In this document: positions 1 to 64,000 of the stretch, one piece after another
Layout of the letters: each line of letters starts with the position of its first letter
How positions within the stretch are numbered: the first letter of the stretch is position 1
Origin: Pollenia angustigena
Lineage: Eukaryota > Arthropoda > Insecta > Diptera > Polleniidae
Reading direction: 5' to 3'
Assembly (NCBI GenBank): GCA_930367215.1
Contig: OV884059.1
Location: 13,974,945 to 14,038,944 of the forward strand
Length of the DNA stretch: 64,000 bases
Made by a program: the position numbers and the translations under genes
Notes under the pieces: generated by a model
Told to the model about the DNA's origin: nothing
Seen by the model: the letters and a program-made list of their open reading frames with translations, nothing else
Databases searched by the model: none

Positions 1-94
1 TATAGATTTGACCTTTTTGAGGACTTTTAACTTAAATATTAAAAAAAAAATCGTTAAATATATTTTCGAGATTGGAAAAAAAACAATAAAAAAC

Positions 95-775
95 AAGTAA
101 GTATAGTCCACACAGTATTTAAAAACACATCATGCTTATGTGTCCATATAAATATAGATTTATCTATGTTTATAAACTTCGTGAAAATCGGTTTGAAAGT
201 TTGTGAGGCAGAAATTGCCCCCTACCTCCCCTTGTGGTCCTATTTTTGAAAAACTGTATAGCTAATGTGTCTATATAGATATGGATCTATCTATGTTTTA
301 AATTTCATTAAAATCGGTTTGAGAGGCAGAAATTGCCCCTATCTCCCCTCGTGGTCCCAGTTTTTTAAAAATACATACATTTTGTGTCTATATAGATATG
401 GTTCTATCTATGTTTTAAATTTCATTGAAATCGGTTTAATAGTTTCTGAGAGGAAGAAATTTCCCCCTATCTTCCCTCGTGGTCCTACGATTCGGCCCAT
501 TTGCTTGGTCCTTGTGCCAATAAGAATCTATGACCCAAATTTCATCAAATTATCTCCAAAATTGCGACCTGTTCTTTGCGCACAAGGTTACATGGACAGC
601 CAGCCAGCCAGCCAGCCTGCCAGCCAGACGGACATCGTTAGTTCGACTCAAAAAGTGATTCTAAGACGATCGGTATACTTTAAGGTGGGTCTAGGACCAA
701 TATTTTAAGGCGTTACACACATCAGCACAAATGCATAATACCCTCTCCACTATTGTGGTGTGGTTATAACAACAA
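95..775 (+). repeat. Interspersed repeat, family A, copy 1
   Basis: This block matches 36855-37556 along nearly its whole length and 61515-61815 at its end. It opens with ACAAGTAAG and closes with CCCTCTCCACTATTGTGG followed by a short GGTATAA-like tail. Internally it holds several copies of a 65-100 bp module (ATGGATCTATCTATG, then AAAATCGGTTTGA, then CCTCGTGGTCC) and a short CAGC tandem run near 600-625. No transposase is visible. Blocks like this, with a 'CGGTATACTTTAAGGTGGGT' stretch, are common in calyptrate fly genomes; the transposon class is unknown to me. Open frames here are low-complexity products of the repeat and are not called as genes. Confidence 0.7.
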
Positions 776-1169
776 AACAAGTGGTTTTTAAAATTTGATT
801 CTTACAAACGTAATTGCTTTCCTATTCTTTACAAAAATGAAAGTAGTAAAATGTAAAGAAACAATTTAATACTTTAAATAAGCCGGATTTTAAATGATCT
901 GAAAAATAGCTTTTAAAAAAAACCGGTTTTGAAAACGGGCATGCAATGCAGTACATTTTTTGTAAATTGATTAATAAACTACACTGCTTTCAATACAGTT
1001 TCAGAATCCTTTGATAATTTTTTTAAGAAAAATTTTTAGAGTCAAATAAATGACAAAAAGCCGACTCGATAAATGGGGACTGTTGGTTTATTTGAAAATA
1101 GTTACAAAGAATTAAGTTTCTCGGTTGATTACAATTTGATAATTTGCTTCAAAACTAAAGATATATAAA
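776..1169. other. AT-rich spacer, no gene seen
   Basis: Unique-looking AT-rich DNA between the family A repeat and the mariner remnant. I see no coding frame, RNA gene or clear inverted repeat. Confidence 0.5.
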
Positions 1170-2219
1170 GAATGGTACAACCATAATGCACGATGTTAAA
1201 TGTGAGTCACATCTTAACGTCAAGCTGTTTGTCCCAACTTAATTTTAAATTTCTTTGTTACAGTGTTTGACAAATTCAACAATGGAGAGGTACACAATTG
1301 AGCAGCGTGTTAAAATTGTTGAAGCCTTTAACGAAAATGGGCGTTTAAATCGAAATGCATTTCGTGATATTTGTGATTTATTGGCAGCATTAACGACCAA
1401 ATGTGACCACAATCGGGCAAATGAAAATCCATTAGGGATTGTTTAAAAGTCAATGCATCCACAAAGATTGATAGTTTGGTGCGTTTCTTCGAAAATGAGG
1501 AAGGCGAAGCAGTTACCGTGAATGATATTCGCTATCGCGAGATGGTTACGGACTTCATTTGGCCAAAAATTGAGGATATGGACCTGGACGATATGTGGTT
1601 CCAACAGGATGGTGTCACTTGCCATATAGCCAACGAAACAATGGCTTTTTTGCCGTGTTATCACAAGTGGTGGCGAAAGCGCGACGAATTCCATGGCCGT
1701 GACATCACAAGTGGTGGCGATGTTAATTGACGGCCACAATCATGGGATTTGACACTGTTGGACTTCTTTCTTTGCGGATATTTAAAGTGTACGTCAATAA
1801 GCCAAAAACTAGTCAAGAGCTAAAGGATGAGATAATTCGGCACATTAACGACATCGAACCTCAATTATGTCTTACACTCAATTTACATGATGAATTTTAT
1901 GACGTCCAATTTAGAGAAGAAAGAGGAAGAGAAAACAGAAATCATGTCTATTTTTCTACCCCTCTTTCTTCACTACACCGCTTGCACCAAACAAAAAAAT
2001 GACGTCTAAAATTGGACGTCATAAAATTCATCATGTAAATTGAGTGTTAGAGTCATTAAAAATATGGACCATCGGCTAGGGGTATGCCACCGAAGCCGTG
2101 GCGAGCATTTGGTCAATATTTTGTTTCACACATAATTGTCATAAATCCTTCTATAATAATTAAAAATATTAAGATAATTCTCTATAATTAACATCGTGCA
2201 TTTTGGTTAGACCACCCTT
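1170..2219 (+). pseudogene. Broken mariner/Tc1-type transposase with terminal inverted repeats
   Basis: Two pieces of one transposase survive. The N-terminal piece starts at ATG 1282 (MERYTIEQRVKIVEAF) and is the helix-turn-helix segment of insect mariner-like transposases. The catalytic piece at 1476-1870 has DLDDMWFQQDG, a DD-type catalytic Asp region, and VYVNKPKTSQELKDEIIRHI near its end. The middle of the gene is deleted around 1440-1475, a short segment is duplicated around 1665-1725, and frames shift between pieces. After 2049 the reading picks up again with VIKNMDHRLG. The ends form inverted repeats: left 1171-1199 and right 2188-2217 share a GCACGATGTTAA core. A 172 bp foldback element interrupts the C-terminal part. 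This copy cannot encode a working transposase. Confidence 0.85.
1875..2046. mobile_element. Foldback MITE inserted in the mariner transposase, TTA target duplication
   Basis: The arms are about 42 bp and near-perfect inverted repeats (left begins CACTCAATTTACATGATG; right ends CATCATGTAAATTGAGTG). The triplet TTA flanks both sides (1872-1874 and 2047-2049). The interrupted transposase reading resumes directly after the element, which marks this as a later insertion. A 3 bp TTA duplication is the usual PIF/Harbinger signature. Confidence 0.85.
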
Positions 2220-2369
2220 TTTAATAATTTTTTACTGAAATTCGTTTTAGTTACACAATTTTGGAATATAATGAACAAATTTAATATTTCTGGAATTTCT
2301 CGAAAATCTATTTAAATTTGATGATTTCCGAAAAGTCAAAGTCCCTATGCGAAAATGATAGTTATTATT

Positions 2370-2655
2370 CGGCCTTATAGTGTAAGGCGTTGTGGTTAAC
2401 GCCTGATCCGTTTTTTGTAATAGATTAATTAAAGAACACAAGTTGTGTGTTAGTGCTGGTTCACACACGTCAAGTTTGACTCGTCAAGTCTTGAGTTTTT
2501 AGGAGAGAGGGGAAAAGAAATGGAATTCTCTTTTCCCTTCTCTGCTAAAAGCTCAAGACTTGACGAATCAAACTTGACGTGTGTGAACCGGCACTTATTT
2601 TCTATTACAGAAAACGACTCAAGCGTTAACGACAACGCCTTACACAATAAGCCTG
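2370..2655. mobile_element. Outer foldback element split by a second MITE
   Basis: The left arm (from 2370, GGCCTTATAGTGTAAGGCG) is an inverted match to the right arm ending at 2655 (CGCCTTACACAATAAGCC). Both arms carry a GTTAACG core further in. An ATT triplet lies on each side. The middle is interrupted by the element at 2453-2594. Confidence 0.7.
2453..2594. mobile_element. Inner foldback MITE, TTA target duplication
   Basis: A 142 bp hairpin element. The left end GTGCTGGTTCACACACGTCA pairs with the right end TGACGTGTGTGAACCGGCAC; the arms are about 65 bp. TTA at 2450-2452 and 2595-2597 is the duplicated target. It sits inside the older element 2370-2655. Confidence 0.85.
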
Positions 2656-2785
2656 ATTTTCCTTTTCTTTTTTTATTTGCAGAAAATAGGGTTTTGATAA
2701 GCAATTTAAATAATTTTCTAAATATATTTTAAACTTTTCGAAATCAACAAAATAATTCACTGAAAATTTTTTGTTTTATTTACAA

Positions 2786-2817
2786 TTAACATCGTGAGTT
2801 TTGGTTGGACTACCCTT
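2786..2817. mobile_element. Solitary mariner-type terminal repeat
   Basis: TTAACATCGTGAGTTTTGG followed by TTGGACTACCC is a better-preserved form of the right end of the mariner remnant at 2188-2217. It is either the end of another deleted copy or the true end of a larger, rearranged element. Confidence 0.6.
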
Positions 2818-4998
2818 TACTTAATTAGTTAATTAATTTATTATTTTTAAATAATTTAATGCCAACTCGCCTCAATAATGTCATTCGACGTTGAGGCAAA
2901 TGTACAAATTTGTAAATTACAATAAAGAAAAATAAATTAATCAACTAAAAAAAAGTCCAAAACCAGTCGGGTATTTTTTTTTTTTTTTTAACAAACAACC
3001 GTTTAACTGATTTCGGTTTTTAATACTCTAGTCTAGTGGTTAGATAATACAAAAGCAATTTGTACTATTCTTAAAATAGCTGAAATAAAATAAAATTAGA
3101 CTAACATAACTAATAAATTTTTAAAATTGAAATATTATAAATCGTTAAAAAATGTTTAAATTATTTAAAACTTAAACTATTAAAAAGGGGGAAATTTTTT
3201 ACTCATTTTCCAACAAATATTGTGCTAAATATTGTTAAAATGTTTTCTTAAACTTAGAATCCAGAAAAAAAAACTATTTTGTTTAACAAAATTGAGTTTT
3301 TGGTAATTATTATAAGTTAATTTTTGTTTTGTTTTTTTTTTTTTTGCTAGTAATATAAAACATTAAGTACAATTATACAGATTTAAATTTAAATAAACAG
3401 ACTAATGCAGACATTAAGTTTTTGTTTAATTAGGTTTTCCTTTATATATAAATATCTGTTTTTGTTTATAGTTTCAATAATTCTTTTATACATTTTTTTT
3501 CAACTTAAATTTAATAATTTTAATAAAATCATAACAAATATTTAGTTTATTTTTTTAATTTGTTTTAATGTTTTAATAGTTTATTGAAGATTTCTTTATT
3601 TTGTTTAATAAAATGCTTGAATGGATATTCAAAGCATTTTATAGTTATTTTTATATTAGTTTAAATATTTTTTACTTACAAACTAAATATTTAAGATTAG
3701 ACAAGCTTAAAATTTATTATAAAGGGGGGCGACTGGGGAAAAAAGGGTTAGTTAATCTTACATGTTAGAACTTATTGCTAAATTAAAGTACAAAAATTAT
3801 ATGGCTTAGAGGTTATAAAATTAAAGTTAAATTAAAAAAAGGCAAACAAAAATAATTTTGTTTTTTTATTTATAATTAAAATGTTTTAAAAAATAAATTT
3901 TATTAAAATAAAATGAATAGAAATCTGTAGAGAAAAAAAGAACTTTAACAAAAAACACAAAATATTAATTAAAAATTTGTTGTTAAGTTAAAAACAATAA
4001 TTGTAGAGCTTTATAATAAATCATTTTATCTTAAAAACAAATAATTTTGTTTAAGATCTATGGAACATTTCATGTTTTTAAGGTCAATTTCAATTAAAAT
4101 ATGTCAAGTCAAGCAAAAAATGGTTTAAAGTCAAGTGTAAATAAATTAACAATTGTCAGAAATTATACAAGTTAAAATTGTAGAAAATGTAAAAGTTAAA
4201 AAAAAAATAAAAAACAAAAATACAATTTTCTTGTAAAATATTAAAAACTTTAAAAAAATATAAAATAAAAACTTAAAAATTCAAAAAAAAAAAAAAAAAC
4301 AAAAAAATAAAAAATTAAAATAATATATTGTAGAAATAAAATATTTAGGACAATTTTTACAATTTGGCGGCAATTAAAGGTAGGCTTTTGACCCACGTAT
4401 AAAATGTTTTTCACTATTATAACTTTGCTTTAACCTAAAGTGAGCCTTTAAGTTAAAGGCAAGTTTATCCTACCGGGCAAAGTAAAGTCAAAAGTTGAAA
4501 TAAAGTAAAGTTGAAATAATAATAAATTTGTATACGTCCGACAAAATCCTACCATTAACTAACGCCAAGTTGAAATAATGGTTCTTTTACTGTATAAAAT
4601 ATAGTTTCATATATTGTAAAAAATGTTTTAGTTTTATTATATTGATAAATTTGCCCAGTTGTATTTAACGTAAGTTGTAAGAAAATATTGTTAAAAAAAA
4701 GACATATTAGTTTTAGCAAAAATTATAACTTTTTAACTTATTTAATAAATATTTTACATAAGATTGAATAATAAATATTCAAACTAACCTAAAAAACAAA
4801 TTTATCTGAAAAAAAATTTTTTTTTTTATTTAAATAATTTGAAATATTCTACAAACAAAGTATATATGAACAATCTAACGAACATCCGAACTAAGGACGT
4901 TTTTTAGTTTATTTTCGTACTGCATTTTAGTTCAAACCCCCTCGGATTTTCTTAGTTAACTCTTCATGTAAGCTATACTTTTTTTACTAAAGTATATA
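2818..4998. other. AT-rich intergenic DNA, no gene seen
   Basis: Very AT-rich sequence with many A and T runs. I see no open frame with protein-like composition, no splice-flanked exon and no long inverted repeat. Confidence 0.5.
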
Positions 4999-5107
4999 CA
5001 GTGGAATCTTTCATGGCCGGACACCGAAGGTCTTTTAAATAAATAAAAACAAAAAAAATAAATAAAAAGGATGTCCGATTTAGTGTCCGTTGAGGTAGAT
5101 TACACTG
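4999..5107. mobile_element. Short MITE with CAGTG termini
   Basis: The left end CAGTGGAATCTTTCATGG and the inverted right end (AGATTACACTG) define a 109 bp unit. GGCCGGACACCG near the left and CGGACATCC-like sequence near the right add weaker inverted matches. CAGTG ends fit the Tc1/mariner/pogo superfamily. A clean TA duplication is not visible, so this is tentative. Confidence 0.4.
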
Positions 5108-5481
5108 AATAGATTATCAAAATTTGTATAAGTATGTACATTATTAAAACTCCCAATTTAACCTTAAAACCTTATAGTTAAAACGTTTTAAATTAGTAGA
5201 CTCCGCAAACAAAGTTTTTAGTAAAATTAAACTAATACGAATACCAATAGCTAATTAAATAAATACCCAAGCACTCACAGGACCTTATTTGGCTCCAAAT
5301 GATAATTTTCTCTTGTCTTTCTTTCGCCTATTAAATTTTAATTGTAAAAATATGAAAATGAAAAAATTCTCAACAAATGCAATATTGAATGTAATGAAAT
5401 CGTGACATCCTGTCCTGTGCATCTTATTTTTACTAATTTTTCTTGTGATTTATATCCAAAGGGTATTGAAATAAATAAACA

Positions 5482-6282
5482 GGAGGCTTATTCTGAATTG
5501 CGATGCGAAAATCAATGCGATGCGAAAATGCATAAATGCGAACAATTGCTATTCTGTATTGCGATATTCGCATTTCAAATGCGAAAAGGTGACAAGTCGG
5601 TATTCTACATTGCGAAAACAAATGTCAAATGCGCAAAATTTATTCGACAACAAAATAGCATTCGCAAAGTACAAGCATGTTAGTGAAAGATAATATTTTA
5701 TTTATTTATTCATCATATATTTATTATTTAATTCACTTAATTAATTTAGACCACCAAACTGCGTAAATTTCAAATAATGATAATGATAGAATTTATGAAT
5801 AAGCACCAAATGCAAGTCAGTCGGCAAATACTTTGTGACAAACGTTCACTGAAGAACTAAATATCAATGAACCACCTATTAGAGAAGCTGCAGGATGGAA
5901 AAAGCATGAAATATATAAACCAGTTAAAAAATATTTGCCTTCAACTTTAATTTTAATAGGTTTGGGCCTATTTTAAAGTACACACAAAACATTTTCTTCG
6001 TCGTCGAACCGCAGTGCCACAAAATCCATTTTTATTATTTTTTCTTATTACAGAATGTCCTAAATATATTTTTTAAACAATTTTCACAGCCAAACACAAA
6101 CAATTTATTTATTTTTAATTTGACGTTTATTGACACTTACGTATATTTGAGCAGCGTTGCCACAATTTGAAATAAATTGCGAATGCGATTGCGAAAGTCT
6201 AACAGAATACCAATTTTCTTTCGCATCGCATTTCATTTGCGCATCGCATTGATTTTCGCATCGCAATTCAGAATAAGCCTCC
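5482..6282. mobile_element. 801 bp inverted-repeat element with a Myb/SANT remnant
   Basis: The left end at 5482 (GGAGGCTTATTCTGAATTGC) is an inverted copy of the right end at 6282; the match continues through GATGCGAAAATCAATGCG, about 43 bp in all. Degenerate GCGAATGCGA-type motifs recur inside both arms. The interior includes a decayed zeste-like Myb/SANT reading at 5848-5938, the DNA-binding accessory protein carried by PIF/Harbinger elements. No target duplication is clear. The right end abuts the next element, at 6281. Confidence 0.7.
5848..5938 (+). pseudogene. Fragment of a zeste-like Myb/SANT DNA-binding protein
   Basis: One frame reads TEELNINEPPIREAAGWKKH and continues with a Lys-rich helix. 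The Pro-Pro, Arg-Glu-Ala and Trp-Lys-Lys pattern is that of the third helix of the SANT-type domain found in zeste-like fly proteins and Harbinger ORF1/ORF2 accessory proteins. It is only about 30 codons, has no start codon or rest of gene, and lies inside the inverted-repeat element 5482-6282. Compare the fuller copy at 15915-16480. Confidence 0.5.
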
Positions 6283-6571
6283 AGCCTTATTATGGTTGTC
6301 GTTGTCGTAATCGACTGTGTCGTTTTTTGTAATAGATTAAAGGCCCCTATTACTGTTTACAACTCACCTCATTTGAGTTGTAATTTCTTCATTTTTGTAT
6401 TATGGTTTACAACTTTGCTATATTGCGGTGAACAAAAACATAACAAAAATTACAACTGGTCACAACCAGTTCTCTTAATTACAAACCGTAATAGGGGCCT
6501 AAAGTAACACACAACCTGTGCTCTTTAGTTTACTACAAAAAACGACTTAGTTACGACAACCATAATACTGG
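6281..6571. mobile_element. Outer foldback element, interrupted
   Basis: The left arm (CCAGCCTTATTATGGTTGTC) and right arm (GACAACCATAATACTGG) are inverted repeats. Internally, CGACTGTGTCGTTTTTTGTA on the left faces a TACAAAAAACGAC segment on the right. The 2370-2655 element shares TTTTTTGTAATAGATTAA, so the two are relatives. The element at 6342-6499 is inserted in it. Confidence 0.75.
6342..6499. mobile_element. Inner MITE, GGCCCCTATTAC termini
   Basis: The left end GGCCCCTATTACTG and inverted right end CCGTAATAGGGGCC bound a 158 bp unit. TAAA occurs at 6338-6341 and 6500-6503 and is the apparent target duplication. A related copy lies at 35051-35199, also inside another hairpin. Confidence 0.75.
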
Positions 6572-7499
6572 CCTTGAAGTCAACAAATTTTTTTTTTTTT
6601 TTTTTTTTTTTTTGTAATTCTCAGGGAATTTTTTTGTAATTGGTTTGTAAATCTACTTCCTACTCGTGCAAATTTTAACCATTTTATTCCCCAACAATAT
6701 CTTATATAAATCTTTAAATTGTATAAATATAAATCTTATCTTCACGATTTCCATTACGTTCTGTTACGAAGTCCCTTCTAAAAAAACCTTTTTTGTCACA
6801 ATAGTCAGGGGACTTTTTGACATTAAATTGATAATTGCTTCTTATTCGTTATAGTGTTGCCATAAAGTAACTATTTGTAAGCTTGCGAAATTTAAAATTA
6901 ATATGCTGAATAGGCAATACTGACAACAATTAAATAGCAAAAGTAAAAAATGTTTTAACAAAATTTCTGATTTAACCAAAGAAGAAATTGTTTACCTAAC
7001 TGAGCTTGCTGTCAAAAGTTTAGACTTAGATGATGCTGAAAATATTCTAAATGGCAACACTGCTCATACATAGTGTAAACAGCATCTCACCAGCATACAC
7101 ATGTGTTAAAAGAACTTTTAGACGCCGTACTGCAGAACACTTGTGTTTTTAAATGCATAGCAGCGAATGAATTGAAAAAATTACAAGTGTTCTTGTTGCA
7201 TGCCTCTATTTTGTGCACAAATTCTAACAAATTCAGAGCCAATGTTATTAATATATTAGAGCTTCGAGTAGCTAATGCATTTTAACGAGCTCGCAGTTAA
7301 TTTAAAATGAACATATGCCCGTGTTGATAAAATCAAGGTGTTTATAAGCATGCAGATTACAAAATTTGTTAGTTAGTAACTAGATACCTTAATAACCCAT
7401 AGACTATCCATTTGTAATCTAACTTAGATCTCTACTTTTAATCTCTAATCTAGATCTCTATTGCATTATTTACCCTCAGTCTCTGGAAAGGAATGCTAG
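6572..7499. other. Intergenic DNA with a poly-T tract and a short open stretch
   Basis: A T run occupies about 6586-6613. At 6966-7072 one frame is open and protein-like in composition (EEIVYLTELAVKSLDLDDAE) but ends in a stop with no start or splice sites that I can support. I do not recognise it; it could be an old exon or transposon fragment. Nothing else is called here. Confidence 0.35.
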
Positions 7500-7720
7500 C
7501 AAGGTATATTCACACAAGGTAGACTCATTTGGGAGTGTATACATGCTGCTCTATAAAAGGAACCGAATTGTCAAAATTGTCTTCATATAAAACAAAAACA
7601 ATTTAACGCACACATGCACAAATTTTTTCTCATATACACGAAATTTGACGTTAAGGTTCCAACTAGGGGTAATCAGCTGACAAACATATGGGCCAACGAG
7701 TTTACCTTGTATATACCTTG
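7500..7720. mobile_element. CAAGG-family MITE with a 9 bp target duplication
   Basis: A 221 bp unit with inverted ends: CAAGGTATATTCACACAAGG on the left and CCTTGTATATACCTTG on the right. GAATGCTAG is directly repeated at 7491-7499 and 7721-7729. The ends resemble those of the elements at 18269-18804 and 18305-18507 (AAGGTA...ACTC; GAGTTTACCTT), which have 8 bp duplications. Long duplications and CA ends fit a hAT, P or Mutator-type mover. Confidence 0.85.
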
Positions 7721-7729
7721 GAATGCTAG

Positions 7730-8540
7730 CTTAACATTTTCTATACATTAAGGTTGCCAAATGGATTTAATATTTCCCATAGATTTCATTATGATCTAAA
7801 TGCCATAACGATGAACCACATATATATATGAATATATTCACATTAGAGGCAAATGGAGGACTTAGGAAAACCAGTTTTTGATCAAATATGTTTAGAAAAT
7901 TATTGTAAAATATTAAAATGGAGTTGCTAATTCGTAAAACCTAATATCTTAAAACCTAAAAACAAATTACAATCAAAATTATTTAAAATTACCAAATATT
8001 TTGCTAAGAATTTTGTTGGAATTATTTTTTTAACAATATTTTCTTTTACAATTTCATTTTGACCTCAATAACTTAAGATGTTTTAATTAAAAAAAATATC
8101 TGCTTAAAGAAGAAACACATATTTTCATATTTGTTTATATTTTTGGGGGGTTAAAATATTTCGTTATATTCTAAAAAAACGTTGGCAAATATTTATGTTT
8201 TTATATAGTTTGTAATATTGTATGTATGTAATTACATTTACTTAAATGATATATAAATTTTTCTTTTTATATAAAGTTTAAGCTTAACTCTCAATATTTT
8301 TTGTGTTTTTCAATATTTTAATTAAACAATAGTCAATTTGTTTAAACAGCGTTACAGTATTTTCTTTGTTGTATAAATGTTTAACCAGTGAGAAATGTTT
8401 TTTTTAAATAATTATTGTTTAAAGAGTGTGGTAAGAGAATAAAACACACATTATCTTTAGAGATAAAAAAAAAGAGTTGAAAAATAAAAAGAAAAACAAT
8501 TAGGTTGCTAGAAGAATTATGTTTAAAATAATAATTAAAT
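7730..8540. other. AT-rich DNA downstream of the RBM33-like gene
   Basis: No coding frame is supported. Being just past the minus-strand stop at 8541, part of this stretch should be the 3' untranslated region of that gene, but I cannot place its polyadenylation site. Confidence 0.4.
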
Positions 8541-11500
8541 TTAATCGTGCTTTAATACAATTCTTTGTGGTTTACGTTTATTATCAGAATTTCCACTTGA
8601 ACTGGTACCAGCTGTAGAAGGTGACTGTTGCCTACTGTTGCGTACATCTAAACGTTCAAAAATAGCCCTGCGTGAGTTACTATTACCACCACTACCACTC
8701 GATGAGCCAATATCACGGCCTCTACTATTAGAATTTGTTCCAGATGTTCCAGAAGTATTAGATGAAGTTTTTAAAACGACTCTACGATTTGTAGAACTAA
8801 AGCTAGGCTTTGAAGTTCCATGGTTACCACCACTACCACGTGTATGCATAGATTTCCTGGCAATATTATGACTTTTAATATTAGGCTCGGGGGAGGGTGT
8901 ACGCGATTCTAAACGCTGTTTTGAGGCAGTTTCACGCGGAGGCGTGGGATCAGGCGAAGCTAATAGCATGTCCTCTTCATCTAACAAAAGATCATCTTCA
9001 TCATAGTCTAGCTGTACTTCATCCTCGCTGTGTGATGACATACGACGCTGTGACTGTGAGTGCTGATGAGGTTGAGGTTTTATAGCTGCTACTGTAGCTG
9101 AAGAAGATGAAGAATCCCTTTTCAATACCGGCTTTATAATAGCAGTATTTTGACTAATACTATTTGAGCCGCCACTACGTTCTCCACTTGTTGTGTTATG
9201 CTGCAAATGATCTGTAAGAGTTTTTTTAGCTTCTGGCAAAATTTTTGCAGTTGGTATGGTTTTTCTTTGTGTAGGTCTTCCATGATCATCGTTATCATTG
9301 TGTTCGGCTTGTCGCTTTTTAAGCGAGATTATTTTACGTTCGGCCACTACTTCTTTGAGTTTATGTGAGTTCTGCTGCTGCTGTTGGTGTTGCGTTATAG
9401 TTTTTGGTGGCGTATCATCTTTTTGTTGGGGTCCAACAGTTCGTTTTTCCTAAGATTTTTGTTGGGGAATTGTTTTTGTATGAATTTGTATTTTTTTTTT
9501 TACTTTTTTTAAACGAATTTTTTATTTTTTAAGTATTAATAAGGAATTAAAATCTAAATTAGTTTTCACTTAACATATGACATCTTCAAAGGATTTTAAA
9601 TGGTTTTTTATAAGGCACGTTTTTTTTCTTTTTGTCGGTAATTCAATTTTTAAGGCTTATAGAATATATTATTTTTTAAAACTTACCTCATATTGTTTTT
9701 CTTCAGCAGCTCTTCTACGTTTCATTTCTTTGTCTCGCATTATTTGTTCACGTAGAGCTTTTTGTTTTTCTATTTGCAAGCGGTAAGCACGAGTTTCTTC
9801 ATCTTCCTCAACCTAGAAAAATATTTAAAAAAATTTTAGACTTTGGTACTAAAAAAATTCCAAAGTAAAACATATATTGTTTATCTAAGATCGTCTAAGC
9901 ATATTTCCAAAAAAAATCTTGCTATTGCAGAAAACATGCAAGAAATTATTTGCGAATTGAAAAATGTAGCACATAACTGAGCAGAGAACGGACTTGTACG
10001 ATTGCAAAAAAATCGAAGTAAATGAACACCAACAAATACACTCGTTATGGTCATACAATCAAACTTGCGCAACCGCAAACATTCGCTGCTGGTTTGCAGT
10101 CATTCAAATAATGCACATCGTGCTTTGTTATTTATTCCATCATTTAGCTTCGTTTGTCAATTAAGATGTTTGTGTGTTTGGTCCGACAATGATTGTTTTG
10201 GCAAAGAAACAGTAGTTCTGTATATACAATGTATTCTTGTTATTGTTGTTAATTTTAACAAAGCGTCTCATCGAGTGGTTTATTGTTGTTATTGTTGTTA
10301 ATTTTAACAAAGCGTCTCATCGAGTGGACAATGACTACTTGAATGCAAAAGTATAAGAATGTGTGCCTTTTGAATTTACACAATTAAGTTATATTGCGTG
10401 CGCAACAAAAATGCAAACAAAGCACTTTCAATAAAAAACGAACACATGCAGAAATCAAATGTGTACGAAACGATGTAAAAATTACCAACGTTGAACTTTG
10501 TTTTGCAGGCAAAGAGTGAATGTAAATTTGAGCGTATGAATAAATCAAGAAAAATAGTGATTTTGCAGTTCTCTGTAACTGAGGCACTTTACAATTATTA
10601 TACAAAAGATTTTCAAATTGAAAGTTCTTAAGGGTGCCAAAGCATTGTTTGATTAATCGAGGTTAATAATTTAAAGCAAAAAAAAAAGCATTTACTTTGT
10701 TAAGTCTAATTTTTCATTATGCTTTTCTTAAAAAATTAACAAATCAAAAGCAATTCTAAAAAATGTATTTTGTGAAGTTTAGTTTCTTACTGTTAACATT
10801 GCGATTTAAATACATCTATAATAGCTTTAAATACTTTATTGCATCAAATTAAAAGTAACAAGAACGTACCTCTGATTTGTCACGATCGTTATTATAACGT
10901 CCTCTATTGCCACCAAAATTACCACCGCCACTACGATTTCCTGGAGATGGCGAATTACTGCGACGACGTTTACCATAATTACCACCACCGCCACCTTGAT
11001 TACGATTTTCGTAATCACGATCACGACTATTGGCACGGCGAAATCGATTGGGTCCCGGTCTATTACTATTATAACCACCCATAGGTCGATTACGATCTCT
11101 TTCGCGATCTTCACGATCTCTACTTACAGCACGTCCCATACGTGTATTCTTATCATCGTTAGTAGCACGATCACGGTCACTTCGTTCACGATCCCGATCA
11201 CGTTCTCTATCAAAACGATCATTTCGATTATTGGGACCACCATTTGGATGACGTTTAGGTGGAGTATAACTACGTTCACGCGAAACACTTCGTGGTGTTC
11301 GAGAACGAGAACGTGACCGACTACGACTGCGAGATCTACGACCAGGGGAAACATCTCTGGCATGACGACGTTTTTCAATATGTTCACGGTTTTTATTAAT
11401 AAATTCCTCTTGTTGCCGCAATAACTCTTCATCACTTTGTACTCGAGGTACATGGGTGTTTATGGCGTTCATGTATTGAGTTTCTTGTATAAATTTACTG

Positions 11501-13565
11501 GTGGCTGCTTCTACGCCTCCCTTAAAATTGGGGTTTATAAGGACTTTACGAGGTGCCAGCGAAGGACCAGCTGCTGGAACTTGACCAGCTGGTGGTTGGT
11601 TTGCGACAGGAGTTGTTTGTCCAGCTACAGCGGGAGGTCCAGGTGGTGGCTGTGGTCCAGGTGCTGTTTGTGGTCTTATCTGATGGGGAGGAGCATTAAT
11701 AAAGTTACCTTGGTTGGGCATAGCATGAGGTGGCAAAGATTGCAGGGGAGGTCGTTGCATGCGCATTCCAGGACGCATACCAGGCGGTAAACCCATTGGA
11801 CCTTCTGGTCTAAACACATTACGAGGTCCACCAAATTGATGCTGATTAAATCCTCCATGTCCCTGAACTGTATTATAATCATGCGGCACCTGAGAATACA
11901 TGCTTGTGGGGTTAGGATGGCGGAAACCAGCCATGGGACCTGGTCGAAAGCCAAACGGATGCCGAGGCCTATGGTGAGGATTATTTGGGTCATGATTAGG
12001 CCCTGCCATAGGGCCATGTGGTGTATTCTGTAAGGAATTGAGTCGAGGTTGTGGTGCAAAAGGATTTGTGTTTGATTGTTGCGTTGGTGGAGGGAATGGT
12101 TGACCTGGAATAAGAGGATTGGCAATGGGATGTGTTAATGTAACTGAAGCTAAGCCGCCCAAATGTGTAAAAGGCGATGGTGATAGTAAGGATATATTAC
12201 CGTGAGGTGGAAAACGCAACAAAGGACGTTGGAAATGGGGATTAGGGCCTCGTAAGAGGTGACCACGTATTAACGGAGCACCATTTCTTTTTTGATAATA
12301 AACATAACGATTGACCGATTTCTCTAAAATTTAGAACAAAATATAAAAATTAAAATGATAATTAAGAGAAATCTTTTATACAAATAGATGATTTTTTTGT
12401 AAATGGTAGTTTTCTTTTTATGTTGTTTTTTTTAATAAACTTTTGTAATACATATAAAAATACCTGGCGAATGTTCGTTGATGTGTTCAAACGTTTCTCT
12501 TTCACTTCTTGTTTTAATATTTGTACGTTCCTCACGTTCATCTTCGTAATCCTCTCGAGGATCTGATATGTCACCATGACTCATAGTAACACTTGCACTC
12601 TCTTGTGAGCTTTGTAATACAGAAGATGCACACGAATCATTGGCTATACTAGCAGCAGAGTTAGAAATATTAGAGCTTTGATCCAATTCCATTTCTTTTA
12701 AAGTATTTGCTGTATAATTTTGTCCAGCAATATTTGTTTCATTATAAACTGTGGTGCTTGTTTGTTCTGCTGGAGTTTTAAATTCTTGTATGGTCGATTG
12801 CGCCGCATCGATATTTGCTGGTATGCGTTGTGTTTGACCTGCCAACGCGGAACTTTCTTGTAATTTATTAATTTCATTTTTTGTATTTTCTGTCTGGCAG
12901 GATTTTGGTGTTTCACTTGAGTTCTTAACTGCAATTTGTTTTGGTTTTGCTTTGGGTTTATCTTTAATTTGTGATTTAACCCATTCTTCAGCTTCAGATT
13001 TTAATTTTTGTTTTTCTTCTTTTGAAACATCTTTTTCTAAATCCCGAATCAAAACAAAAGCACAGAAAATAAATGGAAGTTATAGTCAGACGTTTACAAT
13101 ACTCACCATCATCTGAAAGTAATAATTCATCTTCGTCAGCACCTATTAAGACCTGATCATCTATAACATCATCTATAATATCTCCTATGTCATAATTTAA
13201 CAAGTCATCACTGCAACAAGAAGTAATAAAACATTTATTAGCAATATGTCTTTAAAATTTATGAAAAAATTTCTAAATGAAAATCCAATATTTTTCCACA
13301 CTTGACACGCAGCTGTCGTAAATTGATGACCCCTCTCTGCGTTTCCCTTTTTAAAATTACAATCAAGGTACAATGAAAATTTTTTCAAAATTTTCTCAAT
13401 GAATTTTTACAAAAACCAACAAGTATCTTTGTTTAATTTTATATTAATATTTTACAGCAATATGTATTTAACACTTTGTTTAGTAATTTATTTGATATAA
13501 ACAAGTTTTATTATTAAAAAAATAAATAATAAAAGTTTTATTCGCACTCACTTTAAGTCAGACAT
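8541..13565 (-). CDS. RBM33-like RS-domain protein, six coding exons, 1059 residues
   Basis: The coding exons on the minus strand are 13565-13552, 13210-13107, 13036-12464, 12323-10870, 9812-9687 and 9449-8541. All introns have GT..AG ends and the phases join to one open frame. Residues 1-40 are acidic (DIGDIIDDVIDDQ), followed by a Ser/Gln-rich part. From about residue 230 to 500 the protein is Pro/Gly/His-rich. About 555-580 is an RS run, then Arg/Asp-rich and Gly/Asn-rich stretches. Residues 716-757 form a basic helix (ETRAYRLQIEKQKALREQIM) that resembles a conserved segment of RBM33-type RNA-processing/export factors. The tail has a single QRKTIPTAKILPE motif and ends RIVLKHD. I do not see an RRM. 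A nuclear RNA-binding role is inferred from RS composition. An inverted, remodelled paralogue lies at 22605-33624. Confidence 0.85.
9813..10869 (-). other. Intron 4 of the RBM33-like gene, with a short tandem duplication
   Basis: This intron is bounded by GTACGT at 10869 and TTTTTCTAG at 9813 (minus strand). At 10240-10327 a 39 bp segment (GTTAATTTTAACAAAGCG within) is repeated with a 49 bp offset. Otherwise I see AT-rich sequence and no embedded gene. The equivalent intron of the paralogue is 4.9 kb because of a LINE. Confidence 0.7.
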
Positions 13566-13740
13566 TTTGATAATACAGCATTTATTACAATTGTCAGGGT
13601 TGGTAACTTGACGATATTTTCCTCAATTATATTTAGCGTTTTTAATGAACAATTATTGGAAATGAATAAGCCAAGGCGAATTCATGAAAATTGTGGTGGC
13701 AATCATTATGAAAAAAACAGTGGCATTACTACGTCAGATG

Positions 13741-14159
13741 CAAGGCGAATTGACTAGATGGTGGGGTCAAATCAACATATCGCTCATTTGCTGCAAGACC
13801 GGCATAACTCAAAAAATGAAATTTTGGAGTTAGAGATGCAGAATTGTTCGCTTTGGTTTTCTTTATATTGTGTATTAAATTCATCTTTATATCTTTTATA
13901 CTTTCCCAGTTTGAAGAGAATGTGTCTTCTTTTTTTTCTAAGTAGTTAGAACAAATCAAAAACTTTAAATGCGTTTATCTCGAAATGGGTTTTTTTGAGT
14001 TATGCCGGTCTTGAGCGATATGTTGTTATTTTGGTGGTCGACTTGTCAAAGTTTGTATACAAGCAAGTTTTTCATGTAAACCAGCAATATGTTCGACAAT
14101 CCGACCACATAAGCCGTGTTGTTGTAGAGTTGACCTCACATTTTAGTCAATTCGCCTTG
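13741..14159. mobile_element. Foldback element with CAAGGCGAATT termini
   Basis: The left end CAAGGCGAATTGACTA is an inverted copy of the right end TAGTCAATTCGCCTTG. Inside, CAACATATCGCTC and GACCGGCATAACTCAAAA near 13770-13815 face TTTTGAGTTATGCCGGTC and GAGCGATATGTTG near 13990-14025, so most of the unit folds back. Its ends match the elements at 18269 and 18305. No target duplication is clear. A further CAAGGCGAATTC copy of the end lies just outside, near 13672. Confidence 0.7.
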
Positions 14160-14166
14160 TTGCATT

Positions 14167-14430
14167 CCCTGCAAATAATACGACTAGCCCATACACGCAA
14201 GTAAAATATAGCCCATAAGGGACTAGGACTAGTCCAAAGGTAACCCAAAAGTATTGTAAAACATGGTATATTTAGCATTACAATGTCCTAGGGCTGGACC
14301 CTATAACCCAGCTTTGCATTACAACGGACTAGTCTTAAAGCTACTCCATGTTCATACATACTCCCTGTGGATTAGTTTTGAAAACGAAAACATATCGTTT
14401 AAAAACGAAAACACTAGAAGCAAAAAAATT
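14167..14430. repeat. Repeat related to the element at 39617-39990
   Basis: It begins CCCTGCAAATAATACGACTAG and shares GACTAGTCC, GTAACCCAA, GGTATATTTA and AACGAAAACAT-type blocks in the same order with 39617-39990. The right terminus is not recognisable, so this is probably a truncated copy. Its left end lies 7 bp from the foldback element ending at 14159. Confidence 0.65.
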
Positions 14431-14849
14431 TTAAGTTTACATTAAGTTTGCACATGAAAAAAAATGTTTAAACCGACCGTTTCCCTACCAAATACAGAAG
14501 CTTTGCCTTAACTGTCATTTGTTTAAGTTCACTTTTGACTTAACTGCACAAAGTGAATAATTTTTGTCATTATTCTTTAAAATCCCATACAAATTTCTTT
14601 TTTAAGTTCACTTTCTTTACCTGCACATTTGAGATAAAAGTCCAAAATTTTTAGCATTTTAAAATTATTGTCAAACAAAAAATCAAAGTTAGCTGCACTT
14701 TGACTTAACTGCCCAAAATACATATTTTCTGTAATTATTCTTCAAAATCCTTGATTACGTAACTTTTGTAAATCTGCATATTAACTATATTTTTGGGCAG
14801 CTTTTAATTAAATTCATGGCCCTATGCTCCTTGTAGGAGTTTAAAGGAA

Positions 14850-14931
<82 letters not shown>

Positions 14932-15667
14932 CAAAGTTAGCTGCACACATGGCAAAAATATGGTGGCCACTTTTTCATATAAATATCCAATTTTATAAAA
15001 TTTTAATAAAATAACAATTCATTAAGAAAAACGAAATTGTTGCTATCATTTGAATATCAATTCATATTTAAATATAGTTTTTCATATAAATATTCTGGAT
15101 CCTTATGAGAAGGGAAGTTAAAAATCCGGTTGTCAGCCTGGGTTTTTGGTCGGTATATACATATTTATGTCAGCTATGCTTATTATAACTTTGCTATTGA
15201 AATTCAGCCAGATCGGTCCAAAAATTGCTGAGATATGAGCAAAAAACCAGAACTACCTCTAATTTGTTTTCCAAAAATCCATTGTTGTTGTATTTTTATT
15301 CCTTTTTCAGTATATTTGGAGAACGGCAAGAGCCAAAGTTTCCAAATTAGGTACAAACATTTAGGTTATCAATACAGAGCACCTCACAAAGAGTCGGCGG
15401 AATCGGAGAAGTGGGCGTGGTACCTCCTGTACAGAAAACATCAACATTTTAGGGCTATAATATGTCCTATGAATACGCCTTATATGTATATCAAAAATCA
15501 GAAATCTTTAGTCGAACATATTTTCAGAAAAACTCGGAAAAATTGGTTTAAATACAAAAAATGTATGGCCACCATATTAATTTTTTTTTTTTTTTTTAAA
15601 TACTAATTTTCGGGAACCATAGCTCTTCTCGAGCCCAAGTTTTATCACCTTAGTAATGGTAAATTTA
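14431..15667. other. Intergenic DNA with an AT microsatellite and old repeat sequence
   Basis: A pure (AT)n microsatellite covers 14852-14925. Around 15088-15600 lies degenerate repeat sequence (CTGGATCCTTATGAGAAGG, GCCAGATCGGTCCAAAAAT) of the kind scattered in fly genomes; a similar opening recurs near 56760. No gene is supported. Confidence 0.5.
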
Positions 15668-16861
15668 TGCCCCTATTGCGGTTCTCCACTTTTGTAACAG
15701 TTTGGTTGTCTTTGATAAATTCACATTGCCATTCTCAACTAAACTGGCAGTTGGCTATTCAGTTATGTATCTGTTTGTTTCGTGGTATTGCCGTTTTCAA
15801 CTTTGTAAACGTTTGGTCGACAAAAATGTTAAATACACACAACTGCTAAAAAGTAGTTGTGTTATTGGCAGTTAAAGTTTATTTTATTTAATTTCGGTGA
15901 AAATCGAAAACAAAATGGAGAAATCGTATGTATAAATTTTTGTAATAACTATTTCGGTTTTTTTAAAAACTTTTATTAGTTTGAAAATAAAAACGGAAGC
16001 TCAATTTGAGCGTCTCGTCAAGAGAAACTTAGAAATTGTTCGCGGAAAACACCAGTTTGGTATGATGAAAAATTCATGTAAGCAGTTATGGGAAGAGTTT
16101 ATAGTGGAGTTAAATAGTTTGGGACCACGACAAAAAATTTTTAAACACTTATAATTTTCTTAATCTAATTATAATATTCTTGGCACAGGTTTGGATACAT
16201 TACAAGGCAAGTATAAAAAAAAACTTGCCAAAAATAAAAGAAACACTCAAGCGACGGGGGAGGGCTATCACAAGAAGTTTTATTAAATAGCCTTAAGGAT
16301 ACTGTTTCGCAGCTCTTGTATTGCAAGTCTGGCCAAGTATTTGGTGTTGAAAATATTCCACCATCAAGTGACAATTTTACTGAGTCACTTTTACCAATAA
16401 TACAGCCAGAAGATTCGCCAACAGCTACCCCAACCAGAAGAGAAACTCATCCGGCACAAGAAAGTTTCGTTACTTATTAGGAATTCTTACTTGGCACTGG
16501 AAAGTTCAAGAGGGTTGGACTAATCACGAATTTGTCTTCTTGTATGTAGAGCATTCATACAAGAGTTTTCTTTTTCATCAACATAAATAAATTGACACTA
16601 ATATCAATTTTAAATACTTTTTATTCAACACAACAATTAGAAATACTTTTAGTTTAAAAAATTATTCAATTTTATAAAATTTTCACTTGTTAAACGTTAT
16701 ATTTAAAGTTGGCAAATCGATATTTTAAGTTGGCAACTTTAAAGCAAACTCAACTAAAAACAGTTGAGTATCATAATACCTAAAATGAGTTTGGTTGTGC
16801 ATAAGTTGGGTTGACTCCAACACGACCAAACTGAGTTGAGTGGAGAGCCGCAATGGGGGCA
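15668..16861 (+). mobile_element. PIF/Harbinger-like element carrying a Myb/SANT gene, TTA target duplication
   Basis: The left end TGCCCCTATTGCGGTTCTCC is an inverted copy of the right end GGAGAGCCGCAATGGGGGCA, and the similarity continues inward through an AGTTTGGT block. TTA stands at 15665-15667 and 16862-16864. The unit is 1194 bp, contains a decayed SANT-type gene at 15915-16480, and has no DDE transposase. TTA duplication plus a SANT protein fits PIF/Harbinger, in which a separate Myb/SANT protein assists the transposase. It would have needed a transposase supplied in trans. Confidence 0.85.
15915..16480 (+). pseudogene. Zeste-like Myb/SANT DNA-binding protein of the Harbinger element, decayed
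   Basis: ATG 15915 opens a short first exon (MEK) with a GTATGT donor at 15926. After an AG at about 15980 the frame reads KIKTEAQFERLVKRNLEIVR and CKQLWEEFIVELNSLGP, the first helices of a zeste-like SANT domain. A second gap, about 16130-16190 ending in CACAG, precedes VWIHYKASIKKKLAKNKRN, the last helix. The donor of that second gap is not intact. A one-base frame slip near 16257 separates the domain from the rest of the coding sequence, which ends at a stop near 16480. So exons, domain order and the acidic/Thr-rich tail are visible, but the gene is broken. Confidence 0.7.
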
Positions 16862-16864
16862 TTA

Positions 16865-17625
16865 TTCTTAAAGATGTCGGTATTGTCAGGAAACAACACA
16901 GGTCATGTGCGAAGCGGTCGTTTTGAAAGGAGTGTTCGTTCAACAGGTAGCGGTCATTCGGGTGGTGTCTTTGGCCAGGATAATCGTTTAAGATTTGGTG
17001 GTGGTAAAAAGAAACAAATAAAATTATTAAAAATCCTGAAGACTTTTGAAGTTTGTATTTGATTTTTCGGACACAAGTTGTAAACAAAATAAAATATCTT
17101 TTTAAGACATTACCAGATCCATGCAAGAAGTGGAACGTCATAGAGCTTCCACAGAAATAATGGTACGTGGTATTTACTTACCTCAAGTCTTATTTCCTGA
17201 CTATGTAATGAATGAATGAAATTCGATTATAATTTTTTTAATAATAAATTAAATGTAAAATAAAAATTCAAAAAACATGTATTATTTTATTAAGGTTAGT
17301 ACTAACCAATATTTACGTTATAAATAACTAGTTAGCGTTTACCCTTATTTAGGTTATCATTGACTAATAAAAAGCAGCAGAGTAAATGCCCAAATACACT
17401 TGTCAAATGCTTGACATCAAGCTCGTATACGTGTGCTTGACATTAGAACATATATTTGCTGGACCAGCTGACAAGCATTCATTTTGCATTTTATTTTGAA
17501 GTGACAACAACAAGAGAAAAAAAATATTAAAATATAGATAAAAAGTGTTTAATTGTGATAACATACTTTTAACTGTGTTGCTTTTTAATAAATAAAAAAA
17601 AAATTGAAGAAAAGAAGGAGAAAAT
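16865..17625. other. Intergenic DNA with an unrecognised GC-richer open stretch
   Basis: At 16874-17062 (plus) an open frame reads MSVLSGNNTGHVRSGRFERS and ends in a Gly/Lys-rich run. It is more GC-rich than its surroundings, and an exon-like stretch follows at about 17100-17165. I cannot assign either to a family or join them with splice sites. They may be fragments of a host gene carried here. The rest is AT-rich. Confidence 0.3.
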
Positions 17626-17966
17626 TATTAAATAACATTTTTTCCCCTCTAAAACATATTTTTCTTTTCATCCGACATTTTTAGCGTCTGTTCGGTTTGA
17701 AATCACGTTTAGGCCCAAATACACTGGTCAAATTCCCATCCAGCATTAAGGTTGTATTAGTGAAAGTGATTTTTTATGTGCGACACCGACGAGCTTGATG
17801 GAAAATCAACAAATTTAGATATTTAGCATGCTTGACGAGTGATTTTGATGAATGTATTGGCGTTACTCTTCAAGCACCCACATACTTTAAACGTAATTTC
17901 AAACCGAACAGACGCTAAAAATGTCGGATGAAAAAAAAGCTTTGGAGGAAAAAAATGTTATTTAAA
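17626..17966. mobile_element. Foldback element with about 85 bp arms
   Basis: Left-arm blocks ATAACATTTTTTCCCCTC, CATCCGACATTTTTAGCG and TCTGTTCGGTTTGAAAT face their inverted copies on the right, ending with AAATGTTATTT near 17966. The inner arm segment (17671-17710 against 17893-17930) is nearly identical. No target duplication is resolved. Confidence 0.75.
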
Positions 17967-18268
17967 GCAGTACAGATATATGTGCCGTAGTCGAGTGGAA
18001 TTCATTTGTCATTTTTTCATTTCATTTTTTTGTCTATGTAATTCAACCGCAACAATAACAATATTGCGGAGCACATGTGCAGCAAAAAAAACATTACATA
18101 TTAGAAATAAAAGCAAACAGCAATAAAAATTGTTTTTATTATTTATAATAAAAAAACTACTTTTTTTCCAAAAATACGATTTTTTCTTCAAAAATAAGAT
18201 TTTTTTTTGGTGAAATTAATATTTTTGCTGAAAACTTCTGGCAGCCCTGGCAAACAGAAAATTATGAT

Positions 18269-18804
18269 CAAGGCGAATTTAAAAAGGTAAGTGCAACTCT
18301 ACAACAAGGCGAATTTATACAAGGTAAGTGCAACTCTACAACTACAAAGCAAAGCGAATTAACTCCATGTATTTTGTTTTTGCAATTTTCTTACTTGTTG
18401 TCAAATTTCAGTATAACAACAAAACAATATTTTGACGTTTCACGATTTTTGTGGATACAGCTGATGAACGGCTGACGAGTTGAGTTTACCTTGTTGAATT
18501 CGCCTTGCTCTACAACTACAAAAAGCCCCATGTATTTTGTTTTTGCAATTTAATAGATAGCTGTCAAAAAATTTTTATTGCAAATTAAAATAATCACTTT
18601 TTTATAAAAGAAATTATTAAATGTAACTTTAATTATTCGCAGTTTTGAAATTTTTTTATTATAAAACTAATAATTATAGCACTTTTCATTAAACTTCTTC
18701 TCAAAACAAAATTATATTTTGACAATTTTGTATTATTTCAATTCACCGTGGAGACAGCTGATGAACGGCTGACGAGTTGAGTTTACCTTTTTAAATTCGC
18801 CTTG
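18269..18804. mobile_element. CAAGG-family foldback element, 8 bp target duplication
   Basis: The left end CAAGGCGAATTTAAAAAGGT is an inverted match to the right end ACCTTTTTAAATTCGCCTTG. ATTATGAT is directly repeated at 18261-18268 and 18805-18812. It contains a second, younger member of its own family at 18305-18507. Confidence 0.85.
18305..18507. mobile_element. Second CAAGG-family element nested in the first, 8 bp target duplication
   Basis: Its ends are CAAGGCGAATTTATACAAGG and CCTTGTTGAATTCGCCTTG, over 203 bp. CTCTACAA is directly repeated at 18297-18304 and 18508-18515. It shares the block CTGATGAACGGCTGACGAG with the outer element. Confidence 0.85.
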
Positions 18805-18949
18805 ATTATGATAGTGCTTCATATCTGTCGTTTTTGAGATATTGCACCGAATATAAAGTCAAAAACGATTTATTTTGCAACATTTGAAATATATTTTATT
18901 ACCTGCATATATAGACTTACTCCATATATACAATATTATATATAAAATT

Positions 18950-19250
18950 TGTCCAAAAAGTTTTAGTATGAATAAATTCTGTAAATTTGTGTGTGTATAA
19001 AATCTGATAACTGATTTCGATAGCCCTCAACCAGCGATATTAAGGCCACCAGTTGTCACTTTCGACAAATTAAAAGCTTAGCCTTAAAATTTTTTGAATT
19101 TTTTCTTTAATATAGAATACCCCTAAACTTTTAACTTGTCGAAAGTGACAGCTGATAACCTTAATAGCCCTTATTGAGAGCTATCGAAATCAGTTATCAG
19201 ATTTTGTAAACACACAACAAATTTATAGATTTTTTTCGTATAACAAAATT
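18950..19250. mobile_element. Foldback element
   Basis: The left arm has AAAATCTGATAACTGATTTC and GATAGC, then CACTTTCGACAA. The right arm carries the inverted copies TTGTCGAAAGTG and GCTATCGAAATCAGTTATC. Weaker inverted similarity extends outward to about 18950 and 19250. The ends and target duplication are not resolved. Confidence 0.65.
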
Positions 19251-19409
19251 TTTGCATAATGTTTCAAACATTTTAAACCGATAAATTTAAAGATTTTTTT
19301 CATATTTGTATTAATTTTTTGACTTTTTATGATTTATATAGCACTCGTAATGTTTTCTGATATATTTTTGCTTGTTTTGTTATTGTTTGTCAGGCACGTG
19401 TTGTTGTTA

Positions 19410-21965
19410 TCAAAACAATAGCGGTTTTCACCCTTTGTATTAAGTGTACAACTCTGCTTTACTTAATACGATTTTATACTACAAAGCGTGAGTGTCTTTT
19501 TCGTTAGTATTATAAATTAATGAAGTTGTTGAGTGAGGAAAAGAGACAGATATAAGGTCTGTCTGCGTACACATATTTTGCGCAAAATGTTGTCTGCGTA
19601 CTCCAAATCTCTTGCAGCGAGAGAGCCAAAAAGAGAATTTTTGACAGTTGGAAGTTAGAGAACTTGCAAAATGTTACTGGAGAAATTTCCGCTTGCAAGA
19701 TTTTGCAAATAGTTTGAACAGCTGTTTGAATGAAATAGTTTTTGGGAAATGAAAATTTAAATTTAACAATGGCAGAGGTAAGTAGTTAGAATTGTGTTGA
19801 TTTTTAACGTTTATAATAAACTAGCTTAACCCGTGCGCTTCGCTACACTGCTTTAACCACTTCTTCAGTTGAGAGATACTTAATATATGCATCCTATGGG
19901 AGGTATTTCCCCCTGTGCCTACCGGCTTTATTTTTATTTTCAAAAGTGTAGCATACCATAAGAGTGACTTTTACAAAGTTTGAACATTCTCACTTAACAG
20001 TTCTTAAGATATGCGATATTAAACATTGGTGTCCCATGGGGGGTAACACTTCCCCCGCTGCTATTTTATTTCAGTTTTGGGGCTCTGAAGATCCTACTAT
20101 CAAAAGTTCAACAAAATCCGTGCAGTGGCTCTTAATTATATTTCTATCTATGAGGGGTACTGCTCCTTCTCTGTCAACCCCGCCCATTTTTATATTGAAA
20201 TTTAAAGTTAACCATAACAGTAGCTTTAACCACGTTTGAAGACTCTCCCTTTAATAGTTCTTCAGTTGAGTGATATTTAATATATGCATCCTATGGGAGG
20301 TATTTCCCCCCTGCGCCTACCCGCTTTATTTTTATTTTCAATAGTGTAGTATACCATAAGAGTGACTTCTACAAAGTTTGAACATTCTCACTATAACAGT
20401 TCTTAAGATATGCGATATTAAACATTGGTGTCCTTTTGGGGGTAACACTTCCCCCGCTACTATTTTATTTCAGTTTTGGGGCTCTGAAGATCCTACTATC
20501 AAAAGTTCAACAAAATGCATGCAGCGGCTCTTAATTATATTTCTATCTATGAGGGGTACTGCTCCTCCCCTGTCAACCCCGCCCATTTTTATATTGAAAT
20601 TTTCATTTTACCATAATAGTAGCTTTAACCACGTTTGAAGGCTGTCCCTTAAATAGTTCTTCAGTTGAGCTATATTTAATATATGCATCCTATGGGAGGT
20701 ATTTCCCCCCTGCGCCTACCGCTTTATTTTTATTCTCAATAGAGTAGTATACCATAAGAGTGACTTCTACAAAGTTTGAACATTCTCACTGTAACAGTTC
20801 TTAAGATATGCTATATTAAACATTGGCGTCCTATGGGGGGAACCACTTCCCCCGCTACTGTTTTATTTAAATTTTGGGGCTTAGAAGATCCTACTACCAA
20901 AAGTTCAACAAAATGCGTGCAGCGGGTCTTAAGATATGCGATATTAAATATTGGCATCCTATGGGGGGTACCAATTCCCCTGCCCCGATTTTGGATTTCA
21001 AAATCAACTAACCATCATCACTCCTCCCTGTACCTTCCCTAAAAATTTTATGGCAATCGGTCGAGCCGTTCTCGAGTTATGGAGTGACAATCAAAATGTA
21101 CACTTCTTTTTATATATATAGATTATATAAAACAAAACATTTAACTTCATGCTAGAAACATCCAAATATACAGTGCGTAAGTGGAGTGGAGATGGCAGAA
21201 CCGATAGAACCAGCAGAACTTTGTGGGACAACCTTTGTAATTGAAGAGGCGAGTATTTGGAATTGTGTTCCTGGCGAGCACTTCACATCCAAATTATTTT
21301 TCTCCGTTTTCAAGCTGTTGGAGGGCACTGTATTGGGCATTTCATTCTTTTTTTCCATTGTAAGCCGGCACTATGTTGGGCAATGTAAGCAAAAGAAGTT
21401 TTATAAAAAACCCGACAAATAAAACTAAAAACTAAGAAGAAATTGAATTTACCAAACTAATAACAGTGTAATAAACAAGTTTTTTAATTTACAACACCTT
21501 CTAAGCTTCACTTTAATTACATAATAATTTTTTAATTTACCTCGAGAATTCAATTTTGCGTACACATATTCTAAAATTCTTTTGCTTTGTTATTTCAATT
21601 GTTTACACACCGATCAGCTGTTTTCTTGCAAAATTTCACTGGATACTGTCTGCGTACTTTTTGAGATTTTTTCAGCCTATAGAGTAATATTGGTCTTACT
21701 CTCCCAAAAAAATTTACTGAGTATTTGCTACTGGAAAAGTACCCAGACAGACCTATAGTTTCTTCAATTGTTTTACATAGCGTTTACATTTGCCAGTACT
21801 GGCAAGACAGTAGCAATTCATTCAAACTTTTTCACTAATTCATAAACACTTTTACAGCTATTTTGTAAATCTTAGTACTTATACTAAATTAATAAGATTC
21901 ACAAGGTCTACAAGGGATTTAACTATCAAGGGTGAAAATTGCTATTAATAATAGCACGTGTTGAA
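19410..21965. mobile_element. Composite nested inverted-repeat element
   Basis: An outer weak inverted pair (CAATAGCGGTTTTCACCC near 19420 and GGGTGAAAATTGCTATT near 21940) encloses a clearer pair at 19551 (ATAAGGTCTGTCTGCGTAC) and 21756 (GTACCCAGACAGACCTAT). The inner 2.2 kb unit contains the 397 bp tandem array at 19862-21120. A short open stretch at about 21194-21420 is not recognised. No transposase is visible. Confidence 0.5.
19862..21120 (+). repeat. Tandem array, about three 397 bp units, with a retroelement-like 3' end
   Basis: Units begin near 19862, 20260 and 20656, each starting at CTTCAGTTGAG and TATGCATCCTATGGGAGG, and all share CATTGG.GTCC and TCAACCCCGCCC blocks. The array is preceded by ACCCGTGCGCTTCGCTAC (from about 19831) and ends with ATCGGTCGAGCCGTTCTCG and a TATATATATAGAT tail. 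Such a head and tail are seen on many invertebrate non-autonomous retroelements, so this looks like one element with an internally amplified module. Open frames here repeat with the unit and are not called as genes. Confidence 0.65.
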
Positions 21966-22284
21966 CACAAAAAATATTCTTATGTGGCTGATTTCATATA
22001 TTGATTTGTTCACACGCGTACTTTTTTCTTGTATTTGCGTACAATTTGTGTTGTATTATGATATATGGTTATATTGTGATGGATATAAAAACTTTTTGTG
22101 TTTCGTTTGTTTTACTTTTATTTAATAATTATTATTTTTTTGGCGCAAAATTTTTAACAACAGCTGACTTTAATTATTGAAAATCAGTGTTGTAAGAGCT
22201 TAAGGCGAATTCAGCACTAATTTCATTGTAATTTAGAAAAATGTATAACTTTGTAAGGGTTCGTGTAACCCGATAAATATATTA
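21966..22284. other. AT-rich spacer, no gene seen
   Basis: I see no supported frame, exon or inverted repeat in this stretch upstream of the chimeric gene. Confidence 0.4.
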
Positions 22285-22435
22285 TGCTAGGTACACACAG
22301 TGCAATCTACATGCAATCTGTTTCAATGCAACCTCAAAATATCAAAGCGTTTTGATGTTGATGCAATCTGGAATGAATGAAAATTAATTTAATTCACTAG
22401 ATTGCATAAATGTGTTGCATAGTGTGTACCCAGCA
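22285..22435. mobile_element. 151 bp MITE, family G, copy 1, TTA target duplication
   Basis: The ends TGCTAGGTACACACAGTGCA and TGCATAGTGTGTACCCAGCA are inverted repeats, and TTA flanks at 22282-22284 and 22436-22438. The body is almost identical to 40540-40690, so both insertions are relatively young. The right end lies about 170 bp upstream of the chimeric gene's start codon. Confidence 0.9.
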
Positions 22436-22478
22436 TTACACAATTATAATGTATTATTAGTTTTTAGAAAAGAAAACA

Positions 22479-22590
22479 CCGTAAGCCGGCTGAGTACCTT
22501 GCCGGCTGACACACAATTATACCCGCCACAGAAGACTTTCAAACGAGCTACCGCCGCCGATAAAATGTGTCGGCGCAGGTCTCTGCCACG
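22479..22590. promoter_or_regulatory. GC-rich segment just upstream of the chimeric paralogue
   Basis: This is the most GC-rich patch in the neighbourhood (GCCGGCTGAGTACC, CTACCGCCGCCGATAAAATG) and ends 15 bp before the start codon. Only about 15 bp before the ATG (GTATTAT.AAA) match the parental gene, so the upstream region was not copied with the coding part. A promoter/5' UTR role is inferred from position only. Confidence 0.3.
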
Positions 22591-22604
22591 GGTGTATTAT
22601 TAAA

Positions 22605-25600
22605 ATGTCTGACTTGAAGTGAGTGAAAATAAAACTTATTATTTATTTTTTTATGATAAAACGTGTGCATATCTAATAAATTACTAAACAAAGTGTTAAA
22701 TACATATTGCTGTAAAATATTAATATAAAATTTTGAAAAAACGACAGCTGCGTATCAAGTGCAGAAACGATTGAATATTTAATTTTTTTCATAAATTTAA
22801 AAAAAATATTGTTAATAAATGCTTTTACTTCTTGTTGCAGTGATGACTTATTAAGTTTTGACATAGGAGATATTATAGATGATGTTATAGATGATCAGAT
22901 CTTCATTGGAGCTTACGAAGATGAATTGTTACTTTCAGATGATGATGGTGAGTACAGTAAACGTTTGATTATAACTTCCATTTATTTTATGTGCCTTTAT
23001 TTTGTTTTGGGATTTAGAAAAATATCTTGCATTAAAATCTAAAGCTGTGGAATGGGCTAAATCACAAATTAAAGATAAACCCAAAGAAACCCCAACACAA
23101 GTTCCAGTTAAAAATTTGAGTGAAACCCAAAAATCGTGCCAGACAAAAAATGAATTTAATAAATTACAAGAAAATTCCGTGCTGGCTCAAGTTCAAACAC
23201 AACGCATACCTGCAAATATTAATGCGGCGCAATCGACCTCACAAGAATTTAAAACTCTTCCAGAACATACAAATGCTACAATTTATAAAGAAACAAATAT
23301 TACTGGTCAAAATTCTACAGCAAATACTTTAAAAGAAATTGGATTGGATCAAAGTTCTACCATATCCAATTCTGCAGCCAGTATAGCAAATTATTCTTGT
23401 GCATATTCTGTACTACAAAGTTCACTCTTCTGTACAGCAGAGTTCGCAAGAGTAGGTGGCCTTTATCCACCTTTTCAACATCCTGTGTTGCGTTTTCCAC
23501 CTCACGGCAATATATCCTTACTACCACCATCACCCTTTACACATTTGGGCGGTTTAGCTTCAATTACATTACCACATCCCATTACCAACCCTCTTGTTCA
23601 AGGTCAACCAATCCCACCACCAACACTACAAACCAACACAAATCCTTGTGCACCACATCTACGCAGTTCCTTACAGAATACACTACATGGTCCTATGGCA
23701 GGGCCTCATTATGATCCAAATAATCCTTATCATAGGCCTAGTCATCCGATTGGTTTTCGACCAGGACACGTGGTAGGTTTCCGCCATCCCAATCCTGCAG
23801 CTACTAGTAAAATCGTACAAGAAACTCAAACCGCCATAAACAGCCATGCACCCCGAGTACAAAATGATGAAGAGTTATTGCGCCAAAAAGAAACTCAGAA
23901 CGCCATAAACAGCCATGTACCTCGAGTACAAAATGATAAAGAGTTATTGCGCCAACAAGAAGAATTCATTAATAAAAACCGTAAACATATTGAAAAACTT
24001 CTTCAAGCTAAAGATGTTTCCCCTCGTCGTAGATCTCGAAATCGTCAGTCACGTTCTCGTTCTCGAACACCACGAATTGTTTCGCGTGAGCGAAACTATA
24101 CACCACCTAAACGCCATCCACATGGTGGTCCTAATAGAGAACGCGATCGGGATCTTAAGGGAAGTGAACGTGATCATGCTGCAAATGATAAAAAGAATAA
24201 AAGTAAAGAACGTTCTGTAAGTACAGATCGTGAAGAACGCGAAAGAGAACGCAAAAAACGCGAAAGAGATCGTAAAGATCGTCAGTCACGTTCTCGTTCT
24301 CGAACACCACGAATTGTTTCGCGTGAACGGAGCTATACACCACCTAAACGCCATCCAAATGGTGGTCCCAATAGAGAACGCGATCGGAATCATAAACGAA
24401 GTGAACGTGATCATGCTGCAAATGATAAAAAAAATAAAAGTAAAGAACGTTCTGTAAGTGCAGATCGTGAAGAACGCGAAAGAGATCGTAAAAAACGTGA
24501 AAGAGATCGTAAAGATCGTCAGTCACGTTCTCGTTCTCGAACACCACGAATTGTTTCGCGTGAACGGAGCTTTACACCATCTAAACGCCATCCAAATGGT
24601 GGTCCCAATAGAGAACGCGATAAGGATCATAAACGAAGTGAACGTGATCATGCTGCAAATGATAAAAAGAATAAAAGTAAAGAACGTTCTGCAAGTACAG
24701 ACTGTGAAGAACACGAAAGAGATCGTAAAAAACGTGAAAGAGATCGTAAAGATCGTCAGTCACGTTCTCGTTCTCGAACACCACGAATTGTTTCGCGTGA
24801 ACGGAGCTATACACCATCTAAACGCGATCCAAATGGTGGTCCCAATAGAGAACGCGATCGGGATCATAAACGAAGGGAACGTGATCATGCTGCAAATGAT
24901 AAAAAGAATAAAAGTAAAGAACGTTCTGTAAGTACAGATCGTGAAGAACGCGAAAGAGATCGTAAAAAACGCGAAAGAGATCGTAAAGATCGCGAAAGAG
25001 ATCGTAAAGAACGTGAACGAGATCGCGAAAGAGATCGTAAAGATCGTGAAAGAGATCGCGAAAGAGATCGGGAAAGAGATCGTGAAGTTCGCGAAAGAGA
25101 TCGTGAGGTTCGCGACAGAGATCGTAAACATCGCGAAAGAGCTCGTCAAGTTCGAGAAAGAGATCGTGAAGTTCGAGAAAGAGATCGTGAAGTTCGCGAA
25201 AGAGATCGTAAAGATCGCGAAAGGGATCCTAAAGATCGCGAAAGAGATCGTAAAGATCGCGAAAGAGATCGTACTCGATCAGGACCAAATCGATTTCGAC
25301 ATGCCATTAGTCGTGATCGTGATTACGAAAATCGTAATCAAGTTAGCGGTGGTGGTAATTATGGTAAACGTCGTCGCAGTAATTCGCCATCTCCAGAAAG
25401 TCGTAGTGATGATAGTGATTTTGGTGACATTAGAGGACGGCATAATAATGATCGTTACAAATCAGAGGTAAGTTCTTGTTACTTTCAATTTGCTTTAACA
25501 AAGTATTTAAAGCTGTGATAGTTTATCTATTTAAATCGCAATGTTAAAAGCTAGAAACAGAACACTTCACTAAATACATTTGCACAATAAAAAATTAAAA

Positions 25601-28600
25601 CTTTAGTTAATTTGACTTACGGCTAATTTCATCAACTTCATTTAAAACTAACTATTACTTTAACTTCCAGTTAACAATATGAAGATCTTTAAGAATAATA
25701 ATTGTAATTGTATGATAAGCTACTTTTTATCACTTTACTTTACTTTATCACAAATACTTCTTTGCATGTTATCTGCAATAGTAAGAATTTTTTTACACAT
25801 AAAAAGTTAAGGAATTCCGAAAACTTTACAAATGTGTGTTAGGTCCGTCGTAAACTATTAAGACATCTTTTTAGGTTAATCAAGTAGGGAAATGTTAGAT
25901 AACTAAGGATCTATTTATTTAATCGAAATTTAACTGGCAAAACAACTCAATTAAATTTTTACACACCGGTCTTTACTGGGATGTCGTCCTAGAATTAACT
26001 AAATCTAATTTGAACATAAACCTCTTGGAGTTTCTTCTAGAGTATTTAAGTATTTATAAGCCTTTTGGCCTTTTGGCCTTTGGGCTTTTTTTACAAAATG
26101 AAATGTTAAATAAATAAGTAAATATACGGTACACAGACGTATTCGAATGTCTATTGTATATGGTGGCTTTCATTTACATTTTTTTATATGTACGCATTTA
26201 GCTTAATTTCTTCTGTCGTTGTATAGAATTTTAGCCTTGATATCGTTTATAGTATATATCGAATCTATCTTTAATTTTAAATGACTTGAATAATATCTAA
26301 TCGGTGGACCTTAGATTTTATTTTTACATACTTCGTTCTCGGAAATTGAACATTGTGATGTAAGATAAATTGAAAGAATTTGATTATTTTTTACCTTTAT
26401 CAATAAGAGAGATCGTGTCTAACGCGACTCCCTATATTGGATTTGTTCTGTCCATTCTTAAAAGTAGCTTAGAAGTAGCCATATTCAGACTTATTTCGTC
26501 AAAAACACTGAATTCTAGTGCTATATTATTATTGCTGCGTTCTTTAGAAACTCCATGACATTTTTAATATCCCTGTAGACTTTGGACTCTTTGTGTACTT
26601 AAAATTTTTGTTCATAAGCACATTTTTGCATTAAACTTCGCACTTTTTATTATAATGTAAATAACCACACATATGCTTAGATTATTCGGATGGCTAATGA
26701 TGTTTCATTTCATTTATTATTAGTATTTATAATACTTTAAGTTCTCTCTAACATTCAACATATTTAATACTTAAAATCATATTAATTATATATTATTATT
26801 TTTTATAAAATTTACACATTTTCTTTTAAATACATTATAATTTTGTTCTGTCTTAATGTCATTTGTAAGTGTGTTAAATAATTGAAGTCCTTTATAAAAT
26901 AATGATCTCTGCATTGTTGTCGTATTTGCCCTTTTTAACCTGAAGTCTTCAGCATTTCGCAGTTGATATGGTTGTACTTCACCGACATATTTGATTTACT
27001 CGCATAGATATTCTGGAGCGTTACCATGTTTAATTTTATGTATAAAACTCAGAGTATTGAATTCAAGTCGCTGTTCGATATTTAACCATTTAAGTGTGTT
27101 AAGCATAGCTCTTATTGGAGTTTATCTGTTGCATTTTAAAATAGTCCGCATTGCTTTATTTTGTAACTTTTGTAATCTATTTAATTGATATTCATTTCAT
27201 CATGTATATATTATTGTTGATCCGAACTCAAAATGCGATTTATTGCCGTCATTATTGACACTTTATTTCTAATTCTTTTGAAAAATCCAATTTTTTTTTA
27301 CCAATTTTTTTGCATATGTACTCAATATGATCTTTAAATTTCATATCTCGGTCTATTAAAAATCCAAGATATTTAACATTTTCAACTTTCTCTATAACTT
27401 CTTCGTTAATTTTGAAGGTTGTTTCACTATTCATATTTATTTGGAGCATTTTTGTCTTTTTTTCATTTAATTTTAATTTGTTAATTTTTAACCATGTGTT
27501 GACATTATTTATATCATTTAACATATTTTCTTGACATTCTTCATTTGTAAACCCTTCTGTGCATGGTCCAATGAATAGGTCTGCGCAAGAAGCCTGATGA
27601 TCATTGTTTATGTTCTTTTTAGTTGTCAAAAGTTGTTTACATTTTGCTTATATGTGCATGTATACGTTTGTTTACGTTTATGGTATGCCACACATACACG
27701 TTTTTTCCTTTTGCTTTGTATATGTGTTAGTAAATTTTTGACAACTAAAAAGAATCGTTTTTTGTTTTTGTTCAAGTAAGCAGACCTATTCATTGGACCA
27801 TGCTTCTGTGTATATGAGCGTATCGTCAGCGTATAAAACAACTTCACATTTATGTAGTACATTTGGCATATCATTTATGTATATAATCAATAGTAAGGCA
27901 CCCAATATTGATCCCTGTGGAACACCGAAATCATTAATAATTGTGCCAGATTTTATTCCATTAACTCTAGTAATTTGCTTTCTGTCCTTCATATATGATT
28001 CAAACCATTTGAGCTCTTTGCCTTGGATGCCGTACATATATAATTTCTGAATTAATATTTTCCTGTCTATAGTTAAAAAATAATAAAATAAAAGAGCGTT
28101 CGATCTTTTAAAGTCTAAAAATATAGCCATGATTTTCCCAGTTTTTTTGATGTTTTTCCATCGATTTACAACAAAGTTCACAGCAGTTTCGCATGAAAAT
28201 TTTTTTCTAAAACCTGATTGATATTTGGAAAATAATTTATTTTCCTCCATATATTTTTTCAGCTGTTCCTTTACAATTTTTTCTAATACTTTTTCACATG
28301 TTCTTAACGTATTTATAGGCCGATATTCTTCACATTTTTTTTTTGTCTTTGCAACTTTTTCAACCGGGGTAACCATTGTTTCCTTCCAGTTTTCAGGGAA
28401 ATTTTTCCTATTATATGCCAATTATCTAGAATAATTTTTGTTGATATTTTACAGTAGTCCGGTTTGTTTTTTAGTTTCATTACTTTAATTTTAAGATCTA
28501 ATATTGTTATTGCACTGAATTTGAATCGTTGGTTAGTCATATTTATTTGATTGGTATACTGCACATCTTCAATTGAGTCCGTTATTACCTTAATACTTTG

Positions 28601-29975
28601 CACAAAATATTTGTTGAAATTACTAGCTATGTCAATATTTTCCTTAAATTCTACGTTGTTAAATATCACAGATTTTATCACATTTTTATTCTTCCTTATT
28701 ACTAAATCTTTTATCTCTCTCCACATTTGTTTTTGATGCTTTGCGTTATTTATTTTATTGTCAATGTATTTAAATTTTTCCTTTTCAATTTTAACCTTGT
28801 ACATATTTCTAGCTGATTTGTAATCTGCCCACGCTTCAATAGTGTTTTCAATTTTAGCGATTTGGTATTTATTTATTTTGTGTCTTTTTAAATCCCGTAA
28901 TTCATTACTAAACCATTTATTTACATTATTTTGTTCATTTACTGTTTTTTTGAAAGTAAATTTTTGTATTGCCTCCTCCAAGCATTTATCAAACATTCGT
29001 ACATTTTCATTAACATTTATATTTTCGTGATAGCACATTTTTCCATTTATTTCTCTTGTAAATTTGGTTTTGTTATATTTAAAAAATTCTAAAGTTTTAT
29101 TTTCCTTTTCAGTATTCGTTACTCTATCCTTTATTAATTTTTTAATCATTTCGTGATCTGATATTTTATTTTTATTGCAATTTTGCACCGTTATTTCAGT
29201 AATGTTTGTAATAACATAATCAATTTATAGTTCTGGATACATTTGTTACACGAGTGTATTCGATTACCATTTGTTTAACACCATTATCGTTCAATGTACT
29301 TTCGATTCTATTTCTATAAAAATTATTTGTTGACCAATCTATGTTAAAATCTCCGGTTATAATTATGTCATTAGTTTCTTCACACAAATCTTCTAAAGTC
29401 TCCTGAAACATTTCACAGAATTCCGCTTCAGAGCCACTGGGCGATCTGTAAACTGCTAGAATTATCAATTGTACATTTTTTCGCAATGCTGTACAGGCTA
29501 TAATCCAATAGTTAGATTGTGCTATTTTTTTAAATTTTTTTGTGACTCCATTCTTTTTTGTAGTATATGATTACGCCCCAGTTCTTGAAGAATTTGACAA
29601 CAATACTAGTTGATTATAATCATGTATATATATTTCATCTTCGACAATATCTTCTGTCATATGTGTTTCCGATAATATAAAAAAATCTGGCTTTTCCGTT
29701 GCGTACAGGCTATAATCCAATATTTAGATTGTGCTATTTTTTTAATTTTTTTGTGACTTTCCGTTCTTTTTTGTAGTATATGATTACGCCCCCAGTTCTT
29801 GAAGAATTTGACAACAATACTAGTTGATTATAAATCTTGTATATATATATTTCATCTTCGACAATATCTTCTGTCATATGTGTTTCCGATAATATAAAAA
29901 AATCTGGCTTTTCCGTTGCTGCTATTTTTTCTACTTGATTAAAGTTATTTGTAAGGCCTTGTACGTTTGTATATA

Positions 29976-30023
<48 letters not shown>

Positions 30024-33000
30024 TTTAATTGTTAAACGAACCCATTTGTCTCTTTCTTATTTGAAGTTTATTTTGGTACACTGGGCATATTTTACTATAA
30101 GTCCCATGATTTTCATCTAATCCCATGTTTAATTTCTGATTCATCCTTATACAATTTATACATTTATTTACCGGTTCTTTATTACATTCTCTGGATTTGT
30201 GGTTTCCATGGCATTTAAAACACATTTCCTGATTCTTACATTCAATTTATAAATGATTGAATCCATTGCTTATCTTAGATAAGCAATACATTTTTTACTT
30301 GATAATCTTTTCAGTACCAAAGTCTTAAATTATTGTGTTTTTTTTTTAAATATTTTTCTAGGATGAGGAAAATAAAGAAACTCGTGCTTACCGCTTGCAA
30401 ATAGAAAAACAAAAGGATTTACGTGAACAAATAATACGTTACAAAGAAATTAAACGTAGAAGAGCTGTCGAAAAACAATGCGAGGTAAATTTAAAATAAT
30501 TTTTCTAATAAGCCTCACTGCCTGTTCATCTTATTCCCAACGAAGACTTTGATCTTTTAACTTACATTAAAAACAAAAACGAATTATAAAATATTGTTTA
30601 TGTTTAACACGTAACTTAAGCGAACTAAGTTTTCGTTCGAAATGGATGAACAGGCCATTTAAAATTGAATTACCGAGAAAAAAAAAAGTTTTCTATAAAA
30701 AAACAAATTGAATGAATTTTGTTGAGAGAAAACGGATTTAAATTTTAATTCCTTATTAATGTACATACATACATATATAAAATTAAATTATTATAAATAC
30801 AAAATTAAAAAAAACACAACTTTATACAAAAACTATTCCCTAACAAAAATCTTAGGAAGAACAAAAAGATGATGCACCACTACAAATTATTGCGCAACAT
30901 AGACAGCTGCAGAACTCAGATAAAGACCAAGAAGTAGTAGTCGAACGTAAAATAATCTTGCTTAAAAAGCGACAAACCGAACACAGTGATAACGAAGATC
31001 CTGGAACCCTAACACAAAGAAAAATCATACCAACTGCAAAAATAATGCCAGAAGTTTCAGTTAAAACCGAAAGGGAAAAATGTGAGAATGAGAAACTTAT
31101 AGAAGTAGTGGACGAACACAATGATAACGATGATCATGAAACCCCTATTACACAAAGAAAAACCATACCGATTGCAAACATTTTGCCAGGTGTTTTAGGT
31201 AACACCTCAAGCGAAAAATGTGAAAATGAGAAAAACCAAGAGGTAGCGGCCGAACGTAAATTAATCTTGCTTGAAAAGCGACAAACCGATCACAATGATA
31301 ACGATAATCATGGAACTCCTACAAAACGAAAAACCATACCAACTGCAAAAATTATGCCAGAAGTTTTAGCTTACACCGCAAGGGAAAAATGTGAGTATGA
31401 GAAACTAATAGAAGTAGTGGCCGAACACAATGATAACGATGATCATAAAACCCCTACACAAAGAAAAATCATACCAACTGCAAACATTTTGCCAGAAGTT
31501 TTAGTTAACACCGCAAGCGAACAATGTGATAATGATAAACTTAAAGAAGTAGTTTGCCTATATACACAAAGAAAAACCATACCAACTGCAAAAATTTTGC
31601 CAGAAGTTTTAGTTAACACCGCAAGCGAAAAATGTCAGAATGAGAAACTCAAAGAAGTAAAGTCCGAATGTAATATAATCTCGCTTCAAAAGCTACAAGC
31701 CGAACACAATGATAACGATGATCATTGGAGACCTACATATAGAAAAACCATACCAACGGCACACATTTTGCCGGATGTTTTAGATAGTATCGCAAGCGAA
31801 ATATGTGAGAATAAAGAACTTAAAGAAGTTATGACCGAACGTAATATAATCTTGCTTAAAATGCGACAATCCAAACACAATGAAAACGATGATGTTGGAA
31901 CCCCTTCACAAAGAAAAACCATACCAACTGCTAAAATTTTGCCAGAATTTTTAGTTAACACCGCAAGGGAAAAGTGTGAGAGACTCAAAGATTTAGTGGC
32001 TGAACACGATGATAAAGATGATCATGAAACCCCTACACCAAGGAAACCTATACCAACTGCAAACATTATGTTAGAAGATTCAGTTAATACCGCAAGCGAA
32101 AAATGTGAGAATGAGAAACACAATGATAACGATAATCATGAAGGACCTACACAAGGAAAAACCATACCAACTGCAAACATTTTACCAGAAGTAGTAGGTA
32201 ACACCGCAAGGGAAAAATGTGAGAATATAAAAAATGATGTGACTGTTTCGAAGAAGATTCTTAGGACTAGGGAGAGGTACAGGATGAGAAAAGCGATTAG
32301 AAAGGAAATCATGGCAGCTTCATTATACGAAGGGGATGATTTCAGGTTATATGTCAATATTAAAATATGTAATAATGAAATATCAGGTTTACTCGATAGC
32401 GGAGCCACTGTAGCGTGCCTAGGAAAGGGTTGTTTAGAATTCGTTCAAAGGACGGGTCTACCAGTTTTTGATTTTGACTTTTCTATAAAAACCGTTGATG
32501 GCAGCCGCCATAAAATTGTGGGTAGTATAAGGGCAAAAATAGATTTTAATAAAATTAGTGAGGAAATTACCTTTTATTTAGTTCCAACTTTAAATAGACA
32601 ACTTTTTCTGGGGGTGGATTTCATGAAAAAGTTTAATTTGCTTGAGGGCGTGAGTAGATTGTCTTCTAGTGGCGTCAGTTTGGCAACTGCAAACATTTTG
32701 CCTGAAGTTTTAGTAAACTCCGCAAGCGAAAAATGTGAAAATAAGAAACTCAAAGAAGCAGTGTCCGAACACAATGAACACCATGGTCATGAAACCCCTA
32801 CAAAAAGAAAAACCGTACCAACTGCAAACATTTTGCCCGAAGTTTTCGTTAACTCCGCAGGCGAAAAATGTGAGAATAAAAAACTCAAAGAAGATGTGGC
32901 TGAACACAATGATCAAGATGATCCTGAAAAACTTACACAAAGAAAAACCATACCAACTGCAAACATTTTGCCCGAAGTTTTAGTTGACTCCTCAAGCGAA

Positions 33001-33624
33001 AAATGTGAAAATGAGAAACTCAAAGAAATAATGGCCGAACGCAATGATAAAGATGATCATGAAAGCCATACAGAAAAAAAAACTATACCAATTGAAAACA
33101 TTTTGCCAGAAGTTTTAGTTGATAGCGCAAGGGAAAAATGTGAGAATACAAAAACTGATGTGAACGATTCCCAAAAGCTTCTAAAGGCTATTGATAGGTA
33201 CAATATGAGGAAAAAGATAAGGAAACAAATCATGGCAGCGTCATTATACGAGGGGTATAGTTTCAGGTCGTATACCAATATTAAAATATCTAATAATGAA
33301 ATATCAGGTTTACTTGATAAGGGATCCACTGTATCGTGCTTAGGAAAGGGTTGTTTAGAATTCGTTCAAAAGACGGGGTTACCAGTTTCTGATTTTAACT
33401 TTTTTATAAAAACCGTCGATGGCAGCCCCCATAAAATTGTGGGTAGTATAAGGGCAAAAATAGATTTTAATCAAATTAGTGAGGAAATTACCTTTTATTT
33501 AGTTCCAACTTTAAAAAGAACACTTTTTCTGGGGATGGATTTTATGAAAAAGTTTAATTTGCTTGAGGGCGTGAGTGGTCCGTCTACTAGTGGCGTCAAT
33601 GTTTCAATGGCCTCTATTAGGTAG
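22605..33624 (+). CDS. Chimeric paralogue of the RBM33-like gene with two retropepsin domains, 1820 residues
   Basis: The coding exons are 22605-22618, 22841-22947, 23018-25467, 30362-30484 and 30856-33624, all with GT..AG introns and one uninterrupted frame. Exons 1, 2 and 4 match parental exons 1, 2 and 5 in sequence and phase. Exon 3 corresponds to parental exons 3 and 4 with the intron and flanking coding sequence deleted, leaving a novel join near 23427-23475 (LFCTAEFARVGG). Residues about 383-698 are four 79-residue RS repeats, followed by an Arg-Asp/Glu run. Residues 858-898 are the conserved basic helix. The last exon has 13 QRKTIPTA.ILPE units and two retropepsin-like domains with active-site Asp at about 1412 (LLDSGAT) and 1719 (LLDKGST). 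The parental tail ending RIVLKHD is gone. Intron similarity shows DNA-level duplication, not retroposition. Function is unknown; the intact frame across 5.4 kb of coding sequence suggests it is, or was recently, expressed. Confidence 0.8.
24043..24990 (+). repeat. Four in-frame 237 bp tandem repeats encoding the expanded RS domain
   Basis: CGTCAGTCACGTTCTCGTTC recurs at 24043, 24280, 24517 and 24754, a constant 237 bp (79 codon) period. Each unit reads QSRSRSRTPRIVSRERS, then TPPKRHPNGGPNRERD and KKNKSKERS, ending in Arg-Asp/Lys pairs. The units differ at scattered positions. The parental gene has one such unit. From 24940 to 25270 a finer Glu-Arg-Asp-Arg repeat follows. Confidence 0.95.
25468..26699. 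other. 5' part of the paralogue's large intron, before the LINE 3' end
   Basis: AT-rich intron sequence. It starts with the GTAAGT donor at 25468. A short repeated TTTTGGCC motif is at about 26060-26080. I see no gene of its own; an open frame near 26370 has no recognisable similarity. Confidence 0.5.
27562..27802. mobile_element. MITE inside the LINE reverse transcriptase, 8 bp target duplication
   Basis: Perfect 23 bp inverted ends starting CATGGTCCAATGAATAGG. CTTCTGTG is directly repeated at 27554-27561 and 27803-27810. Farther in, TTAGTTGTCAAAA and TTTTGACAACTAA pair. It splits the LINE reading just after the YADDTLIY motif, so it is younger than the LINE. CA..TG ends with 8 bp duplication fit a hAT or P-type mover. 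Confidence 0.9.
29490..29920. repeat. Tandem duplication of about 211 bp in the LINE endonuclease region
   Basis: GTACAGGCTATAATCCAAT begins two nearly identical blocks, at about 29493 and 29704, each running to CTGGCTTTTCCGTTG. The second differs by a few indels. The duplication breaks the endonuclease frame. Confidence 0.9.
29978..30021. repeat. (TA)n microsatellite
   Basis: Pure AT dinucleotide run within the LINE remnant. Confidence 0.9.
30519..30657. mobile_element. Divergent copy of the GGCCTGTTC foldback MITE in the last intron of the paralogue
   Basis: The ends TGCCTGTTCATC and ATGGATGAACAGGCCA and the internal ACAAAAACGAATTATAAAAT block match 34230-34368, but the arms have decayed. 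It lies in intron 30485-30855. It is clearly older than the copy at 34230. Confidence 0.75.
30958..33160 (+). repeat. Thirteen degenerate in-frame repeats of the QRKTIPTA.ILPE unit
   Basis: Each unit is roughly 40-55 codons: EHNDNDDHE, then TPTQRKTIPTANILPEVLVN, then ASEKCENEKLKEVV; some also carry the parental ERK.I.L.KRQ segment. Nine units precede the first protease domain and four lie between the two. The parental gene has one unit, which lacks the VNTASEKCENE part. Unit lengths vary through small in-frame deletions. Confidence 0.9.
32341..32655 (+). other. Retropepsin-like domain 1 in the chimeric paralogue (DSG active site)
   Basis: The encoded segment starts FRLYVNIKICNNEISG, has LLDSGATVACLG with the catalytic Asp at codon 32395, a flap-region stretch (IKTVDGSRHKIVGSIRA) and ends FLGVDFMKKFNLLEG. 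This is the fold pattern of the single-domain aspartic proteases of Ty3/gypsy-type retroelements, which act as dimers. It is preceded by a basic RERYRMRKAIRKEIM linker. No gag, reverse transcriptase or LTR accompanies it, so it looks captured. Confidence 0.85.
33262..33575 (+). other. Retropepsin-like domain 2 in the chimeric paralogue (DKG instead of DSG)
   Basis: This is a close duplicate of domain 1, 921 bp downstream, including the linker before it. The catalytic Asp is kept (codon 33316), but the following Ser is Lys and the next residues are GST, giving LLDKGST. Retropepsins almost always have D-T/S-G, so activity of this copy is doubtful. The ending FLGMDFMKKFNLLEG is conserved. Confidence 0.85.
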
Positions 33625-33708
33625 GAGACCTCCAGGGGAAATTGTTAGGGGTATTTCACGCCAAAGATTTAAAAAAAATAGTTTTTAACTCTATACGTTT
33701 TATGTTTA

Positions 33709-33714
33709 AATAAA
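33709..33714 (+). terminator. Probable polyadenylation signal of the chimeric paralogue
   Basis: AATAAA lies 85 bp after the stop codon at 33622-33624, the first canonical hexamer downstream. Confidence 0.5.
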
Positions 33715-34229
33715 AAATACAATTTTAAAAATTTGTATACAAATATGTCTTAATATTATATTATTATTTAAGAACTTAACGTAAATAATATTTTTAGTAT
33801 TAGTAACCCAAAACAAAACTAGCTGCTAAAATAACTAACATGGCTCACAAAAGTTTTGTACTGTTGTATTATTAATTAGAATTTTTATCATTTTTGCTTT
33901 TAACATGGACTTAAACCATTTTATTTGTTTAGCACACAACATGTGATTTTTAATCTACTATAAAAAACTACAAAGTCGTTTACGAGAACCAGATCCGAAA
34001 TAAGGCTAAAATTAGTATGTGTAATAGAAAATGTTAATTGAGCTCTCTAATAGTAATCTTAAAATACGCTGGACACCTGGAATTAGTTTTCGTGTTCCAT
34101 AGTTCTGAATTTTTTAAAATCTGTGGGAAAGAAAGGAGATGCTCAAAATTTTCATTTCGAAAGAAAATATCCTAAAAGGTTATTATGAAAAAGTTGATTT
34201 TTAATGCCAAAACCTTGAAGAAAAATTTA
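33715..34229. other. AT-rich DNA downstream of the chimeric gene
   Basis: No coding frame or inverted repeat is supported here. Confidence 0.4.
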
Positions 34230-34368
34230 TGGCCTGTTCGTCGATAGCGAATGAAGTCTTCGTTCGCTTAAATTACATTTAAAACAAAAACAAATTATAA
34301 AATGTTGTTTTTGTTTTGCATGTTAGTTAAGCGAACGAAGTCTTCATTCGCTATCGACGAACAGGCCA
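34230..34368. mobile_element. Foldback MITE with TTA target duplication
   Basis: The left end TGGCCTGTTCGTCGATAGCG is a perfect inverted copy of the right end CGCTATCGACGAACAGGCCA; the arms run about 42 bp. TTA flanks at 34227-34229 and 34369-34371. The older relative is at 30519-30657. Confidence 0.9.
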
Positions 34369-34660
34369 TTAGCTTCTACTATTTTTTTTATTTATATTTT
34401 TGAAATAAATTTTCTAAAGGATTACAAGGGGTAGTTCTCGCCATAACCAAATGTTTTGGTTATTTTAGTCCTTGTATTCCCACTCGACTTCAAAATTGTT
34501 AAAACATTTTATTTTCTAGCTCGGTATTTAAAAATTTAAATTTACTTAAATATAACTAAAATTATTGTTTTTAAGCTAATAATATTTATATTATTAAAAA
34601 TTCCCATTAGCTTTAAAAATTTTTTAAGCATTAATTTTGTAAAGTATGTATTTTACTTAC

Positions 34661-34720
34661 CTGTCTGTCATTGGTTTGAATGGGCCACACAGTTTTTCCT
34701 CTGGGTGATTTCAGTCCCAT
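34661..34720 (-). CDS. Possible orphan first coding exon, 20 codons
   Basis: On the minus strand ATG (34720-34718) opens MGLKSPRGKTVWPIQTNDRQ and runs into a consensus donor CAG|GTAAGT at 34661/34660. Composition is unlike the AT-rich surroundings, which is what draws attention. I cannot find the next exon or name the protein. It could be the first coding exon of a gene whose other exons lie elsewhere, or chance. Confidence 0.35.
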
Positions 34721-34893
34721 ATTTGAATCCGGAGAAAGAGAAAAAATGGAATCAATTAATGAATTAAGAATTTTTTAAAGGAAGTATTTCGGTCCTGTAT
34801 TTTAAGTTTTTTTATATTGTTTTCTTAAAGTTATTTTTTCTAGTTTCTTCGAACTTTTTGTAATATATTATACACATAGTGTGTTCTTAAAAA

Positions 34894-35215
34894 ATTTATC
34901 GAGCTTAAGGTCACTTCGATTTTTTAATATAAATAAATAATTAATTTATTTCCGATTTTCGTTTTCCTCTGGAAATCTTCTTCAGGATTTTCGTAATACA
35001 ATTTTATATTACGAAATAATTATTTTTATTTATATAAAAAACCGAAGTGACTATTACGGTTTACAATTCAACTCAGTTGAGTTGTAATTAAGACAACTGG
35101 TTGTGATCAGTTGTAATTTTTGTTATATTTTTGTTCACCGCAATATAGCAAAGTTGTAAACCATAATACAAAAGTTTAGAAATTACCGTAATAGGGGCCT
35201 TAAGCTCGATAAATT
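34894..35215. mobile_element. Hairpin element split by a MITE
   Basis: ATTTATCGAGCTTAAGGTCA and CTTCGATTTTTTAATATAAA on the left face TTTATATAAAAAACCGAAG and CTTAAGCTCGATAAATT on the right. The right arm is interrupted by the element at 35051-35199. Confidence 0.7.
35051..35199. mobile_element. MITE related to 6342-6499, inserted in a hairpin arm
   Basis: It shares CTATTACGGTTTACAA, the TTGTTCACCGCAATATAGCA block (opposite orientation) and the end GTAATAGGGGCC with 6342-6499. The left end has lost the GGCCC bases. Confidence 0.75.
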
Positions 35216-35951
35216 ATTTAAAAAGAAATACCCTTTTTTTATATTCTTTTATGAAAATGTTCACAGGTAATTTAAATTTTTTTATGAAGAAATGCAAGGG
35301 GTACTTCCCGCCAAAGAGGTAACCTCTTTAGTGGACTTCTTCTTTGTCTTTCTTCCAAAGTTTGTCCAGCGGGAAAATAATTTTTTTTCCAATTTGTCTA
35401 GCACTATGAATTTTAAAATACAAGTTATTTGTATTCAACCACCTTTTTTTAAATCACATAGTTTTGGTTTTTAATTATAACACACCACTTTTGATCACTC
35501 AATGTAATTTTCAATTGCATTATAATTAACACACTTTATTCTAACCCACATATTCATAAAAAATATTTTTATTTTATTGGACACATTTTCATAGGAAATT
35601 CGTTCAATAAACCTCCAATAAAACAAAAATATCTTTTATGAATATGGGGGTAAGTCTTTAAATTTCATAAACATAGTTTTGGTCGTCACTGAAGTTTTTT
35701 TTATTTTTAACTTGTATTAAGTTTAGTTTAAAAATTCACTTTTGTTATACACTGTAAATTAAAATTATGAAATTTTTATAATATTATTTTTATTTATATG
35801 GATTTATCGATATTTAAAAAAAAATCGGTATATAAAATACTAATAGACATATAAAAACTATATATAAAAAAACTACTACATATAAACATTTTAGACGTTT
35901 TTCAACTATTGACTTTTAAGAATTGCGTTTTATTTTTTAACTAAAATATTT
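35216..35951. other. AT-rich intergenic DNA
   Basis: A 19 bp motif GGGGTACTTCCCGCCAAAG at 35298 recurs in similar form at 33648 and 34438. No gene is supported. Confidence 0.4.
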
Positions 35952-36480
35952 AGGAAAACAAGTAAGAATATTCGGCTAAGCCGAATCTTATATGCCCTTT
36001 GACATCGTGCGATAAGAAAAGAAATTTAAATAAATACCGTTCCTTAGATATAAATAAATCTATTTTGAACCACGCCCACTACTCCAATCTCACCCACATT
36101 TTGTCGGATAATGTGCATTGATAAACAAGATGCTTGTATCTAATTTGGAAATGTTAGCTCTTGCCGATCTCTAGATATACAGCAATCAAGAATGTGTTTG
36201 TGCCTGAGGTACGACGCCCACTTCTCCAGTCCCACCCATATTTTTAGAGAGGTGTATTTATAACCCCGCAATGTGTACCAAATTTGTAAAATTTTTCTCT
36301 TACCGTTCTTTATATATAAATAAATCTATTTTGTGCCACGCCCACTTATACACTCCAGACGACATTTGTCGGATGCTGACTATTGATAACCAAGATGCTT
36401 TTACCTAGTTCAGAAACTTTGGCTTTTACCGTTCTCCAGATGTACAGAAATTTATCGGCCATGTTCTACAAATCGAAAAC
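35952..36480 (+). repeat. Interspersed repeat, family B
   Basis: It opens AACAAGTAAGAATATTCGGC and TAAGCCGAATCTTATATGCC and has two rough internal repeats with CACGCCCACT and TTGTCGGAT.ATG. This opening (ACAAGTAAG... with an imperfect palindrome) is typical of abundant muscoid fly repeats. No protein is encoded. Confidence 0.55.
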
Positions 36481-36854
36481 GAGTAAAATTGAAATCGGTC
36501 GAGATTATCAGTTCAATTGTTTAACAAATTAGCGAAGTTTTACCTGATTTTAGGAGGAGTTCTAGTTAAAATAAGTGAAATTGAAAGAATGAAGTATATA
36601 AAATTGAGTATTTTTAGAAACTTTCAAAACTGGATCATTTTCAAAATTTGTTCGATTTAAATTTTACAACAATTTCACCTATTGCGCGCAACGATTTTCC
36701 CTTTTTGTGTAAATTTCACAAGCATCAATTGAAGTTTGCTTTCCCATTTTCTATTTTTGACTTTTCATGTTAAAAGTATTTGTTTACTGTACATACACTT
36801 CGAAAGTGACGAATATTTTAAACGATACTTTTCCGTTATAATCAGAAACAAGAA

Positions 36855-37556
36855 ACAACAAGTACGAAAGCATAGTCGGTCAAGCCCGACCATATGAAAC
36901 CCTACACCACAGTATTTAAAAACACATTATGCTTATGTGTCCATGTAAATATGGATTTATCTATGTTTATAAACTTCATGAAAATCGGCTTGAAAGTTTG
37001 TGAAAGGCCCCCTGCCTCCCCTTGTGGTCCTATTTTTTAAAAACTGTATAGCTAATGTGTCCCTATAGATATGGATCTATCTATGTTTAAAATTTCATTA
37101 AAATCGGTTTGAGAGGCAGAAATTGCCCCTATCTCCCCTCGTGGTCCGATTTTTTTAAAAATTTGTACATTTTGTGGCCATATAGATATGGTTCTATCTA
37201 TGTTTTAAATTTCATTAAAATCGGTTTGATTGTTTCTGAGAGGAAGAAATTTCCCCTTATCTTCCCTAGTGTTCCTACGGTTCGGCCCATTTTCAATAGG
37301 CTTGGTCCTTGTGCCAATAAGAACCTATGTCCCACATTTTATCAAATTATCTCCAAAATTGCGACCTGTAATTTGCGCACAAGGTTACATGGACAGTCTG
37401 CCAGCCAGCCGGACGGACATCGTTAGTTGGACTCAGAAAGTGATTCTGAGTAGATCGGTATACTTTAAGGTGGGTCTATGACCACTATTTTAAGGCGTTA
37501 CACACATCAGCACAAAGGCATAATACCCTCTCCACTATTGTGGTGTGGGTATAAAT
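36855..37556 (+). repeat. Interspersed repeat, family A, copy 2
   Basis: It starts ACAAGTACGAAAGCATAGTC and GGTCAAGCCCGACCATATG and matches 95-775 for almost its full length. The two copies differ by small indels, e.g. in the CAGCCAGC run. Confidence 0.75.
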
Positions 37557-37680
37557 ATTTAAAAGTGGCCATCATTTTTGTATTAACAGCATAAGTGAGT
37601 CGTCATTTATGGTATACAAATGGAGGTTTTCAATTGTTTTGGTAGACGGTTTGTGTAAAAATTACATATCGCACTTTATA

Positions 37681-38512
37681 ATTTTGTTTTTTTCTTTTTA
37701 CCCACTTACAACTACAATTCGAGTCGGAAAGAACCCAACCAATTGTAGGGGGATGTAAGAAAAGATAAACTCACTGTTTATTGTTGGTGTTTTGTTTAAG
37801 CTTTGATATTGTTGCAGGTAAGACTTTGAGTGTTTAAAATTCTTATTCGCTTTAGGGTTTTATTTGTATAATATTTTTAGCTTTTCTAAAATCTTTGGAA
37901 AAGGTTTCCTGACGATCTGGCCTAAGCAACCAGTGAAATGCGCATAGAGGCTTGCTTTCCCTCAACAATAAATTTCGGTGTATTTATCAAATATGGAAAA
38001 TTGGGAATTAAGCACGTCATACAAAAATCTTAATAGTAAATTGTGTATTCCCGTAAATAACTTTGATAATATACTTGCATGTGCCCGTGCAGAAAACTGA
38101 ATTGCCAAATTGGTTTTTTTGTTGTTTTCTTGCGAAGACAATAGAATGAAGCAATTTGTTTTTTAATTTTGTTTTTTCTTTTTACCCACTTACAACTACA
38201 ATTCGAGTCGGAAAGAACCCAACCAATTGTAGGGGGATGTAAGAAAAGATAAACTCACTGTTTATTGTTGGTGTTTTGTTTAAGCTTTGATATTGTTACA
38301 GGTAAGACTTTGAGTGTTTAAAATTCTTATTCGCTTTAGGGTTTTATTTGTATAATATTTTTAGCTTTTCTAAAATCTTTGGAAAAGGTTTCCCGATGAT
38401 CTGGCCTAAGCAACCAGTGAAATGCGCATAAAACTTGCTTTCCCTCAACAATAAATTTCGGTGAATTTATCAAATATGGAAAATTGGGAATTTAGCACGT
38501 CATACAAAAATA
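37681..38512. repeat. Two direct repeats of about 347 bp separated by about 140 bp
   Basis: Blocks starting at 37681 and 38166 (offset 485 bp) are nearly identical from ATTTTGTTTT through ACCCACTTACAACTACAATT to GCACGTCATACAAAAAT. The spacer (38029-38165) is unrelated. They could be a local duplication or a degenerate LTR pair, but no TG..CA ends, primer-binding site or coding sequence is visible. Confidence 0.8.
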
Positions 38513-38789
38513 CTTTATAATTTGTTTTTACCTTTTTTTAAAAAATTGACACGTAACATACATACTTATGTACATATTAACTCGCTGTAAAAATATCGTG
38601 CTATTTCGTCCACCTTTTGGTAATAAAACGGTTGGCTTACAAAATTCTTTTTTATAAGTCTTAAATATAAAATTAAAAAATTTTTAGTTATTACCCACCC
38701 TACCCTCTTTATGATCAAGTGCGATATGTCTTGTGGAAGCTTTTTAAAAAAGTAAATAACTAACTTGCTTCCTGCAATTTATGAAGAAA

Positions 38790-39025
38790 GACATACAAAA
38801 CTTTTAGAAAGAATATCAAAACCTGTTAAGTTATGAGTGAATTGCCGATATTTCACGCCTGATCTTTCCAAAATTGCTTTAATATATTTGATCTACCAGG
38901 CTTCCTCAGTATCTTCGGAAAGGGTTGCTTCAGCTGATAGATTTAGCAGTGCCGGATAAAAGAATTAGATGGACAACACATTAAACAGATAGTGCTCCTG
39001 ATGTCCATACTTTATGAGTAAGTAC
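38790..39025 (+). pseudogene. Remnant of a hAT transposase C-terminal dimerisation region
   Basis: Around 38898-39015 one frame reads QASSVSSERVASADRFSSAG and continues with stops. SSERV.S.AG with an upstream Pro/Ala-Ser pattern is the hallmark of the hAT family dimerisation domain. Only this end survives. Confidence 0.6.
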
Positions 39026-39175
39026 TGATTTGACTTACTTTGCTTGTTAAAGTTGCTTCTATTGTTAATTAAAATTTTAGGGTAAGTTCCGTGACTTATT
39101 TTATCCCTTTTAAATTTTATTTAATTCAGTTTTTGTTTTCTAGTTTTCATATGGCCAATAAATACATAATCACCC

Positions 39176-39289
39176 CTATCGTGAATAAAAATTCCTTGGG
39201 AGGGGAGTTTTTTCCCTTTTACCATTTTTACAATTGAATTAATATAGGAAAAATGGAAAAAAGTCCCAAGGAATTTTTATTCACGATAG
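39176..39289. mobile_element. Short hairpin element
   Basis: CTATCGTGAATAAAAATTCC TTGGGA pairs with its inverted copy ending at 39289, with 26 bp perfect arms. The interior adds a partly complementary TTTTTCC/GGAAAAA stretch. Similar sequence (CGTGAATAATTTTTCCC) occurs near 49525-49660 without clear ends. Confidence 0.75.
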
Positions 39290-39616
39290 CTGTGAATAAG
39301 TGGTCTTAGGAACTTAGCGGAAAGTTTTTTTGTTTGTTTTTATTGTAGAATTAAATTTTAATTGTAAAATTAAAATTAAAAAAAAGTTGCAATGGAATTA
39401 CATATGTATGTATGTACATCTGCCATCGGCAACCTATACTATTACATTTTGCGATTATATGCGTTGTACGAATTTTACATATGTTGTTGTTAATGTTGTT
39501 AAATTCTCTGCAATGTGTGTGCACATGAACGTAATAAAAGAGCATACAAGAGAATAAAAGAGAAAAGAGAAAACGCGGCGCCCTGATTTTGCCGATGGCA
39601 GATGTACATACATGTA

Positions 39617-39990
39617 CCCTGCAAATATCAGGACCAGTCCAAACACGCGTGTAAAGAGTAGTCCACAAGGGACCAGGTCTAGTCCAAAAGTAACCCAATC
39701 GTATGGAAAAAACCTGGTATATTTAACATTACGATGTCCTAGGAGAGGACCATATAACCCACCATTGGACCACTAAGGAGTAGTTTTAAAACTACTCCAT
39801 GGTATACTCAAGAGGACTAGTTTTGAAGTCGTTTTAAAAACGAAAGCATGTCGTAAACAACGAAGACATGTCGTCTCACTACAAACACTTTTTAACAATG
39901 ACATGGTCCATGCTTGCATTACATCGGACCAGTCCATGGAGTAGTCCATTTTATCAAAATGGATCAGGTGGTCCAATTTTATTTGCAGGG
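39617..39990. mobile_element. 374 bp inverted-repeat element with TA target duplication
   Basis: The ends CCCTGCAAATA and TATTTGCAGGG (approximate) are inverted, with GGACCA in both arms. TA stands on each side. The body is rich in GGACCAGTCC/GGACTAGT-type motifs. A truncated relative lies at 14167-14430. Confidence 0.75.
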
Positions 39991-39996
39991 TAATAT

Positions 39997-40216
39997 CGAG
40001 CCCTATTAGCGATTATATCGTAAGGAACAATTTATGGAAACTTTGTTTTTTCTTGCAAATAGGCCATAATTCATAGATTTAAAAATTGTACCGTTGCGAA
40101 GAGAAAGCCCATCTAGATCCCAATAAATTATTGCATTGCTTAAGAAAAAAATAAGAAAAACTCTTCTTGTAAAATTGGCTTGTTGTCGCTTACGATATTA
40201 TCGCAAAAAGGGCTCG
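39997..40216. mobile_element. 220 bp MITE with CGAGCCC termini
   Basis: The left end CGAGCCCTATTAGCGATTAT and the right end ATTATCGCAAAAAGGGCTCG are inverted repeats, followed inward by ATCGTAAG and CTTACGAT. It starts 6 bp after the preceding element ends. The target duplication is unclear. Confidence 0.75.
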
Positions 40217-40539
40217 TTATGTTAGTATGTACATATGTATTTAGTTTTTAAATTTGGAAACAATAGTTTAGGCTTAAGTCCTAGTCCATATTATGAAACA
40301 TTTGCTGCGAAGCATTTGAGTTCGTTGATGAAAGGGGAAAGACGAGTGGAAAAGTGTACTTATGTAGTTTCATGTACAAGCAGTTTTTGTGAGTTTGCTA
40401 TTGACAGAAAGAGAAAAGGCATACAAAATGATTTGATGGTGCAAAACAAAAGTTTTATTGCATGGACACGAATGCCGTTTCATAAGAGAATTGAAGAAAA
40501 TTTCTGCAGCTCATTTTTCGTAATATGGATGAGGACTAC
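40217..40539. other. Unrecognised sequence between MITEs
   Basis: An open frame from 40235 runs through this segment into the MITE at 40540, but its composition gives no family match. I do not call it a gene. Confidence 0.4.
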
Positions 40540-40690
40540 GGCTGGGTACACACAGTGCAATCTACATGCAATCTGTTTCAATGCAACCTCAAAATATCAA
40601 AGCGTTTTGATGTTGATGCAATCTGGAATGAATGAAAATGAATTTAATTCACTAGATTGCGTAAATGCGTTGCATAGTGTGTACCCAGCA
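40540..40690. mobile_element. 151 bp MITE, family G, copy 2
   Basis: Near-identical to 22285-22435 over its whole length (GTACACACAGTGCAATCTAC; GTGTGTACCCAGCA). Here a TTA duplication is not clean, and the first base of the left end has changed. Confidence 0.9.
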
Positions 40691-41976
40691 TAATACTATT
40701 GATATATCGAAATATTGATATTAGAAAATATCATCAACACGATATATTTTTTTAAATTTTCCCATCACTAGCAGCCTCCAAAGGATTTTTTTTACATCAA
40801 AACTTGTTCACACCACGCATTAGTGTTGTTAACTTTTGTATTTCAAAACGCACTAAAATCGAGAAAAACTGGTATTTTCGGAAAAAACACAATTCAAAAT
40901 TTTTAATTTTAATTGAAATTTATTTTAAAATAAATATTTTTTTTTATAAAAAAGAACATTTTAACATTAAAAACTTCATCTGGCCATAATACAGCTATTT
41001 TTTTTAAATTTGAATGTTTTTAAAACATCGTGGATATTGCTATTAATATTTTCACTATCTAGTAGTTGGTATGTTTAACAACAAGAATCTTCCTGTTGTA
41101 ACCCATTTTAAATATATAGTAAAGCATTAAAGATCGGTTATTAATTTCGGACTTAAACAAATATAACTTCTGCAGTTGATTAAGGAAGCAACAAAATTTT
41201 AAATGTTATTTTCGCTAATGCATCCAAACATTTAACTTCAGTCCAAAAATCTAAGATAGAATCCAAATTTTCCATTTGATAACGTGAGTTATTCATTTTC
41301 AATACCAGGTGAAAATTTCACATCGGTCTCAAATTGTGCAGTTAATGGCGTAATATCATTTTTATAAGGGAATAAAACGGTTTATTTTACGTAAAATTTC
41401 AAAACTGGAGGGTAATCTGCACAGTATCTCTTCAACTGATTCTCTTGTAAATTGGTAGAAGTTTATTGATACCTTTTTTTTTGTTTCGCCGTCGATTATC
41501 TTTACCTCACAAGCTTCTTTAAACCAAACTTTCCAAGGTCAGCTATCAATAACTCCTGTTAAAAATCTGTCAAGTTTAGATATTTTTAAAATTAAAATTT
41601 TCTATTTTTTGTATTATGCATATGAAATCGCCTTTGTGGCGCAAACCAGGAGTGGTAGCAGCGAGATTACAACAATTGTTCTATAAAACAAACACCAGGG
41701 CTTTTTATTATTGTTATGTGAAACGAACTGTAAAGCAGCAAAGGGGATAATAAAAGACAAATGAAAAACAAACAAGAAAAAAATTATATATTTAAGTCTT
41801 TACCCAAAATTGTTATTCATTATAAATCACTTTGATTTTCTTTTTAATTGTATCACTTTTTACTTTGATTAAAAAACTTGTTTACTTTTTAAGCTAGAAA
41901 TTTAACACTTGACAGTTCGTATAGCAAAACAAGCAAATAAAAAAATAATCAGCAGGCTTTCCGAGACTATCTGTTA
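40691..41976. other. AT-rich intergenic DNA, no gene seen
   Basis: No supported exon, RNA gene or long inverted repeat. Confidence 0.45.
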
Positions 41977-42709
41977 TACCATGTTCACACGGACAGCAAT
42001 ATTCGTGTTTCGCTCTCTTATTCCTGTTTCGCGTCCCAAACATGACTGAAACGACTTGTTTCCTCATACAAAATTTTGTGAGCGAAACAGGTCGTTTCAT
42101 TTTGAAACAGGAAAAATGTACTATCATCTCTAATTTTGATAACAATTATAGTTAGTTTATCTGAACTAGCTCTCAAAAAAATCAAAACAAAATAATATAC
42201 AAAATAAAAATTGATGTTTAATAAAATAAAGTGACAATTATCAAACAATAATATTAATAAAAGTATTAAATAATATATTTTTAACTTTTAATAACTTTTT
42301 TATCTGTTTTAAATAAAATCACACTAACAACACAAAAAAAATGTCAAAATGAAACCAGAATGAATCGTATGAACAGCATGTTTGACAATCTAGTTTCAGA
42401 GAGCGAAACGAGTGGTTTTTGTCGTCGTATGAACATAGCATTATAAACCAGTGACGTCCAAAATTTAAATTGTGGTTGTATTGCTTTTTTTTAGTATTAG
42501 TGAATAAAGAGACAAATATTCTTAATAAAAATACAAAAATCGACGACTGAATTGTGTACTCTCGTGGACTAAACGAAAGAGCGTAAGAATGCGTGTGAAG
42601 AATGTGTGTGAATTTATTTCCACAATTGTGGTATGGACTGGACACCAATGTTATAAACATATTTTGTGTAGGGCGAAATACTAATATTGCTGTCCATGTA
42701 AACGTTGTA
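41977..42709. mobile_element. 733 bp inverted-repeat element, TTA target duplication
   Basis: The left end TACCATGTTCACACGGACAG (continuing CAATATT) is inverted relative to the right end (CTGTCCATGTAAACGTTGTA). TTA flanks at 41974-41976 and 42710-42712. Inside, GAGCGAAAC and GAAACAGG motifs recur in both orientations, and CGTATGAACATAGC near 42428 looks like a second, older terminus. No protein is evident. Its right end lies about 270 bp upstream of the Atg8a start codon. Confidence 0.75.
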
Positions 42710-58943
<16,234 letters not shown>

Positions 58944-59240
58944 AAGCATTTAGCATTTTTGTGTATGTGATCGCTTTATAATACTGAGAAAATATTTTGA
59001 GATAAATTAACATGGATTTTGTGCACGTACGTTAATAAAAAAACAAAATAAAAAGAAAAACAACAACAACTTCTTTAGTATAAATATAAAAAAGTTATAT
59101 TGAAAACTCAAAAAAAAAAAAAAATTAACAAAACTTTAAAAAATCTGTGCAAAACAAATAAAAAAAAAAATAATGATCTTATAAAAATCTTATATCTAAA
59201 AAAATCTTATTCTTAAATTTTAGTTATAGCAATTAGTTCT
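58944..59240 (+). other. Atg8a 3' UTR
   Basis: AT- and A-rich sequence after the stop, with an AATAAA at 59034-59039 and further AATAAA-like hexamers up to about 59250. Confidence 0.5.
59034..59039 (+). terminator. Likely polyadenylation signal of Atg8a
   Basis: First canonical AATAAA, 91 bp past the stop codon. Later hexamers could also be used. Confidence 0.5.
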
Positions 59241-60379
59241 TTAATAAAAAAAAAATATTACTTCATTTTTTATTATTTTTATTATGCACACTTTATCAGT
59301 AGAAAATAAAACTTATCGAAATTTTCTTGTGGTCGTAATTAGTTTCATTTTGATAATCAAGACAAATTAAACGAACTTCATGTTACTTTTTATTTAAATT
59401 TGTTTATATTTTCTATTTAGTTTTATTTTTTTTTTCTTAATCATGGTTTTAAATGTGCATAAACTTATGTATGTATGTATTATTATTTAAAAAAAGTCTA
59501 CACTTCATATAAATTTAGAAGTATAAAAACCAAAAAAAAAAAAAAAAAAAAAAATTAAAAATTTTAAATAAAATTTTGGGTTAATCCTAATACCAAAAAA
59601 ATATACTAAACAAGTTTTTTTATTTAAATGTATTTTTAAGTTTAAAAAATTTTGGTCAGTAAAAAAATATTTTACAAATTTTGCATTAAAAATCAATAAA
59701 TTGGGAAAATATTTTTATATGCAAAAGTTCTCGATGAATATACAAATTTAAGGCATAGACCCACCAAAAGAAAATTATGTTTTGAGGTTAACTCATAAAA
59801 AATTCCTTCTGTCGAATATTATTTTGATATCTACATCTATCAGGTATGTGAAAAAATCGATTTTAAATCGAAATGATCGTTTTTAGTATGTATTTTTAAA
59901 AATTGATTTCTAATAGATTTTCTTGGTATTTAAATTATATATGTATTATACTTATATCTGTATTGAATTGTATTTCAAACAAAAAATTAAGACTTATTAC
60001 GTAATGGATATTCAAATCGCCCAAAACAGCGATAATTTGAAATCAATCGAATTTCATCACATGCCTGAATGTATAGTGAACCCGCGAACACTCAAAAGGG
60101 TGAACGTCTCAGAAACGTGAACAAATTAATTTTTACACAAACTATTCTAAAACGTGCACAAAATCTGGAAGTCTAAAACGTGAACACGTTTTTTTTTTGT
60201 TAACTTTTTAAAATGTTTTTTTTTTTAGTTGTGAAATCCCCGAATTGAGTTCACTTATTGGTTTATGTTACAGCGTTCTTTTTTCTTAATTGTATCCACG
60301 TATTTATGTACATATACGCTGACATGTTAGCTGTTTTTTATCATCGCTACGGTTTTCGGGTTATTTGTGAAAGTGAAAA
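59241..60379. other. Intergenic DNA
   Basis: An A run is at about 59534-59554. AGTGAACCCGCGAACACTC and CGTGAAC motifs at 60075-60190 may be the decayed left end of the pogo-like element that follows, since AACGTGAACAAA also appears near 61455. No gene is supported. Confidence 0.4.
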
Positions 60380-61010
60380 ATGTCATTAAAAAAACCGAAA
60401 GTGTTATCTTTGAAAGATAAAAAGTAAATATTCTTGAATTATTGCAAAAAGGTTATAGTGGCAGTGGCTTGGCTAGAATATATGGTGTTGCTAAATCAAC
60501 AGTTTGTTCAATTAAGAAGAAAAAATAGGAAATAACAAATCGTGTAAAGAAAACTCTTTATGGTGCCGGAAGGCGTAAAACATCACGTTCTTCTTAGCTT
60601 CCGAAAATGGAAAAAACTCTACAAATCGTTTCTTAGCATGCGAAATAAAAAATTACCGGTAAGCGGACTGATGCTTAAAGTAAATGCTTTAGGAATTCAC
60701 CAACAAATTGAAGAGAGTGATCGTGGTTTTAGTGCCAGCGATGGCCGGCTTTAAAAATTTAAGCAGAGGTTTGGTGTTCGTCTTCTCATAATTTCCGGAG
60801 AAAAGCTTTTTGATCAGCCACAACTTGTTGACCCGTTTAAAAAAAAGTTAAGATCAAATATGGAGGAATTCTCTTTATGTTTAAATTAGCTTGTACTAGA
60901 AGCAGCTACCAGATAAAACATACTTTTCATCTTTGGAAAAAAGTGCTTAAAGAAAAAGCTTTATTAAAGATGATTAAACAAAAAACGTTTAAAAAAAGAT
61001 GACTGATTTT
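60380..61010 (+). pseudogene. Broken pogo/Tigger-type transposase
   Basis: ATG 60380 opens MSLKKPKVLSLKDK, then after a stop VNILELLQKGYSGSGLARIY and GVAKSTVCSIKKKK, the CENP-B-type DNA-binding helix-turn-helix used by pogo, Tigger and jerky proteins. Further on, in changing frames, come KQRFGVRLLIISGEKL (second DNA-binding part) and DPFKKKLRSNMEEFSL. Multiple stops and frame slips occur and the DDE catalytic half is lost. Possible CGTGAAC-type end repeats lie near 60100 and 61455. Confidence 0.75.
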
Positions 61011-61514
61011 TTCCTGTTAAATTTTTTATCCCTTATAAACATTTCTTAAACAAAAAAATGTTTCTATTCATGAATGTTATTTTTGTCAAGCTAATAATAG
61101 GGCCTAAATTTCTTCAGTGTAAATAAAATTCAATTTTTAATTAGGTACAACATTTTGTTCCCGACGTTTCGTCGATTGTTTGTCGACTTTTTCAAGGGAT
61201 TGTATATTTAAAGATTATAAAAACAATAAAATAAGTACAATAATATAACACATAAACAATATTCATTTTTGTTTATTTATGTGTATTTTTTTTGATATTC
61301 ATACGAAATTAATTTTTTTATGTATCATATGCAAAGTTAACTGAATTATTGCATATACATCAATTTTTTGTTATTAAAAATGAATAAAATATGTGTTTTA
61401 AAATATTATCTATTTATTTTAAAATAGGGGTGCTATTTTTTTTTAAATTTTGGCATTCGATAACGTGAACAAACTTGAAAACGTGAAAAGCCATGGTAAA
61501 AATTAGCAGACGGT
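61011..61514. other. AT-rich intergenic DNA
   Basis: CCCGACGTTTCGTCGATTG near 61160 is a short GC-richer palindromic patch. No gene is supported. Confidence 0.4.
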
Positions 61515-61815
61515 AATATTAAAACCAACATTTGTAAGAAAGTTATGGCATTAAAACTATTTTCGGAAGTGATATTTGCATGGGAGCGATGGTCGAACAT
61601 GGACCGATTGCAATAAAACTTGGTATGTGGAATGATTTAGGTTCAATAAAATTTTTTTGTTGCAAATTTATTCTAAATATTAACATATTAAGATAGTTCA
61701 TGGGACGGACATAGTTAGATAGTTTTAGAAAATGATTCTGATTCGATCAGTTAACTAAAAGGTGTGTTACACACATCTGCCCATTAGCCCTTCTCCACTA
61801 TGCTGTTGTTGAAAA
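61515..61815 (+). repeat. Interspersed repeat, family A, truncated copy 3
   Basis: It shares the closing blocks of family A (GGACGGACAT, GTGATTCTGA-like, GGTGTGTTACACACATC, TTCTCCACTAT). The first half is missing. Confidence 0.55.
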
Positions 61816-62142
61816 AGTAAAAAATCGTTTATTACAAAAGTATTTTGTATTTCAACCCAATTATTATTAAAATCAAGGAAACGCCCGAGAAAGAAGAACT
61901 AAGTTCTGCATAAAATATTCGCATAAATTTAAATTTTCTAAAACCAAAAAAGCTAAAAATCTTTGGCAAAAATCTATTTTACAAAAACAAATTATCGGAA
62001 GTCTTAAATAAAAGCGCTTTAATTGAAAAGCCTCTATTTTCTTGAATAATTGCACTCTGGCCGTTTTAACAACAATAAAATCTAATTAAAGGCATAATAA
62101 AAAAAAACGGTAATGTCGAAAAACTACAAAACTTATTGTTAA
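61816..62142. other. Intergenic spacer
   Basis: No gene or repeat recognised. Confidence 0.4.
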
Positions 62143-62290
62143 GTCGCAATTTACACTATGGGCATTTCTTGCCGGACAGAAAAAGTTGGCAAGAAAGGCA
62201 AGAAGTAAAGTTTGTCAACCATACAGCGTCGCCCCCTTACCTGCAAACTTTTTCTGTCCGGCAAGAAATGCCCATAGTGTAAATTGCGAC
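62143..62290. mobile_element. 148 bp foldback MITE, TAA/TTA target duplication
   Basis: GTCGCAATTTACACTATGGG and CATTTCTTGCCGGACAG on the left are perfectly mirrored on the right, with about 47 bp arms. TAA stands at 62140-62142 and 62291-62293. Confidence 0.9.
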
Positions 62291-62584
62291 TAAACAACAA
62301 AAAGAAAAATAAACCGTTAACATTTAAAAAAAGTGATAAGCCAAAAATATTTAGACGGTCTTATTTATAAAACAACATTTTTAATAATCAAAAAAATAAT
62401 TCTTAAATAAATAGGTATATTTCTGAAATGTTATTTACATTAAAACACAAAACAAACAAAAATTATTTAAAAAATATACATTTAACATAAACTTAATAAT
62501 ATAAACGAGTAAATTAAAATATCAAATTTTATATATGTTTGTATCTATGTATGTACAGCATTAAAAACAAACATTAATTTTATT
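62291..62584 (-). other. 3' UTR side of the chloride channel gene
   Basis: AT-rich sequence directly after the minus-strand stop. No separate gene is seen. Confidence 0.4.
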
Positions 62585-63150
62585 TTAAAATATATACACA
62601 AAAGTCCAAAAGAAAGCATTAAAGACTAAAAATGACATGGGAAATAACACTCGTGCCTTGGCATCAATCCAGTGCGATATTTCTTGGGGTGTTAATGTAG
62701 TCCAGCCAGCACGATTTTGTGTCTCATTATCCAAACCCTGTTCCAAAGAACCCACATCCATTTTTTGATTATCTGTCATGGTAGTAAATGTCGTTACTTT
62801 CGATATATTATCAGTTTCCTCGTGTTCATTGATTGTGGTGATGGGTATATTGTGCACCGTTAAATAATTATTAAATTTTGGAGCACCAGTTAAAGAGATA
62901 TTATCACTGCCCATTGTAGTGCCTGTAGAAAATGAACGCGATCGAGAGGCTTTACGTCGCGAGAGATGTGGTGATAGAGTTGATTTTAAAATATGCTTGC
63001 TGCTCATTGATTTGACATCCACATTGCGTTTACGTCGCCATATAGTATTAACAAAAGCAAATTCAACTAGACTGCCAAAAATGAATAATGTACAACCCAA
63101 AAACCATACCTCAGACACTTTAATATAGCTGACCTTGGGCAGAGTTTTAC
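62585..63150 (-). CDS. Cys-loop ligand-gated chloride channel, pHCl type, last coding exon (partial)
   Basis: The exon starts at 63150 after acceptor CCCACACAG and is entered one base into a codon. It reads TLPKVSYIKVSEVWFLGC, the M2-M3 loop and start of M3, continuing through M3 (FIFGSLVEFAFVNTIWRR). A long cytoplasmic loop follows, with a conserved basic part (SKHILKSTLSPHLSRRK) and a variable Ser/Thr-rich part. The exon ends with M4 (VLFPMSFLVFNAFFWTFVYI) and a stop. Family knowledge: these pentameric channels gate chloride in neurons and epithelia, and the VSYIK..E.WF pattern with FVNTIWRR fits insect pH-sensitive chloride channels better than GluCl, Rdl or HisCl. The N-terminal binding domain and M1-M2 lie beyond 63150, probably outside the window. 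Confidence 0.8.
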
Positions 63151-63696
63151 CTGTGTGGGTAAGTTTAAAATTTAAATAATTTTAAAATATGTATAGTATA
63201 TAAATACTACTTAAATCAGATAATTTAATTATTATTTTTATTTTAATCTTTGTATTGATAAAAATAAATAAATAAAAATAATATGTTTTAGATCATTTAA
63301 ATTAATAAATTTATAGTCAAGTACTTTTATTATTATATTGTAAAAGAACATATTTTTTTGAAGATTAATTTCTATTCTCTTGTTTTTTTTAAATTAATTT
63401 TATTTTATTGTGTTGAATTTTTTTACGCATAACAAACCTATACATGATATTAACAAACACGAAGTGAACAAGCCTTTATCATTTAATATCAAGTACAATT
63501 CTAAAACCATTTTCAATATACATAAACTGATTACTATATATTGAAATATTCTTATTTATTTATTTATTTATTTAAGAGTTCATTTTGTAATAAGAAAGTT
63601 TTGTAATAAAAAATAAGAAAAAAAATTTGGAAAATAATTGTTTGACTTACGGATTTTGGCTTTAGGTAGTCCAAATTTTAAATATGTAGTTTAGAA
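63151..63696 (-). other. Intron of the chloride channel gene
   Basis: AT-rich sequence upstream of the last exon. I see no further exon up to the end of the window. Confidence 0.5.
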
Positions 63697-63775
63697 CATT
63701 GGTTTTCAACCGGTGGGTCGCGACCCCCTGGTGGGTCGCGGCCAACTTTCTCGGGGGTCGCGAGCTGATCTAAAT
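63697..63775. mobile_element. hAT-type element terminus
   Basis: CATTGGTTTTCAACCGGTGG followed by GTCGCGACCCCCTGGTGGG is the classic end of hAT elements that read CAGTGGTTCTCAACC with GGGTCGCGACCC. The GC content contrasts sharply with the flanks. Only one end is visible. Confidence 0.7.
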
Positions 63776-63908
63776 TAAATACATCGATTTTTTTTTAATT
63801 TAATTTTCTTTATTAAAAAACAAACAAAATTATGCGAACGCTGGGCTTGATTATTTTTAAATTAAATGCGAAAACGTGGTTGCAATTGTGACACCTAAGA
63901 AATCAAAT

Positions 63909-64000
63909 CTGTGGCATTTTGACAAAACATCTTAAGTCGAGATAAGATAGCAAACAAGTTTTTAAAAAAATTTCGGTGAAAAAATGATTTTAATCAAATA
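63909..64000. mobile_element. Left end of a MITE running off the window
   Basis: CTGTGGCATTTTGACAAAAC and ATCTTAAGTCGAGATAAG match the ends of 48661-48905, including the inner AGATAGCAAAC part. The element is cut by the window edge. Confidence 0.75.

Follow-up and report, generated by a model that had tools for sequence, protein, structure and literature searches.

The question raised by this locus is whether a long open frame, in which part of a host gene runs into part of a mobile element, is a new gene or the remains of a duplicate. The frame lies in a window of 64,000 nucleotides, the whole stretch of calyptrate fly DNA that was analysed (forward strand of the contig; all coordinates are positions within it), and comprises five exons joined into 1820 codons and one terminal stop. 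The single frame and consensus splice sites described in the earlier note were recovered (Table 1), all four introns being GT-AG with the donors GTGAGT, GTGAGT, GTAAGT and GTAAAT. The reading preferred here, at a probability of about 0.58, is a young, single-copy, maintained chimeric protein-coding gene, with a candidate function only.

Table 1. Features of the parent gene and of the chimeric copy within the window.
Feature	Position	Strand	Basis or remark
Parent RBM33-like gene of six exons and 1059 residues	8541..13565	-	
Single parental segment, source of the array units	9230..9365	-	
Copy exon 1, with start codon	22605..22618	+	Parental homology stops about 12 bases 5' of the ATG
Copy exon 2	22841..22947	+	Frame joining and alignment to parent
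Copy exon 3, a fusion of parental exons 3 and 4 without intron 3 and with an enlarged RS region	23018..25467	+	
RS repeat, 237 bp, four copies, within exon 3	24041..24992	+	Translations and dN/dS computed
Copy third intron, 4894 bp, with an antisense reverse transcriptase fragment of an element other than the protease source	25468..30361	+	
Copy exon 4	30362..30484	+	Frame joining and alignment to parent
Copy exon 5, 922 codons and stop	30856..33624	+	Head aligns with parental exon 6
Tandem array, 13 registers, broken by protease domain 1; unit of parental segment and element-like tail	30928..33165	+	
Protease domain 1 (LLDSGAT, Asp 1412) in the first element-derived block	32245..32682	+	
Protease domain 2 (LLDKGST, Asp 1719) in the second element-derived block	33166..33603	+	
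AATAAA 3' of the copy stop	33709..33714	+	The only one in 33625-34100

Exons 1-4 of the copy are an inverted, intron-containing duplicate of the adjacent parent, as seen from homology in both exons and introns, and a 558-residue parental query found only the parent and copy loci in the assembly (8 matches from 17 candidates). The parent was matched by a weaker relative, P0017, named RNA-binding protein 33 by its depositor, at E 8e-20 (35% over 19% of the parent). Vertebrate RBM33 contains an RNA-recognition motif; no Pfam family was identified in the whole parent at E <= 10, and two segments of the copy that span residues 1-380 and exon 3 gave no such motif either; the gene is therefore called RBM33-like and not RBM33. 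The share copied from the parent had been put at two-thirds in the earlier note. Exons 1-4 account for 898 of the 1820 residues, about half, to which the partly parental array of exon 5 should be added. Overlooked in that description were the four-fold RS expansion, the fusion of exons 3 and 4, the array, the absence of the parent's C-terminus and the missing Ser of domain 2. A chance origin of the long frame of exon 5 was ruled out, since stops number 58 and 134 in the two remaining forward frames; in neutral simulation of the copy, runs stayed free of stops in 3 of 500 cases at 0.02 substitutions per site and in none of 500 at 0.05 or more.

The two retropepsin-like domains claimed for the last exon were confirmed: the complete exon 5 clears the Asp_protease, gag-asp_proteas and RVP cut-offs, with two stretches in each. 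The motifs start at residue 1410 (LLDSGAT) and at residue 1717 (LLDKGST), and the catalytic D-S/T-G is present in domain 1 and absent from domain 2, where Lys replaces the motif Ser. When each domain is searched by itself, domain 1 clears the Asp_protease and RVP cut-offs, two of the three, and domain 2 none, falling just short for RVP (20.3 against 20.7 bits). The Pfam profiles also agreed with the claim that gag and reverse transcriptase are absent from exon 5, where RNase H and integrase were likewise unmatched. The structure model (pLDDT 83) is of domain 1, the element rows of the tandem-domain alignment having placed reverse transcriptase over domain 2; an earlier domain 1 model from a two-row alignment reached a pLDDT of only 49. 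As modelled, domain 1 has a retropepsin fold similar to that of DDI and retroviral proteases (best E 3.9e-7), DDI proteases being the top structural matches. Sequence matches to solved retropepsins were weak (best E 0.016 and 0.025), which counts against a maintained gene.

Judged by sequence, the protease blocks are a piece of Ty3/gypsy pol. The exon 5 protease shares 61% identity over 146 residues with the pol protein P0024 and up to 69% with the open protease frames that elements of this genome carry, such frames being present at 10 of the 12 element loci examined; near-identical copies of related elements are also present. The reverse transcriptase domain was identified in all eight pol relatives (P0024-P0031). 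The Pfam models and the pol identity together indicate an element origin of the protease blocks, with no mobility genes matched in exon 5. No fusion was found among 8 proteins (1790 candidates of 1001-3185 residues) of a collection that may lack close relatives. With the protease alone as query none of 26 candidates in the protein collection was confirmed, and relatives were found when the region was searched again at a whole-protein length range. In viral contigs there were nine pattern matches, none of them confirmed.

The tails of the array units resemble the element upstream of its protease: in 10 of the 13 units the score beats every one of 300 shuffles, in one it ties and in two it falls below. 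Derivation of the tail from the next codons of the parent was ruled out, since 317 of 500 shuffles scored at least as high. The array-unit sequence was not found elsewhere in the assembly.

Most constraint has been lost in the parental part of the copy, where 30 of 148 fly-conserved sites are changed against one in the parent (from a tree for which the array, the expanded RS stretch and one piece of an internally duplicated pair had been set aside). The dN/dS fell from 0.48 over 457 codons to 0.39 over 425 because poorly alignable stretches were removed. On the host branches together omega was 0.63, not significantly below 1 (P = 0.15); it was 0.29 for domain 1, also not significantly below 1 (P = 0.07), and 1.2 for domain 2, which looks neutral. 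Between the two domains dN/dS was 0.31 at codons that do not vary among four pol proteins and 1.18 elsewhere; residue changes, found at 9 of 57 pol-invariant sites and at 20 of 84 others, showed no significant deficit at the former (P = 0.29). The synonymous-to-missense ratio of the array is that of neutral sequence and the replacement spectrum of array and parental part is near-neutral. Against a maintained gene speak this spectrum, the non-significant omegas of the host branches and of domain 1, the state of domain 2, the residue changes at pol-invariant sites and an upstream region unlike the parent's; in its favour are the unbroken motif and the omega of domain 1, the contrast of 0.31 with 1.18 and the retropepsin-like model. 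Selection for hydrophilic composition was unsupported, hydrophobic residues having been gained 23 times in the parental part, where 23.5 were expected, and 21 times in the array, where 27.7 were (P = 0.1).

The near-neutral residue change of array and domain 2, the neutral replacement spectrum, the altered conserved sites and an upstream region that differs from the parent's, as if replaced, are all consistent with a duplicate being lost, in which an unimportant gene would retain an open frame through recency or through tandem copying of stop-free units. That reading is nevertheless unlikely given the state of the frame. About 20 stops are expected without selection from the number of missense changes and none is seen (P about 1e-9), and for the parental part by itself the expectation is 6.9 to 8.1, again with none seen (P 3e-4 to 1e-3). 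Simple indels keep the frame in eight of eight cases in exons and three of 15 in introns, a count that omits two end-of-block gaps (7 and 4 nt), the deletion with filler across exon 3, intron 3 and exon 4, and the larger in-frame duplications. GT-AG is kept in every intron. These statistics support a selection that held the frame open as far as the C-terminal region while most residue constraint was lifted. The words "intact chimeric gene" of the earlier note hold for the chimera and for the open frame, not for its residues, as the altered sites, the neutral array and the Lys of domain 2 indicate; of the combined sign named there against the claim, dN/dS near 1 with frame breaks in close relatives, half is seen, low residue constraint being found and the frame being unbroken in the copy itself. 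That the join is no gene at all, exon 5 being a separate reading frame or a misassembly, is very improbable, since the acceptor preceding exon 5 is orthologous to that of parental exon 6, the head of exon 5 aligns there, and one frame spans all five exons.

If the protein is maintained, its protease domains may be dimerisation or scaffold modules and not enzymes, a possible if doubtful reading to which the weak, non-significant constraint on domain 1 lends itself, as does the loss from domain 2 of the motif Ser, which according to PMC11402058 holds related dimers together. Against it, domain 1 retains the full LLDSGAT and its omega lies below that of domain 2, though not significantly so (P = 0.17). 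A fast-evolving gene in genetic conflict, for instance with the element family of its protease, within the germline or over sex determination, would combine a high missense rate with a kept frame, and both the repeated internal amplification (RS repeat and array) and the near-identical related elements of this genome would suit it; however, no site class with omega clearly above 1 was shown and the replacement spectrum looks neutral, which makes this quite improbable.

For the preferred reading, a young and maintained chimeric gene, three steps can be seen in the sequence. The RBM33-like gene was copied as DNA, with its introns, and inverted beside itself. A piece of Ty3/gypsy pol was fused in frame to the last exon, behind the parental codons KILPE, and comprises the protease up to a point before reverse transcriptase and, in most array units, a short stretch that matches the element upstream of its protease; the parental C-terminus was lost. 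The joint region was amplified in tandem, including a second copy of the protease. The predicted product would be a largely disordered RS-rich protein, probably nuclear as RBM33 is. The targeting of splicing or export complexes, the self-processing and the sex- or germline-specific role suggested in the earlier note are conjectural for it. Retropepsins work as paired domains (dimers), and by analogy domain 1 would pair with domain 1 of a second molecule, forming a putative weak protease or dimerisation module; domain 2 appears to be decaying. There is a slim chance of a bolder outcome, in which a nuclear RS protein has gained a working retropepsin, doubled in one chain, whose domains pair intramolecularly in a recent re-run of the pepsin-type duplication, with a link to mRNA processing or to a conflict with the element family it came from.

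If expressed, the copy would be a host gene gaining a mobile-element protease, and because the parent, the copy and the element relatives are all found in one genome each step can be read. The locus is a remarkable though unproven case of what may be a new gene in the making, and an example of a frame guarded while residues drift. The tandem retropepsin pair also bears on the origin of two-domain aspartic proteases, pepsins being assumed to stem from such a domain duplication (PMC2642776). If unexpressed, the locus would still document clearly how a chimeric exon is put together.

Parent homology and pol identity bear out the chimera of an RBM33-like duplicate and a retroelement protease in an intact frame, and literature searches turned up no retropepsin fused to an RS protein, a statement limited to those searches. 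There is a general likeness to host-transposase and other host-foreign chimeras, where a host gene is fused to a mobile-element or foreign domain; the arthropod survey of such genes excluded metazoan transposable elements, as described in PMC13389597. The RBM33-like parent is the source of exons 1-4 and of the array segment, and differs in its C-terminus, absent from the copy; a role in export is known for the human protein (PMC9186391) and not for the fly genes. The fly Ty3/gypsy pol polyproteins resemble the copy as the origin of its protease block, whereas exon 5 lacks their reverse transcriptase, RNase H and integrase and omega is 0.08 in the element against 0.63 on the host branches. ASPRV1 (SASPase), a skin enzyme with shown self-processing (PMC11402058), shares the D-S-G-A motif and a retropepsin domain near the C-terminus, single in ASPRV1, with weak sequence matches. 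The rest of the copy is unrelated to it, and the protease activity of the copy is putative. In DDI1 and DDI2, where a retropepsin-like domain is also part of a host protein and which give the best structural matches to the domain 1 model, this domain sits with ubiquitin-related domains. DDI is ancient and widespread and has one conserved protease domain, as reported in PMC2642776, whereas the protease of the copy comes from a Ty3/gypsy family of the same genome, is doubled and is carried by an RS protein.

The earlier note described a five-exon gene fused to protease sequence, and both points hold: the chimeric gene (the copy) forms one frame of 1820 codons across four introns, all GT-AG, and the chimera is real. 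The copy and the adjacent RBM33-like gene (the parent) lie head to head with 9040 bases between their start codons. The top database match of the parent is a protein of Cochliomyia hominivorax (78% identity across the parent length), followed by Musca and Stomoxys, which marks the genome as that of a calyptrate fly. Since the exons and several introns of the two genes can be aligned, the duplication was DNA-mediated and inverted. Homology 5' of the ATG stops after about 12 bases and the copy therefore has a different promoter region, if any, of which the repeat at 22286-22471 is a possible source. The reverse transcriptase and the open frame in the third intron are an element fragment. In the 1.37-Gb assembly scanned (31 contigs, the window being on the 250-Mb contig), a 558-residue parental query matched only the parent and copy loci (8 matches, 17 candidates).

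Features located in the window
Feature	Position	Strand	Remarks
Parent	8541-13565	-	Six exons, 1059 residues; opposite strand to the copy
Tandem repeat, 399 bp	20000-20932		2.3 copies in the stretch scanned; between parent and copy
Repeat, first instance	22286-22471		About 130 bases upstream of the copy start codon
Copy	22605-33624	+	
Intron 1 of copy	22619-22840	+	
Intron 2 of copy	22948-23017	+	
Antisense reverse transcriptase	27786-28421	-	PF00078, E 6e-24; third intron of copy
Open frame	28313-29224	-	No Pfam match; third intron of copy
Exon 5 of copy	30856-33624	+	
AATAAA	33709		
Repeat, second instance	40540-40728		91% identity to the first
Ion channel exon	62585-63181	-	Neurotransmitter-gated ion channel transmembrane region, PF02932

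Relative to the parent, the copy is rearranged. It has exons 3 and 4 of the parent joined, a short in-frame filler replacing intron 3 and flanking exon sequence, and an RS segment of 237 bp is present in four instances. Exon 5 starts like parental exon 6 and, beyond the parental codons KILPE, passes into a tandem array of 13 registers spaced in whole codons, without the remainder of the parental C-terminus. The host portion of the array unit is a segment found once in the parent and kept in other flies. The unit tail, about VLVNTAREKCEN, gave no match to the following codons of the parent. Compared with a Ty3/gypsy stretch of the same genome about 100 bases upstream of the protease, the tail beats all 300 shuffles in 10 of the 13 units, ties in one and falls short in two.

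The HMM check proposed in the earlier note was borne out for exon 5, which passes three Pfam protease models, and for domain 1 (the LLDSGAT domain) alone, which passes two, but not for domain 2 (the LLDKGST domain), which alone passes none. Solved retropepsins gave weak sequence matches (best E 0.016 and 0.025). With residues 1330-1570 as query, restricted to the whole-protein length range, 1790 candidates yielded 8 proteins, each of which carries a reverse transcriptase domain and none of which is a fusion protein; the top relative shares 61% identity across 146 residues. A 601-base probe from the end of exon 5 gave, within this genome, at least 49 matches (36 first-look candidates), at least 13 in the copy, at least one in the parent and at least 35 elsewhere; among the matches found, those outside both genes all start at query base 184 or later, which is protease and not array unit. 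The protease frame is uninterrupted in 10 of 12 element loci examined, with 61.6-69.2% identity to domain 1, the others carrying a stop (L010) or a frame break (L011). The element-derived block of the copy ends at codon 1507, ahead of the reverse transcriptase. Two element loci on different contigs, L003 and L005, show 4 differences over 3378 positions when compared unaligned, a near-identity suggesting that this Ty3/gypsy family has been active recently.

The protein tree groups the copy with the parent, later than the split from Cochliomyia (support 96/95); this placement is provisional because shared derived sites are 1 vs 1. Introns 1 and 2 differ from those of the parent at only 30 of 292 aligned bases (JC 0.10 and 0.14). 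This is below the synonymous divergence (dS 0.28-0.33) and could come from gene conversion or from constraint at the 5' end.

The principal rival to a maintained gene is a decaying copy, which we consider rather unlikely. The copy changed 30 of the 148 sites that are fixed across the fly outgroups and the parent one; their branches measure 0.32 and about zero, respectively. Copy-parent dN/dS is 0.39 (425 codons), or 0.48 over 457 codons with poorer alignment; because the parent barely changes, the value for the copy itself is placed at about 0.35 to 0.76, a range set by the division of dS. Pairwise comparison of the RS repeats, where changes are few, yields 0.29 to 1.01, and the array has 49.8 synonymous against 171.2 missense changes, the neutral ratio. 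The replacement spectrum looks neutral. On the codon tree, which has one node with support 50, omega is 0.08 for the elements and 0.63 for the host branches (difference P = 2e-9), the latter not differing significantly from 1 (P = 0.15). Against 1, domain 1 has 0.29 (P = 0.07) and domain 2 has 1.2 (P = 0.79), with no significant difference between the two (P = 0.17). Comparing the two domains with each other gives a dN/dS of 0.31 at codons that do not vary among four pol proteins and of 1.18 at the rest; changed residues, 9 of 57 pol-invariant and 20 of 84 other sites, do not differ significantly (P = 0.29).

As for the frame, about 20 stops are expected in the copy without selection, from its missense changes and codon make-up, but it contains none (P about 1e-9); for the array, this count derives from a minimum spanning tree linking its units. 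The parental part alone gives 6.9 to 8.1 expected stops (P 3e-4 to 1e-3), and the share of the parent in the copy-parent differences, about one tenth (9.5/86, from pairwise distances), has little effect. Simple indels are in frame in 8 of 8 exon cases against 3 of 15 intron cases (P = 3e-4), some intron alignments being poor. A frame kept amid drift of most residues is consistent with a maintained protein, the useful part of which would need read-through to the C-terminal region.

The best candidate for that useful part is domain 1, a putative protease. Human RBM33 has a role in nuclear export, according to PMC9186391, and this is the sole basis on which we hypothesize that the copy product would be nuclear; an export or splicing role, or one in sex determination, is likewise hypothetical. 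LLDSGAT is retained in domain 1, and domain 2 reads LLDKGST; in ASPRV1 the motif Ser keeps the dimer together, as stated in PMC11402058. Modelling of domain 1 from a two-row alignment was unsuccessful; the model predicted from a ten-row alignment (pLDDT 83) matches DDI and retroviral proteases.
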